This document shows, in pieces, positions 1 to 64,000 of a stretch of 64,000 nucleotides of DNA. How positions within the stretch are numbered: position 1 is the stretch's first letter; each line of letters opens with the position of its first letter. Under the pieces are notes generated by a model. It saw nothing but the letters and a program-made list of their open reading frames with translations. It was not told the origin of the DNA and searched no databases. Source of the stretch: Streptomyces sp. ISL-12 (GTDB taxonomy: Bacteria; Actinomycetota; Actinomycetes; Streptomycetales; Streptomycetaceae); NCBI RefSeq assembly GCF_018614415.1, contig NZ_JAGGOO010000072.1, forward strand, positions 1 through 64,000, read 5' to 3'. The position numbers and the translations under genes were made by a program.

Positions 1-14
1 CCAAACGACAGGCC

Positions 15-854
15 CTAGCGCTCCGCCAGCGCCCGCTCGCCCGCGGTGCGCATGGCGGCCAGCGGGGCCGGGCCGCGCCCCGTCATCTGCTCCACCTGCA
101 GCACCGCCTGGTGCACCAGCAGGTCGAGGCCGCTGACGACGGCGCCGCCGTGGGCCGACCAGCGGGCGGCCAGCGCGGTGGGCCAGGGCTCGTAGAGCAC
201 GTCGAACAGGGTCGTGGGCATTTCCGGCACGGCGGCGGCCAGCGCGTCGGTGGTGCCGGCCGGGGTGGTGGCGACGACCAGCGGGGCGCGCAGTGCCTCC
301 TCGGCCCGCGCCCAGTCCACGACGCGCACGTCGACGTCGAGCCGCTCGGCCCACTCGCGCATCTCGGCGGCCCGGGCCTCGCTGCGCACGTAGACGGCGA
401 CCTCACCGGTGCAGATGCGGGCCAGCGCGGCCAGCGCGGAGGAGGCGGTGGCACCGGCGCCCAGGATCGCGGCGGACTCCACCTTCTCGACGCCGTGCTC
501 GCGCAGGGCGGCGACCATGCCGGGGATGTCGGTGTTGTCGCCGGTGCGGCGGCCGTCCTCGGTGAAGACGACGGTGTTCACCGCGTCCACGGAGGCCGCC
601 GTGTCGCTGACCTCGTCGAGCAGCGGGATCACCGCCCGCTTCAGCGGCATGGTCAGCGACAGCCCGGCCCATTCGGACCCCAGCTTCTCGACGAAGCCCG
701 GCAGGGCCGCCTCGTCCACCTCGAAACGGTCGTACGTCCATCCCTCCAGGCCCAGCGCGGCGTACGCGGCGCGGTGCAGCACCGGGGAGAGGGAGTGGGC
801 GATCGGGGAGCCGAGGACGGCGGCCCGGCGGCCGTCAGTCGCCGGTACTGGCAT
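15..854 (-). CDS. aroE: shikimate 5-dehydrogenase
   Basis: 279 aa, full length for the family. It reduces 3-dehydroshikimate to shikimate with NADPH in the aromatic amino-acid pathway. The N-terminal half carries the shikimate-binding SLS (residues 21-23), the catalytic lysine K72 in TMPLKR, and D109 in the DNTD stretch. A Rossmann glycine motif GAGATASSA starts near residue 132. It is the last gene of a minus-strand run (DUF948, DUF6167, alaS, ruvX, mltG, aroE). Its ATG lies inside the end of mltG with a 20-bp overlap, so translational coupling is likely. Confidence 0.95.
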   Translation of the reverse strand: MPVPATDGRRAAVLGSPIAHSLSPVLHRAAYAALGLEGWTYDRFEVDEAALPGFVEKLGSEWAGLSLTMPLKRAVIPLLDEVSDTAASVDAVNTVVFTEDGRRTGDNTDIPGMVAALREHGVEKVESAAILGAGATASSALAALARICTGEVAVYVRSEARAAEMREWAERLDVDVRVVDWARAEEALRAPLVVATTPAGTTDALAAAVPEMPTTLFDVLYEPWPTALAARWSAHGGAVVSGLDLLVHQAVLQVEQMTGRGPAPLAAMRTAGERALAER

Positions 855-2553
855 TGAACTTGTCCTTCAGTTTCTCGAACTCGGCATTGGTCTTGGCGAA
901 CTCCGTGTTGCTCACGCCGTCGGTGGCAACGAAGTAGATCCAGCCGTCGTCCGTGGGTTTGAGCGCGGCCTCCAGCGCCTCGGCACCCGGATTGCCGATG
1001 GGACCGGGGGGCAGACCCTTGTGGTAGTAGGTGTTGTACGGGTCCGGGTTGCTGTTGATCTCGGACTCGCTGATGTGGATCTCGCTCTGACCCATCAGGT
1101 AGTTGAAGGTCGAGTCGAACTGGAGCTTCTGGTTGGTCTCGTAGTTGGTGGGCTCGAGGCGGTTGTAGATGACCTCGGCCATCTTGCGGAAGTCCTCGTG
1201 GGTCTTGCCCTCGGCCTGCACCAGGCTGGCGACCGTCACGAGCTGCCAGGGCCCGTCGAGCCCCAGCTGCTTCGACTTCTTCTCGAAGCCGAGCTCCTCG
1301 TACTTGTCGGTGGCCCGCGCCACCATCTCCTTGAGCACCGCCTCGGGCTTCTGCCCCTTGGCCACCGAGTAGCTGGACGGGTAGAGGAAGCCCTCCAGCG
1401 GGTCCTTGACGTCGGCGTGGTTCATCGCCCAGTCGGGCAGGCCGAGGTCCTTCCACTTGGACTTGGCGACCTTGGCGGTGGTGCCCTTGTCAACTTCGAG
1501 GCGTTCGTCGATGAGCTCGTAGACGGCGGCGCTGCGCTTGCCCTCGGCGATGATCAGCGTGTTGCGGCTCTCGGGGCTGAGCATCAGCTTCACGGCGCTC
1601 TCGGCGGACATCTCCTTCTGCAGCGTGTAGACGCCGTCCTGGATGCCCTTGGCGTTCGGGTTGCTCTGCAGCGCCGCGACGAACGCGTCGACGCTCTTGA
1701 CCACGCCCTTGCGCTTCAGCTCCTGGCCGATGGTCGAGCCGCCCGCCCCCTTGGGGACGGTGATGGTCACCTGGGTGCCGTTGCCGTCGCCGGCGTAGTC
1801 CGGGGCCGCGCCGAAACGATCCTGGTAGAACTGGTAGCCGAAATAGCCGACTCCCGCCACGCCGCCGCCCAGCACCAGGCAGACCACGAGGCACGCACAA
1901 CCGTTCCGCCGCTTCTTCGGCTTGCCCCCGCGGTTCCTGCGGTCACCGCGGCCGGGAGCGTCGTCGTCGGCGCCGTCGTCCCCGTCGCCGCCCGCGAAGA
2001 AGGCGTGTTCGCCCTGGTCGGGCCCCGGGTCCCAGTCGGTCTTCTCCGGCTCCGGCTCGGTGCGCCGCCGGCTCGGCGGCTCGGGGGGCGGATACGCCTC
2101 CGGGGTGCCGTAGTGGTCGGGCTGGTCCGTGCCGTAGGAGGCGGCCGCCTGCTGAGCGTACGGGTCGGCGGGATCGGCCGGGTACACGGGCTGCTGCTGT
2201 CCGGCGGGCCAGCCCTCGGTGCCGTACTGCTGCTGGTCCTGTTGCTGCCGCGCCGGGTACTGCTGCCCGCCGTACTGCGGGTCGTGCTGCTGGCCGTACT
2301 GCTGCTGACCCTGCCCGCCGTCGTACTGCTGTCCGCCGTGCGGGTACTGCTGCTGGGCCTGGCCGTACCCGGCCTGGCCTCCGCCGTCGCCCCAGTCACT
2401 GTGCTGCTGATGCTGCGGTTGGTGCTGCGGCTGGCCGCCGTCGAAGGGCTGCTGTCCCGCGTGGGCCTGCTGCCCTCCCCACCCGCCGTCCCCGTACAAC
2501 GGGTCCTCCGGGTGCCACGGTTCGGAGCCCTGGCCCCGGCCATACTCAGTCAT
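835..2553 (-). CDS. mltG: endolytic murein transglycosylase MltG (YceG-like)
   Basis: 572 aa. MltG cleaves nascent peptidoglycan glycan strands at the outer membrane face and helps set strand length. Residues 1-160 are a low-complexity Q/Y/G/P-rich cytoplasmic tail. A basic patch (KPKKRR) leads into one membrane segment at about residues 219-241. The extracytoplasmic YceG domain follows, and the probable catalytic glutamate is E448 in ASLVQAEG. The protein is longer than the E. coli one mainly because of the tail. It sits between ruvX and aroE, an order I recall as common in actinobacteria. A 122-bp gap to ruvX could hold its own promoter. Confidence 0.92.
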   Translation of the reverse strand: MTEYGRGQGSEPWHPEDPLYGDGGWGGQQAHAGQQPFDGGQPQHQPQHQQHSDWGDGGGQAGYGQAQQQYPHGGQQYDGGQGQQQYGQQHDPQYGGQQYPARQQQDQQQYGTEGWPAGQQQPVYPADPADPYAQQAAASYGTDQPDHYGTPEAYPPPEPPSRRRTEPEPEKTDWDPGPDQGEHAFFAGGDGDDGADDDAPGRGDRRNRGGKPKKRRNGCACLVVCLVLGGGVAGVGYFGYQFYQDRFGAAPDYAGDGNGTQVTITVPKGAGGSTIGQELKRKGVVKSVDAFVAALQSNPNAKGIQDGVYTLQKEMSAESAVKLMLSPESRNTLIIAEGKRSAAVYELIDERLEVDKGTTAKVAKSKWKDLGLPDWAMNHADVKDPLEGFLYPSSYSVAKGQKPEAVLKEMVARATDKYEELGFEKKSKQLGLDGPWQLVTVASLVQAEGKTHEDFRKMAEVIYNRLEPTNYETNQKLQFDSTFNYLMGQSEIHISESEINSNPDPYNTYYHKGLPPGPIGNPGAEALEAALKPTDDGWIYFVATDGVSNTEFAKTNAEFEKLKDKFNASTGD

Positions 2554-2675
2554 GGATCCCCTAGAGCCGCGAGGCGGCGGTCACGCGGCTTCACGGACCG
2601 CTTACCGTTCCGCCTCTCTCTGTGCGGAGGCTGTTCGAAGACCGCCGCATCGCGCGGAACGTTACCGTACAGCGA

Positions 2676-3140
2676 TCAGATGACCACTTCGACGCCCTCG
2701 CCAGGAGGATTACCTGACACCCGTTCGGATTCAAGCGCCTGCTGAAGGATGATCACAGCGGCGGCCTGGTCGATGACCGAACGGCCCTTCTTGGAATTCA
2801 CCCCGGAGGCGCGCAGGCCCTGGCTCGCCGTCACGGTCGTCATCCGCTCGTCGACGAGCCGGACCGGAACGGGGGCGATGCCCTCGGCCAGTTCCTGGGC
2901 GAAACGGCGGACCTTGGCCGCCGCCGGGCCCTCGCCCCCCTTGAGGGAGCGGGGCAGGCCGGCGACGACCTCGATCGGCTCGTACTCCTCGACCAGCGCG
3001 CGCAGACGGCGGTGGGCCGCCGGGAGGTCCCGGCCCGGGACCGTCTCGACGGGGGTGGCGAGGATCCCGTCGGGGTCGCACGAAGCGACCCCGATCCGGG
3101 CGTCCCCGACGTCGATGGCGAGCCGACGTCCTCTGCGCAT
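2676..3140 (-). CDS. ruvX: Holliday junction resolvase-like RuvX/YqgF
   Basis: 154 aa, typical for the family. It has an RNase H-like fold: the first acidic residue is D10 in AIDVGDARIGVA, a second acidic site is in VDERMTT, and the C-terminal motif SVIDQAAAVIILQ is typical. Family members are linked to 16S/23S rRNA maturation and, by fold, to junction resolution; which applies here is not visible. The ATG overlaps the alaS stop by one base (TAATG), so the two are translationally coupled. The alaS-ruvX-mltG-aroE order is a common genomic association. Confidence 0.9.
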   Translation of the reverse strand: MRRGRRLAIDVGDARIGVASCDPDGILATPVETVPGRDLPAAHRRLRALVEEYEPIEVVAGLPRSLKGGEGPAAAKVRRFAQELAEGIAPVPVRLVDERMTTVTASQGLRASGVNSKKGRSVIDQAAAVIILQQALESERVSGNPPGEGVEVVI

Positions 3141-5812
3141 TACTTGGCCGTCTCCGCGACCAGGCGCTCCACGGCGGCCACGGCGTCACCGATGGCGGCC
3201 GGGTTCTGCCCGCCGCCCTGGGCGACGTCCGGCTTGCCGCCACCGCCGCCGCCGAGGGTCTTGGCGGCGGTCCGGACCAGGTCACCGGCCTTGAGGCCGC
3301 GGTCGCGGGCGGCGTCGTTGGTGGCGATGACGGTGAGGGGCTTGCCGTTCACCGTCGTGAACAGGGCGACCACGGCGGCCCGGCCGCCCTGGATACGGCC
3401 GCGCACGTCGAGGACCAGCTTGCGCAGGTCGTCGGCGGTGGTGCCGTCCGGGACCTGGCCGGTGACCAGGGCGACGCCCCGTACGTCCGTGGCGGACTCG
3501 GCGAGACCGGCGGCGGCCTGGAGGACCTTCTCGGCGCGGAACTTCTCGATCTCCTTCTCGGCGTCCTTCAGCTTGCCGAGCATGGCGGAGACCTTCTCCG
3601 GGAGCTCCTCCGGCCGGCCCTTGATCAGCTCCTGGAGCTGGGCGACGACCGTGTGCTCACGCGCGAGGAAGTTGTAGGCGTCGACGCCCACCAGGGCCTC
3701 GATGCGGCGCACGCCGGAGCCGATGGACGACTCGCCCAGCAGCTTCACCAGGCCGAGCTGAGCGGTGTTGTGCACGTGGGTGCCGCCGCACAGCTCCTTG
3801 GAGAAGTCACCGATGGTGACGACGCGCACCCGCTCGCCGTACTTCTCGCCGAACTCGGCGATGGCGCCCTGCTTCTTGGCCTCGTCGATGCCCATGACGT
3901 CGGCCCGCACGTCCAGGTCGCGGGCGAGCACCTCGTTGATCTTCTGCTCGACGTCGGTCATCACGGCCGTCGGCACGGCGGACGGCGAACCGAAGTCGAA
4001 GCGGAAGCGGCCGGGCTGGTTCTCGGAACCGGCCTGGGCGGCCGTCGGGCCGAGGGCGTCGCGCAGCGCCTGGTGGGTGAGGTGGGTGGCCGAGTGGGCG
4101 CGGGCGATGGCCTTGCGGCGCCGGTCGTCGATGGCGGCGTGGGCCTTGGCGCCGACGGTGATCTCACCGACCTGGACGACGCCCTTGTGGACGTAGACGC
4201 CGGGGACCGGCTTCTGGCAGTCGCGGACCTCGATGACGGCACCGGAGTCGGTCCTGATCCGGCCGGTGTCGCCGATCTGGCCGCCGCCCTCGGCGTAGAA
4301 GGGCGTGCGGTCCAGGACGATCTCGACCTCGTCGCCCTCGGTGGCGGCCGGCGAGGAGACGCCGTCGACCAGGATGCCGACGACGGTGGACTCGCCCTCG
4401 GTGTCGGTGTAGCCGATGAAGTCGGTCTGTCCGGCGCGGTCGGCGATCTCCCGGTAGGCGCCCAGGTCGGCGTGGCCGGTCTTCTTGGCCTGGGCGTCGG
4501 CCTTGGCGCGCTCCCGCTGCTCCTTCATCAGGCGCCGGAAGCCGTCCTCGTCCACGGACAGGCCCTGCTCGGCGGCCATCTCCAGGGTGAGGTCGATCGG
4601 GAAGCCCCAGGTGTCGTGGAGCAGGAACGCCTTGTCGCCGGAGAGGACCGAGCCGCCGGCGGCCTTGGTGTCGGCGACGGCGGTGTCGAGGATGTTGGTG
4701 CCGGCCTTCAGCGTCTTGAGGAAGGCGTTCTCCTCGGCCACGGCGACCTTCTCGATCCGCTCGCGGTCGGTGATCAGCTCGGGGTACTGCTGCCCCATCA
4801 TCTCGATCACCGTGTCGATCAGGTCCTTGACGACCGGGCCGGTGGCGCCGAGCAGGCGCATGTTGCGGATGGCGCGGCGCATGATGCGGCGCAGCACGTA
4901 GCCGCGGCCCTCGTTGCCCGGGGTGACGCCGTCGCCGATGAGCATCACGGAGGTGCGCATGTGGTCGGTGACCACGCGCAGGGAGACGTCCGATTCGTGG
5001 GCGTCGCCGTAGGAGACACCGGTCAGGTCGGTGGCCTTCTTGATGACGGCCATGGAGGTGTCGATCTCGTACATGTTCTGCACGCCCTGCAGAATCATGG
5101 CGAGCCGCTCCAGGCCGAGCCCGGTGTCGATGTTCTTGCTCGGCAGCTCCCCGAGGATCTCGAAGTCCTCCTTGGAGGTGCCCTCGCCCCGCTCGTACTG
5201 CATGAAGACGAGGTTCCAGATCTCCACGTACCGCTCGTCGTTGACGGCGGGGCCGCCCTCGACGCCGAACTCGGGGCCGCGGTCGTAGTTGATCTCGGAG
5301 CAGGGGCCGCAGGGGCCGGGGACGCCCATGGACCAGTAGTTGTCCTTCTTGCCGAGGCGCTGGATGCGCTCGGAGGGGACACCGACGACGTCGTGCCAGA
5401 TGCGCTCGGCCTCGTCGTCGTCCTGGTAGACGGTGATCCACAGGCGCTCGGGGTCGAGGCCGTAGCCACCCTTGTCCTGGGGGCTGGTGAGCAGCTCCCA
5501 GGCGTACTTGATGGCGCCTTCCTTGAAGTAGTCGCCGAAGGAGAAGTTGCCGCACATCTGGAAGAACGTGCCGTGCCGGGTGGTCTTGCCGACCTCTTCG
5601 ATGTCCGGCGTGCGCACGCACTTCTGCACGCTGGTGGCGCGGTCGAACGGCGGCTTGACCTCACCGAGGAAGTACGGCTTGAAGGGCACCATGCCGGCCG
5701 GGACCAGCAGCAGAGTCGGGTCGTCCGCGATGAGCGACGCCGAAGGGACGACGGTGTGCCCGCGCTCCTCGAAGAAGCTCAGCCAGCGGCGGCGGATCTC
5801 GGCCGACTCCAT
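3140..5812 (-). CDS. alaS: alanine-tRNA ligase
   Basis: 890 aa, full-length class II synthetase that charges tRNA-Ala. The N-terminal aminoacylation domain begins [19 protein letters not shown]. The editing domain carries the metal-binding HSATH near residue 574 and CGGTH near residue 676. A C-Ala-type domain with a glycine-rich end ([15 protein letters not shown]) closes the protein. The start overlaps the stop of the DUF6167 gene by one base, and the stop overlaps ruvX. Nothing unusual is visible. Confidence 0.97.
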
Positions 5813-6174
5813 CAGTGGTCCTCATTCCGGTTGTACGAGTACGTCGTCCTGTCGATGTACTTCGAAGTGGGCATCGGGTCGTTGCGGTTCTCGATGGCGG
5901 CGTACCGCCGGGGTGCCGGGAGCTCCCGGTCGACGGGGGCGTCGAGACCGAGCGCGTCGCCCAGTTCGGCCTCCCGCTGGGCCATGTTGTCGCGGACCTC
6001 GAGCGCGAAGTCCACGGCGCGGTCCTTGAGCCGGCCGCCGGCCTCGATCGCCTTGTTCGCCGCGGTCACGGCGAGGTTCTCGGGGGTGAGCTGCTTCAGC
6101 TTCCGGTTGACCTTGGTGGTGGCCCACACTCCGGCGGCGACGCCGGTGGTGAACCAGAACGTACGGCGGAACAT
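5812..6174 (-). CDS. DUF6167-type small membrane-associated protein
   Basis: 120 aa, unknown function. An N-terminal hydrophobic stretch (about residues 4-19, [17 protein letters not shown]) could anchor it. A charged, probably helical region ([23 protein letters not shown]) and a polar tail ending NRNEDH follow. Together with the upstream DUF948 gene (7-bp gap) it precedes alaS and overlaps the alaS start. The family assignment is from memory of the conserved actinobacterial pair upstream of alaS. No catalytic motif is visible. Confidence 0.7.
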
Positions 6175-6181
6175 CGCTGGG

Positions 6182-6625
6182 TCAGTCCTTCTTCCGCTTG
6201 GCCCGCCGCGTCGCCGGGACGGTACGGCCCACGACGACGGTGCGCCTGGCTGTCTTGGCCGGCACGTCCTCCTTGCGGCCGCCCATCGCCCGGCGCACGC
6301 CGTAGCCGAAGGCCGCGACCTTGACCAGGGGGCCGCCGAAGGTGGAGGCGACGGTGGTGGAGAGCGCCGAGGCGTTGGAGGTGACCTCCTGGACGTCGGA
6401 GGCGATCGCGTCGACCCGTTCGATCTGGGTCTGCGCCGAGCGCACCGCCGTGGAGGCGTCGGCCAGCAGCGGGACGGCCTGGTCGGTCACGTCCGCCACG
6501 AGCTTGGTGGTCGCCTTGAGCGTCTGGGCCAGCCTCACCAGTGCGACGGCGAGGAAGGAGACCAGGATCGCCCAGAACACGGCCACCAGGATCCCGGCCA
6601 CCTCGCCACCGGACACTGTGTGCAC
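6182..6625 (-). CDS. DUF948 domain membrane protein
   Basis: 147 aa. One N-terminal membrane segment (about residues 8-30, GEVAGILVAVFWAILVSFLAVALVRL) is followed by an amphipathic heptad-like region (TLKATTKLVADVTDQAVPLLADASTAV...) as in DUF948 proteins. A basic C-terminus ends RRAKRKKD. The function of DUF948 is unknown; some members are general-stress proteins. It is the first gene of the alaS-aroE transcription unit, so its promoter should lie in 6626-6827, shared with the divergent ATPase gene. Confidence 0.75.
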   Translation of the reverse strand: MHTVSGGEVAGILVAVFWAILVSFLAVALVRLAQTLKATTKLVADVTDQAVPLLADASTAVRSAQTQIERVDAIASDVQEVTSNASALSTTVASTFGGPLVKVAAFGYGVRRAMGGRKEDVPAKTARRTVVVGRTVPATRRAKRKKD

Positions 6626-6827
6626 CCGCTCCCTGAAACGTGCCAGAACTTCGCGTACGTCGACTTCACGTCCGTCATGACCATCGAGACCATCGAGAAC
6701 ACGAAAAGTCGTGCACCGAGCCTATCGCGCCGGGGATGGGGGTCCGTACCGGATTACCGTCCGCGTGCGGCGCGGGCGTGCGAGACGTTTGTACGCAGTG
6801 CGCACGCTTCAGTACGCTGCGTTCTCT

Positions 6828-8951
6828 ATGCGTGATCAACGGCATGACGGAACGTTCCCGGCCGGGAATCTGCCGCTGGAACTGGACGCCTTCGTCGGAC
6901 GCGCGGCGGAACTCTCCGAGCTGGACGACGCGCTGCGCGGCGCGCGGCTGGTGACGGTCACCGGGGTGGGCGGCGTCGGCAAGTCGCGGCTGGCGGAGCG
7001 GGCCGCCGCGCGGTCGGCACCGCGGGACGGGGTCTGGCGGGTGGAGCTTGCGCCCGTGCGCGACCCGGAGTTCGTGGACTACGCGGTGGTGGAGGCGCTC
7101 GGCCTGACCGACCACACCACCAGGACGCCCCGCGAGACCCTGCTCGCCCACCTCGCCGACCGCGAGGTCCTGCTGCTGCTCGACGGAATCGAGCACCTGG
7201 TGGACGCGTGTGCCCGGCTGGTGACGGAGCTGCTGGGCCGGGCCCCCGGGCTGCGGGTGCTGGCGGTGGGGCGCCGACCGCTGGCCGTCTCCGGCGAGCG
7301 GCTCTTCCCGCTGGCGCCGCTGACCGGGGAGGAGGCGGTGTCCCTGCTGACGGTGCGCGCCGCCCAGCAGGGGGTGGAGATCGGGGGCGGGGACGGCGCC
7401 GAGGTGCGGGAGCTGTGCCGGCGGCTGGACGGCATCCCGCTGGCGATCGAGCTGGCCGCGGGGCGGCTGGGCGTGCTGACGCCGGAGCAGGTGCTCGGCC
7501 GGCTGGACGACCGGTTCCGGCTGCTGGCCGGGGAGAACCGGACGGCGCTGCCCCGGCACCGGGCGCTGCGCACGGCGATCGGCTGGAGCCATGAGCTGTG
7601 CACGCCCGGGGAGCGGCTGCTGTGGGCGCGTCTTTCGGTGTTCGCGGGGCGGTTCGACCTGGAGGCCGCGGAGTACGTGTGCGGCGGCGACGGCCTGCCC
7701 GCCGACGAGGTGCTGGACGTGCTCTCCGCGCTGCTCGCCCAGTCCGTGCTGACCCGCGAGGAGACACCGGCCGGGGTGCGCTACCGGATGCTCGGCACGG
7801 TGCGGGCGTACGGCGCCGAGTGGCTGGAGGCGACGGGCGACGCGGCGCGGCTGCGGCGCCGGCACCGCGACTGGTACGTGGGGCTGGCGACCTGGTGCGA
7901 GCTGGAGTGGTTCTCGCCGCGCCAGTCGGAGGTCGCCGCGCGTATCGAGGCCGAGCTGCCGAATCTGCGGGTCGCCCTGGACCACTGCCTGTCCGATCCG
8001 GACGGGGCGCACCTGGGCCAGTACCTGGCGGGCTCCCTGTGGTTCCACTGGGCGGGCTGCGGGCGGCTGGCGGAGGGGCGGCACTGGCTGGAGCAGGCGG
8101 TGCGGCTGGACGCGGAGCGGACCGCGCACGAGCAGTCCCGGCTCAAGGCCCTGTGGGTGCTGGCGTACGTGGCGATCCTGCAGGGCGACACGGTGTGCGC
8201 GCGGGCGACGCTCGAGGAGTGCCATCGGGAGGCGGAGCGGGCCGGCAATGCGACGGCGCTGGCGTACGCGGTGCACCGCTCGGGCTGTCTGGCGCTGATC
8301 ACCGATGACGTGGCGGGCGCCGAGACGCTGCTGCGCTCCGCGCTGGCGCGGTACCGGGAGACCGGCGAGCTGAACAGCAATGTGCTGATGGCCCAGGTGG
8401 AGCTGGCGATGGCGCGGGCCTTCCAGGGCGATCTGGCGGACGCGGTGCGGCTGTGCGAGGACGTGCGCCGGGTGTGCGACGACCACGGCGAGCGCTGGGC
8501 CCGCGCCTACGCGCTGTACGTGCTGGCGTACGCGGCCTGGAGCGACGGCGATCCGGGCAGGGCCCGGCGGCTGCTGACCGTCTGCCTGGGCGACGCCCAC
8601 GGCTTCCGTGACCTGCTGGGTGCGGTGCTGTCACTGGAACTGCTGGCCCTGGTCACGGTGACGGAGGGCGACGCGGCGGAGGCGGCGGTGCTCCAGGGGG
8701 CGGCGGGGCGGATGTGGCTCGCGGTGGGCCTGCAGCTGTTCGGCTCGGCGCACTACAACGCGCCGCGCGAGCTGTGCGAGGCGGCGGCCCGCGACCGGCT
8801 GGGGGACGAGGCGTACGAGGAGTGCCTGCGGCGGGGAGCGCGGCTGGGCCGGGAGGAGGCGGTGGCCCGTGCGCTGCGGCGGTCCGAGGAGCCGGCGGCG
8901 CTGCCGGGGCCGCGTCGTCCCGCGCGGCCGACGAGGACGCCGGGGACATGA
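6828..8951 (+). CDS. STAND/AfsR-like NTPase with TPR-type repeats, no DNA-binding domain
   Basis: 707 aa. An NB-ARC-like ATPase module has Walker A GVGGVGKS (46-53), Walker B-like LLLLDGIEHL (about 114-123) and a GxP motif in LDGIPLAIELAAGRL. The remainder is helical and TPR-like, with many alternating Ala/Leu/Arg helices, and ends in a Pro/Arg tail. AfsR- and LuxR-LAL-type regulators share this ATPase core but also carry a SARP or LuxR helix-turn-helix domain. I see neither here, so the output may be protein-protein. The ATG at 6828 begins MRDQRHDGTFP just before the conserved LDAFVGR box; no good Shine-Dalgarno is visible. GTG 6798 and an ATG at 6711 are in-frame alternatives. Confidence 0.75.
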   Translation: MRDQRHDGTFPAGNLPLELDAFVGRAAELSELDDALRGARLVTVTGVGGVGKSRLAERAAARSAPRDGVWRVELAPVRDPEFVDYAVVEALGLTDHTTRTPRETLLAHLADREVLLLLDGIEHLVDACARLVTELLGRAPGLRVLAVGRRPLAVSGERLFPLAPLTGEEAVSLLTVRAAQQGVEIGGGDGAEVRELCRRLDGIPLAIELAAGRLGVLTPEQVLGRLDDRFRLLAGENRTALPRHRALRTAIGWSHELCTPGERLLWARLSVFAGRFDLEAAEYVCGGDGLPADEVLDVLSALLAQSVLTREETPAGVRYRMLGTVRAYGAEWLEATGDAARLRRRHRDWYVGLATWCELEWFSPRQSEVAARIEAELPNLRVALDHCLSDPDGAHLGQYLAGSLWFHWAGCGRLAEGRHWLEQAVRLDAERTAHEQSRLKALWVLAYVAILQGDTVCARATLEECHREAERAGNATALAYAVHRSGCLALITDDVAGAETLLRSALARYRETGELNSNVLMAQVELAMARAFQGDLADAVRLCEDVRRVCDDHGERWARAYALYVLAYAAWSDGDPGRARRLLTVCLGDAHGFRDLLGAVLSLELLALVTVTEGDAAEAAVLQGAAGRMWLAVGLQLFGSAHYNAPRELCEAAARDRLGDEAYEECLRRGARLGREEAVARALRRSEEPAALPGPRRPARPTRTPGT

Positions 8952-8954
8952 CGA

Positions 8955-9000
8955 GGCCCGCCGTCCCGCCCGCCCACGGGGGCGGGGAGACGACGGGCCC
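8955..9000. terminator. probable bidirectional terminator
   Basis: The gap between the convergent ATPase gene and rpsD holds an inverted repeat. GGCCCGCCGTC (8955-8965) pairs with GACGACGGGCC (8989-8999) with one mismatch, and an inner CCGCCC (8966-8971) pairs with GGGCGG (8980-8985). It is a GC-rich stem without a long T tract, as is common in Streptomyces. Confidence 0.5.
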
Positions 9001-9021
9001 GGGTACCGCGGCCGGCTGGGA

Positions 9022-9636
9022 TCAGCGGGCGTAGTACTCGACGACGAGCTGCTCGTCGCAGATCACCGGGATCTCCTTGCGGTTCGGCTCGCGGTCCAGG
9101 CGGAACGCCAGGGCCTTGAGGTTCACCTGGAGGTAACGCGGGGTCTCGCCGTCGGGGGCGAAGCCACCCTCACGCGCGACCTGGAACAGCGTCTTCTCCT
9201 TGGAGCGGTCGCGGACCTGCACGACGTCGTCGGGGCGGACGCGGAAGGACGGCTTGTCGACCTTCTGGCCGTTGACCGCGATGTGGCCGTGGACGACCAT
9301 CTGGCGGGCCTGGTAGATCGTGCGGGCGATGCCCGAGCGCAGGACCAGCGCGTCGAGGCGGCGCTCCAGCTCCACGATCAGGGCCTCACCGGTCTTGCCC
9401 TGGACCTTGGAGGCACGCTCGTAGGCGCGGACGAGCTGACGCTCGGACACGTCGTACTGGGCACGCAGACGCTGCTTCTCCAGCAGACGGACCTTGTAGT
9501 CCGAGTTCTGCTTGCGGCCGCGGCCGTGCTCACCCGGCGGGTAGGGGCGGGCCTCGAAGTACTTGACGGCCTTCGGCGTCAGCGCGATGCCGAGGGCACG
9601 CGACTTCTTGACCTTGGGGCGGGACTGGTTCGCCAC
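9022..9636 (-). CDS. rpsD: 30S ribosomal protein S4
   Basis: 204 aa, full length. It is a primary 16S rRNA-binding protein and, in several bacteria, an autogenous translational repressor. The N-terminus ([27 protein letters not shown]) lacks the four zinc cysteines, so it is the zinc-free form. The S4 RNA-binding domain is visible in [20 protein letters not shown] and [14 protein letters not shown]. The start codon is GTG. The gene stands alone, away from rpsM-rpsK-rpoA, so it needs its own promoter and regulation. A roughly 290-bp non-coding leader lies upstream. Confidence 0.97.
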
Positions 9637-9927
9637 TGTCTCTCATTTCCTAGTGTTCGGCTTGCCAGGGTTGAGGGAGGTCGCATCCGCAGCCGGGGAA
9701 ACCCGCCGGGTCCGCGTGGGACCTGTCGGGCAGCCGCTCCCTGGTCTGGGCACATACGTGCAGCACGCGAGTGGCCCACCGACCGGTCCCGTCCTGCGAC
9801 GAGGGGTGGTGGGCTGCCCGCGACACCTTCGACGGTGCGCGACGCTCCTGGAACCCGCTGGGGTTCCGGCCGGTTGTCCCGCTCTGACGGCACGGGACTC
9901 GGCACTCCGATCGAGTTTACAGGGTGC
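9637..9927 (-). promoter_or_regulatory. rpsD promoter and structured leader region
   Basis: This 291-bp stretch between rarA and rpsD carries no convincing gene. On the minus strand a -10-like TAAACT (9911-9916) has a -35-like TCGAAA about 17 bp upstream, inside the rarA 3' end, which would give a leader of about 265 nt. The leader contains a perfect 7-bp hairpin (9850-9856 with 9861-9867, 4-nt loop). An S4 autoregulatory leader is possible by analogy only. Confidence 0.35.
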
Positions 9928-11283
9928 TCAGGGCCTCTTTCGACCGAGGTGCTTCCTGGTCCACTCCACGGCGTCCGCGTACCGCGCCTCGCCGCCGTGC
10001 CGGGTCGGGGTGTAGTACTCGCGGTCCTTCAGGGCGTCGGGGGCGTACTGCTGGGCGGCGATGCCCTCCGGCAGGTCGTGCGGGTAGACGTACCCCTGCC
10101 CGTGGCCGAGCTTGCCCGCGCCCTGGTAGTGGCTGTCGCGCAGATGGGCCGGGACGGTCCCGGCGTGCCCCTTGCGTACGTCGTCCAGGGCGGCGCCGAT
10201 GGCGGTGGTCGCGGCGTTGGACTTGGGTGCCAGGGCGAGGGCGATGGTGGCGTGGCTGAGGGTGAGGGCGGCCTCGGGGAAGCCGATCATGGCGACGGCC
10301 TGGGCCGCGGCGACCGCGATCGGCAGCGCGTTCGGGTCGGCGAGGCCGATGTCCTCGCTGGCGGAGATCATCAGGCGGCGGGCGATGAAGCGGGGGTCCT
10401 CGCCGGCCTCGATCATGCGGGCCAGGTAGTGCAGGGCGGCGTCGACGTCGGAGCCGCGGATGGACTTGATCAGGGCGCTGGCGACATCGTAGTGCTGGTC
10501 GCCGTCGCGGTCGTACTTGACCGCCGCCCGGTCGACGGTCTCCTCCAGCGTGGCCAGGGTGATCTCCGGCTCGCCCTTGTCGAGCGCGGCCCCGGCGGCG
10601 GCCTCCAGGGCGGTCAGGGCGCGGCGGGCGTCGCCGCCGGCGATGCGCAGCAGGTGGTCCTCGGTGTCCTCGGGGAGGGTGACGGCGCCCTTGAGGCCCC
10701 GGTCGTCGGTGAGGGCGCGGCGGAGCAGACCGCGGACGTCGTCGTCGGTGAGGGGTTCGAGGGTCAGCAGGAGGGAGCGGGAGAGCAGGGGGGAGATCAC
10801 CGAGAAGTACGGGTTCTCGGTGGTCGCGGCGATCAGCGTCACCCAGCGGTTCTCGACGGCGGGCAGCAGGGAGTCCTGCTGGGCCTTGCTGAAGCGGTGG
10901 ATCTCGTCCAGGAAGAGGACGGTCTCCTTGCCGTACCCGCCGACCGCGCGCCGGGCGCCGTCGATGACCGCGCGGACCTCCTTGACGCCCGCGGTGATCG
11001 CCGACAGTTCCACGAACCGCTTGTTGGTGGCCTTGGAGACGACGTACGCCAGGGTCGTCTTGCCGGTGCCGGGCGGGCCCCAGAGGATCACCGAGGAGGG
11101 GCCGGCGGGGCCGGCGGCGCCCTCGCCCACCAGGCGGCGCAGCGGGGAGCCGGGCTTCAGCAGGTGCTGCTGGCCCACGACCTCGTCGAGGGTGCGCGGG
11201 CGCATCCGGACGGCCAGGGGGCTGCCGGAGGGGTCTTTCTCCTGGCGTTCTTCTGCGGCGGCGGTGAACAGATCGGGCTCCAC
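9928..11283 (-). CDS. rarA: replication-associated recombination protein A (RarA/MgsA AAA+ ATPase)
   Basis: 451 aa. It is related to clamp loaders and WRNIP1 and acts at stalled replication forks. Walker A is [10 protein letters not shown] (about 68-77), Walker B is [15 protein letters not shown], and the AAA+ sensor region reads [13 protein letters not shown]. The C-terminal MgsA tetramerisation domain includes [15 protein letters not shown] and [11 protein letters not shown]. The start is taken as GTG 11283 ([12 protein letters not shown]), the conserved N-terminus; an ATG 30 bp upstream is also in frame. Confidence 0.93.
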
Positions 11284-11377
11284 GCTCGAAACCCTAAATG
11301 ACCGCACTGACAACGCGACGGGCGCCGTCGGCCGGGCCCGTGGGTCCGGTCGGCGACGCCCGGGGGGGCGGTGCGGG

Positions 11378-12040
11378 TCAGCTGGTCCAGAAGTCCCACC
11401 AGCGGGTCAGGATCAGCATGCCGATGATGCCGATGTGCAGGACCGGCAGCACCCAGGTGAACTCGCCGAAGAAGCCGCGCAGCCAGTTCGGCGCGGGCAG
11501 GAAGCCCTTGCGCACGTTGAACGAGGTCACGTACCAGAACATGACGATCGTGGCGACCCAGGCCAGCGAGCACCACAGGCACAGCGCGTTGATCCGGTAC
11601 AGGGACTGGAACTGCAGCCAGGTGCAGAAGCCCACGCCGAACAGGGTGCCCGCGTTGAAGGTGAGCCAGTACCAGCGCGGGAAGCGGGCCCGCGCGAGCA
11701 GGCTCATGCCGACGCAGATCACGATGCCGTAGCAGACCAGGCCGAGCATCGGGTTGGGGAAGCCGAAGGCGGACGCCTGGTCGCTCTCCATGACGCTGCC
11801 GCAGGAGACGACGGGGTTCAGGCTGCACCCGGGGACGAAGGTGGTGCCGGCGACCTTGGCTTCGAGCAGCTTGAACTTGTCGATCGTGATGACCCACGCG
11901 GCGAGCAGTCCGGCGGCGCCGGTGATCACCAGCATCACGGCGAACGCGCGGCTGCCGCCCACCGCACCCGGCGCGACGGCACCGGCTCCGGACGCGGGCT
12001 CGGGGTCCGTGGAGACGTCTCTGACTGTCGTCTTGCTCAT
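11378..12040 (-). CDS. vitamin K epoxide reductase (VKOR) family membrane protein
   Basis: 220 aa, with about four or five membrane segments. It carries the VKOR cysteine set: C72 and C80 in [10 protein letters not shown], and the active-site pair C154-LW-C157. Bacterial VKOR proteins reoxidise DsbA-like thiol oxidoreductases using quinone, supporting disulfide bonds in exported proteins. A DsbA-like protein is encoded at 52951, but no partnership is shown. The start is taken at ATG 12040 ([10 protein letters not shown]). ATG 12088 (MTVPEEDE) is an in-frame alternative; neither has a strong Shine-Dalgarno. Confidence 0.85.
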
Positions 12041-12673
12041 CACGCCGATTCCGTCACTTGAGGTCTCATCTTCTTCGGGCACGGTCATTGTGCCGCACGC
12101 ACGCGCGTGTCCACCGTTCGGTGGACATAAGGAACGACGCTCGGTCCTCCCCGAGGGCGCGGTTCCGGACAACGCTTGAACCATGAGCGCACAGGCGAAC
12201 GAACCGGTCGCGCGGGCCGGAGCAGGACGGCGGAGATCCTCCAGGGCAACCGGTCCGGGGAGGGCGGCGAGGTCCGGGTGCCGGGCGCGGACCCGGCGCA
12301 CGCCGCGCGCGCGTGGCGATCCCGGGCCGGGGTCGTCCGGCAGGACGAATCGGCACCCACGGAGTTGACGGTACGCGCAACGGTCCGGCACTGCGCCCGG
12401 TACCGCCCCGGCCGCGTGGCCGCGCGGAGGTCATCGGTCCGGTCGGTCCAAAGACCCTGGGCCTCTCGTTCGGACCACGCCGCGGACGCGGGGTCCGGCA
12501 CGCGCATCCGCGCTGATGAGGCGCCGCGGATTTCCCCCGCGTGATCCGCACGACAGGCCCTGTGCGGGCAGCCGGCTCAAGGGGCTCTCCGGGCGGCCCC
12601 CGGCCCGCGCTGCGGCAGCCGCACGCGGCACGGGCTGCCGGATCAGTGACCGTGCCGCACGCGCGCGGCGGGC
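12041..12673. other. intergenic stretch without a convincing gene
   Basis: 633 bp between the VKOR gene and hisS. Open frames exist on both strands (for example 12183-12368 plus and 12085-12507 minus). Their translations are Arg/Pro/Ala-rich and show no recognisable motif, and none has a clear Shine-Dalgarno. A hisS terminator hairpin lies at the right end. It may be regulatory DNA or a decayed gene. Confidence 0.5.
12625..12658 (-). terminator. probable hisS terminator hairpin
   Basis: GCGGCACGG (12625-12633) is complementary to CCGTGCCGC (12650-12658), giving a 9-bp perfect stem with a 16-nt loop just past the hisS stop on the minus strand. No T tract. Confidence 0.45.
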
Positions 12674-13936
12674 TCAGCCGAGCCGGGACTCCAGCTCCGC
12701 CACGATCTCGTTGACGCCGATCGCGGTCTGCTCGCCGGACTCCATGTCCTTGAGCTGGACGACGCCCTCGGCGAGGTCGCGTTCGCCGGCCACGATCGTG
12801 TAGCGGGCGCCGCTGCGGTTGGCGTTCTTCATGGCGCCCTTGAGGCCCTTGCCGCCGTAGGCGAAGTCGGCGGCGACGCCGTTCTTGCGCAACTCGGTGA
12901 CCTTGGCGAACAGGACGCGGCGGGCCTCCTCGCCGAGCGGCACGGCGAAGACGGAGGTGGTGGCGGGGAGGTCCAGCTCGACGCCCTCGGCCTCAAGGGC
13001 CAGGACCGTGCGGTCGACGCCGAGGGCCCAGCCGACGGACGGCAGCGCGGGGCCGCCGATCATCTCGGAGAGGCCGTCGTAGCGGCCGCCGCCGCCCACC
13101 GCGGACTGGGAACCGAGCCCGTCGTGGACGAACTCGAAGGTGGTGCGCGTGTAGTAGTCCAGGCCGCGCACCAGCTTCGGGTCGTCCTCGAAGACGACGC
13201 CCGCCGCCGTGATCAGCTCGCGGACCTCCTCGTGGTACGCCTTGCAGGCGTCGCAGAGGTAGTCGCGCAGCAGCGGAGCGTCCCCGAGCTGCTTCTGCAC
13301 CGACTCGCGCTTGTCGTCCAGGACGCGCAGCGGGTTGATGTCGGCGCGGCGCAGGGTGTCCTCGTCCAGGTCCAGGCCGCGCAGGAACTCCTGGAGGGCG
13401 GCCCGGTAGACGGGACGGCACTCCTTGTCGCCCAGCGAGTTGAGCAGGATACGGAACTGGCTCAGGCCCAGCGAGCGGTACGCCTGGTCGGCCAGGATGA
13501 TCAGCTCGGCGTCGAGCGCCGGGTCCTCCGCGCCGATCGCCTCGGCGCCGACCTGCGAGAAGTGACGGTAACGGCCCTTCTGGGGGCGCTCGTAGCGGTA
13601 GTACGAGCCGGAGTACCAGAGCTTGACGGGGAGGTTGCCCGTCTTGTGCAGGCTGGCCTCCAGCGTCGCGCGCAGCACGGAAGCCGTGCCCTCGGGGCGC
13701 AGGGCGAGCCGGTCGCCGCCCTTGGTCTCGAAGGCGTACATCTCCTTGGTGACGATGTCGGTGGACTCGCCGACACCGCGCGCGAACAGCTCGACGCTCT
13801 CGAAGCCGGGCGTCTCGATGTAGCCGTAGCCGGAGTCACGCAGCGGGGCCGCGATCGCCTCGCGGACGGCCAGGTACTTCGCGGAGTCGGGCGGCAGCAG
13901 GTCGTACGTGCCCTTGGGGGCCTTGAAGGTGCTCAC
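12674..13936 (-). CDS. hisS: histidine-tRNA ligase
   Basis: 420 aa, class II synthetase charging tRNA-His. Motif 2 is in [12 protein letters not shown] and [16 protein letters not shown]. The histidine-specific motifs are [15 protein letters not shown] and [20 protein letters not shown]-terminal anticodon-binding domain includes [25 protein letters not shown]. The metallo-hydrolase gene lies 13 bp upstream on the same strand, so the two are probably cotranscribed. Confidence 0.97.
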
Positions 13937-13949
13937 GGAAGGTCTCTCG

Positions 13950-14657
13950 TCACATTCCTCGTCGGGAAGCCTCGGGGGCTTCCTGGCCGGAAGCCGCCTG
14001 CCGCAGATACGGGTTGGCGGCGCGCTCCTGGCCGATGGTCGTCTGGGGGCCGTGTCCGGACAGCACCACGGTCGTGTCGTCGAGCGGCAGGACCACGCGG
14101 GTCAGGGACTCGAGCATGTCGTCCATGGAGCCGCCGGGCAGGTCGGTGCGTCCGATGGAGCCGGCGAACAGCAGGTCGCCCGAGAACAGCACCGGCGGGA
14201 TGTCCGCCGCCTCGGGCAGGCCGAAGGTCACCGACCCCTTGGTATGGCCCGGCGCGTGCGCCACGGTCAGCTCCAGGCCCGCCAGCTCCAGCTTCGCGCC
14301 GTCGGCCAGCTCCCGTACGTCGTCCGGCTCCCCCACGCTCAGCTCGCCCATCAGCGGCATCCCGATGGACCGGCCGAGGCCCTTCTCGGGGTCGCTCATC
14401 ATGTAGCGGTCCGCCGGGTGGATCCACGCGGGTACGTCGTTCGCTCCGCACACCGGGACGACCGAGGCCACGTGGTCGATGTGGCCGTGCGTGAGGACGA
14501 CGGCGACCGGCTTGAGCCGGTGCTTCTTCAGCGCCTCCTCGACTCCCTGGGCGGCCTGGTGGCCGGGGTCGATGATCACGCACTCCTCACCGGCGGCCGG
14601 GGCGACGAGGTAGCAGTTCGTCCCCCAGGCCCCGGCGGGGAACCCGGCAATGAGCAC
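13950..14657 (-). CDS. metallo-beta-lactamase-fold hydrolase (glyoxalase II-like)
   Basis: 235 aa. The zinc-binding signature THGHIDH is present, followed by downstream ligands in [10 protein letters not shown] and [15 protein letters not shown], and LSGHGPQT near the end. These are the marks of YcbL/glyoxalase II-type hydrolases, which act on thioesters such as S-lactoylglutathione or, in actinobacteria, possibly mycothiol adducts; the substrate cannot be read from sequence. It begins [18 protein letters not shown] and stands directly upstream of hisS. Confidence 0.85.
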
Positions 14658-14837
14658 GATCGTCCTTCGTTGTGTCGATACGGGTGGCTTGTGAACGGGC
14701 TGCGCCCGTGGTCAGAGCCTACCGGCGGTGCCGATTCCTCAGCGAACCCATATACGGTACGGGGCTAACGCAGGCGGTCGGCCCACGGGCACGCACGCGT
14801 ACCGGTCGGCACACGAAGACGCATAGGAGACAACCCG

Positions 14838-15656
14838 GTGGTCAGCCAGGAACAGCGGCGGCGTCAGCTCGCCCGGGAGAAGTTCTTGCGGCAGCAGCAG
14901 CGGCGCACCGCCGCGCGACGCAAGGCGCGGGTGCGGAACTCGGTGATCGCGTCGGTGCTCGGCGTGGTGCTGGTGGGCAGCCTCGCGCTGTACACGACCG
15001 GCACGCTCAAGGGCGACGACGACAAGGAGAACGCGAGCGCCGAGGCGTCGCCCAGCGCGTCGGCGTCCAAGGCCGCCGACCCGTGCGACAAGGCGGCGGC
15101 GGGCAAGGCCTCGACGAAGACCTGGAAGAAGGAGCCGGCGATGTCCATCGACAAGTCGGCGGACTACACCATGACGCTGGACACGACGTGCGGCGAGATA
15201 GACATCGCCCTGAAGACGTCGGCGGCGCCGCACACGGTGAACTCGTTCGACTTCCTCGCCGGGAAGGGCTTCTTCGACCACTCCACGTGCCACCGGCTCA
15301 CCACCAGCGGCATCTACGTGCTCCAGTGCGGCGACCCGACCGGGCAGGGCACCGGCGGTCCCGGCTACACGATCCCGGACGAGAACCTGAAGGACAAAAG
15401 CCTGAAGGACAACATCTACCCGGCGGGCACGGTGGCGATGGCCAACACCGGGCAGGCGGACTCCGGCGGCAGCCAGTTCTTCCTGGTGTACCAGGACAGT
15501 GAGCTGCCGCCCAGCTACACGCCGTTCGGCACGATCTCGGACGCCGGCATGAAGGTGCTCAAGAAGATCGCCGCCGCGGGCGAGAGCACCGGCGCCGGTG
15601 ACGGAGTACCGAACGCGACGGTCGTGATCGACAAGGCGACCGTCGCGAAATCCTGA
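14838..15656 (+). CDS. membrane-anchored peptidyl-prolyl cis-trans isomerase (cyclophilin type)
   Basis: 272 aa. A charged cytoplasmic N-terminus (QRRRQLAREKFLRQQQRR) is followed by one membrane segment (about 34-53). An Ala/Ser/Lys-rich linker then leads to an extracytoplasmic cyclophilin domain. Cyclophilin signatures are FDFLAGKGFFDHSTCHRL, GTVAMANTGQADSGGSQFFLVY and YTPFGTI. It probably folds secreted proteins outside the membrane. The GTG start has a good Shine-Dalgarno (TAGGAGAC, 14824-14831). It is transcribed divergently from the hydrolase-hisS pair. Confidence 0.9.
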   Translation: MVSQEQRRRQLAREKFLRQQQRRTAARRKARVRNSVIASVLGVVLVGSLALYTTGTLKGDDDKENASAEASPSASASKAADPCDKAAAGKASTKTWKKEPAMSIDKSADYTMTLDTTCGEIDIALKTSAAPHTVNSFDFLAGKGFFDHSTCHRLTTSGIYVLQCGDPTGQGTGGPGYTIPDENLKDKSLKDNIYPAGTVAMANTGQADSGGSQFFLVYQDSELPPSYTPFGTISDAGMKVLKKIAAAGESTGAGDGVPNATVVIDKATVAKS

Positions 15657-15689
15657 CTGTCAACTGCGGAATTTCGGTCGTGCGGGATG

Positions 15690-15719
15690 CGGACAGGCCC
15701 CCCGCCGGTCGCCTATGTT
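15690..15719 (+). promoter_or_regulatory. putative promoter of the DUF349 gene
   Basis: CGGACA (15690-15695), 18 bp, TATGTT (15714-15719). This would start transcription near 15726 and place the hairpin at 15741 in the leader. Confidence 0.35.
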
Positions 15720-15740
15720 GGCGGTGACGAAACTGTGGAC

Positions 15741-15775
15741 GATGCCCGGGGGCGGGAAAGCCCTCCGCGGGCATC
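15741..15775 (+). promoter_or_regulatory. leader hairpin directly upstream of the DUF349 Shine-Dalgarno
   Basis: GATGCCCG (15741-15748) pairs perfectly with CGGGCATC (15768-15775). An inner stem (15749-15753 with 15760-15764) closes a GGGAAA loop. The hairpin ends 3 nt before the strong ribosome-binding site GGAGGAGG and lacks a T tract, so it may affect translation or mRNA stability. Confidence 0.45.
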
Positions 15776-15791
15776 ATGTGGAGGAGGCGCT

Positions 15792-17021
15792 GTGAGCAGC
15801 GACCCGTGGGGCCGCGTCGACGAGACGGGGACCGTGTACGTGCGTACGGCCGACGGCGAGCAGGTGGTCGGTTCCTGGCAGGCCGGCTCGCCCGATGAGG
15901 CGCTGGCCTACTTCGAGCGCAAGTACGAGGGCCTGGTGGTCGAGATCGGCCTCCTCGAGAAGCGGGTGCGGACCACCGACCTGTCGTCGAAGGACGCCCA
16001 GGCCGCGATCCAGCACCTGCGCGAGCAGGTCGACGCGCACCACGCGGTGGGCGACCTGGACGCGCTCAGGAAGCGGCTGGACCAGCTCGTGGAGCTGGTG
16101 GACAAGCGGCGCGAGGAGCGCAAGGCGCAGCGGGCCAAGCAGTCCGACGAGGCCCGCCGGGCCAAGGAGGAGCTGGTCACCGAGGCCGAGCAGCTCGCCC
16201 AGTCCGACCAGTGGCGGGCCGCAGGTGAGCGGTTGCGGGCGCTGGTGGACACCTGGAAGGGCCTGCCCCGGCTGGACCGCAAGTCCGACGACGAGCTGTG
16301 GCACCGCTTCTCGCACGCCCGGTCGGCGTTCTCCAAGCGGCGCAAGCAGCACTTCGCGCAGCTCGACGCGCAGCGCGAGGAGGCCCGCCGGGTCAAGGAG
16401 CGGCTGGTCGGCGAGGCCGAGGCGCTGTCGGGTTCGACGGACTGGGGTCCGACGGCCGCCCGCTACCGCGAGCTGATGACCGAGTGGAAGGCGGCGGGCC
16501 GCGCCCAGCGCGAGCACGAGGACGAGTTGTGGAACCGCTTCCGCGGCGCCCAGGACGTCTTCTTCGCCGCGCGCAGCTCGGTCTTCGCCGAGCGGGACGC
16601 GGAGCAGTCCGAGAACCTCAAGCTCAAGGAGGAGCTGGCCGAGGAGGCCGAGAAGCTCCTGCCGATCACGGATCTGAAGGCGGCCCGCGCCGCGTTCCGT
16701 GCGGTCAACGAGCGCTGGGAGGCCATCGGGCACGTGCCGCGCGACGCCCGGCCGAAGGTCGAGGGCCGGATGCACGCGGTCGAGCGGGCGCTCCAGGAGG
16801 CCGAGGAGACCGAGTGGCGCCGTACCAACCCGGAGGCACGCGCGCGTGCCGAGGGGCTGACCGGCCAGCTCCAGGCCGCCGTGGACAAGCTCCACCAGCA
16901 GATCGAGCAGGCCCGCGCGCAGGGCAACAACGCCCGCGCGGACAAGCTCCAGCGTGAGCTGGAGGGCCGCCAGGCGCTGCTGGACCAGGCCCTGAAGGGG
17001 CTTCAGGAGTTCGGCGGCTGA
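15792..17021 (+). CDS. DUF349 repeat protein (coiled-coil)
   Basis: 409 aa. It contains about three copies of the DUF349 repeat, each with a W-x-(A/G)-L/G core, for example QWRAAGERLRALVDTWKGLPR, WGPTAARYRELMTEWKAAGR and KAARAAFRAVNERWEAIGHVPR. They are joined by long charged helices (EEARRVKERLVGEAEAL), and the C-terminus is a coiled coil. The molecular function is unknown. The start is GTG 15792 (VSSDPWGRVDETG), supported by GGAGGAGG at about 15780-15787. The gene is monocistronic and ends at a strong bidirectional terminator. Confidence 0.85.
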   Translation: MSSDPWGRVDETGTVYVRTADGEQVVGSWQAGSPDEALAYFERKYEGLVVEIGLLEKRVRTTDLSSKDAQAAIQHLREQVDAHHAVGDLDALRKRLDQLVELVDKRREERKAQRAKQSDEARRAKEELVTEAEQLAQSDQWRAAGERLRALVDTWKGLPRLDRKSDDELWHRFSHARSAFSKRRKQHFAQLDAQREEARRVKERLVGEAEALSGSTDWGPTAARYRELMTEWKAAGRAQREHEDELWNRFRGAQDVFFAARSSVFAERDAEQSENLKLKEELAEEAEKLLPITDLKAARAAFRAVNERWEAIGHVPRDARPKVEGRMHAVERALQEAEETEWRRTNPEARARAEGLTGQLQAAVDKLHQQIEQARAQGNNARADKLQRELEGRQALLDQALKGLQEFGG

Positions 17022-17028
17022 CACCCGT

Positions 17029-17075
17029 ACACGAGAGGGGCTCCCGTACACGCCGTACGGGAGCCCCTCTCGTGT
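17029..17075. terminator. strong bidirectional terminator between the DUF349 gene and relA
   Basis: A perfect 21-bp inverted repeat, arms 17029-17049 and 17055-17075, with a 5-nt loop. It sits 8 bp after the DUF349 stop and 12 bp after the relA stop, so it serves both convergent genes. Confidence 0.85.
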
Positions 17076-17086
17076 GTCCTCCGTGT

Positions 17087-19621
<2,535 letters not shown>

Positions 19622-19742
19622 GAGGACTCCTCGTGCGCGATCCGGGTCCCCCGGTCAGGCTCCGGAAACCCCATGGTAGCCATCCCGGGTCCCGGGATGA
19701 CCCGCAGGCCGCTGTGAGGCCCGTCTACGGGAGGAACGCGTG

Positions 19743-19773
19743 GGGCGGGCGCCGGATTCCTCCGGGCCCGCCC
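19743..19773 (-). terminator. probable terminator after apt
   Basis: GGGCGGGC (19743-19750) pairs with GCCCGCCC (19766-19773), and an inner CCGG pair (19752-19755 with 19762-19765) closes a 6-nt loop. It sits 40 bp past the apt stop. No T tract, so readthrough into relA is possible. Confidence 0.5.
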
Positions 19774-19812
19774 TTTCCGTGTCCGGCCGGTGTCCTGGCG
19801 GCCGCGCCGGGG

Positions 19813-20355
19813 TTATCCGACGGTGAGCAGCGCGTGCAGCGGGGCGCCGTCCAGCTCCGGCTCCAGACGGGCACGCCCGTCCAGGAAGCCCAGCTCCATC
19901 AGGACGGCCACGCCCGCGGTGCGCGCGCCGGCCCGGCGGATCAGCTGGAGCGACGCCTGTGCGGTGCCGCCGGTGGCCAGGACGTCGTCGACGACCAGGA
20001 CGCGGTCGTCGGGGCCGAGGTCCTCGGCGTGGATCTCGATCTCGGCCGAGCCGTACTCCAGGTCGTACGCCTGGCCGAGGGTGGCTCCGGGGAGCTTGCC
20101 GGCCTTGCGTACGGGGATGAAGCCGAGGCCGGCGCGGACGGCGACCGGGGCACCGAGGATGAAGCCCCGGGCCTCCAGACCGACGATCTTGGTGGCGCCG
20201 GTGTCCTTGGCGATCCCGGCCAGGGCGTCGGTGAGGGCGCCGAACGCCTCCGGGTCGGCGAGCAGCGGGGTGATGTCCTTGAAGACCACGCCCGGCTCCG
20301 GGTAGTCCGCCACGTCCCGGATGCGGCTGAGCAGCAGCTCCTGGATGTCGGTCAT
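19813..20355 (-). CDS. apt: adenine phosphoribosyltransferase
   Basis: 180 aa, typical length. It salvages adenine to AMP using PRPP. The PRPP-binding motif VLVVDDVLATGGTA (about 119-132) and the N-terminal PGVVFKDITPLLADP are diagnostic. The true start is ATG 20355 (MTDIQELLL), although the frame stays open far upstream. The ATG overlaps the secF stop by 4 bp, so it is translationally coupled to secF. The secD-secF-apt-relA order is conserved in actinobacteria. Confidence 0.95.
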   Translation of the reverse strand: MTDIQELLLSRIRDVADYPEPGVVFKDITPLLADPEAFGALTDALAGIAKDTGATKIVGLEARGFILGAPVAVRAGLGFIPVRKAGKLPGATLGQAYDLEYGSAEIEIHAEDLGPDDRVLVVDDVLATGGTAQASLQLIRRAGARTAGVAVLMELGFLDGRARLEPELDGAPLHALLTVG

Positions 20356-21476
20356 CGGCGCTTCCCGGAGGGTCGGCCGCGGCCCCGGGTGCGGGACGCG
20401 GGCTGGTTGCGGGGGCCGACGACGGCGGGGGCGGCGTCCTCGGGGTCGTCGTCGTACGGCCCGTCCGCGTGGGCGTCGGTGTCCTCGACGGACTCGCCCT
20501 TCGAGGCGGCCTGGGCGCGCTTGGCCAGGACGCGCTTCTTGAGCGCCTTCATCTGCGGCTCGCGCTCCTTGAGGTCGGCGACGAGCGGCGTGGCGATGAA
20601 GATCGAGGAGTACGCGCCGGCCGCGAGGCCGACGAACAGCGACAGCGAGATGTCGTTGAGCATGCCGGCACCGAGCACACCGCCGCCGATGAAGAGCAGG
20701 CCCGCCACCGGCAGCAGCGCCACGACCGTGGTGTTGACGGAGCGGACCAGGGTGCTGTTGATCGACCGGTTGGCGATCTCGGCGTAGGTCCAGCGGTTCT
20801 GCTTGGTGATGTCCTTCGTCTGTTCCTTGAGGCTGTCGAAGACGACCACCGTGTCGTACAGCGAGTAGCCGAGGATGGTCAGCAGACCGATCACCGTGCC
20901 CGGCGTGACCTCGAAGCCGACGAGGGCGTAGATGCCGACGGTGATGGTGATGTCGTGGATCAGGGCGACGAAGGCGGCGAGCGCCATCCGCCACTCGAAG
21001 GCGATCGCCAGGTAGATCACCACCAGGACCAGGAAGATCCCCAGGCCCTGCCACGCCTTGTTGGCGATCTGGTCACCCCAGCTGGGACCGACCAGTTCGG
21101 CGTTGATCTGCTCGGCGTCGACCCTCAGGTCCTCGGAGAGTTCCTTCTTGATCTGGTCCGACGTGCCGGTGTCGATGCCGGCGATCTGGATGCGCAGGCT
21201 GCCGTCGCCGAGCTTCTGGACGATCGCGTCGTGGCCGGAGGCCGTCTCCGCGTGCTCCTCGGCCTGGGAGACCGAGACGCTGGTGTTCTTCGGTGTGGTG
21301 AAGACCGCGCCGCCCTGGAACTCGATGCCCATGTGCAGGCCGCGCACCGCCAGGCCGACGATGGCCGTGATGGTGATCAGGATCGAGATGCCGTACCAGA
21401 GCTTGCGGTTCTTGACGAAGTCGTAGCCGACCTCGCCGTGGTGCAGCTTGGCGCCGAGCTCGCCGAGTTTCGACAT
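20352..21476 (-). CDS. secF: protein translocase subunit SecF
   Basis: 374 aa. It has six membrane segments of the RND superfamily: one at about residues 30-47, then a periplasmic-type domain, then five from about 155. Signatures are GIEFQGGAVF and GYSLYDTVVVFDSLKE. It forms the SecDF complex that pulls exported proteins with proton-motive force. The C-terminus is a long charged tail with RGRGRPSGKRR. It lies 3 bp downstream of secD and overlaps apt by 4 bp. Confidence 0.96.
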   Translation of the reverse strand: MSKLGELGAKLHHGEVGYDFVKNRKLWYGISILITITAIVGLAVRGLHMGIEFQGGAVFTTPKNTSVSVSQAEEHAETASGHDAIVQKLGDGSLRIQIAGIDTGTSDQIKKELSEDLRVDAEQINAELVGPSWGDQIANKAWQGLGIFLVLVVIYLAIAFEWRMALAAFVALIHDITITVGIYALVGFEVTPGTVIGLLTILGYSLYDTVVVFDSLKEQTKDITKQNRWTYAEIANRSINSTLVRSVNTTVVALLPVAGLLFIGGGVLGAGMLNDISLSLFVGLAAGAYSSIFIATPLVADLKEREPQMKALKKRVLAKRAQAASKGESVEDTDAHADGPYDDDPEDAAPAVVGPRNQPASRTRGRGRPSGKRR

Positions 21477-21479
21477 CGC

Positions 21480-23282
21480 TCACGCCTCCTTCGGGTCGAC
21501 AGGGCCGGCGGGACGGGGGTGGCGCGTGCGGCGGATCGGCGGCTTCGCGCCGAGGCTCTTCGGGTCGAGCCCGGACCACTTGTGGCCGCTCGCGAAGAAC
21601 GTGCGGCGGGCCATGAGCGTCAGCAGCGGCTTGGTGAAGAGGAACACGACCACCACGTCGAGCAGGGTGGTCAGACCCAGTGTGAACGCGAAGCCCTGGA
21701 CCTTGCCGACGGAGACGATGAAGAGGACCGCGGCGGCGAGGAACGACACGAAGTCGGAGACCAGGATGGTGCGCCGGGCGCGCGGCCAGCCGCGCTCGAC
21801 CGCGGGGCGCAGCGAGCGGCCCTCGCGGATCTCGTCCCGGACCCGTTCGAAGTAGACGATGAACGAGTCCGCCGTGATGCCGATGGCGACGATGGCGCCG
21901 CAGACGGCCGGCAGGTTCAGCGCGAAGCCGATGGTCGGGCCGAGCAGCGACATGATGACGTACGTCAGGATCGCGGAGACCAGCAGCGAGAGCAGGGCGA
22001 TGAACGACAGGCCCCGGTAGTAGAACAGCAGGTAGAGCACGACCAGGGCGAGGCCGATGGCGCCGGCGATCAGGCCGGCCTCCAGCTGGTCACCGCCGAG
22101 CGCGGCGGTGACGGTGGTGACGCTGTCCTCCTTGAAGCTCAGCGGGAGGGCGCCGTAGGAGAGCATGTTGGCGAGGTTCTGCGCCTCCTCCTGCGTGAAG
22201 CTGCCGGAGATCTCGGCGTTGCCGCCGGTCAGCGCCTGGCTGACGTACGGGTCGGAGACGACCTCGTTGTCCAGGACGATCGCGAACTGGTTCTGCGGCG
22301 ACTGGTTCTGCGCCAGCTTGCCGGTGATGCTCGCGAACTTCTTGGCGCCGCCGTCGGTGAAGTCCATCGTGACGGTCCAGCCGGCGGCGGTCTGCGTGTT
22401 GAAGACGGCCGAGGCCTTGTCGACGTCCGTGCCGTCGACCTCGGCGGGGCCGAGGATGTACTTCTGCCACTGGCCCTGCGCGTTCTGGCCGCAGGCCACC
22501 ATGGACTCGTCGTCCTTGGCGCCGTCGCCGGCCTTGGCGCGCTGCGCCTCGTCGGTGCAGTCGAGCTTGGTGTACGCGGCCTGCAGCGCGCTGTCGTCCG
22601 CGGAGGCGGACTCCGACGCGGAGGCGCCGGCGCTCGGGGACGCGGAGTCGGAGGCGGCGGCGCTCGCGGAGTCGGTCGCCGACGGGGTGGCGTCGGCCTT
22701 CAGGGCGTCGGTGAGGGCGCGGCCCTGGGAGGTGGCGGACGCCGAGGCGCTGTCGGAGGGCGAGGCGCTCTCGTCGCCGTCGGTGGCCTTCTCCGCGGCG
22801 CTCCCGGAGGCGTCGGGCGACGCGGAGGCGCTCCCGGAGGCGCTCGCCGAGGGGCTGGCCGAGGCGGCCACGCCGGAGACCTCGGTGGCGAGGACCGGGC
22901 GGAAGTAGAGCTTGGCGGTGGTACCGACCTGCTTCCGGGCGTCCTCGGAGTTCGTCCCCTTGGGAATGTTGACGATGATGTTCCGGTCGCCCTGGGTCTG
23001 TACCTCGGCCTCGGAGACACCCAGACCATTGACACGGCGTTCCATGATCTCGACCGCGGTGTCCATGTTGGTCTTGTTGATCGCGGATTCCTGGCCGGGC
23101 TCCGATTCGGCCCGGAGCGTGATGCTCGTGCCGCCGGCCAGGTCGATACCGAGACGCGGAGTGGTGTGCCCGGAGGCGAACATCCCTCCGGTGAGCGCCA
23201 CGATGGCGATCAGGATCAGGGCCAGCGAGCGCCCCGGCTTGCTCTGGGCGCTCGCGTTCCGGCCCTTTTTAGGTGCTGCCAC
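21480..23282 (-). CDS. secD: protein translocase subunit SecD
   Basis: 600 aa. It begins VAAPKKGRNASAQ, then a membrane segment near residues 20-38, then LGIDLAGGTSITLRAE, the SecD hallmark. The large extracytoplasmic domain is interrupted by a Ser/Ala/Asp-rich low-complexity insert of about 100 residues. Five C-terminal membrane segments include the conserved GITADSFIVYFERVRDE. The start is GTG 23282. It stands between yajC and secF in the yajC-secD-secF order. Confidence 0.95.
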   Translation of the reverse strand: MAAPKKGRNASAQSKPGRSLALILIAIVALTGGMFASGHTTPRLGIDLAGGTSITLRAESEPGQESAINKTNMDTAVEIMERRVNGLGVSEAEVQTQGDRNIIVNIPKGTNSEDARKQVGTTAKLYFRPVLATEVSGVAASASPSASASGSASASPDASGSAAEKATDGDESASPSDSASASATSQGRALTDALKADATPSATDSASAAASDSASPSAGASASESASADDSALQAAYTKLDCTDEAQRAKAGDGAKDDESMVACGQNAQGQWQKYILGPAEVDGTDVDKASAVFNTQTAAGWTVTMDFTDGGAKKFASITGKLAQNQSPQNQFAIVLDNEVVSDPYVSQALTGGNAEISGSFTQEEAQNLANMLSYGALPLSFKEDSVTTVTAALGGDQLEAGLIAGAIGLALVVLYLLFYYRGLSFIALLSLLVSAILTYVIMSLLGPTIGFALNLPAVCGAIVAIGITADSFIVYFERVRDEIREGRSLRPAVERGWPRARRTILVSDFVSFLAAAVLFIVSVGKVQGFAFTLGLTTLLDVVVVFLFTKPLLTLMARRTFFASGHKWSGLDPKSLGAKPPIRRTRHPRPAGPVDPKEA

Positions 23283-23411
23283 CTTCTCGTACTCCCTCTC
23301 GGGCCGCCTCGCGCGTCGGTGCGCCGACGGCCATGACATGGTGTCGGGATCCCGCGGGAACCGCGCATGTCCAAGGGCACGCGGGCACGGCCCGCGCGCC
23401 CCGGGGCACGG

Positions 23412-23900
23412 TTACTTCGCCTCGGAGTCGCCCTCGGACTTCTTCAGCGGCTCGTCCGTCTTCGCCTCGGCGGGCGCGGCGTCCGCGGCGGGCTCGTCCT
23501 TCTTGCCCAGCTCGACCTTGTCGTCGGGGGCGTCGGAGGCGGCGGCGGAGTCGTCGGACCCGGTGAGGGAGGAGGCGTCGTCCGGGACGAGGTCCTCGTC
23601 GGACTTCAGGTCGTGCTCGATGCCGTGGACGATGCGGTTGTACTCGTCGTCGCTCAGGACGGCACCGATGGCGTTCTTCGCGAAGAGCAGTTCGACGCCC
23701 GGACCGGCGTCGAGGAGGACCGTGTCCTCGCTGACCTCCTTGACCGTGCCGTACATGCCCCCGATGGTGCGGACACCGGAGCCGGGCTGCATCTGGTTCC
23801 GCATGTCGGCGGCCTGCTGCTGCTTCTTCTTCGCCGACCGGGTCATCAGGAACATGGCCCCGATGAGCACGATGAACGGGAGGAGGGTCATGAGACTCAC
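23412..23900 (-). CDS. yajC: preprotein translocase subunit YajC
   Basis: 162 aa. One N-terminal membrane segment (about 3-20, LMTLLPFIVLIGAMFLMTR) is followed by the YajC core: KKQQQAADMRNQMQPGSGVRTIGGMYGTV, then EDTVLLDAGPGVELLFAKNAIGAV. The acidic Ala/Asp/Glu tail of about 60 residues is an actinobacterial extension. YajC is an accessory of SecDF. It is the first gene of the sec group, so a promoter is expected in 23901-24141. Confidence 0.9.
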   Translation of the reverse strand: MSLMTLLPFIVLIGAMFLMTRSAKKKQQQAADMRNQMQPGSGVRTIGGMYGTVKEVSEDTVLLDAGPGVELLFAKNAIGAVLSDDEYNRIVHGIEHDLKSDEDLVPDDASSLTGSDDSAAASDAPDDKVELGKKDEPAADAAPAEAKTDEPLKKSEGDSEAK

Positions 23901-24094
23901 GGGTCGGTACTTCCTTCACACGACCGCGCTGTGAGCGGCCTGATGGTTGGGGGTGTCGTACGCAGCCGACAAGGGCGGCATCGGCGGAGTCTAAGCGAGT
24001 CCGCGCGCAGGGAACAACGCACAGGATGGCACCGGGGTTCCCTCTCGGGCCAATGCCCTCGCCGTCGCGGCTCCCTCACGCCTCTCTCACTCCT

Positions 24095-24138
24095 CTCCCG
24101 GCCCCCTCCCGGCCCCCTCCCGGACCCTTCCCGGGCCC
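24095..24138. repeat. four tandem 11-bp C-rich repeats between ruvB and yajC
   Basis: Four consecutive 11-mers: CTCCCGGCCCC twice, then CTCCCGGACCC and TTCCCGGGCCC. They end 3 bp before the ruvB stop codon. On the minus strand each unit gives runs of G, so a G-quadruplex or slipped hairpin in the ruvB 3' mRNA is possible. The region 23901-24094 shows no gene. Confidence 0.7.
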
Positions 24139-24141
24139 CTC

Positions 24142-25224
24142 TCATGCCCCGAACAGGTCCCCTTGTCCGTTTCCCGCGGCCGCCGAGCCGGGCGGGGTGA
24201 GACCGAGGTGCGCCCAGGCGGCGGGGGTGCCGATCCGGCCACGCGGCGTACGGGCTAGCAGGCCCTCGCGGACCAGGAACGGCTCGGCGACCTCCTCGAC
24301 CGTCTCGCGCTCCTCCCCCACCGCCACCGCCAGCGTCGACAGCCCGACCGGACCGCCGCCGAACAGCTTCAGCAGGGCCTCCAGGACGGCCCGGTCGAGG
24401 CGGTCCAGACCGCGGGCGTCCACCTCGTAGACCGCCAGGGCCGCCGCCGCGATGTCACGGGTGATCACGCCGTCCGCCTTGACCTGGGCGTAGTCGCGGA
24501 CCCGGCGCAGCAGGCGGTTGGCGATACGGGGGGTGCCGCGGGAGCGGCCGGCGATCTCGGCGGCGCCGTCGGTGTCGATCTCGACGTCGAGGAGGCCGGC
24601 CGAGCGGTGGATCACGCGTCGCAGTTCGGCCGGCTCGTAGAACTCCATGTGGGCGGTGAAGCCGAAGCGGTCGCGCAGCGGGGGCGGCAGCAGGCCGGCC
24701 CGGGTGGTGGCGCCGACCAGGGTGAAGGGGGGCAGCTCCAGGGGGATGGCGGTGGCGCCGGGGCCCTTGCCGACGATGACGTCGACGCGGAAGTCCTCCA
24801 TCGCCATGTAGAGCATCTCCTCGGCGGGCCGGGACATGCGGTGGATCTCGTCGAGGAAGAGGACCTCGCCCTCCTGGAGGGAGGAGAGGATCGCGGCGAG
24901 GTCGCCCGCGTGCTGGATGGCGGGTCCGGAGGTGATCCGGATCGGGGCCTCCATCTCGGCCGCGATGATCATCGACAGAGTGGTCTTGCCGAGGCCCGGG
25001 GCGCCGGAGAGCAGCACGTGGTCGGCGGTGGCGCCGCGCGCGCGGGCGGCGCGCAGGACGAGGTCGAGCTGCTCGCGGACCTTCTCCTGGCCGATGAACT
25101 CGTCCAGGTCCTTGGGGCGCAGGGCGGCCTCGACGGCCTGGTCCTCGCGGTCGGCGGCCGGGCCCACCAGCCGCTCGGCGGCGGCGCCGGTGTCGCCGGC
25201 GGCGGTGTCGTCGTCCCAGTTCAT
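24142..25224 (-). CDS. ruvB: Holliday junction branch migration helicase RuvB
   Basis: 360 aa, full length. The AAA+ motor has Walker [12 protein letters not shown], Walker [10 protein letters not shown], and sensor/arginine-finger motifs [18 protein letters not shown] and [20 protein letters not shown]-terminal winged helix includes [17 protein letters not shown]. It drives branch migration with RuvA during recombination and fork repair. It is the last gene of ruvC-ruvA-ruvB. Confidence 0.97.
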
Positions 25225-25297
25225 GAGTGGTCTGCCTCGGTTCTCGCTACGGTCGCTACGGCTGGGGGGACAGCCGGCGGGGCGGCTGTCCGGGCGG

Positions 25298-25903
25298 CTA
25301 TCGGGCGCGGTTCAGCGTCTGCAGGGCCGCCTTGAGCAACGCGCCCACCTGGGGCGTACCGCCCGCCGCTTCCGCCTGCGGGGTGACGGCGGTCACGGCC
25401 TCGTCGGCCTCGCGGGTGGCGTACCCGAGGCCGATGAGGGCGGCGTGCAGCTGGTCGCGCCAGCCGGTGGAGACCAGGGCGCCGACGGCGGGGGCGCCGA
25501 CCGGCTCGCCGAGGCGGTCCTTCAGCTCCAGGAGCAGCTTCTGGGCGCCCTTCTTGCCGATGCCGGGGACGGCCGTCAGCGCCTTCTCGTCGCCGGTGGA
25601 GACGGCCCGGCGCAGGGCGTCGGGGCTGTGCACGGCCAGCATGGCCTGGGCGAGGCGGGGGCCGACGCCGCTGGCGGTCTGGAGCAGTTCGAAGACCTGG
25701 CGCTCGTCGTCGTCGGCGAAGCCGTACAGGGTGAGGGAGTCCTCGCGGACCACCAGGGAGGTGGCGAGCTTGGCCGGTTTCCCGACGCGCAGCGTGGAGA
25801 GCGTGTTCGGCGTGCACTGGACGGCCATGCCGACGCCGCCGACCTCGACCACCGCGGCGCCGGGGGCGAGGGCGGCGACCGTGCCGCTGACGAAGGCGAT
25901 CAT
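25298..25903 (-). CDS. ruvA: Holliday junction DNA-binding protein RuvA
   Basis: 201 aa. The N-terminal OB domain starts [25 protein letters not shown]. Paired helix-hairpin-helix motifs are present ([17 protein letters not shown] and [22 protein letters not shown]). The C-terminal domain III (DEAVTAVTP...) contacts RuvB. The true start is ATG 25903, overlapping the ruvC stop by 4 bp. Confidence 0.97.
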
Positions 25904-26439
25904 GCGGGGTGGCCTTTCGGTACGGAGCGGGTGTGCAGGGCGACGGCCTGCTGGAGCCGGTTCTGGGCGGGAGCGCGCCAGATGTGGCAGATGGCGAGGG
26001 CGAGGGCGTCGGCGGCGTCGGCCGGCCTGGGCGGGGCGGCGAGCCGCAGCAGCCGGGTCACCATGGCGCCGACCTGCGCCTTGTCGGCGCGTCCGGAGCC
26101 GGTGACGGCGGCCTTGACCTCGCTGGGCGTGTGCAGGGCGACGGGGATGCCACGCCGGGAGGCGCACAGGATGGCGACGGCGCTGGCCTGGGCGGTGCCC
26201 ATCACCGTGCGCACGTTGTGCTGGCTGAAAACGCGCTCCACCGCGACGTACTCCGGGCGGTGCTCGTCGAGCCACTGCTCGATGCCCTGCTCGACGGCGA
26301 CGAGGCGGTGGCCGAGGTCGGCGTCGGCCGGGGTGCGCACGACCCCGACGCCGATCATGGTCAGCGGGCGGCCCGCGACTCCCTCGACCACGCCGACCCC
26401 GCAGCGGGTCAGTCCCGGGTCGACTCCCAGTACGCGCAC
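25900..26439 (-). CDS. ruvC: Holliday junction resolvase RuvC
   Basis: 179 aa. RNase H-fold endonuclease with the first catalytic aspartate in [14 protein letters not shown], the glutamate in [23 protein letters not shown], and the last acidic pair in [15 protein letters not shown]. It resolves four-way junctions moved by RuvAB. The gene leads the ruvCAB operon; the YebC-family gene upstream is separated by a terminator-like hairpin. Confidence 0.96.
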
Positions 26440-26499
26440 GCCGCTCCCTCCCCTCGATCACCTGTTTGTGCAGGCTATCGGGTGCCACTGACAGAGCGA

Positions 26500-26529
26500 C
26501 GGGCCGACGGGGTGTGTCCCGCCGGCCCG
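26500..26529 (-). terminator. terminator after the YebC-family gene
   Basis: Arms 26500-26511 and 26518-26529 form a 12-bp stem with one mismatch and a 6-nt loop, starting 18 bp past the YebC-family stop on the minus strand. Confidence 0.6.
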
Positions 26530-26547
26530 CTCAAGCCCGTGCGCGCG

Positions 26548-27300
26548 TTACGCGTCGACCTTCTCCATGACCTCGTCGCTGACGTCGAAGTTGGCGAAGA
26601 CGTTCTGCACGTCGTCGCTGTCCTCCAGGGCGTCGATCAGCTTGAAGATCTTGCGCGCGCCCTCCTCGTCCAGCTCGACCTGCATGGTCGGGACGAAGTT
26701 GGCGTCCGCCGACTCGTAGTCGATGCCGGCGTCCTGGAGGGCGGTGCGGACCGCGACCAGGTCGGTGGCCTCGCTGATCACCTCGAAGGTCTCGCCGAGG
26801 TCGTTGACCTCCTCGGCGCCCGCGTCCAGGACGGCGCCGAGGACGTCGTCCTCGGTCAGCTCGCCCTTGGGGACGATCACGACGCCCTTGCGGTTGAACA
26901 GGTACGACACCGAACCCGGGTCGGCCATGTTGCCGCCGTTGCGGGTCATGGCGACGCGCACGTCGGAGGCGGCGCGGTTGCGGTTGTCGGTCAGGCACTC
27001 GATGAGCACCGCGACGCCGTTCGGCCCGTAGCCCTCGTACATGATCGTCTCGTAGTCGGCGCCACCGGCTTCGAGACCGGCGCCGCGCTTGACCGCGGAG
27101 TCGATGTTCTTGTTCGGGACCGACTGCTTCTTCGCCTTCTGGATGGCGTCGTACAGCGTCGGGTTGCCGTCGACGTCGGCACCGCCCATGCGGGCCGCGA
27201 CCTCGATGTTCTTGATCAGCTTCGCGAAGAGCTTGCCACGCTTGGCATCGATGACGGCCTTCTTGTGCTTCGTCGTGGCCCATTTAGAGTGGCCGGACAT
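26548..27300 (-). CDS. YebC/PmpR family protein
   Basis: 250 aa. The start [28 protein letters not shown] is the family signature. Domains 2 and 3 follow, with [47 protein letters not shown] and [37 protein letters not shown]. The family was first described as transcriptional regulators; some members are now tied to translation of difficult peptides. Which applies here cannot be read. Its position between pdxST and ruvC is a standard gene order. Confidence 0.93.
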
Positions 27301-27349
27301 CTGCCTGTCTCCTTCGCGTAACCCATCTACTGAACGAACCCCAGAGATC

Positions 27350-27967
27350 CTACAAGGCATCCACCGCGCCCCGGGCGCGCACCATGTCGGTGAACAGGCG
27401 GTGCACGCGGTGGTCCCCGGTCAGCTCCGGGTGGAACGAGGTGGCCAGCGCGTTGCCCTGGCGGACCGCGACGATGTGGCCGTCGTGCTCGGCCAGCACC
27501 TCGGCCGATGCGCCGACGGACTCCACCCAGGGCGCGCGGATGAAGACGCCCTCCACAGGATCGCCGTCGACGCCCTGGATGTCGACCGCCGCCTCGAAGG
27601 ACTCGTTCTGCCGGCCGAAGGCGTTGCGGCGCACGATCATGTCGATGCCGCCGATGGTCTCCTGCCCGGAGCGCGGGTCGAGGATCTTGTCGGCGAGCAG
27701 GATCATGCCGGCGCAGGTGCCGTAGACGGGCAGGCCGTCCCGCACGCGCGCGCGGAGGGGTTCCATCACCCCGAAGAGGACGGCCAGTTTGGAGATGGTG
27801 GTGGACTCGCCGCCGGGCAGGACCAGGCCGTCGACCTCGGCGAGTTCGTCGGGGCGCCGGACGGGCCTGGCCTCCGCGCCGGCCGCGGCCAGGGCGGCGA
27901 GGTGCTCCCGTACGTCGCCCTGGAGGGCCAGGACGCCGATGACAGGTGTCTCGCTCACAGTGCTCAC
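27350..27967 (-). CDS. pdxT: pyridoxal 5'-phosphate synthase glutaminase subunit
   Basis: 205 aa. Class I glutaminase with the nucleophile cysteine in [12 protein letters not shown], the GGESTTI oxyanion loop, and the His-Glu pair in SFHPELTGD. It passes ammonia to PdxS for PLP synthesis. The start is GTG 27967, overlapping the pdxS stop (GTGA). A second GTG lies 9 bp downstream. Confidence 0.96.
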
Positions 27968-28875
27968 CAGCCGCGGTTGGCGTACCGCTCGGCCTCGGGG
28001 AGGGTGTCGCAGTTGATGCCGACCATGGCCTCGCCGAGGTTGCGGGACGCGTCCGCGATGACCTTGGGGTCGTCGTAGAAGGTGGTCGCCTTGACGATGG
28101 CGGCGGCGCGCTTGGCCGGGTCGCCGGACTTGAAGATGCCGGAGCCGACGAAGACGCCCTCGGCGCCGAGCTGGCGCATCAGGGCGGCGTCGGCCGGGGT
28201 GGCCACACCGCCGGCGGAGAACAGCACCACCGGGAGCTTGCCCAGCTCGGCGACCTCCTTGACCAGCTCGTAGGGGGCGCGCAGCTCCTTGGCGGCGGCG
28301 TACAGCTCGTGGTTGTCACAGCCGCGCAGCCGGGCGATCTCGTTCTTGATCTGGCGCAGGTGGCGCACCGCCTCGACGACGTTGCCGGTGCCGGCCTCGC
28401 CCTTGGAGCGGATCATCGCGGCGCCCTCGGCGATGCGGCGCAGCGCCTCGCCGAGGTTGGTGGCGCCGCAGACGAAGGGGGTGGTGAACGCCCACTTGTC
28501 GGAGTGGTTGACCTCGTCGGCCGGGGTGAGGACCTCGGACTCGTCGATGTAGTCGACGCCGAGGGACTGCAGGACCTGGGCCTCGACGAAGTGGCCGATG
28601 CGGGACTTGGCCATCACGGGGATGGAGACGGCGCCGATGATGCCCTCGATCATGTCCGGGTCGGACATGCGGGCCACGCCGCCGTCCTTGCGGATGTCGG
28701 CCGGGACGCGCTCCAGGGCCATGACCGCGACGGCACCCGCGTCCTCGGCGATCTTCGCCTGCTCCGGGGTGACGACGTCCATGATCACGCCGCCCTTGAG
28801 CTGCTCGGCCATGCCGCGCTTCACGCGCGCGGTGCCGGTCTCGGGAGCCTGGTTCTCGGAGTGGGTGCTGGACAC
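27964..28875 (-). CDS. pdxS: pyridoxal 5'-phosphate synthase lyase subunit
   Basis: 303 aa, typical size. It is a beta/alpha-barrel that builds PLP from ribose 5-phosphate, glyceraldehyde 3-phosphate and ammonia. Signatures are [55 protein letters not shown] and [18 protein letters not shown]. The start is taken at GTG 28875 ([11 protein letters not shown]), which has GAGG upstream. It is coupled to pdxT by a 4-bp overlap. Confidence 0.97.
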
Positions 28876-28988
28876 GGAAGACCTCGCTGAAGAGATGAAG
28901 GGTTTCTGCAGCACTGAGGAAACGTGAACGGAGCAGGCCACAGCAAGGGCCAATGGGAAGACGGTGGATCGTTTTCCGGCGATTCCGG

Positions 28989-29531
28989 TCAGGCCGCCCG
29001 GTCGACCAGGGCCGTCGGCGGCTCGTCGTCCATCTCGAAGGCCAGCGGGAACGGGGCGTGGCCGGCCAGCCGGAACCAGCGGACCTTGCGGTGCTCGCGC
29101 AGCCGGCGGGCGGCGCCCACGGCGTCGTTGTGGAAGCGGCGGGCCATGGGGACGCGGCGCACCGCCTCGGTCAGCTCACCGGCCGCCTCCTCGCCGCCGG
29201 GGGCCTCGCGCAGGGCCGCCACCTGGTGCGCGTCCCCGAACACCGCCCGCAGCGCCTGGCTCAGCTCGCTCTCGGCGACCTCCCGCTGCTCCTCCTCGCT
29301 CTGCCGGGCGGCGTGCGCCGCCTCGTACAGGACGATCGAGGCGGCCGGGTCCAGGACACCGGCAGTGGCCAGTTCCTGCGCGACGGAGGCCCGGCGCAGC
29401 AACTGGGCGTCGAGCGCGGCGCGGGCGGCGTCGATCCGGGCGTGCAGACGGTCGAGGCGGCCCGCCGTCCAGCTCAGGTAGAGGCCGATCGCCACGAGGG
29501 CCACGGCGATCCAGATCAGGGTTGCGGTCAC
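28989..29531 (-). CDS. LemA-like membrane-anchored coiled-coil protein
   Basis: 180 aa. An N-terminal membrane segment (about 4-20) is followed by [31 protein letters not shown], resembling the start of the LemA helical domain. The C-terminal [40 protein letters not shown] parallels the LemA YN-AV...FP ending. LemA function is poorly defined. This is a divergent member by eye; a profile search could disagree. It lies upstream of pdxS on the same strand. Confidence 0.55.
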
Positions 29532-29569
29532 GCTGCGCTAACTTACCTGGCGCCGTGTCGGCCTGAACG

Positions 29570-29599
29570 GCCTCGTCCTCGAACGCCGGACGGGCTGGA
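29570..29599. repeat. probable dispersed Streptomyces intergenic repeat
   Basis: The stretch reading CCTCGTCCTCGAACGCCGG followed by ACGGGCTGGA lies in the 110-bp gap between pimA and the LemA-like gene. I recognise this phrase from memory as a very common intergenic element in Streptomyces genomes. It contains no obvious coding sequence. Confidence 0.5.
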
Positions 29600-29641
29600 G
29601 AGCCGGACTCGGCCGTGCGGCGCCGTAGGCTCCCCTCCCGC

Positions 29642-30805
29642 TCAATCGCGGGCGAGCCCGAACCGTGCCCGCAGGCCCGTCGCCCGCTCGTCCGCCGCCA
29701 CCGCCGCCGCGCCCGCCGTCACCGTCTCGTAGACGGACATGATGTCCGCGCCGACCGTCGACCAGTCGAAGCGCCGCACGTGCGCGCTGCCCCGCGCCCG
29801 CAGTTCCGCCAGTCGCGCCGGGTCCTCCAGGAGCCGTACGGCCGTGGCGGCCAGCGCCCCGGCGTCCTCGTTGGGGAACAGCTCACCGGCGGCTCCCCGG
29901 TCCAGGACCTGGGCGAAGGCGTCGAGGTCGGAGGCGAGCACGGGAGCGCCCGCGGACATCGCCTCGACCAGGATGATCCCGAAGCTCTCGCCGCCGGTGT
30001 TGGGGGCCACGTACAGGTCGACGCTGCGCAGGAAGCGGGCCTTGTCCTCGTCGCTGACCATGCCGAGGAACTCCACCCGGTCGCGCAGCCCGGCGGGCAG
30101 GGAGGCGACCGCCTCCTCCTCGTCACCGCGGCCGGCGATCAGCAGCCGGGTCCCCGGACGGGCGGCGAGGATCTTCGGCAGGGCCTTCATCAGCACCGGC
30201 AGGCCCTTGCGGGGCTCGTCGATGCGGCCGATGAAGCCGATGGTGCCGCCCTGCCACTCGGGCCGGGGCTCGGCCTTGGCGAAGAAGTCGACGTCGACGC
30301 CGTTGGGGATGACGACCGCGTCGCCGCCCAGGTGCTCGACGAGAGTGCGGCGGGCGTACTCGCTCACCGCGATCCGGGCGCTGATCTTCTCCAGGGCCGC
30401 CTGGAGGATGGAGTACGCGGCGATCATCGCGCGGGAGCGCGGGTTGGACGTGTGGAACGTGGCCACGATCGGGCCCTGCGCCGCCCAGCAGGCCAGCAGG
30501 CCCAACGACGGCGAGGTCGGCTCGTGGATGTGGATGACGTCGAACGCGCCGTCGTGCAGCCAGCGCCGTACCCGCGCGGCGCTCAGGAACCCGAAGTTCA
30601 GCCGGGCCACCGAACCGTTGTACGGCACCGGCACCGCGCGGCCCGCGGAGACCACGTACGGCGGCAGCGGGGTGTCGTCGTCGGCCGGGGCCAGGACGGA
30701 CACCTCGTGGCCGAGCCGGATGAAGTACTCGGCGAGGTCGCGGATGTGGAACTGGACGCCGCCCGGCACGTCCCAGGAGTACGGGCAGACGATACCGATC
30801 CTCAT
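29642..30805 (-). CDS. pimA: phosphatidylinositol alpha-mannosyltransferase
   Basis: 387 aa, GT4-family GT-B glycosyltransferase. The N-terminus MRIGIVCPYSWDVPGGVQFHIRDLAE is characteristic of PimA. The donor-site motif PNTGGESFGIILVEAMSAGAPVLASD holds the conserved glutamates. It adds the first mannose to phosphatidylinositol at the inner membrane face. The start is ATG 30805, overlapping the acyltransferase stop by 4 bp. The gene order (PI-phosphate synthase, acyltransferase, mannosyltransferase) matches mycobacterial pgsA1-Rv2611c-pimA. Confidence 0.93.
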   Translation of the reverse strand: MRIGIVCPYSWDVPGGVQFHIRDLAEYFIRLGHEVSVLAPADDDTPLPPYVVSAGRAVPVPYNGSVARLNFGFLSAARVRRWLHDGAFDVIHIHEPTSPSLGLLACWAAQGPIVATFHTSNPRSRAMIAAYSILQAALEKISARIAVSEYARRTLVEHLGGDAVVIPNGVDVDFFAKAEPRPEWQGGTIGFIGRIDEPRKGLPVLMKALPKILAARPGTRLLIAGRGDEEEAVASLPAGLRDRVEFLGMVSDEDKARFLRSVDLYVAPNTGGESFGIILVEAMSAGAPVLASDLDAFAQVLDRGAAGELFPNEDAGALAATAVRLLEDPARLAELRARGSAHVRRFDWSTVGADIMSVYETVTAGAAAVAADERATGLRARFGLARD

Positions 30806-31710
30806 GAGGTCCCCTTCGCGGGCCCCAGGTCGGCGAGCCACAAGCGCTGCAGCATGTGCCAGTCCTCCGGATGCTCGGCGATCCCCGTGGCGAAGGCGTC
30901 GGCCAGCGCCTGTGTCATGACGGACGCCTTCTCGCGCCGGCTGCCTGACTCGGGTACCCCGACGGGCGGATGGACCCGGCCCCGCATGACGGGCGAGTCG
31001 TCGTACCAGAGGGTCACGGGCAGCAGGGCCGCGCCGGTCTGCTGGGCGAGCAGCGCCGGGCCGCCCGGCATCCGGGCCGGCTCGCCGAAGAACTCGACCT
31101 CGACGCCGGAGGCGGACAGGTCCCGGTCGGCGACCAGGCAGACCAGGCCGCCGGCCCGCAGCCGCCGGGCCAGCGTGCCGAACGCCGCGCCGCCGGTGTG
31201 CGGCAGGACCTCCATGCCGAGGCCCTCGCGGTAGGCGACGAAGCGGTCGTAGAGGGTCTCCGGCTTCAGGCGCTCGGCGACCGTGGTGAAGGGAATGCCC
31301 AGCTCGGTGGTGAGCCAGGCGCCGGCCAGGTCCCAGTTGGCCAGGTGCGGCAGGGCGACGACCGCGCCCTTGCCCGCGTCCATGGCCTCGGTCAGGTGGT
31401 GCAGGTCCTTGACGGTGACGCCGGCCGCGATCCGATCGCGGCTCCAGGCGGGCAGCCGGAAGGACTCCATCCAGTACCGCAGGTACGAGCGCATCCCCGC
31501 GCGGGAGAGCGCCGCGAGCCGTTCGGGGCTCGCGCCGGGCACCACGCGCGCGTAGTTGCGCTCCAGCCGCAGCACGCCCTGGCCGCGCCGCTTCCAGGTG
31601 AGGTCCGCGACGGTGCGGCCGAGCCGTGCCGCGACGGGCTCGGGGAGCTTCTTCACGGTGCTCCAGCCGGCGCCGTACAGCGCGTCGGTCAGCCGCTCCT
31701 GGGCGCTCAC
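30802..31710 (-). CDS. phosphatidylinositol mannoside acyltransferase (LpxL/HtrB-like)
   Basis: 302 aa. The HX4D acyltransferase motif is present as HLANWD. Flanking family residues include NYARVVPGASPERLAALSRAGMRSYLRYWMESFRL and LVADRDLSASGVEVEFFG. It most likely acylates the mannose of PIM1/PIM2, like mycobacterial PatA (Rv2611c). The start is GTG 31710 (VSAQERLTDALYGAGW), overlapping the stop of the synthase gene (GTGA), and the stop overlaps pimA, so all three are translationally coupled. Confidence 0.9.
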   Translation of the reverse strand: MSAQERLTDALYGAGWSTVKKLPEPVAARLGRTVADLTWKRRGQGVLRLERNYARVVPGASPERLAALSRAGMRSYLRYWMESFRLPAWSRDRIAAGVTVKDLHHLTEAMDAGKGAVVALPHLANWDLAGAWLTTELGIPFTTVAERLKPETLYDRFVAYREGLGMEVLPHTGGAAFGTLARRLRAGGLVCLVADRDLSASGVEVEFFGEPARMPGGPALLAQQTGAALLPVTLWYDDSPVMRGRVHPPVGVPESGSRREKASVMTQALADAFATGIAEHPEDWHMLQRLWLADLGPAKGTS

Positions 31711-32378
31711 TTGGCCGCCTCGCTCCCCCGCGCCTCGCGCGCGGCCGCGGCCTCCGCCTCGGCGGACTCCCGGCGGACCGTGACGACCCGCTGGATCAGC
31801 GTGACGAGGCTGCCGACGGCGACGATCCACAGGGCGACGGGCAGCAGGTACTGGATGCCGGGCACGCCGAACGCGTGCAGGCCCGCCAGACCGGCCGCGA
31901 CCAGGGAGATGACGAGCCGCTCGGCGCGCTCCACCAGTCCGTTGACGGCGACCGGCAGGCCGATCGACTCGCCGCGCGCCTTGGTGTACGACACCACCTG
32001 GCCGCTGGCCAGGCAGAAGATCGAGACGGCGCACAGGACGTTGTCGTCGCCGCTGCCCGCGTACCAGAGCGCGAAGCCGCCGAAGATCGCCCCGTCGGCG
32101 ACCCGGTCGAGGGTCGAGTCCAGGAAGGCGCCCCAGCGGCTGGAGCGGCCGAGCTGGCGGGCCATGTTCCCGTCGACCAGGTCGGAGAAGACGAAGAGGG
32201 TGATCACCACCGTGCCCCAGAAGAACTCGCCCCTGGGGTAGAAGACCAGCGCCCCCGCGACCACACCCGCGGTCCCGATGAGCGTGACCGTGTCCGGGCT
32301 GACCCCCCGGCGGATGAGAAACGCGGCGAACGGTGTGAGGACACGCGTGAAGAATGCACGCGCGTACTTGTTCAGCAT
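31707..32378 (-). CDS. pgsA: phosphatidylinositol phosphate synthase (CDP-alcohol phosphatidyltransferase)
   Basis: 223 aa. About six membrane segments. The CDP-alcohol phosphotransferase motif D-G-x2-A-R-x8-G-x3-D-x3-D is visible in DLVDGNMARQLGRSSRWGAFLDSTLD. In actinobacteria this enzyme joins CDP-diacylglycerol to inositol 3-phosphate, feeding PIM synthesis by the next two genes. The start is chosen at ATG 32378 (MLNKYARAFFTRV) because GGGAAGG precedes it closely and the length fits. ATG 32435 lacks a Shine-Dalgarno. Confidence 0.9.
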   Translation of the reverse strand: MLNKYARAFFTRVLTPFAAFLIRRGVSPDTVTLIGTAGVVAGALVFYPRGEFFWGTVVITLFVFSDLVDGNMARQLGRSSRWGAFLDSTLDRVADGAIFGGFALWYAGSGDDNVLCAVSIFCLASGQVVSYTKARGESIGLPVAVNGLVERAERLVISLVAAGLAGLHAFGVPGIQYLLPVALWIVAVGSLVTLIQRVVTVRRESAEAEAAAAREARGSEAAK

Positions 32379-32440
32379 GGCCTTCCCGACGGTCGGTGTC
32401 GCCGCGCGGCCCCTGCTGGCCGCCGGCTGGCCCATCGTAG

Positions 32441-32456
32441 CCACGCGCGCGCGTGG
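32441..32456. promoter_or_regulatory. 16-bp perfect palindrome upstream of pgsA
   Basis: CCACGCGCGCGCGTGG at 32441-32456 lies 62 bp upstream of the chosen pgsA start, in the divergent region toward the EF-G-like gene. It could be an operator; alternating CG could also be a chance GC palindrome. Confidence 0.3.
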
Positions 32457-32639
32457 GCGACGGACGGGCACCCGGACCGCCGGCCGGGCCGGGCGCGCGA
32501 CGGGTCCGGGTCCTTCGTATGGACGCGGCGTGACGGGAGTGGAAAGCTCGAAGAACCGCGGGCGTCGCCGGAGCCGCTCGCACGCGGCCGACGCGTGTCC
32601 GCGCCCACAGTGACCTCACCGTGCACGGGAGGCAGGGTT

Positions 32640-34838
32640 ATGGGCGACAAGGCACACACACATACCGGAGCCGCCGGCAGGGCACAGGCGGCCGACCATC
32701 CCGCGTCCGTACGGAATGTGGTGCTGGTCGGCCACTCCGGATCGGGCAAGACGACTCTGGTGGAGGCCCTCGCGCTGACCGCGGGGGCGCTGAACCGGGC
32801 GGGCCGCGTCGAGGACGGCGGCTGCGTCTCCGACTACGACGAGATCGAGCACCGGCAGCAGCGCTCCGTACAGCTCTCGCTCGTCCCCGTCACCTGGGAC
32901 GGCATCAAGATCAACCTCCTCGACACCCCCGGGTACGCCGACTTCGTCGGTGAGCTGAGGGCCGGTCTGCGGGCGGCGGACGCGGCCCTCTTCATCGTCT
33001 CGGCCTCGGACGGCGTGGACGGCTCGACGCGCATGGTGTGGGAGGAGTGCGCGGCCGTCGGCATGCCGCGCGCCATCGTGGTCACGCACCTGGAGGCCGC
33101 GCGGGCCGGCTTCGAGGAGATGACCCGGATCTGCGCCGAGGCGTTCGGGGCCGACGACCCCGACGCCGTACTGCCGCTCTACCTGCCGCTGCACGGACCG
33201 CGGCACCCCGACGGACACGCGCCCGTGACCGGTCTGATCGGCCTGCTGACGCAGAAGCTGTTCGACTACTCGACCGGCGAGCGCAAGGAGTCCGAGCCGG
33301 GCGAGGACCAGCTGCCGCTGATCGAGGAGGCCCGCGACCGGCTGATCGAGGGGGTCATCGCGGAGAGCGAGGACGAGACCCTCATGGACCGCTACCTGGG
33401 CGGCGAACCGGTCGACGTCAAGACGCTGATCCAGGACCTGGAGCGGGCCGTGGCGCGCGGGGTGTTCTTCCCCGTCCTGGCCGCCGCCCCCGCCGCCGAG
33501 GGCGCCCGGCAGGGCCTGGGCACGGTGGAACTGCTGGAGCTGATCACTCGCGGCTTCCCGACGCCGCTGGAGCGCGAGGCACCCCGGGTGACCACCCCCG
33601 ACGGCCGGCCCCGCGCGCTGCGGCCGTGCGATCCCGGCGAGTCACTGGTCGCGGAGGTCGTCAAGACGTCCTCCGACCCGTACGTCGGCCGGATCTCCCT
33701 GGTCAGGGTGTTCTCCGGCACCCTGCGCGCCGACCAGACGGTGCACGTCTCCGGGCACGGGCTGGCCGACCGCGGGCACGAGGACCATGACGTCGACGAG
33801 CGCATCGGCGCCCTGTCGACGCCCTTCGGCAAGCAGCAGCGTCCGGTCTCCCACGTCATCGCGGGCGATCTGGCGTGCGTGGCGAAGCTGGCCCGCGCGG
33901 AGACCGGCGACACGCTGTCCGCGAAGGACGACCCGCTGCTGATGGAACCGTGGCAGATGCCCGACCCGCTGCTGCCGCTCGCCATCCAGGCGCACAGCAA
34001 ACCCGACGAGGACAAGCTCTCCCAGGGGCTGGCCCGCCTGGTCGCCGAGGACCCGACGATGCGCCTGGAGCAGAACCAGGACACCCACCAGGTGGTCCTG
34101 TGGTGCCTGGGCGAGGCGCACGCGGACGTCGCCCTGGAGCGGCTGCGCGGCCGGTACGGCGTCCAGGTCGACGTCGTACCGCACCGGGTGGCGCTGCGGG
34201 AGACGTTCGGCTCGAAGGCGGCCGGGCGCGGGCGGCACGTCAAGCAGTCCGGCGGGCACGGGCAGTACGCCATCTGCGAGATCGAGATCGAGCCGCTGCC
34301 GGGCGGCTCGGGCATCGAGTTCGTCGACAAGGTGGTCGGCGGCGCGGTGCCCCGGCAGTTCGTCCCGTCCGTCGAGAAGGGTGTGCGCGCGCAGGCCGCC
34401 AAGGGCGTCGCCGCGGGCCATCCGCTGATCGACGTGCGGGTCACGCTGGTGGACGGCAAGGCGCACTCGGTGGACTCCTCCGACGCCGCCTTCCAGACGG
34501 CCGGCGCGCTGGCGCTGCGGGAGGCCGCCACCGACGCCAGGATCCATCTGCTGGAACCGGTGGCCGAGGTCGGTGTGCTGGTCGGCGACGACTACGTGGG
34601 CGCGGTGATGAGCGACCTGTCCGGGCGGCGCGGCCGGGTGCTCGGCACCGAGCAGACGGCGGGCGGACGCACCCTCGTACGCGCCGAGGTGCCGGAGATC
34701 GAGATCGGCCGGTACGCGGTGGACCTGCGCTCCCTCTCGCACGGCACGGCCCGTTTCGACCGCCGCTACGCACGGCACGAGCCGATGCCGCCGCAGGTCG
34801 CGGCGCGGGTCGGGGAAGCGGCGCGCGGCGGCGGCTGA
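32640..34838 (+). CDS. elongation factor G-like GTPase with altered G4 motif
   Basis: 732 aa, full EF-G architecture. G1 is GHSGSGKT (31-38) and G3 is DTPGY (95-99). Domain II includes DPYVGRISLVRVFSGTL, and domain IV/V includes GRHVKQSGGHGQYAICEIEIEPL and EIGRYAVDLRSLSHGTARFDRRYARHEPMP. The G4 guanine-specificity motif, normally NKxD, reads THLE (149-152). This matches the FusA-like EF-G2 paralogues of actinobacteria, whose role is unclear. The start is ATG 32640 with GGGAGG at 32627-32632. It is divergent from the PIM operon. Confidence 0.85.
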   Translation: MGDKAHTHTGAAGRAQAADHPASVRNVVLVGHSGSGKTTLVEALALTAGALNRAGRVEDGGCVSDYDEIEHRQQRSVQLSLVPVTWDGIKINLLDTPGYADFVGELRAGLRAADAALFIVSASDGVDGSTRMVWEECAAVGMPRAIVVTHLEAARAGFEEMTRICAEAFGADDPDAVLPLYLPLHGPRHPDGHAPVTGLIGLLTQKLFDYSTGERKESEPGEDQLPLIEEARDRLIEGVIAESEDETLMDRYLGGEPVDVKTLIQDLERAVARGVFFPVLAAAPAAEGARQGLGTVELLELITRGFPTPLEREAPRVTTPDGRPRALRPCDPGESLVAEVVKTSSDPYVGRISLVRVFSGTLRADQTVHVSGHGLADRGHEDHDVDERIGALSTPFGKQQRPVSHVIAGDLACVAKLARAETGDTLSAKDDPLLMEPWQMPDPLLPLAIQAHSKPDEDKLSQGLARLVAEDPTMRLEQNQDTHQVVLWCLGEAHADVALERLRGRYGVQVDVVPHRVALRETFGSKAAGRGRHVKQSGGHGQYAICEIEIEPLPGGSGIEFVDKVVGGAVPRQFVPSVEKGVRAQAAKGVAAGHPLIDVRVTLVDGKAHSVDSSDAAFQTAGALALREAATDARIHLLEPVAEVGVLVGDDYVGAVMSDLSGRRGRVLGTEQTAGGRTLVRAEVPEIEIGRYAVDLRSLSHGTARFDRRYARHEPMPPQVAARVGEAARGGG

Positions 34839-35024
34839 CCGGCGCCGGGCGCACTCCGGCGGTCCGCGCGCCCCGTGCCGCGCTCCAGGTCGGCGGGCGG
34901 CTCGCACCGTCCGCCGACGGGCACCCGCGCCGGGAGATACGCTGATGACCTGATCAACAGGTGTGCGGAGCACGGAAGTCGGGAAAGCCGCTTGAGCGAG
35001 AGCGGCTTCGATCTGGGGGCGGGA

Positions 35025-36683
35025 ATGACCGACGGCGGTTACGCGGACTTCTTCGGGCCTCAGGTGCCCCGGGCGGGAGACGCGAGCCAGACGGCCACGC
35101 TGGCGCTGGCGTCGGCGGCCTACCGGGACAGCCCTGTGGAGGACATCAAGAAGGCCGACAACGAGTGGCACCAGACGGCCGTCAACGCGGGCCGTTCCTG
35201 GGCCACGATCTTCAAGCCCAACCTGGGCGAGGCGTTCGCCCAGGCGGTGGTCGGCCGCATGCTGGGCAGCGGGCGCAAGCCCCTCATCCAGTCCTTCGGC
35301 ACCGAGCCGCAGGTCGTCGTCGAGCACTGTCTGGCGGCCAACCGCATCCGCAAGGAGCGCGACCGGAAGCTGACCGCCGTCATGGCGGTGTGCGGGCTGC
35401 TCTTCCTGCCCGGTCTGCTGGTCTGGCTGCTCGTCTTCCAGATCCGCAGCACGGTCGCCAAGTCGGAGAACAAGCAGGCCGGCGCCCTCGGCACCGCCGT
35501 GCTCGTCGCGGTGGGCGCGCTGGCCGTGCTCTTCGTCCTCAAGATGCCGTTCGGCGGTTTCTGGGGCTGGTACGGGCGGCTGGCGGCCGTGATGCCGGTG
35601 GTCGGCTGGTTCTGGGCCAAGCGGGTCTGCGAGAACACGGCGAAGGACCTCAGGGAGCGCTGGGGCAGCCTGGTCAAGGGCGCCAGCGTCGCCGCCAAAA
35701 TCCCGGAGGCGGTGCCCAGCAACCCCAACGAGACCGCCGCCGAGCAGCTGCGCCAGTCGCTGGCCAGGCTGGGCGCCGAGCAGCAGTCCAACTCGGTCTT
35801 CTACGCCGGTCCCAAGGGCATCCTCGGCATGGGCACCCGCTGGGGCAGCTGGCAGCTGGCCGAGGAGCTGGTCCCGGCGGACCCGTCCCGGGAGATCCAC
35901 CCGTTCCGCAGCTGGGACGTCATACGGTCCATCCACGACCAGCTCAGCCAGCTGGAGCGCGGTCCGCTGAACACCAACGGCTTCACCAAGCCGTCGGTCC
36001 GGCACTGGATCGTCACGCCGATCGCGGAGGGCGCGGGGGCGGTGTCCCGTCCGGAGGGCGCGGACGTCGAGGCGTACCAGGTCAAGCCGCACGCCATCCA
36101 GGAGATCTGCAACAACCAGCAGTTCGGCGCCGGCGACCGGCACTACCTGGGCGTGCAGTGGACCCTGTGGGACGGGCAGCTGATCATCACCATGATGATC
36201 ACGGTGACGGTGCTGCACTCGACGCTGCGGATCGAGGTCACCGGCCACGCCCTGGGCCCGGTGAACGGCCTGTTCATGGGCGGGCCCTCGGCCCCCTCCA
36301 AGACGGTCACCAAGTCGTTCAAGCCGTGGGAGACCCGCAAGGTGATGCTCCCGCTGGTCAACACCCAGGAAGTGGTACGGCTGGCCGTCCGCGCCCCGTT
36401 GACCTTCTACACGCCGGCGCTGAACTGGCTGGGCGGCACGATCTCGCTGCCCGAGCCGTTCGGCCTGCGGCACGCCTGGGCCGACCAGCCCTGGCGGCAC
36501 CGCTTCATGGCCGACGACGCGCTGCGGGCGGCGACGCCGGTGCTGCGGGTGGTGCACCGGGCGGCGATCAAGGTGCTGGAGGAGAACGGCGTGAACACCG
36601 AGAAGTTCGGCGCGCGGTCGGCGTTCCTCAGCGGGGCGGTGCAGGACCCGACGCCGGGGAAGGCCGACACGTACAACGCGTAG
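35025..36683 (+). CDS. unrecognised multi-pass membrane protein
   Basis: 552 aa from ATG 35025 (MTDGGYADFFGPQVPRAGD), preceded by GGGGGCGGGA; TTG 34992 is an alternative. Three hydrophobic segments cluster at about residues 119-200 (LLFLPGLLVWLLVFQI, TAVLVAVGALAVLFVLKM, RLAAVMPVVGWFW), and a fourth near 390-410 (IITMMITVTVLHSTLRI). Cytosolic or extracytoplasmic regions include GPKGILGMGTRWGSWQLAEELV. I do not recognise a family or catalytic motif. It follows the EF-G-like gene by 186 bp and converges on the HIT gene. Confidence 0.7.
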   Translation: MTDGGYADFFGPQVPRAGDASQTATLALASAAYRDSPVEDIKKADNEWHQTAVNAGRSWATIFKPNLGEAFAQAVVGRMLGSGRKPLIQSFGTEPQVVVEHCLAANRIRKERDRKLTAVMAVCGLLFLPGLLVWLLVFQIRSTVAKSENKQAGALGTAVLVAVGALAVLFVLKMPFGGFWGWYGRLAAVMPVVGWFWAKRVCENTAKDLRERWGSLVKGASVAAKIPEAVPSNPNETAAEQLRQSLARLGAEQQSNSVFYAGPKGILGMGTRWGSWQLAEELVPADPSREIHPFRSWDVIRSIHDQLSQLERGPLNTNGFTKPSVRHWIVTPIAEGAGAVSRPEGADVEAYQVKPHAIQEICNNQQFGAGDRHYLGVQWTLWDGQLIITMMITVTVLHSTLRIEVTGHALGPVNGLFMGGPSAPSKTVTKSFKPWETRKVMLPLVNTQEVVRLAVRAPLTFYTPALNWLGGTISLPEPFGLRHAWADQPWRHRFMADDALRAATPVLRVVHRAAIKVLEENGVNTEKFGARSAFLSGAVQDPTPGKADTYNA

Positions 36684-36716
36684 GCCCTGGTCCGACGCGG
36701 AGGCATGGTCCGGCGG

Positions 36717-37265
36717 CTACGCCGTCGGCCAGGCCTCCGCCAGCATCTTGCGGGTGTCGCCCAGCAGCTGCGGCAGCACCTTGGTGTGGCCGACCACCGG
36801 CATGAAGTTGGTGTCGCCGCCCCAGCGGGGCACGACGTGCTGGTGGAGGTGGGCGGCGATGCCCGCGCCGGCCACCGAGCCCTGGTTCATGCCGATGTTG
36901 AAGCCGTGGGCGCCGGAGGCGGTGCGCAGGGCCGTCATCGCCTGCTTGGTCAGCTCGGCCAGCTCGGCGGTCTCCTCGCCCGTCAGCTCGGTGTAGTCGG
37001 CGACGTGCCGGTAGGGCACGGCCATGAGGTGGCCGCCGGTGTAGGGGTAGAGGTTGAGCACCGCGTAGACCAGCTCACCGCGCCGGACGACGAGGCCGTC
37101 CTCGTCCGATTTCGCCGGGATCGAGCAGAAGGGACAGCCGTCGTCGGCGCCCGGGCCGCTCGGCTTGTTCTCGCCCTGGATGTAGGCCATCCGGTGGGGC
37201 GTCCACAGGCGCTGGAACGCGTCCTGCGTCCCCACTCCCAACTGCTGCTCCGGCTCACTCGTCAT
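36717..37265 (-). CDS. HIT-family protein, probable Ap4A phosphorylase-like
   Basis: 182 aa. The HIT triad is in HLHQHVVPRW. A CPFC pair (CPFCSI) and the N-terminal LGVGTQDAFQRLWTPHRMAYI resemble mycobacterial Rv2613c, a characterised diadenosine tetraphosphate phosphorylase that also sits between thrS and the PI-phosphate synthase gene. The start is ATG 37265 (MTSEPEQQLG). In Mycobacterium thrS, HIT, pgsA1, acyltransferase and pimA are contiguous. Here the EF-G-like and membrane-protein genes are interposed on the opposite strand. Confidence 0.88.
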   Translation of the reverse strand: MTSEPEQQLGVGTQDAFQRLWTPHRMAYIQGENKPSGPGADDGCPFCSIPAKSDEDGLVVRRGELVYAVLNLYPYTGGHLMAVPYRHVADYTELTGEETAELAELTKQAMTALRTASGAHGFNIGMNQGSVAGAGIAAHLHQHVVPRWGGDTNFMPVVGHTKVLPQLLGDTRKMLAEAWPTA

Positions 37266-37302
37266 GCGTGCAGCATATGGCGTCCGCCCGGGGCGACGGG
37301 AA

Positions 37303-37326
37303 AGGCCCCCGGTTCCCCGGGGGCCT
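37303..37326 (-). terminator. thrS terminator
   Basis: AGGCCCCCGG (37303-37312) and CCGGGGGCCT (37317-37326) form a 10-bp perfect stem with a 4-nt loop. On the minus strand TTT follows. It separates thrS from the HIT gene. Confidence 0.65.
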
Positions 37327-37347
37327 CGCCGTCGGCCGGTCGGCCGG

Positions 37348-39327
37348 TCAGACCTGCGTGCGCTCCTCGACGACCTTGGCGATCTTCGCGATGGCGTCCT
37401 CGACGGGGATGCCGTTCTCCTGGGAGCCGTCGCGGTAGCGGAAGGAGACGGCGCCGGCCGCCATGTCCTCGTCGCCCGCGATGACCATGAACGGCACCTT
37501 CTGCTTCTGGGCGTTGCGGATCTTCTTCTGCATGCGGTCGGAGGAGGCGTCGACCTCGACGCGCAGCCCCGCCGCCCGCGCCTGCTCCGCGAACTCCTGG
37601 AGGTAGGGCACGTGCGCGTCGCCGATCGGGATGCCCAGCGCCTGGACGGGGGCCAGCCAGGCCGGGAAGGCGCCGGCGTAGTGCTCGAGGAGGACGCCGA
37701 AGAACCGCTCGATGGAGCCGAACAGCGCCCGGTGCAGCATGACCGGCTGCTGGCGGGAGCCGTCCGCGGCGGTGTACTCCAGGCCGAACCGCTTGGGCTG
37801 GTTGAAGTCGACCTGGAGGGTCGACATCTGCCAGGAGCGGCCGATCGCGTCCTTGGCCTGCACCGAGATCTTCGGCCCGTAGTACGCGGCGCCGCCCGGG
37901 TCGGGGACCAGCGGGAGGTTCTGCTTCTCGGCGGCCTGGCGCAGCGCCTCGGTGGCCTCCTCCCAGTCCTCGTCCGAGCCGATGAACTTGTCGGAGTCGT
38001 CACGGGTGGACAGCTCCAGCTCGAACTCGGTCAGCCCGTAGTCCCGCAGCAGGTCGAGCACGAAGGTCAGGAGCGTGTCCAGCTCCTGGGGCATCTGCTC
38101 CTTGGTGCAGTAGATGTGCGAGTCGTCCTGGGTGAAGCCGCGCGAGCGGGTCAGGCCGTGCACGACGCCCGACTTCTCGTACCGGTACACGGTCCCGAAC
38201 TCGAAGAGGCGCAGGGGCAGTTCACGGTAGGAACGGCCGCGCGACTTGAAGATCAGGTTGTGCATCGGGCAGTTCATCGCCTTGAGGCGGTAGTTCTGCT
38301 CGTCGAACTGGATGGGCGGGAACATGCCCTCCGCGTAGTGCGGCAGGTGCCCGGAGATCTCGAAGAGGTGCTCCTTCGAGATGTGCGGGGTGTTCACGAA
38401 CTCGTACCCGGAGACCTCGTGCCGGCGGCGCGAGTAGTCCTCCATGACCTTGCGGATCACACCGCCCTTGGGGTGGAAGACCGCGAGGCCGGGGCCCAGC
38501 TCGTCGGGGAAGGAGAACAGGTCCAGCTCGGCGCCGAGCTTGCGGTGGTCGCGCTTCTCGGCCTCGGCGAGGAAGTCCAGGTGCGCCTTCAGCTCGTCCT
38601 TGGACGGCCAGGCGGTGCCGTAGATCCGCTGGAGCTGCGGGTTCTTCTCGCTGCCGCGCCAGTAGGCGGCGGCGGAGCGCATCAGCTTGAAGGCCGGGAT
38701 GTTCCGCGTGGTCGGCAGGTGCGGGCCGCGGCACAGGTCCTTCCAGCACAGCTCGCCGGTCTTGGCGTCGAGATTGTCGTAGATGGTCAGCTCACCGCCG
38801 CCCACCTCCGCGTCGGCGCCGTCGGCGGCCTGCGCGGCGTTGCCCTTGAGGCCGATCAGCTCCAGCTTGTACGGCTCGTCGGCCAGCTCCTCGCGGGCGG
38901 CGTCGTCGCTGGTGACGCGGCGGGAGAAGCGCTGGCCACGCTTCTGGATCTCCTGCATCTTCTTCTCGACGCGCTTGAGGTCCTCCGGGGTGAAGGGCTC
39001 CTTGACGTCGAAGTCGTAGTAGAAGCCGTCCCGGATGGGCGGGCCGATGCCCAGCTTCGCCTCGGGGAACAGCTCCTGCACCGCCTGCGCCATGACGTGC
39101 GCGGTGGAGTGGCGCAGGATGTTGAGGCCGTCCTCGGAGGAGATCTCGACGCCCTCGACGGTCTCGCCGTCCCGCAGCTCGTACGCGAGGTCCTTCAGCT
39201 CGCCGTCCACGCGGGCGGCGACGATCGAGCGCTCGCCGGGGAAGAGGTCGGCGGCCGTGGTGCCCGTCGTCACCACGCGTTCTTCCCGCTCGGAATCGCG
39301 TTGGATGATCACACGGACGTCTGACAC
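37348..39327 (-). CDS. thrS: threonine-tRNA ligase
   Basis: 659 aa. The N-terminal TGS domain ([16 protein letters not shown]) is followed by the editing domain with [11 protein letters not shown] and the metal site near [10 protein letters not shown]. Then comes the class II catalytic core ([47 protein letters not shown]) and the anticodon-binding domain. The start is GTG 39327 (VSDVRVII), supported by AGGAGAG about 7 bp upstream. Regulation is not visible in the 100-bp leader; no clear T-box. Confidence 0.97.
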
Positions 39328-39429
39328 CGGTCTCTCCTGACTGAAGTGGGTCGCGGCGCCATACCGGAGCGCACGCATGAGGGCGATCGTACCGACCCGT
39401 CCCCTCCGCAGGCGAAACAGATACCCGGC

Positions 39430-40647
39430 TCACTCCCCGGCACAGGCATCCTCGAAGAAGTCGAGGTCCTCCTGGAGCGCCTTGAGCATCCGGTCCCGGT
39501 CGGCGTCGTCCACCCGCACGGGCACGACCCCGCCCGCGCCGCTGAGCCGGCGGAAGCCGCCCCGGCTCTCCAGCCGGCCGTCCACCCGCACCGGCAGTCC
39601 GACGAGATGGGCGTGGCCGGCGATGCGGTACGCGTCCTCGTCGAGGGCGACCCGGACGTGCGGGACGTCGGCGCCGGACAGCACCCGCAGCCGTACGGTG
39701 CCCGCGCCGCGCGGTCCCGACCTGCGCATCCGGACGACGGTGCCGGTGAGGCGCACCGGTACGGAGGGTTCGGCGCGCAGATAGCGGGCGCCGGCCTCGC
39801 GCAGGACGGGCAGGTCGCCGGGCGAGAACCCGACGGGCTCGGCGGGGGCGGCGCGGCCCTCGGGGGCTCCGGTGGCCGGGGCCCAGTCGACGGCGATCCG
39901 GGCGCCCTCGGTGCCCTGGACGAGGGCGACGAGCGCCTCGGTGAGTTCATGGCTGACGCCGGCCTCGACGGCGGTGTCGAAGGCGTCCAGGCCGCCGGTG
40001 GCCCGCTGGTAGTCGACGGCCTCGCGGGCCGCGTGGAGGGCCTGGTGGAGGCGGACGGCGAGGGCGCGGCCGGTGGCGACGGGCAGGTACGCGGTGAGGC
40101 GGTGGCCGCCCGGGGCGGGCCCGACCAGGACGTCGGCCAGGGTCCCGGCGGCGGCGCGGCGGTGCCGGGCGCCGTAGTAGCCGGCCCGCGCGTGGGTGGC
40201 GAGCGCTCCGGCGAGCAGCATGCGGCGGGCGGCGGTGCGCAGCTGTTCCGCCGCGGTCCACGCGGTGGCCTCGCCGGGTCCGGCCGGTGCCTCCCGCCAC
40301 CAGTGGATCTCGTCGCTGGGCACGGCGAGGCCGAGCAGCACCTCGCGGGCGGACGGGGTGCCGGCGCGGGTGAGGGCCAGCAGAGCCTCGGCCAGCAGGT
40401 CGTCGCTGTCGGGGAAGGCCCGGCTCTCGGGCACCAGCAGGCTGGTGGCGGCGCCGGCCGGGCCGGGCGGGGTCCAGCGGCCGTAGCGTCCGGGGGCACC
40501 GCCGCGACGCTGCCAGCCGTGCCGGCGCAGCAGGGCGGCGAGTACGGCCGGGTCGACGTCGGCCGGGGCGGGCGGCGGGCCGTCCCAGGAACCGGCGGGG
40601 TGCGGGCGTACCGGCCGCAGCGGCCGGCCGGCGGGGCGGTGCGTCAT
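39430..40647 (-). CDS. unrecognised 405-aa protein with C-terminal OB-like beta domain
   Basis: 405 aa, begins MTHRPAGRPLRPVRPHPAGSW. No family recognised. The N-terminal part (residues 35-110) has LLRRHGWQRRGGAPGRYGRWTPPG then SLLVPESRAFPDSDDLLAEALLALTR. The middle is Ala-rich and helical. The C-terminal 100 residues look like beta strands of an OB or related fold: VRLTGTVVRMRRSG, VRLRVLSG, HVRVALDEDAYRIAGHAHLVGLPVRVDGRL. The ATG overlaps the DUF4365-like stop by 4 bp (ATGA), so it is translationally coupled to that gene and probably works with it. Confidence 0.65.
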   Translation of the reverse strand: MTHRPAGRPLRPVRPHPAGSWDGPPPAPADVDPAVLAALLRRHGWQRRGGAPGRYGRWTPPGPAGAATSLLVPESRAFPDSDDLLAEALLALTRAGTPSAREVLLGLAVPSDEIHWWREAPAGPGEATAWTAAEQLRTAARRMLLAGALATHARAGYYGARHRRAAAGTLADVLVGPAPGGHRLTAYLPVATGRALAVRLHQALHAAREAVDYQRATGGLDAFDTAVEAGVSHELTEALVALVQGTEGARIAVDWAPATGAPEGRAAPAEPVGFSPGDLPVLREAGARYLRAEPSVPVRLTGTVVRMRRSGPRGAGTVRLRVLSGADVPHVRVALDEDAYRIAGHAHLVGLPVRVDGRLESRGGFRRLSGAGGVVPVRVDDADRDRMLKALQEDLDFFEDACAGE

Positions 40648-41210
40648 GGTTTCCCTCCCGTCCCGACCCGCGTCATGATCTCGCACAGCGCCCGGTCGTC
40701 GAAGACCCGTGCGGTCGGCACCCGCACGGTGGTGCGGTGCCGGCCGGTGACGGGATGTCCGGCCAGGTTGATCCAGTAGCAGCAGTGTCTGAGGTCGAGG
40801 CGGTCGTGGCCGGCCCGCAGCCACTGGTCCTGGGAGCGGGGGACGATCATCACGACCAGGATCTTGTGGACCGAGACCGGGGTACGGGCGAGCTTCGCCA
40901 GGTGCGCGTTGTCGAGCGTGAAGGAGAAGGAGCGGCCCGGCGGGTCCGGCGGGATCTGGTACGTCGCCTTGAGCTGCACCTTGATGGTGACCTCGTCGTC
41001 GACGGTGTGCCCGGGGGCGCTGTGGCTGACGTGCCAGTCGATGCCGTTGTCGGGGAACGGCTGGGACAGTGAGCAGCCGGCCGCCGCGGCGACCGCGTGC
41101 AGATAGCCGACCTGGAGTGTCTCCATGCAGGCGGTGACGGCGAGGGACCCGCGGACGGGCGCCGTGCGCTCGGGCAGCAGCCCGCCCCGTTCGGGCTGCG
41201 CTACGGCCAT
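40644..41210 (-). CDS. DUF4365-like protein, putative PD-(D/E)xK nuclease fold
   Basis: 188 aa from ATG 41210 (MAVAQPERGGLLPERTAPVRG). The pattern E30 in TACMETLQVGYLHAVAAAAGC, D58 in DNGIDWH, and Q79-L-K81 in TIKVQLKATYQ matches the E...D...(E/Q)xK layout of PD-(D/E)xK nucleases. DUF4365 domains are reported with this architecture, often fused or next to other nucleic-acid or NTPase domains. DNA or RNA cleavage is an inference. It is cotranscribed with the 405-aa gene and divergent from the DEDDh exonuclease. ATG 41306 is upstream in frame but lacks family similarity. Confidence 0.7.
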   Translation of the reverse strand: MAVAQPERGGLLPERTAPVRGSLAVTACMETLQVGYLHAVAAAAGCSLSQPFPDNGIDWHVSHSAPGHTVDDEVTIKVQLKATYQIPPDPPGRSFSFTLDNAHLAKLARTPVSVHKILVVMIVPRSQDQWLRAGHDRLDLRHCCYWINLAGHPVTGRHRTTVRVPTARVFDDRALCEIMTRVGTGGKP

Positions 41211-41380
41211 GAGCGGGCAGCCTTCCAGAACTGGTGTGTTCGCGCTGCGGGTCGCTGAACTGCGAGGACCCACACTTCTGTTGTGTCCTTCCGGCGTACG
41301 GCGCAAACAGCCCGGGTATCACCCGAGCGGGCAGTGGACGGGATGTCAACTGCCGAGGGTGATCGAGGGGTTGTGGTGGT

Positions 41381-42106
41381 ATGACGGGCTGGTACGAAGG
41401 ACCCCTGGCCGCGTTCGACACGGAGACCACGGGTGTCGACGTCGAGACCGATCGGATCGTGGCGGCCGCCGTCGTCGTCCAGGACGCCCCGGGCCTCCGG
41501 CCGCGGGTCAGCCGCTGGCTGGTCAACCCGGGCGTTCCGGTGCCCGAGGCGGCGACCGCGGTGCACGGGCTGACGGAGGAGCATCTGCGGCGCAACGGCC
41601 GCTGGCCGGCGCCGGTGATGTACGAGGTGGCGGAGGCGCTGGTGGAGCAGGCCCGGGCGGGGCGGCCGCTGGTGGTGATGAACGCGCCGTTCGACCTGAC
41701 GCTCCTCGACCGGGAGTTGCGGCGCCATCGCGCCTCGTCGCTGGGGCGCTGGCTGGAGCGGACGCCGCTGCACGTCCTCGATCCGCGGGTGCTCGACAAA
41801 CACCTGGACCGCTACCGCAAGGGCCGCCGCACCCTCACCGCCCTGTGCGCGCACTACGGCGTCCCGCTGGAGGGGGCGCACGACGCGGCGGCCGACGCGC
41901 AGGCGGCGCTGGAGGTGGTACGGGCGGTGGGGCGCCGGTTCGCGGGGCGGCTGGAGCGTCTCTCCCCCGCCGAGCTGCACACCCTGCAGGCGGTGTGGCA
42001 CGCGGCACAGGCCCGGGGGCTGCAGGCGTGGTTCGCGGCCAGTGGCACGGAGGAGGCGGTGGACCCGGCGTGGCCGCTGCGTCCGGACCTGCCGGCGGCG
42101 GCCTGA
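41381..42106 (+). CDS. DnaQ-like 3'-5' exonuclease (DEDDh)
   Basis: 241 aa. Exo I is FDTETTG (D13, E15). Exo II is VVMNAPFDLTLLDREL (second Asp near residue 104). Exo III is AHDAAADAQAALEV with the His-x4-Asp of the DEDDh class. It resembles stand-alone epsilon-like exonucleases rather than a polymerase domain. The substrate is unknown. It is divergent from the DUF4365-like gene with a 170-bp shared promoter region holding a short dyad (GGCAGT 41330-41335 with ACTGCC 41349-41354). Confidence 0.88.
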   Translation: MTGWYEGPLAAFDTETTGVDVETDRIVAAAVVVQDAPGLRPRVSRWLVNPGVPVPEAATAVHGLTEEHLRRNGRWPAPVMYEVAEALVEQARAGRPLVVMNAPFDLTLLDRELRRHRASSLGRWLERTPLHVLDPRVLDKHLDRYRKGRRTLTALCAHYGVPLEGAHDAAADAQAALEVVRAVGRRFAGRLERLSPAELHTLQAVWHAAQARGLQAWFAASGTEEAVDPAWPLRPDLPAAA

Positions 42107-42130
42107 GGGCACGGGTACGGGCAGCGAAAA

Positions 42131-42156
42131 ACCGGCCCGCCGTGCGGCGGGCCGGT
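42131..42156. terminator. bidirectional terminator between exonuclease gene and tRNA-Val
   Basis: ACCGGCCCGCCG (42131-42142) pairs with CGGCGGGCCGGT (42145-42156). On the minus strand it is followed by a T run (GGTTTTTC), a textbook intrinsic terminator for tRNA-Val, and it also serves the plus-strand exonuclease gene. Confidence 0.75.
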
Positions 42157-42158
42157 CT

Positions 42159-42239
42159 TCCCGGTGGGCGATACTGGGTTCGAACCAGTGACCTCTTCGG
42201 TGTGAACGAAGCGCTCTCCCACTGAGCTAATCGCCCGGG
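42159..42239. repeat. left copy of 81-bp perfect direct repeat containing tRNA-Val
   Basis: 81 bp (42159-42239) identical to 49662-49742, in the same orientation. It covers the whole tRNA-Val(CAC) plus 6 and 3 flanking bases. The two copies are 7,503 bp apart and bracket the SRPBCC gene and the carbohydrate module. Confidence 0.9.
42165..42236 (-). tRNA. tRNA-Val (anticodon CAC)
   Basis: 72 nt, acceptor GGGCGAT/ATCGCCC with discriminator A. The anticodon loop TTCACAC between CTTCG and CGAAG reads CAC. The T-arm has CACTGGTTCGAACCAGT. No CCA encoded. Identical to the copy at 49668. Confidence 0.95.
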
Positions 42240-42249
42240 AACGCACTGA

Positions 42250-42279
42250 ACAATACAGGTCCCGGCACGCTTCCTTCAA
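42250..42279 (-). promoter_or_regulatory. putative promoter of tRNA-Val
   Basis: On the minus strand: TTGAAG (42274-42279), 18 bp, TATTGT (42250-42255). The predicted start is a few bases before the tRNA. The -35 overlaps the stop of the SRPBCC gene. Confidence 0.4.
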
Positions 42280-42722
42280 ACCGCTGCCAGGTGGGCGGCC
42301 AGTCCGCGCCGCCCGGCCCGCATCATCAGCGTGTGGTTGGCGCGGAAGAAGGCCCTCCCGGGGACGGCGAGCCGGCGCAGCAGCGGCTTGCGGACGTCGA
42401 CCTCCTGGTCGTAGCGGACCAGGGTGCCGGTCCCCTCGGGGGTGACCGTCCAGCGTGCCCAGCCCTCGATGTCGCCGCGGAGCGCGACCTCCAGCACGCC
42501 GGCCTCCGGGTCTCGCCGCCCCTCCCGCAGGACCTGGGTGAGGTCGTACGGGAGGAGCGAGCGGACGCGGAGGGTGCCGCTGGTGCCGTCGAGGCGGGTG
42601 ACCTCGCGGACCTGCGGCCACCAGCGGGGGTAGTCCTCGATCCGCTCCAGGGCGCGGTACACGGCCGGGGCGGGCGCGGGCAGCGCCCACAGGCTGCGGA
42701 AGCGGTAATGGTTCCAGTCCAC
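42276..42722 (-). CDS. SRPBCC-fold protein (polyketide cyclase/START-like)
   Basis: 148 aa. The pattern WALPAPAPAVYRALERIEDYPRWWPQVREVTRLD, then RVRSLLPYDL and a mid-section of beta strands, is typical of the polyketide cyclase/dehydrase (SRPBCC) superfamily, which binds hydrophobic ligands. No biosynthetic genes surround it, so the ligand is unknown. It lies 28 bp downstream of the YetA-like gene on the same strand and may be cotranscribed. Confidence 0.8.
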   Translation of the reverse strand: MDWNHYRFRSLWALPAPAPAVYRALERIEDYPRWWPQVREVTRLDGTSGTLRVRSLLPYDLTQVLREGRRDPEAGVLEVALRGDIEGWARWTVTPEGTGTLVRYDQEVDVRKPLLRRLAVPGRAFFRANHTLMMRAGRRGLAAHLAAV

Positions 42723-42750
42723 GTCCGCAGCCTGCCCGCGCGGGAGCGGG

Positions 42751-45486
42751 TTACGGCATCCGGTCTCCCAGCAGGGCGAGGTTCTCGATGGCGGCGAGGC
42801 CGTAGAGGGCGGTGTCGTTGGTGGCGACCCAGGCCGCCTCGCTGCCGGGCACCAGCGCCATCGGGCCGCTGACCTTCTCCGTCGTCCAGGGGGACGATTC
42901 CTTGTAGCCGTCGGAGTTGTAGAACTTCTCCCACGCGCGCGTGGCGAGCTTTTCGTCCCCGGTCTGTACGGCGGCGTAGGCGTCGAGGCGGGAGTGGCCC
43001 TGGAAGAGGATCAGGGAGCCGAAGTGGGAGCCGTAGCGGGCGGCCTGTTCGGTCTTGGAGGCGTTGAAGTAGCGGCAGTAGTCGTAGTACGCCTCGTTGA
43101 ACTCCGGTATGTCGACGAGGTCGATGAGTTCCGCGCACAGTTCGTTGAGGCCGAAGACGGCGGACAGGTGCGAGACGCCGACCACCGGCTGCTCGGCCAC
43201 GGCGAACTCGCCGGTGTCGAGGTCGTACAGGCCGCTGCCCTGGACGAAGCCGTTGGGCTGGGCGGCGATGCCCTTCATGGTGGACAGCACCCGGGCCTTG
43301 GCCTTCTCCCACTTGGGGCCCTTGCGTTCCCACTCGGTCAGCCAGGCCGACACCAGGCCGCTCCAGTCGGTGCCGAAGCCGATCGACAGGGCGTGCCGGT
43401 CTGGGGTGTATGGGTCGGTGCGGACCTTGCGGTTGGGGTCGAGGACGAGGAACGTCTCGTCGGAGTCGACGTTGGCGTGCATGAGGTCGCCGACGCGTTC
43501 GTCGGCGGTGAGGAAGTAGTAGAAGCGGCGGTAGGTGGTGTTGGCGATGCGCTGCTGCTTGGCGCTGTCGGCGTAGTGCTGGACGCCGTGCCGGGTGCCG
43601 AGGCCCGCCCACTTGCCCAGGTGGTAGACGTCGACCTCGCCGGTGTGCCGGGTCATCGCCTCGGCGAAGCGGAAGATGTCGGCCCGGCCGCTTCGGAGGT
43701 ACGCGTACCAGAGCCACAGGTCGGGCGAGAGTTCGGAGTTGTCCCAGGCGTAGCCGCCGACGTCGTACCGCCACTGGTGCCGGACGGTGTCGTAGGTGTG
43801 CATGATGTCGCCGTAGTCCCAGAAGCCGTACCAGCGGCGCTGCTCCACCTGGTCCTTGTAGTAGGTGAAGAGGAAGTCGAGGTGGTCCTCGATCTTGGCC
43901 TTGGCCGGGGTGGAGCGGTCGGGCTCGGCGTACAGGCCCTTGCCGAAGACGCCCGCCTTGATGAGCTGGGCCGGCGGGGCGGCGAGCTGCGGCAGCACGC
44001 GGACGGCCTCGACCTGCTCGGCGAGCGTCTCGGGGGTGGGGGTGGCGGCGTTGGCCCAGAAGAGGAGTTCCGAGGTGCGGGCGATGCCGTAGGGGGTGCC
44101 GAACTCGGGCTCGTAGTCCTCGTAGGTGATGTTGAGGCCTTCGAGCTGCTCGGCGTAGGTGTCCTGGCCCATGCCGTCGTGGTAGAAGCGCAGGTCCATG
44201 GGCTGGGCCTCGGGTGACCAGAGCCAGAGGGTGACCTCGGCCTCGTCGGTCTGCGCGTCGCGGATGTCGAGCTGGGCGGGGTACTTCTCCCAGAAGTCGC
44301 GCAGGCCGAAGGAGAGCCCGCCGCTCACCCCGCCGACGTAGCCGAAACCGGAGGCCCGCCGACCACCGCCGGCGCCGATCCAGCCGTGGCCCTTCTTGGT
44401 GCGCTTGCGCAGGGTGAAGCCGTCGGCGGAGAGCTGGGAGAGGGTGTAGTCGCCCCAGTCGGGGATGTACTGGAGCCGGGTGGTGACCCGCTGGTCCCAG
44501 GTGGCGGGGTCGGGCAGCTTCTCCCCCGCGTACTGCGCGGCCTGTACGGCGGCTCCCGGGTCGCGGCGCAGTCCGGTGATGCCCTTGACGGCTTCGCGCA
44601 GCAGGCCGGTGCCCTCGCCGCCGATGCGGATGTGACGGTCGTAGGACGCGTCGCGCATCGGCACGGTGAAGCGGACGCCGAGGCCCCGGATGAAGTCGCC
44701 GGACGCCTTTCCGGGCTCCTGGGTGCCGTCGAAGGTGATGGTGTGCACCATGCGGAAGGAGTCGGCGCCCGCGTAGAAGTAGAGGCGGAGGGAGAAGGGG
44801 AGCCAGCTGCGGCCGCCCTTGCGGTGCTTGCCGTCGATGCGGACGACGGCGCGGACCGGGCCCTCCTGCTCGACCTCCACGTCCGAGATCGCGCCGTCGA
44901 AGCGCTCGTACTTGACCGTGCCCTGGTCGCCGTCCTCGATCTCGGGCTGGCGCAGCAGGACGAGGCGGCCGTTCTTGGCGATCTCGGTGGAGCCCCGGGT
45001 GACGGACTTGACGAGGGTGGAGCCGTCGGTGCCGATCCGTGCGGTGATGACGCCGGTCGATATGTCGATCCCTCCGCCGCGCCGGGTGACGGTGACCTTC
45101 TCCTCGGGGGCGGCCGGGGTGCCCGTGGTGAGGGTGAGCTTGCCGGAGCCCGAACCGACCGCGTGTGCCGTCCACTTCAGGGAGCCGTCCGGCCAGTACG
45201 CCAAGGGCCAGGACTGGGTGGGTACGGCCTTGCCGTCGGCGTCGGTGACGGCGAAGGTCTGGTCGGGCTGGTGGGTGCCCTTGGGCCAGGGGACGCCGAC
45301 GGTGGAGCCGGGGGCGGCGCCCAGGCCGCCGTCCTCCAGCCAGTCGAGGGTGACGGGGGCGTCGTCGGCGGTGTCGGCGGCGGGCGCGGCCTGGGCCTCG
45401 CGGGTGCCCAGGGCCCAGCTGAACTGGGCGGCGGCTCCGGCGACGGCGGCGGCCTTGAGGAGGGATCTGCGGGGGATGGGAGACAT
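42751..45486 (-). CDS. Tat-exported YetA/PcRGLX-like lyase
   Basis: 911 aa. The twin-arginine signal peptide is SPIPRRSLLKAAAVAGAAAQFSWALG with AQA-AP cleavage near residue 34. The N-terminal domain contains GVPWPKGTHQPDQTF and the hallmark SWPLAYWPDGSLKWTAHAVG, as in YetA and exo-rhamnogalacturonan lyase-like proteins. The central part has (alpha/alpha)-barrel-like helices (YDTVRHQWRYDVGGYAWDNSELSPDLWLWYAYLRSGR). Related enzymes cleave rhamnose/uronic acid glycans; the exact substrate is inferred. A good Shine-Dalgarno (AAGGAAGG) precedes the ATG. It is downstream of the ABC importer, as yetA follows lplABCD in B. subtilis. Confidence 0.7.
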   Translation of the reverse strand: MSPIPRRSLLKAAAVAGAAAQFSWALGTREAQAAPAADTADDAPVTLDWLEDGGLGAAPGSTVGVPWPKGTHQPDQTFAVTDADGKAVPTQSWPLAYWPDGSLKWTAHAVGSGSGKLTLTTGTPAAPEEKVTVTRRGGGIDISTGVITARIGTDGSTLVKSVTRGSTEIAKNGRLVLLRQPEIEDGDQGTVKYERFDGAISDVEVEQEGPVRAVVRIDGKHRKGGRSWLPFSLRLYFYAGADSFRMVHTITFDGTQEPGKASGDFIRGLGVRFTVPMRDASYDRHIRIGGEGTGLLREAVKGITGLRRDPGAAVQAAQYAGEKLPDPATWDQRVTTRLQYIPDWGDYTLSQLSADGFTLRKRTKKGHGWIGAGGGRRASGFGYVGGVSGGLSFGLRDFWEKYPAQLDIRDAQTDEAEVTLWLWSPEAQPMDLRFYHDGMGQDTYAEQLEGLNITYEDYEPEFGTPYGIARTSELLFWANAATPTPETLAEQVEAVRVLPQLAAPPAQLIKAGVFGKGLYAEPDRSTPAKAKIEDHLDFLFTYYKDQVEQRRWYGFWDYGDIMHTYDTVRHQWRYDVGGYAWDNSELSPDLWLWYAYLRSGRADIFRFAEAMTRHTGEVDVYHLGKWAGLGTRHGVQHYADSAKQQRIANTTYRRFYYFLTADERVGDLMHANVDSDETFLVLDPNRKVRTDPYTPDRHALSIGFGTDWSGLVSAWLTEWERKGPKWEKAKARVLSTMKGIAAQPNGFVQGSGLYDLDTGEFAVAEQPVVGVSHLSAVFGLNELCAELIDLVDIPEFNEAYYDYCRYFNASKTEQAARYGSHFGSLILFQGHSRLDAYAAVQTGDEKLATRAWEKFYNSDGYKESSPWTTEKVSGPMALVPGSEAAWVATNDTALYGLAAIENLALLGDRMP

Positions 45487-45577
45487 GGCTCTTCCTTCCT
45501 TGCGGGTGCGAGGGGCATGTCAAGGGCATGACAGACAGAGGCGCGGCCCACGGAGGCGCCGCTCCCCTGGGGGAGGT

Positions 45578-46171
45578 TCAGCTACGGCCGTACCGGGTCT
45601 CCACGGCGACGGCCGCCGCCGCGACGGCCCCGAGGACCGGGACCGCCAGCGGCGCGACCAACAGCGCGGAACCGGCGACGACCGCCAGTCCGCAGACGAT
45701 CAGCAGGGAGCCGGCGGGGTCGCGCAGGGTCCGGCGCCCGGCCGCGGCGAGCAGCGCGCGCCAGGACGCGCCGGGCGTCCACACCGCCGCCGCGCGCAGC
45801 CCCGCCACCACCAGGGCGAGCAGCGCCAGCAGGCCGACCGCCCCGGCGAACGGGCCGCCGGGCAGCCCGGCCCGCGCGGCCTGGACGTCCACCCAGACCG
45901 CGCCCGCCGCCGCCCACCCGGCGAGTCCCACGGCCCACCCGCGGCGGACGGCCGCCCGGAAGTCGGCGGTGAACTCCCGTCGGCCGCCGCCCTCGTGGGC
46001 GGTCCGGCGGCGCAGGTGCCGGGCGCCGGCGGCGAAGGCCGCGGGGTAGGTGACGACGCCGAGACAGGCCACGGCGATCCACACCCCGGTGAGCATGCAC
46101 TCGGCGAAGACGGCGAAGCGTTCACCGCCGAACACCGGCTCCTTGCGCGCCTTCACACGTGTCCCAGCCAT
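45578..46171 (-). CDS. DUF624 (YesL-like) membrane protein
   Basis: 197 aa. About five hydrophobic segments, with FAECMLTGVWIAVACLGVVTYPAAFAAG near the N-terminus, a typical DUF624 opening. YesL-type proteins are regularly encoded beside oligosaccharide ABC importers, with no known activity. It starts 10 bp after the second permease stop, so it belongs to the operon. A 91-bp gap separates it from the lyase, holding a small CTCCCC/GGGGAG hairpin (45562-45575) that could modulate downstream expression. Confidence 0.75.
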   Translation of the reverse strand: MAGTRVKARKEPVFGGERFAVFAECMLTGVWIAVACLGVVTYPAAFAAGARHLRRRTAHEGGGRREFTADFRAAVRRGWAVGLAGWAAAGAVWVDVQAARAGLPGGPFAGAVGLLALLALVVAGLRAAAVWTPGASWRALLAAAGRRTLRDPAGSLLIVCGLAVVAGSALLVAPLAVPVLGAVAAAAVAVETRYGRS

Positions 46172-46181
46172 ACCGGCCGCC

Positions 46182-47054
46182 TCACTTCAGTCCCGAGGTC
46201 GCCATGCCGTCGATGAGATAGCGCTGGAAGGCCATGAAGAAGGCGACGACCGGGACCAGCGCGACCAGCGACATCGCGATCATGCTGCCGTAGTTGGAGA
46301 TGCCCTCCTGGTCGCGGAACATCATCAGCCCGAGCGAGACGGTGTACTTGGAGGGGGTGTTGAGGTAGATCAACGGCCCCATGAAGTCGTTCCAGGCGTT
46401 GATGAAGGTGAAGATGGCGCTGGTGATGAGGGCGGGGCGGCACAGCGGCAGCACGATGGACCAGTAGGTCCTGAGGTGCCCGCAGCCGTCGAGCTTGGCG
46501 GCCTCGTCCAGCTCGCGCGGCAGCCCGCGCATGAACTGCACCATCAGGAAGACGAAGAACGCCTCCACGGCCAGGAACTTGCCGGCCACCAGCGGCACGA
46601 GGGTGTCGACGAGTTCCAGCTTGCGGAACATCACGTACTGCGGGATGAGCAGCACGTGGTACGGCAGCAGCAGCGTGCCGATCATCAGGGTGAACAGCAG
46701 GTTCCGCCCGGCGAACCGGATCTTGGTGAAGGCGTAGGCCGTCAGCGAGCTGGACAGCACGACACCGACCACGGCGAGCACCGCGTACGTCAGCGAGTTG
46801 ACGAAGAAGCTGCTGATGGAGATGCCGGAGATGCCGTCGGCCAGTCCGGAGAAGTTGGCCCAGACCGGCTCGGTGGGCAGCAGGTCGAGACTGGCGATGA
46901 TGTCCTTGCTCGGCTTGAACGCCGCGCCGACGACCCAGATCACGGGGTACAGGACGACCGCGAGGACGACGAGCGCGCCCACGTGCCAGGCGATCGATCC
47001 GGTGCGCCGCCGGTCGCCCGCGGTGCGCGCGGCGGGGGTGGTGGCGGTGGTCAC
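46182..47054 (-). CDS. carbohydrate ABC transporter permease (MalG-like)
   Basis: 290 aa, six membrane segments. The EAA loop is ELDEAAKLDGCGHLRTYWSIVLPLCRPAL, and the N-terminus WHVGALVVLAVVLYPVIWVVGAAFKPS is typical of CUT1-family MalG-type subunits. The start is GTG 47054, overlapping the first permease stop (GTGA). It forms the import channel with the upstream permease. No ATPase gene is in this operon, so a shared MsiK-type ATPase is likely. Confidence 0.92.
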   Translation of the reverse strand: MTTATTPAARTAGDRRRTGSIAWHVGALVVLAVVLYPVIWVVGAAFKPSKDIIASLDLLPTEPVWANFSGLADGISGISISSFFVNSLTYAVLAVVGVVLSSSLTAYAFTKIRFAGRNLLFTLMIGTLLLPYHVLLIPQYVMFRKLELVDTLVPLVAGKFLAVEAFFVFLMVQFMRGLPRELDEAAKLDGCGHLRTYWSIVLPLCRPALITSAIFTFINAWNDFMGPLIYLNTPSKYTVSLGLMMFRDQEGISNYGSMIAMSLVALVPVVAFFMAFQRYLIDGMATSGLK

Positions 47055-48007
47055 TTGGCGGCCTCCTCGTAGTGCACCCACTTCTTCTGCGACCAGAACA
47101 GCACCGCCGTCACCAGCGCCACCGCGACCACCAGGGTCCAGGCCATCGCGGAGGCGAAGCCCATCTGGGCCTCCTTGAAGCCCTTCTGGTAGAGGTAGCA
47201 GGTGTAGACGAGGGTGGCGTCGGCCGGTCCGCACCGGGTGTCGGAGACGACGTAGGCGGAACCGAACACCTGGAACGCGTGAATGGACTCCAGCAGTACG
47301 TTGAAGAACAGCACCGGGGAGATCATCGGCAGCGTGATGTTCCAGAACCGCCGCAGCGGCCCGGCCCCGTCCACCTCGGCCGCCTCGTACAGCTCCCGGG
47401 GGACCTGCTTGAGGCCGGCCAGGAAGATGACCATCGGCGCGCCGAACTGCCAGATGCTCAGCGCCACCAGGGCGTAGAGGACGTAGTCGGGGTTGCCGAT
47501 CCAGCCCCCGACGTCCAGACCGAAGATCTTCTGACCCCGGTCCACGATCGCGTCGTCCGAGAACAGCGCCCGCCACACGAAGCCCACCGAGACGCTGGCG
47601 CCGATGAGCGAGGGCATGTAGAACGCGGCCCGGTACAGCCCCTGTCCGCGCCGCTTCTGCGCGAGCAGCATCGCGACGCCGAGCGCCAGCAGCAGTTTCA
47701 GCGGGGTGGCCACGACGACGTACTTCAGGGTGACCTCGACCGACTTCTGCCAGCGCGGGTCCTGGAACATCGTGGTGAAGTTGTCCAGCCCCACCCACTG
47801 CGGCGGCGTGAACAGGTTGTAGCTGGTGAACGCGTAGTACAGCGACGCGATCATCGGCCCCGCCGTGAGCAGCACGAATCCGGCGAGCCACGGCGACATG
47901 AAGAGGTAGCCGGCGAGGTTCTCGCGGCGCCGCCCGCGCCGCCCGGCCGCGGGAGCGGCGGACCGCTTCCCGGCCGGGGGTGCGGGCGCTTCCTTGACGA
48001 GCGTCAT
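47051..48007 (-). CDS. carbohydrate ABC transporter permease (MalF-like)
   Basis: 318 aa, six membrane segments. The basic N-terminus (RRGRRRENLAGYLFMSPWLAGFVLLTAGPMIASLYYAF) and EAA loop (ELYEAAEVDGAGPLRRFWNITLPMISPVL) mark a CUT1-family MalF-type subunit. It lies 14 bp downstream of the substrate-binding protein gene and overlaps the next permease by 4 bp. Confidence 0.92.
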   Translation of the reverse strand: MTLVKEAPAPPAGKRSAAPAAGRRGRRRENLAGYLFMSPWLAGFVLLTAGPMIASLYYAFTSYNLFTPPQWVGLDNFTTMFQDPRWQKSVEVTLKYVVVATPLKLLLALGVAMLLAQKRRGQGLYRAAFYMPSLIGASVSVGFVWRALFSDDAIVDRGQKIFGLDVGGWIGNPDYVLYALVALSIWQFGAPMVIFLAGLKQVPRELYEAAEVDGAGPLRRFWNITLPMISPVLFFNVLLESIHAFQVFGSAYVVSDTRCGPADATLVYTCYLYQKGFKEAQMGFASAMAWTLVVAVALVTAVLFWSQKKWVHYEEAAK

Positions 48008-48021
48008 GGTCGTACGTCCCC

Positions 48022-49323
48022 TCAGCCCGCGAAAGCGGCCTTGGCCTCGTTGAACAGCGTCTTGGCGGCGTCGGCCGGCTTGGCCTTGCCCTGGGCGACC
48101 TCACCGCCGATGCGCAGGAACGCCGCCTCGATGACATCGGAGCCGGACGGGTGCGGGGTGATCTTCCCGAGCAGCCCGGCGGCGGCGACCTCCTCCTCGT
48201 ACGCCTTGACGCCCTTGTTGTTGTCGTCGGTGGGGGTGAACGCCTCGTACTGCTCGCTGGTGGCGAGAATGCCCCGGTCGTAGCCCATGATCTTGCCGAC
48301 CTCGGGGTCGTGGACCATGAAGTCGATGAACTGGGCGACTTCCTTGGGGTGCTCGGTGCCGGTGAAGGCGCTGAGCATGAGCGAACCGAGGTACTGGCCG
48401 GTGTCCTTGCCGTTCGTGGTCGGGATCGGCGCGAGCCCGTAGTCCGACTCGCCCTCGCCCTCGTAGCGGATGGAGAAGTTGTCCCAGGTGAACTCACCCG
48501 CGGCGAGCCCCGCCGAGAGGCCCGACTTGGGCTTGACCTGCTCGATCTTCTTCGGGTCGGCGACGAGCCCGGACCGTACGCGCTTGTAGCCGTCCTCCCA
48601 CCACTGCGTCAGGTCGTCCTCGGTGAAGCCGAGGCCGCTCTCGGTGTAGAAGGCCTTGCCGTTCTGGCGCAGATACAGGTCGTAGAGGTACATGATGCTG
48701 AAGTAGCCGGTGTCACCGGCGATCTTCAGCTTGTCCTGGATCGTCTGGAGCGCGTCGAAGTACTCGTCCCAGGTCCAGCCCAGCTTCGGCTCCAGGCCCG
48801 CCTTCTTGAAGGCCTTGAGGTCGATGACGAGGGCCATGGTGTTGGCGCCGACGGGTATGCCGACCTGCTTGTCGTCGACCTGACCGACGGTCAGGACATT
48901 GTTGCGGAAGTTCTCCAGGCTGAGATGTCCCGCGTCGGCCTGTGTCTTGAGGTCCATCAGGACACCGCGCTTGTCGTACTTGCGCAGGAAGGTGACGGAA
49001 TTCTGGAAAACGTCCGGCGGATTTCCACCGGAGGCCTGCGTCTGGAACTTCTCCCAGAACGCCTCGTAGTCCGTGAATTCCGGCTTGATCTTGATCTTCG
49101 GGTACTTCTTCTCGAAGAGGGCGATCGTCTTCTTGATGGCGATGGCCCGCGGCTCGCCGCCCCACCAGGCATAACGGATCGTCACCGTGCCATCGCCCGA
49201 GCCGCTGCCGCCCCCGCACGCGGTGGCCGTCGCGGCCAGCCCCGCGACGGCCAGCGAGGCCCCCGTCGCCTTGAGGACCGTCCGCCTTCCGACCCGCCCC
49301 TCGACATTCCCGCCCTGCTGCAT
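48022..49323 (-). CDS. sugar-binding lipoprotein of the ABC importer
   Basis: 433 aa. The signal peptide has RR (GRRTVLKATGASLAVAGLAATATAC) and a lipobox ATAC, so it is a Tat-type lipoprotein. The mature part is a CUT1/family 1 extracellular solute-binding protein (TIRYAWWGGEPRAIAIKKTIALFEKKYPKIKIKPEFTDYEAFWEKFQTQASGGNPPDVF). The start is ATG 49323 with GGGGAGG. It heads the operon and is preceded by a LacI-type operator. The likely ligand is a uronic acid/rhamnose oligosaccharide, by context only. Confidence 0.92.
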   Translation of the reverse strand: MQQGGNVEGRVGRRTVLKATGASLAVAGLAATATACGGGSGSGDGTVTIRYAWWGGEPRAIAIKKTIALFEKKYPKIKIKPEFTDYEAFWEKFQTQASGGNPPDVFQNSVTFLRKYDKRGVLMDLKTQADAGHLSLENFRNNVLTVGQVDDKQVGIPVGANTMALVIDLKAFKKAGLEPKLGWTWDEYFDALQTIQDKLKIAGDTGYFSIMYLYDLYLRQNGKAFYTESGLGFTEDDLTQWWEDGYKRVRSGLVADPKKIEQVKPKSGLSAGLAAGEFTWDNFSIRYEGEGESDYGLAPIPTTNGKDTGQYLGSLMLSAFTGTEHPKEVAQFIDFMVHDPEVGKIMGYDRGILATSEQYEAFTPTDDNNKGVKAYEEEVAAAGLLGKITPHPSGSDVIEAAFLRIGGEVAQGKAKPADAAKTLFNEAKAAFAG

Positions 49324-49368
49324 ATGAGCCTCCCCGCGACGTTGCGTTCGCCCCATGAATCGTTTCAA

Positions 49369-49382
49369 GTAAGCGCTTGCTG
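49369..49382. promoter_or_regulatory. LacI-type operator upstream of the ABC/lyase operon
   Basis: AGTAAGCGCTTGCT, 12 of 14 positions symmetric around AAGCGCTT, 46 bp upstream of the substrate-binding gene. The form resembles LacI/CcpA-family operators that control sugar operons. No LacI-family gene is in the window. Confidence 0.65.
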
Positions 49383-49622
49383 GCACAAGGTACGGAGGGC
49401 CCAGGGGCGCGTCAATGATTCGGACAGGAATTGATGTGCGGTGGCGGCCGGGCCGCGACACCCCGGCCGCCACCGCGACGGCGCGCGTCGGCCGAGAAAA
49501 CCCAGGTCCGCGTCGCGCGGTCGACGGACCGAACGGCGCCGGACCGGGCCGGTCGGCCGCACGGCAAGGTCACGGTTGGATGAAGGCCGGCCAAGCCGTT
49601 GCGTGGCCGCCACAACGACGAA

Positions 49623-49654
49623 GCGGCCCGGCTCACGATCGTGAGCCGGGCCGC
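49623..49654. terminator. tRNA-Val terminator, 32-bp perfect palindrome
   Basis: A fully symmetric 32-bp inverted repeat just downstream of the tRNA-Val(CAC) 3' end on the minus strand (about 13 bp away), followed by TT. It may also end anything arriving from the left on the plus strand. Confidence 0.7.
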
Positions 49655-49661
49655 CTGATGA

Positions 49662-49742
49662 TCCCGGTGGGCGATACTGGGTTCGAACCAGTGACCTCTT
49701 CGGTGTGAACGAAGCGCTCTCCCACTGAGCTAATCGCCCGGG
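49662..49742. repeat. right copy of 81-bp perfect direct repeat containing tRNA-Val
   Basis: Identical to 42159-42239 over 81 bp and in the same orientation; see the left copy. Confidence 0.9.
49668..49739 (-). tRNA. tRNA-Val (anticodon CAC), second copy
   Basis: 72 nt, sequence identical to the tRNA at 42165. The upstream minus-strand TAATGT (49753-49758) is a candidate -10; no clear -35. No CCA encoded. Confidence 0.95.
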
Positions 49743-49803
49743 TGCGGAAAGAACATTACCGCATGTCAGGGGGTGCCCGTGACCAGCCACCCGCTCGCAC
49801 AGA

Positions 49804-49825
49804 GGCCCCGAAACGCCCCGGGGCC
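49804..49825 (-). terminator. probable terminator of the PGPGW membrane protein gene
   Basis: GGCCCCG (49804-49810) and CGGGGCC (49819-49825) form a 7-bp stem with an 8-nt loop about 15 bp past the stop codon on the minus strand. Confidence 0.45.
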
Positions 49826-49839
49826 CCGCTCGGCTCAGC

Positions 49840-50292
49840 TCACTGGTCCTCGATCTTCCACGGCATCACCAGGCCGAACTTCCACAGATAGAAGCCGGCG
49901 ATCGCCCCGATGATCACCAGGCCGATCACCGTGAGAATGATGTTGCGCCGCCGCACCTTGGGGTCGAGTGCCCGCTGCGCAGCCTCGGTCACTTTCCGCT
50001 TGGTCCAGCGCAGCACCAGTTGGGCCCAGACGAACTCGGTGGCCCAGATCGCCATGCCCCCGAAGATCACCACCCAGCCGGGTCCGGGCAGCGGCAGCAT
50101 GATGACGCCGGCCACCACGACCGCGAGACCGACGACGAAGACCCCGACCTGCCAGCTCATGTGCAGCACGCGGCGCGCCTTGACGAATTCCGGCGCCCGC
50201 GACCCGAGGCTTCGCTCGTCCTCCGCCTTGTCCGCCTTCGTCCCGTCCGCCATCACGGCCACCTCGACCGGCTCGCTACGCCCCGTGTTCAT
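49840..50292 (-). CDS. PGPGW-motif membrane protein (TIGR02611 family)
   Basis: 150 aa. Three or so membrane segments. The signature PLPGPGWVVIFGGMAIWATEF and preceding VLHMSWQVGVFVVGLAVVVAGVIML match the TIGR02611 family of actinobacteria, function unknown. A C-terminal membrane segment (IILTVIGLVIIGAIAGFYLW) ends the protein. Two starts are possible: ATG 50292 (MNTGRSEP) and ATG 50253 (MADGTKADKAED); the latter has the better Shine-Dalgarno, GAGGTGG. It is divergent from ssgB. Confidence 0.82.
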   Translation of the reverse strand: MNTGRSEPVEVAVMADGTKADKAEDERSLGSRAPEFVKARRVLHMSWQVGVFVVGLAVVVAGVIMLPLPGPGWVVIFGGMAIWATEFVWAQLVLRWTKRKVTEAAQRALDPKVRRRNIILTVIGLVIIGAIAGFYLWKFGLVMPWKIEDQ

Positions 50293-50396
50293 ACGGCCAA
50301 ACCCTACCGGAGCGAAACGAGTCACCGGAATGGACGCAGCCTGCCCGCGATTCCTCGGCCGGAAGGGGTACGTAAAGGCACGCAAAACACTCAGAG

Positions 50397-50424
50397 GGGT
50401 TTACAACGGCACCGTAGGTGGCAT
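50397..50424 (+). promoter_or_regulatory. putative sigma-B/H-like promoter of ssgB
   Basis: GGGTTTA (50397-50403) and GGCAT (50420-50424), 16 bp apart, resemble the GTTT/GGGTAT-type promoters read by SigB-class sigma factors in Streptomyces. Literature reports ssgB as SigH-dependent; the match here is imperfect. Confidence 0.35.
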
Positions 50425-50483
50425 GTCGATTTCGCCGACGTGCGAATCCCCGAGCGCACACTGAGCGAAAGGCCCTGGCGCTT

Positions 50484-50897
50484 ATGAACACCACGGTCAG
50501 CTGCGAGCTGCACCTGCGCCTCGTTGTGTCGAGCGAGTCCTCCCTGCCTGTCCCCGCAGGCCTGCGGTACGACACGGCCGATCCCTACGCCGTGCACGCC
50601 ACCTTCCACACCGGAGCCGAGGAGACCGTCGAGTGGGTGTTCGCCCGTGATCTCCTCGCCGAGGGGCTGCACCGCCCCACCGGCACCGGCGACGTCCGTG
50701 TCTGGCCGTCGCGCAGTCACGGTCAGGGCGTCGTGTGCATCGCCCTGAGCTCTCCGGAGGGCGAGGCCCTGCTCGAAGCCCCGGCGCGGGCTCTGGAGTC
50801 CTTCCTGAAGCGCACAGACGCCGCCGTGCCGCCCGGCACGGAACACCGGCACTTCGACCTCGATCAGGAACTCTCGCACATCCTGGCGGAAAGCTAG
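50484..50897 (+). CDS. ssgB: sporulation-specific cell division activator SsgB
   Basis: 137 aa, the expected length. The sequence (MNTTVSCELHLRLVVSSESS..., LPVPAGLRYDTADPYAVHATFHTG, WPSRSHGQGVVCIALSSPEGEALLEAPA) is that of the highly conserved Streptomyces SsgB. SsgB marks septum sites and recruits FtsZ, through SsgA, during sporulation-specific division in aerial hyphae. It is the strongest single indicator that this is a Streptomyces chromosome. The start ATG 50484 has only a weak GAAAGG far upstream. Confidence 0.97.
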   Translation: MNTTVSCELHLRLVVSSESSLPVPAGLRYDTADPYAVHATFHTGAEETVEWVFARDLLAEGLHRPTGTGDVRVWPSRSHGQGVVCIALSSPEGEALLEAPARALESFLKRTDAAVPPGTEHRHFDLDQELSHILAES

Positions 50898-50903
50898 GGC
50901 GAG

Positions 50904-50937
50904 ACCCCCGAACCGCCCGGCGCCGTCGACTCGGGGT
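50904..50937 (+). terminator. possible ssgB terminator
   Basis: ACCCCCGA (50904-50911) and TCGGGGT (50931-50937) can form a 7-bp stem with a long loop 7 bp past the ssgB stop. Weak. Confidence 0.3.
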
Positions 50938-50956
50938 GACGGACCGGGCCGGGACA

Positions 50957-51165
50957 GCCGTATACGGCACACACACCGGCGTCGCCGCCGCGGACCACCG
51001 CGGGGTGGCGCCGGTGTGCGTACTCCTGCGGGAACCACGGCCGGGCCGCCACCGTTGTACGGGCACGAGAGACGGCGGGCACGACACAGACGTGCACGGA
51101 ACGGACGGCCGCGGAGCGGGCGGGCACGGAGCGGGCACGAGAGGCGGCATCGGGGCCGTACGGCC
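50957..51165. promoter_or_regulatory. dyad and direct-repeat rich region upstream of the CGNR gene
   Basis: The 338-bp gap between ssgB and the CGNR gene contains two 12-bp perfect palindromes, GCCGTATACGGC (50957-50968) and GGCCGTACGGCC (51154-51165). A 10-bp inverted repeat (50972-50981 with 51009-51018) encloses an inner stem. A 16-bp direct repeat, GGGCACGAGAGACGGC (51061-51076), recurs at 51133-51148 with one mismatch. These look like regulatory sites; autoregulation by the CGNR protein is a guess. Confidence 0.45.
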
Positions 51166-51235
51166 GACCGCGGATGCCACTACCATCGGCCAGCATCCGC
51201 GGGCGCCCGCCCGTCCCCAGGCCAGGGAGCGAAAC

Positions 51236-51796
51236 GTGCTGATCACCCACGACACCCGGTGCGCCCTCGACACCGTGGTGGATCTGGTGAACACCGCACC
51301 GGAGGACGAGTCGTCGCCGGACGGGCTGCCGGATGTCGCCGCCCTCACGGATTTCGTGCGGAACCACAAGATCAGCGATGTCGGCGTGCTCTCGGAGTTC
51401 GACCTCTCGGCGGTGCGCAAGGTGCGCGGCCGGTTCGCCTCCGCCTTCGCGGCCTCCGACACCCGCGCCACCGCCGGCCTGATCAACGAACTGGTCGCCG
51501 CCGCGGGCACCACCCCCCGGCTCACCGACCACGACGGCTACGACTGGCACGTCCACTACTTCGCTCCCGGTGCCTCCGTCGCCGATCATCTGGCGGCCGA
51601 CTGCGGGATGGCCCTGGCCTTCTTCGTGGTCGCCGGGGAGCGGGAGCGGCTGCGGCGCTGCGAGGCGCCCGACTGCCGGCGTGCCTTCGTCGACCTGTCG
51701 CGCAACCGCTCACGGCGGTACTGCGACAGCCGGACCTGCGGCAACCGGCTGCACGTGGCGGCCTACCGGGCGCGGCGCAAGGAAGCGGCGGGCTGA
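51236..51796 (+). CDS. CGNR zinc-finger protein (ABATE-like domain)
   Basis: 186 aa. The N-terminal ABATE-type domain starts VLITHDTRCALDTVVDLVNT. The C-terminal CGNR zinc finger has CEAPDCRRAFVDLSRNRSRRYCDSRTCGNR, with four cysteines and the CGNR tetrad. Such proteins are regarded as stress-linked transcription regulators. The GTG start at 51236 has AGGGAGC upstream. Confidence 0.85.
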   Translation: MLITHDTRCALDTVVDLVNTAPEDESSPDGLPDVAALTDFVRNHKISDVGVLSEFDLSAVRKVRGRFASAFAASDTRATAGLINELVAAAGTTPRLTDHDGYDWHVHYFAPGASVADHLAADCGMALAFFVVAGERERLRRCEAPDCRRAFVDLSRNRSRRYCDSRTCGNRLHVAAYRARRKEAAG

Positions 51797-51892
51797 GCCG
51801 GCCCGGGGGCTCCCCAGGGCGGCCCGAAGGCTTCCCCCGGACACGGTCCCGACGCGCCCCCGGCGGGTGGCGCCGGGGAACGCGGGTACGGC

Positions 51893-52060
51893 TCACAGCA
51901 ACAGCAGGTCGTGCAGCGAAGCCATGAGCAGCAGGAACCCGATCACCGCAAGGAAGATCATCAGCGGTGGCTGGGAAAGGGCGAAGAGGCATCCGCGTGG
52001 CTCTTGGGGCCGGGAGGCGGTATCGCTCTCTGTGGTGTCCAGCTGTGTCGTGTCCAGCAT
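51893..52060 (-). CDS. small single-pass membrane protein
   Basis: 55 aa from ATG 52060 (MLDTTQLDTTESDTASRPQEPRG). A C-terminal hydrophobic stretch (PPLMIFLAVIGFLLLMASLHDLLLL) forms one membrane helix. No known domain. A longer 81-aa version would start at 52138. A cluster of CGTTTC dyads lies upstream. Confidence 0.5.
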   Translation of the reverse strand: MLDTTQLDTTESDTASRPQEPRGCLFALSQPPLMIFLAVIGFLLLMASLHDLLLL

Positions 52061-52170
52061 CTCGCGGCGATGATGACGCAGTTCGGAGCCCGACGCGATC
52101 AACACGCCCGCAAGGCACCGGTGTTCGCCGGAATACATGATCTTCGCTTCGAGTTGTGATCATTTCCGGA

Positions 52171-52216
52171 CGTTTCGCCAGCTCACTGTGTCGTTTCAGA
52201 GAAACGGGGCCGTTTC
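52171..52216. promoter_or_regulatory. overlapping CGTTTC/GAAACG dyads
   Basis: CGTTTC at 52171-52176, 52192-52197 and 52211-52216, and GAAACG at 52201-52206. CGTTTC-AGA-GAAACG (52192-52206) is a perfect inverted repeat. GAAACGGGGCCGTTTC (52201-52216) is a second one sharing the GAAACG half, so the two dyads are mutually exclusive. They lie in the 222-bp gap upstream of the 55-aa gene. Confidence 0.5.
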
Positions 52217-52282
52217 GGCGGAACGAGCGGCGAGGGGCGAGGGGCGAGCGGGGCGGTGAACCCCGACGGTGGGCGGACGGTC

Positions 52283-52741
52283 TCAGATGCCGTGCTTCTT
52301 CAGGATGGCCTCGATGTCGCTGAAGTCGTCCTCCGACCGGGGCTTGCCCGCAGGGCGGGCCGGCGCCGGACGCGGGGCGGAACCGGCGCCCAGTGAGGGC
52401 GCCGAGGCTCCCGGGGCCACGGCGCCCTGCCGGGCGGCTGCCCGGGCGGCCTCCTTGCGCTCCTTGCGGGTGGGGCGGGTGCCGCCGCGGCGGCGCTCCA
52501 CGACGCGCGTGACCATGAACAGCAGCCACGCCAGGCCCAGCACGGCGAAGCCCGCCCAGGCCATCGGGCTGAAGGCGGTGTCGGCGAGCCACTCGACGAC
52601 GCCGGTCATCACCAGGCCGACGGGTATCAGCGAGTAGGCGGCGACGCGGACCGCCGCCAGGAAGCGCCTGCGGTACGCGGTGATCGCCGCGATGCCCAGG
52701 CCGGCCGCGGACACGGCGGAACAGACGGTCTCGGCAATCAT
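52283..52741 (-). CDS. membrane protein with charged C-terminal tail, unknown
   Basis: 152 aa from ATG 52741 (MIAETVCSAVSAAGLGIAAITAYRRRF), supported by GGAGG 9 bp upstream. Three membrane segments, then a basic Ala/Pro-rich tail ending SEDDFSDIEAILKKHGI, an acidic/KKHGI end that recurs in Streptomyces. No function recognised. It is divergent from the DsbA-like gene. Confidence 0.65.
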   Translation of the reverse strand: MIAETVCSAVSAAGLGIAAITAYRRRFLAAVRVAAYSLIPVGLVMTGVVEWLADTAFSPMAWAGFAVLGLAWLLFMVTRVVERRRGGTRPTRKERKEAARAAARQGAVAPGASAPSLGAGSAPRPAPARPAGKPRSEDDFSDIEAILKKHGI

Positions 52742-52950
52742 CCGGTCCTCCAGGGCTCGGGCGCCGTCGGGCAGGCACTTTCGTCCCTTCCATCCTGCAC
52801 CGTCCCCACCCGGTGCGGCCATGCTCCGGCCCGACATCAGGGACATCTCCGGGTCGCCTCGGGGGCGCCTCCTCCTCAGGTCCCTGGGCCCGGTGCTCGC
52901 CGGTGCGGGCGGGATGGGGAGGTCGGGAGCGGGGCTGGGACACTGGTCGC

Positions 52951-53463
52951 ATGAGCGACTCCTCCCCCGCCGTCCCCGCCACGCCCGTCCTCGACGTCTG
53001 GTGTGAGCTCCAGTGCCCGGACTGCCGGACCTCCCTGCACGACCTGCACGCCCTGCGCGCCCGCTACGGGGACCGCCTGGAGCTGCGGCTGCGGCACTTC
53101 CCGCTGGAGAAGCACAAGCACGCCTTCGCCGCCGCGCAGGCCGCCGAGGAGGCCGCCGTGCAGGGGCAGGGCTGGGCGTACGTCGAAGCGGTGCTCGGCC
53201 GGCTGGACGAGCTGGACCGCCGGGGGGAGGCCCTCCTGGTCGACGTGGCCCGGGAGCTCGGCCTGGACGCCGAGGAGTTCGACACCGCCCTGATCGACGG
53301 CCGGCACATCCTGGTCGTCGACGCCGACCAGGCCGAAGGCAAGGCGATCGGCGTGACCGGGACCCCGACGTACGTCATCGACGGCGAGCGGCTCGACGGC
53401 GGCAAGAGCCAGGAGGGGCTCCGCGCCCGCGTCGAGGAGATCGCGGACCGGCTGCTGGGCTGA
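52951..53463 (+). CDS. DsbA-family thiol oxidoreductase (FrnE-like)
   Basis: 170 aa. The CPDC active site is in VWCELQCPDCRTSLHDLHALRARYG, and the cis-proline loop is VTGTPTYVIDG. No signal peptide is visible, so it is probably cytosolic, like FrnE-type proteins. The VKOR-family protein at 11378 is a potential oxidant for exported partners only. The ATG at 52951 starts MSDSSPAVPATPVLD. Confidence 0.85.
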   Translation: MSDSSPAVPATPVLDVWCELQCPDCRTSLHDLHALRARYGDRLELRLRHFPLEKHKHAFAAAQAAEEAAVQGQGWAYVEAVLGRLDELDRRGEALLVDVARELGLDAEEFDTALIDGRHILVVDADQAEGKAIGVTGTPTYVIDGERLDGGKSQEGLRARVEEIADRLLG

Positions 53464-53484
53464 CGCCGGTCCCCTCGCCCGCGC

Positions 53485-54309
53485 CTACAGCAACGGCTTG
53501 TAGAAGGTGTACCGGGTCGTCTCGTAGCCTAGCGACTCGTACAGCCGTTCGGCCGGGGTGTTGCCGGCGAACACGTTGAGGCCGAGCAGCCGGCGTCCGG
53601 CGGTGATCGTCTGCGTCTCCGCGAGGAGCAGCAGCGACCGGCCGTGCCCCCGGCCCCGGTGGGCGGCGTCGGCCTCGACGTCGTAGACGTACGCGGACTC
53701 GGGGCGCAGCGCCAGCCACAGCGTGCCGACCCGCTCGCCCTCGTGTTCCAGCACGCTGAACAGCATGTCCTCGGTCTCGGGCCCCCGCGGCAGCAGCGTC
53801 TCGTGGTCGTGCCGGGATCTGGCGTACGCCACGTCCTCGGGTATGCCCCGCTCGATCCAGGTCCGCGCGTACTGCTCGGACTCGTGGGCCCACCAGGCGT
53901 CGAACTCCGCCCGGGTCATCGGCCGCGGACGGCTGCCCGCCGGCAGGGCGGGCGGGGTGTCCCCGAGCCGCTTCTCCATGCCGCGGTTGCGCGGCAGGTA
54001 GCCGAGCGACTCGACGAGCCGCAGGGCCGCCCCGGCGTCCGCGGGGACGGTGACGGTGAGCTGTCCGCAGCCCCAGCCGCGCGCCACCTCCTCCGCCGCG
54101 AGCGCGGCCACCGTGGCCCGGCCGCGCCGGCGGTCGGCCTCGTCGACGCGCAGGTCGTGGATGACGGCGACCGCGTCGCCGAAGGCGGGAGAGGTGCCGA
54201 GGTGGACCGCGCCGACGGGGCGGCTGTTCACGCACACCTGGTAGTAGCGTGAACGCGTTCCGTCGGCGGCGCGCTGAAGCGGCTCGGTCGGCCGCAGGGT
54301 GGTGGTCAT
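53485..54309 (-). CDS. double-GNAT acetyltransferase
   Basis: 274 aa with two GNAT domains. The first contains VIHDLRVDEADRRRGRATVAALAAEEV. The second contains VYDVEADAAHRGRGHGRSLLLLAE and LNVFAGNTPAERLYESLGYE. Each shows the acetyl-CoA R/Q-x-x-G-x-G/A loop, in the second as RGRGHG. The layout is like mycothiol synthase, but the substrate is unknown. It converges on the DsbA-like gene and lies downstream of pabB-pabC on the same strand. Confidence 0.85.
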   Translation of the reverse strand: MTTTLRPTEPLQRAADGTRSRYYQVCVNSRPVGAVHLGTSPAFGDAVAVIHDLRVDEADRRRGRATVAALAAEEVARGWGCGQLTVTVPADAGAALRLVESLGYLPRNRGMEKRLGDTPPALPAGSRPRPMTRAEFDAWWAHESEQYARTWIERGIPEDVAYARSRHDHETLLPRGPETEDMLFSVLEHEGERVGTLWLALRPESAYVYDVEADAAHRGRGHGRSLLLLAETQTITAGRRLLGLNVFAGNTPAERLYESLGYETTRYTFYKPLL

Positions 54310-54373
54310 CAGGGGTGTTCTACCCCGCGCGACCGCCTGGGAGCAGCCGGTTTTGACGGTCGGTCCGTGCCGG

Positions 54374-55195
54374 TCAGGGGTCGAGGTCGGCGCCGGACCG
54401 TTCCGCGAAGATCCGCATCGCCTTGGCCGTCACCGGCCCCGGGGCGCCCGGCAGTTCCCGGCCGTCGACCCGGTGCACGGCCTGGACGTCGCGCAGCGTG
54501 GAGGTCAGGAAGATCTCGTCGGCGCGTTCCAGGACGTCCAGCGGAAGGTCCGACTCCACGGCGCCGGTCCACTCGACGGCCAGGGCGCGGGTGATGCCCG
54601 CGAGACAGCCGGAGGCGACCGGCGGGGTGTGGATCTCCCCGTCGAGGACGACGAAGACGTTCGACCCGGTGCCCTCGCACAGCCGCCCCACCGTGTTGGC
54701 GAACAGCGCCTCGGAGGCGCCCTGTTCACGGGCGCGGGCGAGGGCGACGACGTTCTCGGCGTACGAGGTGGTCTTCAGGCCGGTGAGCGCGCCGCGCTCG
54801 TTGCGCGTCCAGGGGACGGTGATCACGGCCGTGGAGTCGGGACGGCGGGCGGTGGCGCCGAGGGCGACCAGCAGGGTGGGGCCGTGCTCGCCGCGGTCGG
54901 AACCGAGCGGGCCGTGTCCTCCGGTGCAGGTGATCCGCAGCCGGCCGAGCGGCATGGGGTTGGCCTCCAGTACGGCGGCGCAGGCGCGGCGCACCTCGTC
55001 GAGGTCGGGCTCCGGCAGGCCGAGGCCCCTTGCCGAGCGGGCCAGCCGGTCCAGGTGCCGGGTCAGCGCGAAGGGGCGCCCGTCCACCGCCTTCACGGTC
55101 TCGAAGACGCCGTCGCCCACGGTCAGTCCGTGGTCGAAGGCGGAGACCCGGGCGGACTCCGCGTCCCGCAGCCCGCCGTCCAGCCAGATCTTCAT
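54374..55195 (-). CDS. pabC: 4-amino-4-deoxychorismate lyase
   Basis: 273 aa, fold type IV PLP enzyme. MKIWLDGGLRDAESARVSAFDHGLTVGDGVFET and LKTTSYAENVVAL (the PLP lysine region), then VASGCLAGITR, are characteristic of the PabC/BCAT group. With PabB next door the lyase role in p-aminobenzoate (folate) synthesis is well supported. The ATG 55195 overlaps the pabB stop by 4 bp. Confidence 0.88.
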   Translation of the reverse strand: MKIWLDGGLRDAESARVSAFDHGLTVGDGVFETVKAVDGRPFALTRHLDRLARSARGLGLPEPDLDEVRRACAAVLEANPMPLGRLRITCTGGHGPLGSDRGEHGPTLLVALGATARRPDSTAVITVPWTRNERGALTGLKTTSYAENVVALARAREQGASEALFANTVGRLCEGTGSNVFVVLDGEIHTPPVASGCLAGITRALAVEWTGAVESDLPLDVLERADEIFLTSTLRDVQAVHRVDGRELPGAPGPVTAKAMRIFAERSGADLDP

Positions 55196-56238
55196 GTTCC
55201 CGGCCCCTCCCCGATCGCTTCGTACCTCCCCGACGCTACCGCGAGCAGCCGGGACGCCTTCAGCTCGGTCTCCCGCCACTCCCGCTCCGGGTCCGAGCCC
55301 CAGGTGATCCCGGCTCCGGTGCCGAACTTCAGCAGGCCCTCGGCCCGGTCGATCCAGAAGGTCCGGATGCCGACGGCCAGCTCGCCGGTGCCCCGGTCGG
55401 CGTCGACCCAGCCGACGCCCCCGCAGTACGGGCCGCGGGGCGCGGTCTCCAGCGCCTCGATGATCCTGAGGGCGCTCGCCTTGGGCGCGCCGGTGACCGA
55501 GCCGGGCGGGAAGGTGGCGGTGAGCAGCTCCGGCCAGCCGGCGCCGGTCCGCAGTTCGCCCCGTACGGTCGACACGAGGTGCACCAGCCCCGGGTGCTTC
55601 TCCACCGCGCACAGGTCGGGCACGGTCACGCTGCCGGTCGCGCAGACCCGCCCGAGGTCGTTGCGGACCAGGTCCACGATCATCACGTTCTCGGCGTGGT
55701 CCTTCTCCAGCAGGTCCGCCTCGGTGCGGCCGGTGCCCTTGATCGGCCCCGACTCCACCGTCCGTCCCGCGCGGCGCAGGAACAGTTCGGGAGAGGCGGT
55801 GGCCACCTCCACCCCGTGCCCGGGAAGCCGGAGGGTTCCCGCGTAGGGCGCCGGGTTCCCGCGGGCCAGCAGCGCGGTGAGGGCGTCCACGTCGGCGTCG
55901 GGCGGGACGGGCGCGGACAGGACGCGGCAGAGGTTGGCCTGGTAGACCTCGCCGGCCGCGATGTGCGCGCGGATGCGTCGTACGGCGCTCGTGTACGCGT
56001 GGTGATCCAGCGAGGACGCCCAGTCGCCGACGGCGGGTCCGCGCCACCGTCCCGGCCGGGGCGCGGGCACCGGCGCTTCGCGGACCTCCGCGAAACGGGC
56101 GCAGGTCAGGCGGCCCTCGAAGTCCGCGCAGACCGCCCAGAACCCGCTGGACTCCAGTGCGGCGAGATCGGTCGTGACGTCGAGGAGACCGGTGGCGATC
56201 CGGTCGCCGAAACGGGCCAGGGGCGGAAGATCGGACAC
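55192..56238 (-). CDS. pabB: aminodeoxychorismate synthase component I
   Basis: 348 aa from GTG 56238 (VSDLPPLARFGDRIATG). The chorismate-binding core has SPELFLRRAGRTVESGPIKGTGR, ENVMIVDLVRNDLGR and PPGSVTGAPKASALRIIEALE. The PIKGT lysine is typical of aminodeoxychorismate synthase, against PIAGT in anthranilate synthase. No glutamine amidotransferase domain is fused. Upstream lies the tRNA promoter region on the opposite strand. Confidence 0.9.
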   Translation of the reverse strand: MSDLPPLARFGDRIATGLLDVTTDLAALESSGFWAVCADFEGRLTCARFAEVREAPVPAPRPGRWRGPAVGDWASSLDHHAYTSAVRRIRAHIAAGEVYQANLCRVLSAPVPPDADVDALTALLARGNPAPYAGTLRLPGHGVEVATASPELFLRRAGRTVESGPIKGTGRTEADLLEKDHAENVMIVDLVRNDLGRVCATGSVTVPDLCAVEKHPGLVHLVSTVRGELRTGAGWPELLTATFPPGSVTGAPKASALRIIEALETAPRGPYCGGVGWVDADRGTGELAVGIRTFWIDRAEGLLKFGTGAGITWGSDPEREWRETELKASRLLAVASGRYEAIGEGPGT

Positions 56239-56347
56239 ATGGCCGAGTCTAGGCGGGGTGACCGCGAGGTGACCCGAACGTGTCCTTCCGCCCACCCTGA
56301 CCAGGCAAGCGAGCGGGGGCAGCGCAGCACGCTGCGCAAACGCGTTT

Positions 56348-56375
56348 TTGTACTGGCTCCGGAATCCGCTAGAGT
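56348..56375 (+). promoter_or_regulatory. promoter of the tRNA cluster
   Basis: TTGTAC (56348-56353), 16 bp, TAGAGT (56370-56375), a good match to the Streptomyces vegetative consensus TTGACA/TAGRRT. The predicted start is about 56382, 35 nt before tRNA-Gly. Confidence 0.6.
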
Positions 56376-56416
56376 TCAACACGTCGCCGGGACGCGCAAG
56401 CGGACCGAAACGACAG

Positions 56417-56489
56417 GCGGACGTAGCTCAGTTGGTAGAGCGCAACCTTGCCAAGGTTGAGGTCGCGAGTTCGAGCCTCGTCGTCCGCT
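56417..56489 (+). tRNA. tRNA-Gly (anticodon GCC)
   Basis: 73 nt, acceptor GCGGACG/CGTCCGC with discriminator T. The anticodon loop TTGCCAA between CAACC and GGTTG reads GCC. The T-arm is GAGTTCGAGCCTC. No CCA encoded. Confidence 0.95.
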
Positions 56490-56527
56490 CGCAGGAACAG
56501 GGGTTCCACAAGATCCCCTACACTCCT

Positions 56528-56598
56528 GGTGGAGTGGCCGAGAGGCGAGGCAACGGCCTGCAAAGCCGTCTACACGGGTTCAAATCCCGTCTCCACCT
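56528..56598 (+). tRNA. tRNA-Cys (anticodon GCA)
   Basis: 71 nt, acceptor GGTGGAG/CTCCACC with discriminator T. The anticodon loop CTGCAAA between ACGGC and GCCGT reads GCA. It is followed by CCA in the DNA (56599-56601), which may be encoded or chance. Confidence 0.95.
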
Positions 56599-56602
56599 CC
56601 AA

Positions 56603-56674
56603 GGACGATTAGCTCAGCGGGAGAGCGCTTCCCTGACACGGAAGAGGTCACTGGTTCAATCCCAGTATCGTCCA
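56603..56674 (+). tRNA. tRNA-Val (anticodon GAC), copy 1
   Basis: 72 nt, acceptor GGACGAT/ATCGTCC, discriminator A. The anticodon loop CTGACAC between CTTCC and GGAAG reads GAC. It starts 4 nt after the tRNA-Cys. Confidence 0.95.
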
Positions 56675-56709
56675 CTGGTCCGCACGGACCTTGATCCGCT
56701 AGGATCCCC

Positions 56710-56781
56710 GCGCGATTAGCTCAGCGGGAGAGCGCTTCCCTGACACGGAAGAGGTCACTGGTTCAATCCCAGTATCGCGCA
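56710..56781 (+). tRNA. tRNA-Val (anticodon GAC), copy 2 with different acceptor stem
   Basis: 72 nt. The body is identical to copies 1 and 3, but the acceptor stem is GCGCGAT/ATCGCGC instead of GGACGAT/ATCGTCC, with both strands changed so pairing is kept. Confidence 0.95.
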
Positions 56782-56802
56782 CGCAGTACTCGCAGTACTC
56801 CC

Positions 56803-56874
56803 GGACGATTAGCTCAGCGGGAGAGCGCTTCCCTGACACGGAAGAGGTCACTGGTTCAATCCCAGTATCGTCCA
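56803..56874 (+). tRNA. tRNA-Val (anticodon GAC), copy 3
   Basis: 72 nt, identical to copy 1 (56603). The 21-nt spacer from copy 2 contains a GCAGTACTC direct repeat. Confidence 0.95.
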
Positions 56875-56884
56875 CCACTTGAAG

Positions 56885-56913
56885 CCCCCGGCCGTCTCTA
56901 CGGCCGGGGGTTT
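56885..56913. terminator. terminator of the tRNA cluster
   Basis: CCCCCGGCCGT (56885-56895) and ACGGCCGGGGG (56900-56910) with a CTCT loop, followed by TTT. It also faces the zinc-ribbon gene stop on the minus strand. Confidence 0.8.
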
Positions 56914-56936
56914 CGTCGTCCGTCGTCTGCCGGCTG

Positions 56937-57221
56937 TCAGCTGGAGAACAGCATGTGGCCGAAGCCCTTGTTGCGGTGGTGGCCGTGGTGGTGGCCGTGG
57001 CCTCCGTGCGGCGCGCCCCAGGCGGGGGCCGGGGCGGCGGGGTAGGCCTGCGGGGCGGGCGGGGGCGGCGGGGCCGGCTGGGACCACTGGGCCTCCAGGC
57101 GGGTCAGCGACTCCAGCTCGCCGTAGTCGAGAAAGATCCCGCGGCAGCCGCTGCACTGCTCGATCTGGACGCCGTTGCGGTTGTACGTGTGCATCGGTGC
57201 GTGGCACTTCGGACACTGCAT
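56937..57221 (-). CDS. TFIIB-type zinc-ribbon protein (zf-TFIIB)
   Basis: 94 aa. The N-terminal zinc ribbon MQCPKCHAPMHTYNRNGVQIEQCSGCRGIFLDYGELESLTRLE is the zf-TFIIB domain of small bacterial proteins. A Pro/Ala-rich linker and a His/Gly-rich stretch (GGHGHHHGHHRNKG) follow, which could bind metals. Function unknown. Confidence 0.8.
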   Translation of the reverse strand: MQCPKCHAPMHTYNRNGVQIEQCSGCRGIFLDYGELESLTRLEAQWSQPAPPPPPAPQAYPAAPAPAWGAPHGGHGHHHGHHRNKGFGHMLFSS

Positions 57222-57321
57222 GGTCGGCTCAACTCCTCGCCGGTAGGTCCTGCTTCGTGTTTCGCCAGGACAGACTCTGTCCGGCTGCGGTCGGTTGCAC
57301 CCTACTCGGCGTGACTGTCCC

Positions 57322-58254
57322 TCAACTCCCGGGGACGCGCGCGGGAACGGCGGCCATGCGCGCGCAGGCGTCGACCAGGGCCCGCTCCACGTCGTCCAGC
57401 TGCCGGTCCGCCAGGGCCGCCTTGGCCAGGGCGCGGGCGGCGGTCTGGGCGGTGAGGGCGCGGGCCGGGACGTCCAGGGCCGGCCAGGGGTCGCCGTCCG
57501 GCGGGACGGCCGGGCCGCCGGCGGCGCGGTAGGCGGCCAGGAAGCGGGTCCACTCGTCGGACGTCAGCACCCCGCAGGCGTACCAGGCGGCCGGGCGGGC
57601 CAGGTCCCAGGACGGTACGCCCCGGCCGAGGTCGTCGACGTCTATCAGCAGCCACGGGCCGTCGGGCGCGGGGTGCCGGACGAGCTGGCCGAGGTGGAAG
57701 TCGCCGTGGCACGGCGTGCTGGTGTCCGGCATGGGGCCCGCGCCGCGCGCCCAGGCGGGCAGCGCGGTCCAGGCGCGCAGGACGGGGGCGGTGCCGGGGT
57801 GGTGGGGCGCGGTCTCCCGCAGGCGGGCGAGGGCGGCGGCGGTTTTGGCCGGACCGCGCATCAGCGGGAGGGCGGCGGGGGCGGGGGCCCGGTGGAGGCG
57901 GGCGAGGAGCGCGCCGGCCGCCTCCCAGGGGGCGGCGTCGGGGTCCTCCGGGTCCACGGGTGTGCCGTACGGCCAGCAGGTCACCAGCCGTCCGTACAGG
58001 TCGGCGGGGGCCGGGGCGAGCGGGGGCAGGAGGATGCCGGGGAGGCGGGCGGCGAGAGCGAGACGGTGGGCCAGCGCCCCGGGGTCGGTGTCCGGGGCGT
58101 GCGCCTTGGCGACGACGTCCCCGTGCCGGACGACGGTCCCGTCCGGCCGGTCGGCCAGCGTGGCGGCGCCGCAGGAGCGGCAGGCCGGGGTACGGGAATG
58201 GGCCGCGGCCCGGACCCGGGCGGTCAGGGCGGGGAGCAGGGGGGCCGTCGTCAC
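57322..58254 (-). CDS. aminoglycoside phosphotransferase-like kinase
   Basis: 310 aa. The APH/choline kinase fold has the catalytic loop CHGDFHLGQLVR and the metal-binding ID-x-DD in WLLIDVDDLGRGVPSWDLARPAAWYACG. No resistance-specific signature is visible; many such proteins act on other small molecules. The GTG start at 58254 lies within the left copy of a 34-bp imperfect repeat. Confidence 0.75.
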   Translation of the reverse strand: MTTAPLLPALTARVRAAAHSRTPACRSCGAATLADRPDGTVVRHGDVVAKAHAPDTDPGALAHRLALAARLPGILLPPLAPAPADLYGRLVTCWPYGTPVDPEDPDAAPWEAAGALLARLHRAPAPAALPLMRGPAKTAAALARLRETAPHHPGTAPVLRAWTALPAWARGAGPMPDTSTPCHGDFHLGQLVRHPAPDGPWLLIDVDDLGRGVPSWDLARPAAWYACGVLTSDEWTRFLAAYRAAGGPAVPPDGDPWPALDVPARALTAQTAARALAKAALADRQLDDVERALVDACARMAAVPARVPGS

Positions 58255-58339
58255 GGGGTGAGCGTACGGGGGTGGGTCTGGAGCGGGACGGCCGAGGTAG
58301 GCGCCACGCCGTCGTCACGGGGTGCGTACGGGGTGGGTC
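58245..58339. repeat. imperfect direct repeat at the APH-like gene start
   Basis: CCGTCGTCACGGGGTG followed by a GCGTACGGGG segment occurs at 58245-58278 and again, with small indels, at 58309-58339. The first copy contains the start codon and upstream region; the second lies about 60 bp upstream. This looks like a short local duplication. The remaining gap to 58566 (about 230 bp) holds a hairpin and no gene. Confidence 0.6.
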
Positions 58340-58446
58340 CGGCGGGGGGGCGGCTCCGGCCTGGGACGCCCGCCTGAGGTGCGGGGGGCCGACGGTGCGC
58401 TGTGCCCGTCCTGTTCCGGCCCTGACCGAGGTTTGCGGGCAGGGCA

Positions 58447-58478
58447 ATGCCGGCGCAGCTCCCCAGCTGCGCCGGCAT
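58447..58478 (-). terminator. hairpin downstream of the 69-aa gene
   Basis: ATGCCGGCGCAGCT (58447-58460) pairs perfectly with AGCTGCGCCGGCAT (58465-58478), 14 bp with a CCCC loop. It sits 88 bp past the 69-aa gene stop on the minus strand. Confidence 0.6.
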
Positions 58479-58566
58479 CTGTGCCGTCCGCCGCACCCCC
58501 GTCCCCACGGGGTTTCATGGATGGATGTCCCCGCCCGGACCGCTCTTCCGGGCCTGGGGTCGCCGC

Positions 58567-58776
58567 TCAGCGCCCCAGCATCACACCCACGGACGACGCC
58601 TGTGTGGCCACCGTCTCCCACCCGTCGAAGACGAGGAGGAGCAGGGCCGCCAGGGGAAGGGCCATGAGCGTCGCCACCAGTGGATGGCGACGGCCCTGGC
58701 GACGGGTGCGGAACGGGGCGGCGTACGCCCCGCGCTCCAGCGTGCGGACCAGCGTCCGCGGTGCCGTCTGGGCCAT
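58567..58776 (-). CDS. small single-pass membrane protein, unknown
   Basis: 69 aa from ATG 58776 (MAQTAPRTLVRTLERGAYA), supported by GGAGAGGG 5-12 bp upstream. A basic N-terminus is followed by one membrane segment (LVATLMALPLAALLLLVFDGWETV). No family recognised; a strong Shine-Dalgarno and coding bias make it a likely gene. Confidence 0.55.
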   Translation of the reverse strand: MAQTAPRTLVRTLERGAYAAPFRTRRQGRRHPLVATLMALPLAALLLLVFDGWETVATQASSVGVMLGR

Positions 58777-58980
58777 GGTCCCTCTCCTGACCTGTTCCGT
58801 TGTTGCCTGGCAGCGGCGGGCGTCTGACCTCGGGGGACGAGTGCTGCACCCGCCGCTTGACCTCAAATCTAGGCGTCCGGCCCCCGGCACACGTCATGCC
58901 CTCGTACCGATTGCCGGGCCTCCCGGAGGATGAGCCCCCACCTGGGGCGTACTCCCGTGGGTGGAGACGACGGCCGGGGT

Positions 58981-58998
58981 CTCGGGGTCATCCCCGAG
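58981..58998 (-). terminator. probable terminator of the 82-aa gene
   Basis: CTCGGGG (58981-58987) and CCCCGAG (58992-58998) form a 7-bp stem with a TCAT loop, 16 bp past the stop on the minus strand. Confidence 0.5.
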
Positions 58999-59013
58999 GG
59001 GGCACACGGCCCC

Positions 59014-59262
59014 TCACCCGGTCTGTCCCGCTTTCTCCGAGCTGTCCTCCCGGGGCACCGGCTGTTCGACCAGGGCCAGCACCCGGTTGGCCATGAACCG
59101 CGCCGTGCGCACCACCGAGCCGTTGCGCGTGACTTCGCTCACCTCCACCACCCCTCGGCGCACCGCCGTCTCCACCCGGCGCCCCGCCCGGCTCGCCACC
59201 ACCTCGTACGTCCGTGTCGTGTCGCCCGCGTCCACGACTATCTCCACACGATCACCTTTCAT
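59014..59262 (-). CDS. small unknown protein with beta-rich core
   Basis: 82 aa from ATG 59262 (MKGDRVEIVVDAGDTTRTYEVVA), supported by GGAAGGGGG 8 bp upstream. Alternating hydrophobic residues suggest a small beta barrel (VEIVVDAG, YEVVASRAGR, GVVEVSEVTRNGSVVRTARFMANRVLALVE). No known domain recognised. It is divergent from the kinase gene with a 197-bp gap. Confidence 0.55.
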   Translation of the reverse strand: MKGDRVEIVVDAGDTTRTYEVVASRAGRRVETAVRRGVVEVSEVTRNGSVVRTARFMANRVLALVEQPVPREDSSEKAGQTG

Positions 59263-59459
59263 GGAGTCAATCCCCCTTCCCCTGCGGCCTGTTGAGACCC
59301 CGGCCGGCACCGAATCCGGCCAGTTCGCCCCTTTCCTGACCACCCTTCGATTCTCCCACCCGGCACTGACAATCGATCGGCCCCGGAGGGCGCGGCCTCT
59401 GCGCGCGGGCGGCTGTGGAAACGTAAGCTGTGGCTCGTCACAGGGACCGGGCAGCGGGG

Positions 59460-60953
59460 ATGAACATGGCGATGATGCGCCTGAGGCGCGAGGACCCGCG
59501 CGTCGTCGGCTCGTTCAGGCTTCACAGGCGGCTCGGCGCGGGTGGAATGGGCGTGGTCTACCTGGGCTCCGACAAGAAGGGGCAGCGGGTCGCGCTGAAG
59601 GTCATCCGGCCGGATCTGGCGGAGGACCAGGAGTTCCGTTCGCGGTTCGCCCGTGAGGTCTCGGCGGCCCGGCGGATCAGGGGCGGGTGCACCGCGCGGC
59701 TGGTCGCCGCCGACCTGGACGCGGACCGGCCGTGGTTCGCCACGCAGTACGTGCCCGGCCCGTCGCTGCACGACAAGGTCGCCGACGAGGGGCCGCTGGG
59801 CGCGGCCGATGTCGCCGCCGTGGGGGCCGCGCTCTCCGAAGGGCTGGTCGCGGTGCACGAGGCGGGGGTCGTGCACCGGGATCTGAAGCCCTCCAACATC
59901 CTGCTCTCCCCCAAGGGTCCCCGGATCATCGACTTCGGCATCGCCTGGGCGACGGGTGCCTCCACGCTCACGCACGTCGGCACGGCGGTCGGCTCCCCCG
60001 GGTTCCTCGCCCCCGAGCAGGTCCGCGGCGCGGCGGTCACCCCGGCGACGGACGTGTTCTCGCTCGGCGCGACCCTGGCGTACGCCTCGATGGGCGACTC
60101 GCCCTTCGGGCACGGCAGTTCGGAAGTGATGCTGTACCGCGTGGTGCACGAGGAGGCGCAGCTGCACGGCGTGCCGGACGCGCTGGCCCCGCTGGTGCGG
60201 GCGTGTCTGGCGAAGGACCCCGAGGAGCGGCCCAGCACCCTGCAACTGTCGCTGCGGCTCAAGGAGATCGCCGCCCGCGAGGCCCAGGGCCTGCCGGACG
60301 TACGGCCGCCCGCTCCGCGCGCGGGAGAGGCGGACCGGCCCACGGGTCAGCTCGCCGACACCTACCCGGAGCGTGAGCGGCGGCGTCCGCAGGGGCCGGG
60401 CCCCTCGGGCACTCCCGTGCCCCGGGGCACGGGCGGGACGCGGAACACGGTCGGGTCCCGTGGGTCTGGCGGTACACGCGGGTCTGGCGGGACCCGCGGG
60501 TCCGGGCCGGCGCGGGGGGTGACGCCGTCACGCGGCGGTTCCGCCCGGGACGGCAGCCCGTCGCGCGGGGGCACGCCCGCGCGGGGCGGCACGCCGGCTC
60601 CCCGGTCGGGTGGCGGTACGGGTTCCCGGTCGGGTGCGCGGCCCACGCCGGCCTCCCGCAACACCCGGCCCGGCAGCGGTGACGGAAGCCGTCCCGCGCC
60701 GCGCAGCGGGGCCGGCCGGAACGGGCCGCGCACCACGGGGACCGGGCTGCGGCCCGCCAACCCCCGGCTGCTGCGCCAGCGGCTGTTCGTGTTCGTCGTG
60801 GTGACGCTGCTGGTGGCGCTGGCCATCGCGGCGGCACAGGGCTGCCAGGGGCCGTCACGCGGACTCGGCGACGACCGGCCCGGCGGCGGCGTACGGGCGC
60901 AGCAGGTGCGGACGGACGTACCGGATCAGGCCGGGCGCGGCCCGGTGACGTAG
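59460..60953 (+). CDS. serine/threonine protein kinase, Pkn-type
   Basis: 497 aa. The kinase domain has the glycine loop LGAGGMGVVYLG, the ATP lysine K47 in VALKV, catalytic D141 in HRDLKPSN, DFG at 158-160, and APE in FLAPEQV. A long low-complexity region rich in Gly/Ser/Arg/Pro (repeats of GTRGSGGTRGSG-like segments) leads to a single C-terminal membrane segment (LFVFVVVTLLVALAIAAAQGC) and a short outside tail. No PASTA domain. The start is ATG 59460 or 59466; the latter has the better Shine-Dalgarno GGGGATG. Confidence 0.88.
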   Translation: MNMAMMRLRREDPRVVGSFRLHRRLGAGGMGVVYLGSDKKGQRVALKVIRPDLAEDQEFRSRFAREVSAARRIRGGCTARLVAADLDADRPWFATQYVPGPSLHDKVADEGPLGAADVAAVGAALSEGLVAVHEAGVVHRDLKPSNILLSPKGPRIIDFGIAWATGASTLTHVGTAVGSPGFLAPEQVRGAAVTPATDVFSLGATLAYASMGDSPFGHGSSEVMLYRVVHEEAQLHGVPDALAPLVRACLAKDPEERPSTLQLSLRLKEIAAREAQGLPDVRPPAPRAGEADRPTGQLADTYPERERRRPQGPGPSGTPVPRGTGGTRNTVGSRGSGGTRGSGGTRGSGPARGVTPSRGGSARDGSPSRGGTPARGGTPAPRSGGGTGSRSGARPTPASRNTRPGSGDGSRPAPRSGAGRNGPRTTGTGLRPANPRLLRQRLFVFVVVTLLVALAIAAAQGCQGPSRGLGDDRPGGGVRAQQVRTDVPDQAGRGPVT

Positions 60954-61086
60954 CAGATCGGGCCGGGCGCGGCCCGGTGACGTAGCAGGATCAGGCCGGA
61001 CGCGATCCGGCGGCGTGGCAGGATCAGGCCGGACGCGATCCGGCGGCGTGGCAGGATCAGGCCGGGCGCGGTCGGGTGGCGTAGAA
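60923..61086. repeat. five tandem 33-bp repeats between convergent genes
   Basis: Units begin at 60923, 60956 (32 bp), 60988, 61021 and 61054. Each can form a GCCGG..CCGGC-type hairpin. The left copy spans the kinase stop codon; the right copy spans the last codons and stop of the minus-strand methyltransferase. Units 1-2 carry GGG/CCC and units 3-4 carry GGA/TCC in the same stem positions, so the stem is conserved by paired changes. Confidence 0.8.
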
Positions 61087-61869
61087 GGCCACGGCGGAGG
61101 CGGCGGCCACGTTGAGGGAGTCGACTCCGGCGTCCATCGGGATGCGGACGTGTTCGTCGGCGGCGGCGAGCGCCTCGGGGGTGAGGCCGTCGCCTTCGGT
61201 GCCGAAGAGCAGGGCGAGCCGGTCGTGGTCGCGGGCGGCGAGTTCGTCGAGGGTGACCGCGCGCTCGCTCAGGCAGAACGCGGCGACGGTGAACCCGGCG
61301 GAGCGCAGGGCCTCGATGTCGTGCGGCCAGGAGTCCAGGCGGGTCCACGGGACCTGGAAGACGTTGCCCATCGAGACCTTGACGGACCTGCGGTAGAGCG
61401 GGTCGGCGCAGCGCGGGGTGAGCAGGACCGCGTCGACGCCGAGGGCGGCGGCGTTGCGGAAGGCGGCGCCCACGTTGGCGTGGTCGACGATGTCCTCGAA
61501 GACGGCGACGCGGCGGGCGCCGGGCAGCAGGTCGGCGGGGGCGGGCAGCGGTCTGCGGGCCATCGAGGCGAGGGCGCCGCGGTGCACGTGATAGCCGGTG
61601 ACCTGCTCGGCGACGGCCGGGGAGACCACGTAGACCGGGGCGGTGGCCTCCTCGATGACGTCGCGCATGACGTCGACCCACTTCTCCGAGAGGAGCATGG
61701 AGCGCATCTCGTAACCCGCGTCCCCGGCCCGGCGGACGACCTTCTCGCCCTCGGCGATGAACAGGCCCTCGGCGGGTTCGCGGCGGCGGCGCAGGGCGAC
61801 GTCGGTCAGGTCGGTGTAGTCGTGCAGGCGGGGGTCGTCGGGGTCGGTGACGAGGACGGGTTCGGCCAC
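61057..61869 (-). CDS. TrmH/SpoU-family RNA 2'-O-methyltransferase
   Basis: 270 aa from GTG 61869 (VAEPVLVTDPDDPRLHDYTDL). The SpoU motifs are visible: motif 1 in EDIVDHANVGAAFRNAAALGVDAVLLTPRC, motif 2 in LALLFGTEGDGLTPEALAAADEHVRIPM, motif 3 in DSLNVAAASAVAFYATRPRP. It probably methylates tRNA or rRNA; the target is unknown. The start is one base after the cobA stop (TGACGTG), so the pair is coupled. Confidence 0.9.
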   Translation of the reverse strand: MAEPVLVTDPDDPRLHDYTDLTDVALRRRREPAEGLFIAEGEKVVRRAGDAGYEMRSMLLSEKWVDVMRDVIEEATAPVYVVSPAVAEQVTGYHVHRGALASMARRPLPAPADLLPGARRVAVFEDIVDHANVGAAFRNAAALGVDAVLLTPRCADPLYRRSVKVSMGNVFQVPWTRLDSWPHDIEALRSAGFTVAAFCLSERAVTLDELAARDHDRLALLFGTEGDGLTPEALAAADEHVRIPMDAGVDSLNVAAASAVAFYATRPRPA

Positions 61870-61870
61870 G

Positions 61871-63103
61871 TCACGCCCTTTCGTGCGGGCCGACGCCGAC
61901 GACCGGGCCGATGACGATGACCGCGGGCGGGCGGACCTCCTCGGCGACGACCGTCTCCGCGACGGTCGCGAGGGTGGCGTCGACCCGGCGCTGGGCCGCG
62001 GTGGTGCCCTCCTGGACCAGGGCGACCGGGGTGTCGGGGGACTTGCCGTGCGCGACGAGGGTCTCGGCGATCTTGCCGATCTTGTCGACGCCCATGAGGA
62101 CGACGAGGGTGCCGGTGAGCTTGGCCAGGGACGGCCAGTCGACCAGCGAGCGCTCGTCGTCGGGGGCCACATGGCCGCTGACCACGGTGAACTCGTGGGC
62201 GACGCCGCGGTGGGTGACCGGGATGCCGGCCGCGCCCGGCACGGAGATGGAGCTGGAGATGCCCGGGACGACGGTGCACGGGATGCCGGCCTCGGCGAGC
62301 GCCTGGAGCTCCTCCATGCCCCGTCCGAAGACGTACGGGTCGCCGCCCTTGAGGCGGACGACGGCCTTGCCCTGCTTGGCGTGGTCGATCAGGGCGTTGT
62401 TGATGGCCTCCTGGGCCATGAACCGGCCGTACGGGATCTTCGCCGCGTCGATCACCTCGACGTGCGGCGGCAGTTCGGCGAGCAGGTCGCGGGGGCCGAG
62501 GCGGTCGGCGATGACGACGTCGGCCTCGGCGAGCAGGCGGCGCCCCCGGACGGTGATCAGGTCGGGGTCGCCGGGGCCGCCGCCGACCAGGGCGACGCCC
62601 GGGGTGCGGGTGCGGTGGTGCGGGGCGACCAGGGTGCCGTCGCGCAGGCCCTCGACGACCGCGTCACGGATGGCGGCGGTACGGCGAGGGTCGCGGCCCT
62701 GGGCGCTGGTGGTGAGGACGGCGACCGTCACGCCCTCGCTGTGGCCGGTCGCCGGGGTCCAGGCGGTGGCCCGGTCGGCGTCGTCGGAGCGCACGCACCA
62801 GACGCGGTGCCGTTCGGCCTCGGCGGAGGCGGCGGCGTTGGCCTCCGGGTCGCTGGTGGCGATCAGGGCGTACCAGGCGTCGGCGAGGTCGCCGTCCGCG
62901 TACGGGCGCCGCGCCCAGGTGATCTCGCCGGTGTCGGCCATCGCCTCGACCGACGGGGTGGCCTCCGGGGAGACGAGGAGGACGTCCGCGCCCGCCGCGA
63001 CGAGGGCCGGGAGGCGGCGCTGGGCGACCTGCCCGCCGCCGAGGACGACCACGCGGCGGCCGGTCAGGCGGAGGCCTACGGGGTAGGCGGGGTGTTCGGC
63101 CAT
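61871..63103 (-). CDS. cobA: uroporphyrinogen-III C-methyltransferase fused to siroheme synthase N-terminal domain
   Basis: 410 aa, two domains. Residues 1-150 are a precorrin-2 dehydrogenase/ferrochelatase-like NAD-binding domain (RRVVVLGGGQVAQRRLPALVAAGADVLLVSPE). From about 165 comes SUMT (VALVGGGPGDPDLITVRG, VVRLKGGDPYVFGRGMEELQAL). It makes precorrin-2 for siroheme and cobalamin. It starts at ATG 63103 and is followed by the methyltransferase. The 170-bp region between cobA and cobT has GTCCTGGC repeats and a cobT terminator; no cobalamin riboswitch was recognised. Confidence 0.93.
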   Translation of the reverse strand: MAEHPAYPVGLRLTGRRVVVLGGGQVAQRRLPALVAAGADVLLVSPEATPSVEAMADTGEITWARRPYADGDLADAWYALIATSDPEANAAASAEAERHRVWCVRSDDADRATAWTPATGHSEGVTVAVLTTSAQGRDPRRTAAIRDAVVEGLRDGTLVAPHHRTRTPGVALVGGGPGDPDLITVRGRRLLAEADVVIADRLGPRDLLAELPPHVEVIDAAKIPYGRFMAQEAINNALIDHAKQGKAVVRLKGGDPYVFGRGMEELQALAEAGIPCTVVPGISSSISVPGAAGIPVTHRGVAHEFTVVSGHVAPDDERSLVDWPSLAKLTGTLVVLMGVDKIGKIAETLVAHGKSPDTPVALVQEGTTAAQRRVDATLATVAETVVAEEVRPPAVIVIGPVVGVGPHERA

Positions 63104-63119
63104 GAGGGTGCGGCTCCTC

Positions 63120-63162
63120 GTCCTGGCGGGGTCCTGGCCCGGACCCTGGCGGAGGTCCTGGC
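63120..63162. repeat. GTCCTGGC iterations upstream of cobA
   Basis: Four 8-mers, GTCCTGGC (63120, 63131, 63155) and the variant ACCCTGGC (63143), are spaced 11-12 bp apart, roughly one helical turn, in the cobA leader 17-59 bp upstream of the start codon. Confidence 0.6.
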
Positions 63163-63225
63163 AGGAGGGTGCGTGCGGTGGGCGCTGCGGCGCTGGAGCT
63201 GCCCTGACGTGCGATTTTACGCAGT

Positions 63226-63265
63226 CGGCCGGGGTGGCGGCGAGTGACCGCCGCCACCCCGGCCG
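63226..63265. terminator. cobT terminator
   Basis: A perfect 16-bp inverted repeat (63226-63241 with 63250-63265) with an 8-nt loop, 9 bp past the cobT stop on the minus strand, separating cobT from cobA. Confidence 0.8.
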
Positions 63266-63274
63266 TGCGCCGGG

Positions 63275-64000
63275 CTACTTCTCGGTGACGCCCGCCGAGT
63301 CGAACGTCGCGACCTCGTGCATGGCCCGGGCCGTGCTCTGCACCATCGGCAGGGCCAGCAGCGCGCCGGTGCCCTCGCCGAGGCGGAGGTCGAGGTCGAC
63401 CAGGGGACGCAGGCCCAGCTTGTTGAGCGCGGCGACGTGGCCGGGCTCGGCGCTGCGGTGGCCGGCGATGCAGGCGGCCAGTACCTCGGGGGCGATGGCG
63501 CGGGCGACGAGGGCCGCGGCGCCGGCGCTGACGCCGTCCAGGATGACCGGCGTACGCAGCGAGGCGCCGCCGAGCAGCAGGCCGACCATGGCGGCGTGCT
63601 CCAGGCCGCCGACCGCCGCGAGCACGCCGACCGGGTCGGCCGGGTCTGGCTGGTGGACCTCCAGGGCGCGGCGGACCACCTCGGTCTTGCGGGCGAGGGT
63701 CTCGTCGTTGATGCCGGTGCCGCGGCCGGTGACCTCGGCCGGGTCGGCGCCGGTGAAGACGGAGATCAGCGCGGCGGACGCGGTGGTGTTGGCGATACCC
63801 ATCTCACCGGTGAGCAGCGCCTTGTTGCCGGCGGCGACCAGGTCGCGGGCGGTCTCGATGCCGACCTCGATGGCCTGCTTGGCCTCCTCGCGGGTCATCG
63901 CGGGGCCGGTGGTCATGTCGGACGTACCGGGGCGGATCTTGCGGGGCAGCAGGCCGGGCGTGGCGGGCAGGTCGGCGGCGACACCGACGTCCACGACGCA
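63275..64000 (-). CDS. cobT: nicotinate-nucleotide-dimethylbenzimidazole phosphoribosyltransferase, 3' part
   Basis: About 241 C-terminal residues; the gene runs off the right edge and its start is not in the window. Signatures are VVDVGVAADL, LLTGEMGIANTTASAALISVFTGADPAEVTGRGTGIND, GLEHAAMVGLLLGGA and LGEGTGALLALPMVQSTARAMHEVATF. It makes alpha-ribazole phosphate for the lower ligand of cobalamin. It is next to cobA, consistent with a cobalamin gene group. Confidence 0.95.
   Translation of the reverse strand, partial: CVVDVGVAADLPATPGLLPRKIRPGTSDMTTGPAMTREEAKQAIEVGIETARDLVAAGNKALLTGEMGIANTTASAALISVFTGADPAEVTGRGTGINDETLARKTEVVRRALEVHQPDPADPVGVLAAVGGLEHAAMVGLLLGGASLRTPVILDGVSAGAAALVARAIAPEVLAACIAGHRSAEPGHVAALNKLGLRPLVDLDLRLGEGTGALLALPMVQSTARAMHEVATFDSAGVTEK

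What the first reader, a model, noticed from the sequence alone, without database searches (positions are those of the whole stretch)
39430..42106. DUF4365-like nuclease, coupled 405-aa unknown protein and divergent DEDDh exonuclease
Seen: a 188-aa protein with an E30/D58/Q79-x-K81 layout is translationally coupled (ATGA) to a 405-aa protein with an OB-like C-terminal domain. A DnaQ-like exonuclease gene lies 170 bp away on the other strand. Known: DUF4365 domains are associated with PD-(D/E)xK-type nucleases and sometimes with defence or repair loci. Inference: a nuclease plus DNA- or RNA-binding partner, perhaps with the exonuclease. The location inside a core region also fits a housekeeping repair role.
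Basis: partly seen in the sequence, partly recalled or inferred. Interest (0 to 1): 0.6.

Follow-up and report, generated by a model that had tools for sequence, protein, structure and literature searches.

The report
Resident DUF4365 nuclease–sensor defence-candidate pair
Two overlapping genes beside a housekeeping gene in most Streptomyces encode a DNA-cutting-type enzyme and a likely nucleic-acid-binding partner; relatives of the pair travel on plasmids and phages and sit inside known antivirus gene clusters, so this looks like a mobile defence pair that settled into the core chromosome.

Summary
In detail: a 188-aa DUF4365 protein (A) overlaps a 405-aa protein (B) by ATGA, and a DnaQ-like exonuclease lies 170 bp away on the other strand. 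The pair is an already catalogued candidate, PADLOC PDC-M02A/PDC-M02B (311 and 594 bits), for which I found no experimental report. A carries the D…QxK active site of the SPARDA DREN nuclease. In 150 family genomes the core A and core B were found in the same 87 (fragments set aside). Divergent pairs occur on plasmids and phages of several phyla and beside DISARM and Druantia genes. The exonuclease is probably not a partner: 0 of 52 non-core loci have it, and 28 of 150 genomes keep it without A-B. The pair has a fixed slot between thrS and the exonuclease, with at least six forced presence/absence changes and one decaying remnant. Another family of the order has its own resident copy, whose B lacks the OB fold. 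Best reading: a mobile nuclease-plus-sensor defence module that became resident at least twice. Antiviral function is inferred, not shown.

The parts
40644..41210 (-). Gene A, 188 aa, DUF4365 (DREN-type PD-(D/E)xK) nuclease, PDC-M02A
   Evidence: Pfam PF14280 73.6 bits; PADLOC PDC-M02A 311 bits
39430..40647 (-). Gene B, 405 aa, partner/sensor protein, PDC-M02B
   Evidence: PADLOC PDC-M02B 594 bits; next to A
40644..40647 (-). ATGA overlap: stop of A and start of B
   Evidence: conserved in 74 of 76 named core loci
41037..41039 (-). Codon of catalytic D58 of A
   Evidence: D in 133 of 133 rows with a letter there (84 core, 28 divergent, 8 f77, 13 mobile)
40968..40976 (-). Codons of catalytic Q79-x-K81 of A
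   Evidence: Q and K in 132 of 133 rows with letters there; same layout as D41/Q60/K62 of SPARDA DREN (PMC12205087)
40291..40551 (-). B N-terminal module (about residues 33-119), the part kept in both shortened forms of B
   Evidence: predicted structure; kept in OB-less f77 copies and in the Nostoc form that lacks the middle
39880..40251 (-). B middle module (about residues 133-256)
   Evidence: predicted structure; absent in Nostoc B
39490..39774 (-). B C-terminal OB fold (residues 292-386), predicted
   Evidence: VIA-align Z 8-10 to SilF, SSB, PriB, RPA, RecO
41381..42106 (+). DnaQ-like DEDDh exonuclease, 241 aa; syntenic neighbour, not a shown part of the system
   Evidence: NCBIfam NF005927 302 bits
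41211..41380 (.). Conserved intergenic region between exonuclease and A (probable divergent promoter region)
   Evidence: 41-row alignment; 94 bp kept at an empty site
37348..39378 (-). thrS (named by reading of the sequence), the fixed downstream neighbour, 51 bp from B

Best explanation
The pair is a PDC-M02 module. A is a DREN-type PD-(D/E)xK nuclease, probably quiet on its own. B is its adaptor and sensor: the N-terminal module probably docks A, and the middle and OB modules probably bind single-stranded or otherwise abnormal nucleic acid of an invading replicon. Binding would then license A to degrade nucleic acid, of the invader and possibly of the host. The module is mobile elsewhere (plasmids, phages, DISARM and Druantia loci). 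In an ancestor of much of the Streptomyces family it settled between thrS and a DnaQ-like exonuclease gene, and it is now a resident, dispensable gene pair. Shown by computation: membership, active site, coupling, co-occurrence, mobility of relatives, fixed position and repeated presence/absence change. Predicted: the OB fold. Inferred: A-B docking, sensing, activation, anti-invader role.
For: PADLOC PDC-M02A/B matches. DREN catalytic layout D..Q-x-K, and the DREN domain alone had undetectable activity (PMC12205087 passages). D58, Q79 and K81 all kept in 132 of 133 rows. Core A and core B in the same 87 of 150 genomes; B beside A in 19 of 19 and 17 of 17 (17 of 22 further divergent A matches were fetched) other chromosomal loci. 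DrmA+DrmB or DruD+DruE beside 9 of 28 non-core pairs, two of the nine nearly identical; DrmA, DrmB, DrmMI and DrmD around one of them (L080, L207); DruH near a Rhizobium plasmid pair. Pairs in a mycobacterial prophage, in Leptospira phage LE1 and on many plasmids. OB fold. Core clade grouped with solitary non-core copies. Loss in place. B diverges faster than A (78.2 against 91.4% mean identity in 77 quartets), as a sensor might.
Against: No experiment; PDC candidates are mostly unvalidated (PMC12988326 passages). 19 of 28 non-core chromosomal pairs showed none of the helicase markers used, several sit among metabolic genes, and I ran no control of random loci. The core copy has no defence system recognised beside it, and the only MZB helicase match in its genome is on another contig. 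Presence in 85 of 104 same-genus genomes is unusually stable for a defence gene. OB folds also bind RNA, proteins and metal ions. The OB fold is missing in the f77 resident copies, so it cannot be needed in all of them. The structure of A was not modelled usefully (pLDDT 40.6). The N-terminal 290 residues of B were not tested alone.
Confidence: 0.62

Rival explanations
1. Domesticated for a host job: the resident copy no longer fights invaders but serves the host, for example in handling single-stranded DNA during replication stress, recombination or chromosome-end maintenance.
For: Fixed slot and one clade of core copies; 85 of 104 same-genus genomes; A as conserved as thrS (91.4 against 91.2%); a separate resident copy in family f77.
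Against: At least six forced presence/absence changes, a remnant, one lineage with a dead active site and empty sites show that it is dispensable.
Confidence: 0.17
2. Housekeeping DNA repair module made of A, B and the DnaQ-like exonuclease.
For: The exonuclease orthologue is present in 86 of 87 genomes with the core pair and in only 28 of the other 63, and the two share a conserved intergenic region.
Against: No DnaQ-like gene in any of 52 non-core loci, 50 of which hold both A and B; 28 genomes keep the exonuclease without A-B; the exonuclease lies next to thrS at empty sites.
Confidence: 0.06
3. RNA- or tRNA-directed abortive nuclease: B's OB fold binds RNA and A cleaves it, so that infected cells stop translation.
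For: DREN is described as a DNA and RNA effector nuclease; aminoacyl-tRNA synthetase OB domains are among the fold matches; the pair sits next to thrS.
Against: The OB matches include SSB, PriB, RPA and RecO as well, so the fold does not choose; no thrS was found near the 19 divergent loci or the 17 further ones.
Confidence: 0.1
4. Toxin-antitoxin or addiction pair, with B restraining a toxic A.
For: Small coupled operon; TA genes near the Gluconobacter and Entomospira copies.
Against: Genomes exist with A intact while B is split or carries a stop (G071, G115, G132, G037, G035, G003), though sequencing error is possible, and the reverse (A in pieces, B whole or nearly so) is also seen (G016, G074); 405 aa is large for an antitoxin.
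Confidence: 0.05

Closest known systems
PDC-M02 (PADLOC-DB v2 phage defence candidate, PDC-M02A + PDC-M02B)
   Same: Both proteins match the family models over their whole length (311 and 594 bits); gene order and coupling
   Different: The window copy is a core-region resident at a fixed place, with no defence locus recognised around it
SPARDA DREN domain (DUF4365 of short-Argonaute systems)
   Same: DUF4365 domain; catalytic D..Q-x-K layout
   Different: Stand-alone 188-aa protein without APAZ; the partner is B, not a short Argonaute
DISARM class 1 and Druantia type I/III
   Same: Some relatives of the pair sit beside these genes
   Different: A-B looks like an addition there: DISARM loci in G092 and G144 still have a PLD-family match right after DrmB; the window has no such genes recognised beside it
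HamAB (Hachiman)
   Same: Two-protein nuclease plus DNA-sensing partner logic (abstract seen in the listing)
   Different: B shows no helicase family; the nuclease family differs (HamA family name recalled)

Membership tests
PDC-M02 (PADLOC) | A matches PDC-M02A over full length | tested here: met
   PDLC04276 311 bits, residues 1-188
PDC-M02 (PADLOC) | B matches PDC-M02B over full length | tested here: met
   PDLC04317 594 bits, residues 7-403
PDC-M02 (PADLOC) | A and B adjacent in one operon | tested here: met
   ATGA overlap; same 87 genomes. Transcription not tested
PDC-M02 (PADLOC) | anti-phage activity | not testable with these tools
   no assay; no paper with the name in the library
DREN / DUF4365 nuclease | DUF4365 domain above curated cut-off | tested here: met
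   73.6 against 24.3 bits
DREN / DUF4365 nuclease | catalytic D, Q and K | tested here: met
   D58, Q79, K81; complete in 132 of 133 rows with letters there; reference D41/Q60/K62
SPARDA system | nuclease fused to APAZ, with a short pAgo gene next to it | tested here: not met
   A is 188 aa with DUF4365 at 34-181; B has no Pfam match beyond chance level
DISARM / Druantia | DrmA/DrmB or DruE helicase genes at the locus | tested here: not met
   neighbours exonuclease, SRPBCC and PcRGLX by Pfam, thrS by reading; only MZB match of the genome is on contig C160. The rest of the window was not scanned against PADLOC
OB-fold proteins (for B) | OB-type fold in the model | tested here: met
   model residues 292-386, Z 8-10 to OB proteins; a prediction only
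OB-fold ssDNA-binding proteins (for B) | binds single-stranded nucleic acid | not testable with these tools
   fold does not show function
Housekeeping repair unit with DnaQ-like exonuclease | exonuclease present with A-B wherever the pair occurs | tested here: not met
   0 of 52 non-core loci, but 86 of 87 core loci

The most novel reading that the evidence does not exclude
A-B is a portable nuclease-plus-recognition module that has been plugged separately into DISARM, Druantia I and Druantia III, and has twice become a permanent, vertically inherited immune (or re-purposed) gene pair in the core genome of the Streptomyces order. B is modular: the OB fold or the middle part can be lost, and only the N-terminal module stays with A.
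Probability: 0.4. Interest if true: 0.7.

Novelty: new member of a known kind. Interest (0 to 1): 0.5.

Why it matters
Most genes of this kind are patchy cargo. Here a catalogued defence candidate, for which I found no experiment, is held by 85 of 104 genomes of the window's genus and 87 of 150 of its family, at one place wherever I looked, with an intact active site, empty sites and a natural dead mutant. That gives a clean test of what the candidate does and of how a mobile defence module becomes resident. If it protects, it would be a basal antivirus layer of an industrially central genus and could affect phage and plasmid work in it.

Tried and rejected
Exonuclease as partner: rejected (0 of 52 non-core loci; 28 of 150 genomes with exonuclease only), with the strong association at the core site (86 of 87) as a result against this. 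A-B as replacement for the DISARM nuclease DrmC: not supported; a PLD-family match lies just after DrmB in G092 and G144, while none was listed near the pair in G026 or G088. RNA element in the region: only a sub-threshold Rfam match (RAGATH-24, 19.9 against 45.3 bits). Solved structure of either protein by sequence: none useful. Structure of A: unusable model, pLDDT 40.6 from 40 nearly identical rows, not searched. The N-terminal part of B could not be folded alone (cap reached), so nothing is said about whether its fold is known. In BFVD one full-length match stood out, a Leptospira phage LE1 protein, confirmed as PDC-M02B beside PDC-M02A. Viral contig scans with two divergent B alignments found no relative; the prophage B gave one fragment. 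B profile over 396 phylum genomes found 10, nine of them of the window's genus; its first look scored only 4 candidates a genome, so it is insensitive. DUF4365 over 396 phylum genomes: 15. LexA-type palindrome between exonuclease and A: looked for by eye, not seen; not a formal test. WblC paper listed for SCO1531: no mention in the main text held. No control of random loci was run for the helicase neighbours.

Literature: 'PDC-M02' in 0 papers, 'DUF4365' in 10, SCO1531-1534 names (recalled, not verified as this locus) in 1, at least three of DREN/OB-fold/nuclease/anti-phage in 8. Subscription papers and most preprints are outside this library, so a characterisation under another name is not excluded. 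Seen: passages of PMC12205087, PMC12988326, PMC10855318; abstract, sections 5 and 8 and passages of PMC12458937; a term search of PMC7157823 without hits; search listings only for the rest.
Full report
What is there. On the minus strand a 188-aa protein A (40644-41210) overlaps a 405-aa protein B (39430-40647) by ATGA; 170 bp upstream, on the plus strand, lies a 241-aa DnaQ-like exonuclease (41381-42106). B ends 51 bp before thrS (37348-39378). The wider window is a core Streptomyces-type region by its recognisable genes (gene names there, thrS included, are my reading of the sequences). That the window's genus is Streptomyces is inferred: 78 of the 80 nearest named core loci bear that name.

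Identity. A matches DUF4365 (73.6 bits) and PADLOC's PDC-M02A (311 bits over the whole protein); B matches nothing in Pfam or NCBIfam above chance level but matches PDC-M02B (594 bits over residues 7-403). PDC names stand for phage defence candidates found by guilt-by-embedding, most of them untested (passages of PMC10855318 and PMC12988326). The name PDC-M02 is in no paper of the library. The exonuclease is NF005927, a DnaQ-like subfamily (302 bits).

Active site. In SPARDA the DREN (DUF4365) nuclease uses D41, Q60 and K62, and DREN alone had undetectable activity (passages of PMC12205087). A has D58, Q79 and K81 at the matching places. All 80 named core orthologues held keep E30, D54, D58, Q79 and K81; these are the closest 80 of at least 526. 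Over four groups, D58 is kept in 133 of 133 rows that have a letter there, Q79 and K81 in 132 of 133 (84 core, 28 divergent Streptomycetales, 8 resident in family f77, 13 of 16 mobile loci; of the other three, two had no A match and one is cut by the record edge). The exception is L093 (genome G008), with D54A, Q79R and K81T and a full-length B. E30 is not universal: DISARM-linked and f77 copies have a glutamate about one helical turn later; D54 is replaced in 2 mobile rows.

B. AlphaFold2 on 75 core rows gave pLDDT 78.0 and pTM 0.60 (one of the 75 rows, L166, is only 47% identical and probably out of frame; two B rows of unusual length and four loci without B were left out). Residues 292-386 match OB folds: SilF Z 10.0 (74 aligned, 2.2 A), S. 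coelicolor small SSB Z 9.2 (83 aligned, 2.9 A), PriB, RPA and RecO about 8; Foldseek's best E was 2.1e-3, none under 0.001. So the OB fold is well supported as a fold, not as a function. In BFVD one match with E under 0.001 was found, Q6NE06 of Leptospira phage LE1 (E 9.5e-15, 388 columns, but TM only 0.42-0.44); in that phage the gene before it is PDC-M02A and it is PDC-M02B. B is modular: in 8 of 8 f77 resident copies the match ends before the OB fold, with no clear remnant downstream (best E 0.0095); in a Nostoc plasmid copy a 175-aa B joins the N-terminal module directly to the OB fold. Only the N-terminal module is in both forms.

Co-occurrence. In 150 family genomes the core A and the core B were found in the same 87 genomes (handles counted). 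In some of these one gene is in pieces or has a stop (B: G003, G035, G037, G071, G115, G132; A: G016, G074), which may be decay or sequencing error. Not counted are G044 and G146, which have about 300 residues of B and no core A, G075 (a B fragment) and G068 (remnants of both). In the order sample 85 of 104 same-genus genomes have an A of 79% identity or more, one of them split over two frames; the site was not checked genome by genome there. Away from the core site, 19 of 19 divergent A genes of the family sample have B next to them, as do 17 of 17 more loci, which are 17 of the 22 divergent matches new.

The exonuclease. It is present in 86 of the 87 genomes with A-B, but 28 genomes have it without A-B, one (G008) has A-B without it, and 35 have neither. 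None of 52 non-core loci (28 divergent, 8 f77, 16 plasmid or phage; some cut short by record ends, two of the 16 without a recognised A) has a DnaQ-like gene. The neighbourhood is best read as shared position. The strong association at the core site speaks for the other view and could also come from joint loss of a segment.

A resident locus with losses. The order thrS-B-A-exonuclease was seen in five genomes of four genus codes of the family (L094-L098; in L097 the automatic gene call merged A with the stretch before it, and the exonuclease is placed), L093 of a fifth genus code has A-B without the exonuclease, and genomes without A-B have the exonuclease next to thrS. On a thrS tree of 57 rows (19 chosen for the contrast, 37 named loci, every second one, and the window; quick method) presence/absence needs 7 changes, at least 6 forced by starred branches; the sample was chosen, so it gives a minimum number of events and no rate. 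L091 still holds decaying pieces of A (136-188) and B (295-375) in the gap, and L092 and L099 hold only a truncated B. In 77 complete quartets mean amino-acid identity is thrS 91.2, A 91.4, exonuclease 85.3 and B 78.2%. The rank correlation of pairwise distances is weak between thrS and A (0.32) and thrS and B (0.44) and better between B and the exonuclease (0.66), so strict vertical descent is not proved.

Mobile and embedded relatives. Pairs or B relatives were found on plasmids of Streptomyces, Paenarthrobacter, Gluconobacter, Methylobacterium, Tistrella, Phaeobacter, Rhizobium, Entomospira, Pusillibacter and Nostoc, B without a recognised A in Pigmentibacter and Ornithinimicrobium, and pairs at the end of a Mycobacterium abscessus prophage and in Leptospira phage LE1. 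Of 28 non-core chromosomal pairs, 5 have DISARM DrmA and DrmB beside them (L065, L069, L075, L080, L224) and 4 have Druantia DruD and DruE (L070, L076, L078, L223); L080 also has DrmMI and DrmD but no PLD-family match on its contig. L223 and L070 are nearly identical and count as one acquisition. The other 19 of 28 showed none of the marker genes used; several sit among ordinary metabolic genes. No random-locus control was run; the window's own genome has a single MZB match, so chance neighbours at this rate seem unlikely. In Rhizobium a pair lies near DruH and an annotated DEAD/DEAH helicase, and in S. aurantiacus near Cas3/CasA. The 970- and 1157-aa genes before DruD matched no PADLOC model (L203, L204). 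DISARM loci in G092 and G144 keep a PLD-type match after DrmB, so A-B is an addition there. PMC12458937 (section 8) reports that the Druantia type I helicase has a predicted inactivated nuclease domain, so A could supply one there; that is inference.

Descent. On a tree of joined A and B proteins (53 rows, quick method, midpoint root) 8 core copies form one clade (100) grouped with solitary copies; 5 f77 resident copies are joined to four of the five DISARM-linked copies (99); the Druantia I copies form one clade (99) among solitary and plasmid copies. So residency arose at least twice if this tree holds. The f77 site is shared by the 8 loci examined, with an MFS gene in 8 and an AlkZ-like gene in 7 of them. 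Four rows have long branches and their places are unsure.

Mechanism and verdict. Shown: a nuclease-type active site under constraint, a coupled and co-occurring partner, mobility and defence context of relatives, a fixed site with repeated presence/absence change. Inferred: B docks A by its N-terminal module and senses nucleic acid of invaders by the variable modules, then licenses cleavage. I put an anti-invader role at about 0.62. The pair is a member of a known candidate family; what is new here is its resident, probably twice-arisen form and the modular view of B. Rivals are a re-purposed host function, RNA targeting, a repair unit with the exonuclease and an addiction pair.

Noticed in passing
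window 42163-42236 and 49666-49739: Two identical tRNA-Val(cac) genes flank a 7.4-kb stretch with a PcRGLX-family gene and genes I read as a sugar ABC transporter; several relatives lack the stretch and have the genes beyond it right after the exonuclease, and four of those checked still hold two such tRNA copies within the same 14 kb.
   Followed up: partly
window 41211-41380: The exonuclease-A intergenic region is strongly conserved in 41 core rows, including a TTGAC box, GGTGATACCCGGGC and GTTTGCGCCGTACGCCGGAAGGA; 94 bp of it survive at 90% identity at an empty site.
   Followed up: partly
window 39379-39429: A CGGTAC(G/C)AT motif upstream of thrS is kept in the window and in the six empty-site rows aligned with it, which suggests that thrS has its own promoter.
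   Followed up: no
L210-L216, L218: A second resident A-B locus in family f77 of the same order, with a B that lacks the OB fold, next to an MFS transporter gene and, in 7 of 8, an AlkZ-like glycosylase gene.
   Followed up: partly
L203:8262-11174, L204:1472-4945: A 970- or 1157-aa gene with no PADLOC match (and no Pfam match for L203) precedes DruD-DruE-A-B in the Druantia-type operons.
   Followed up: no
L093:8073-8636: Natural A with a lost active site (D54A, Q79R, K81T) beside a full-length B, in the only genome of the family sample with the core pair but no exonuclease orthologue.
   Followed up: no
L228:2483-3510: Nostoc plasmid with a DUF4365 gene coupled to a 175-aa mini-B (N-terminal module joined to OB fold), near an integrase and a caspase-family gene.
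   Followed up: partly
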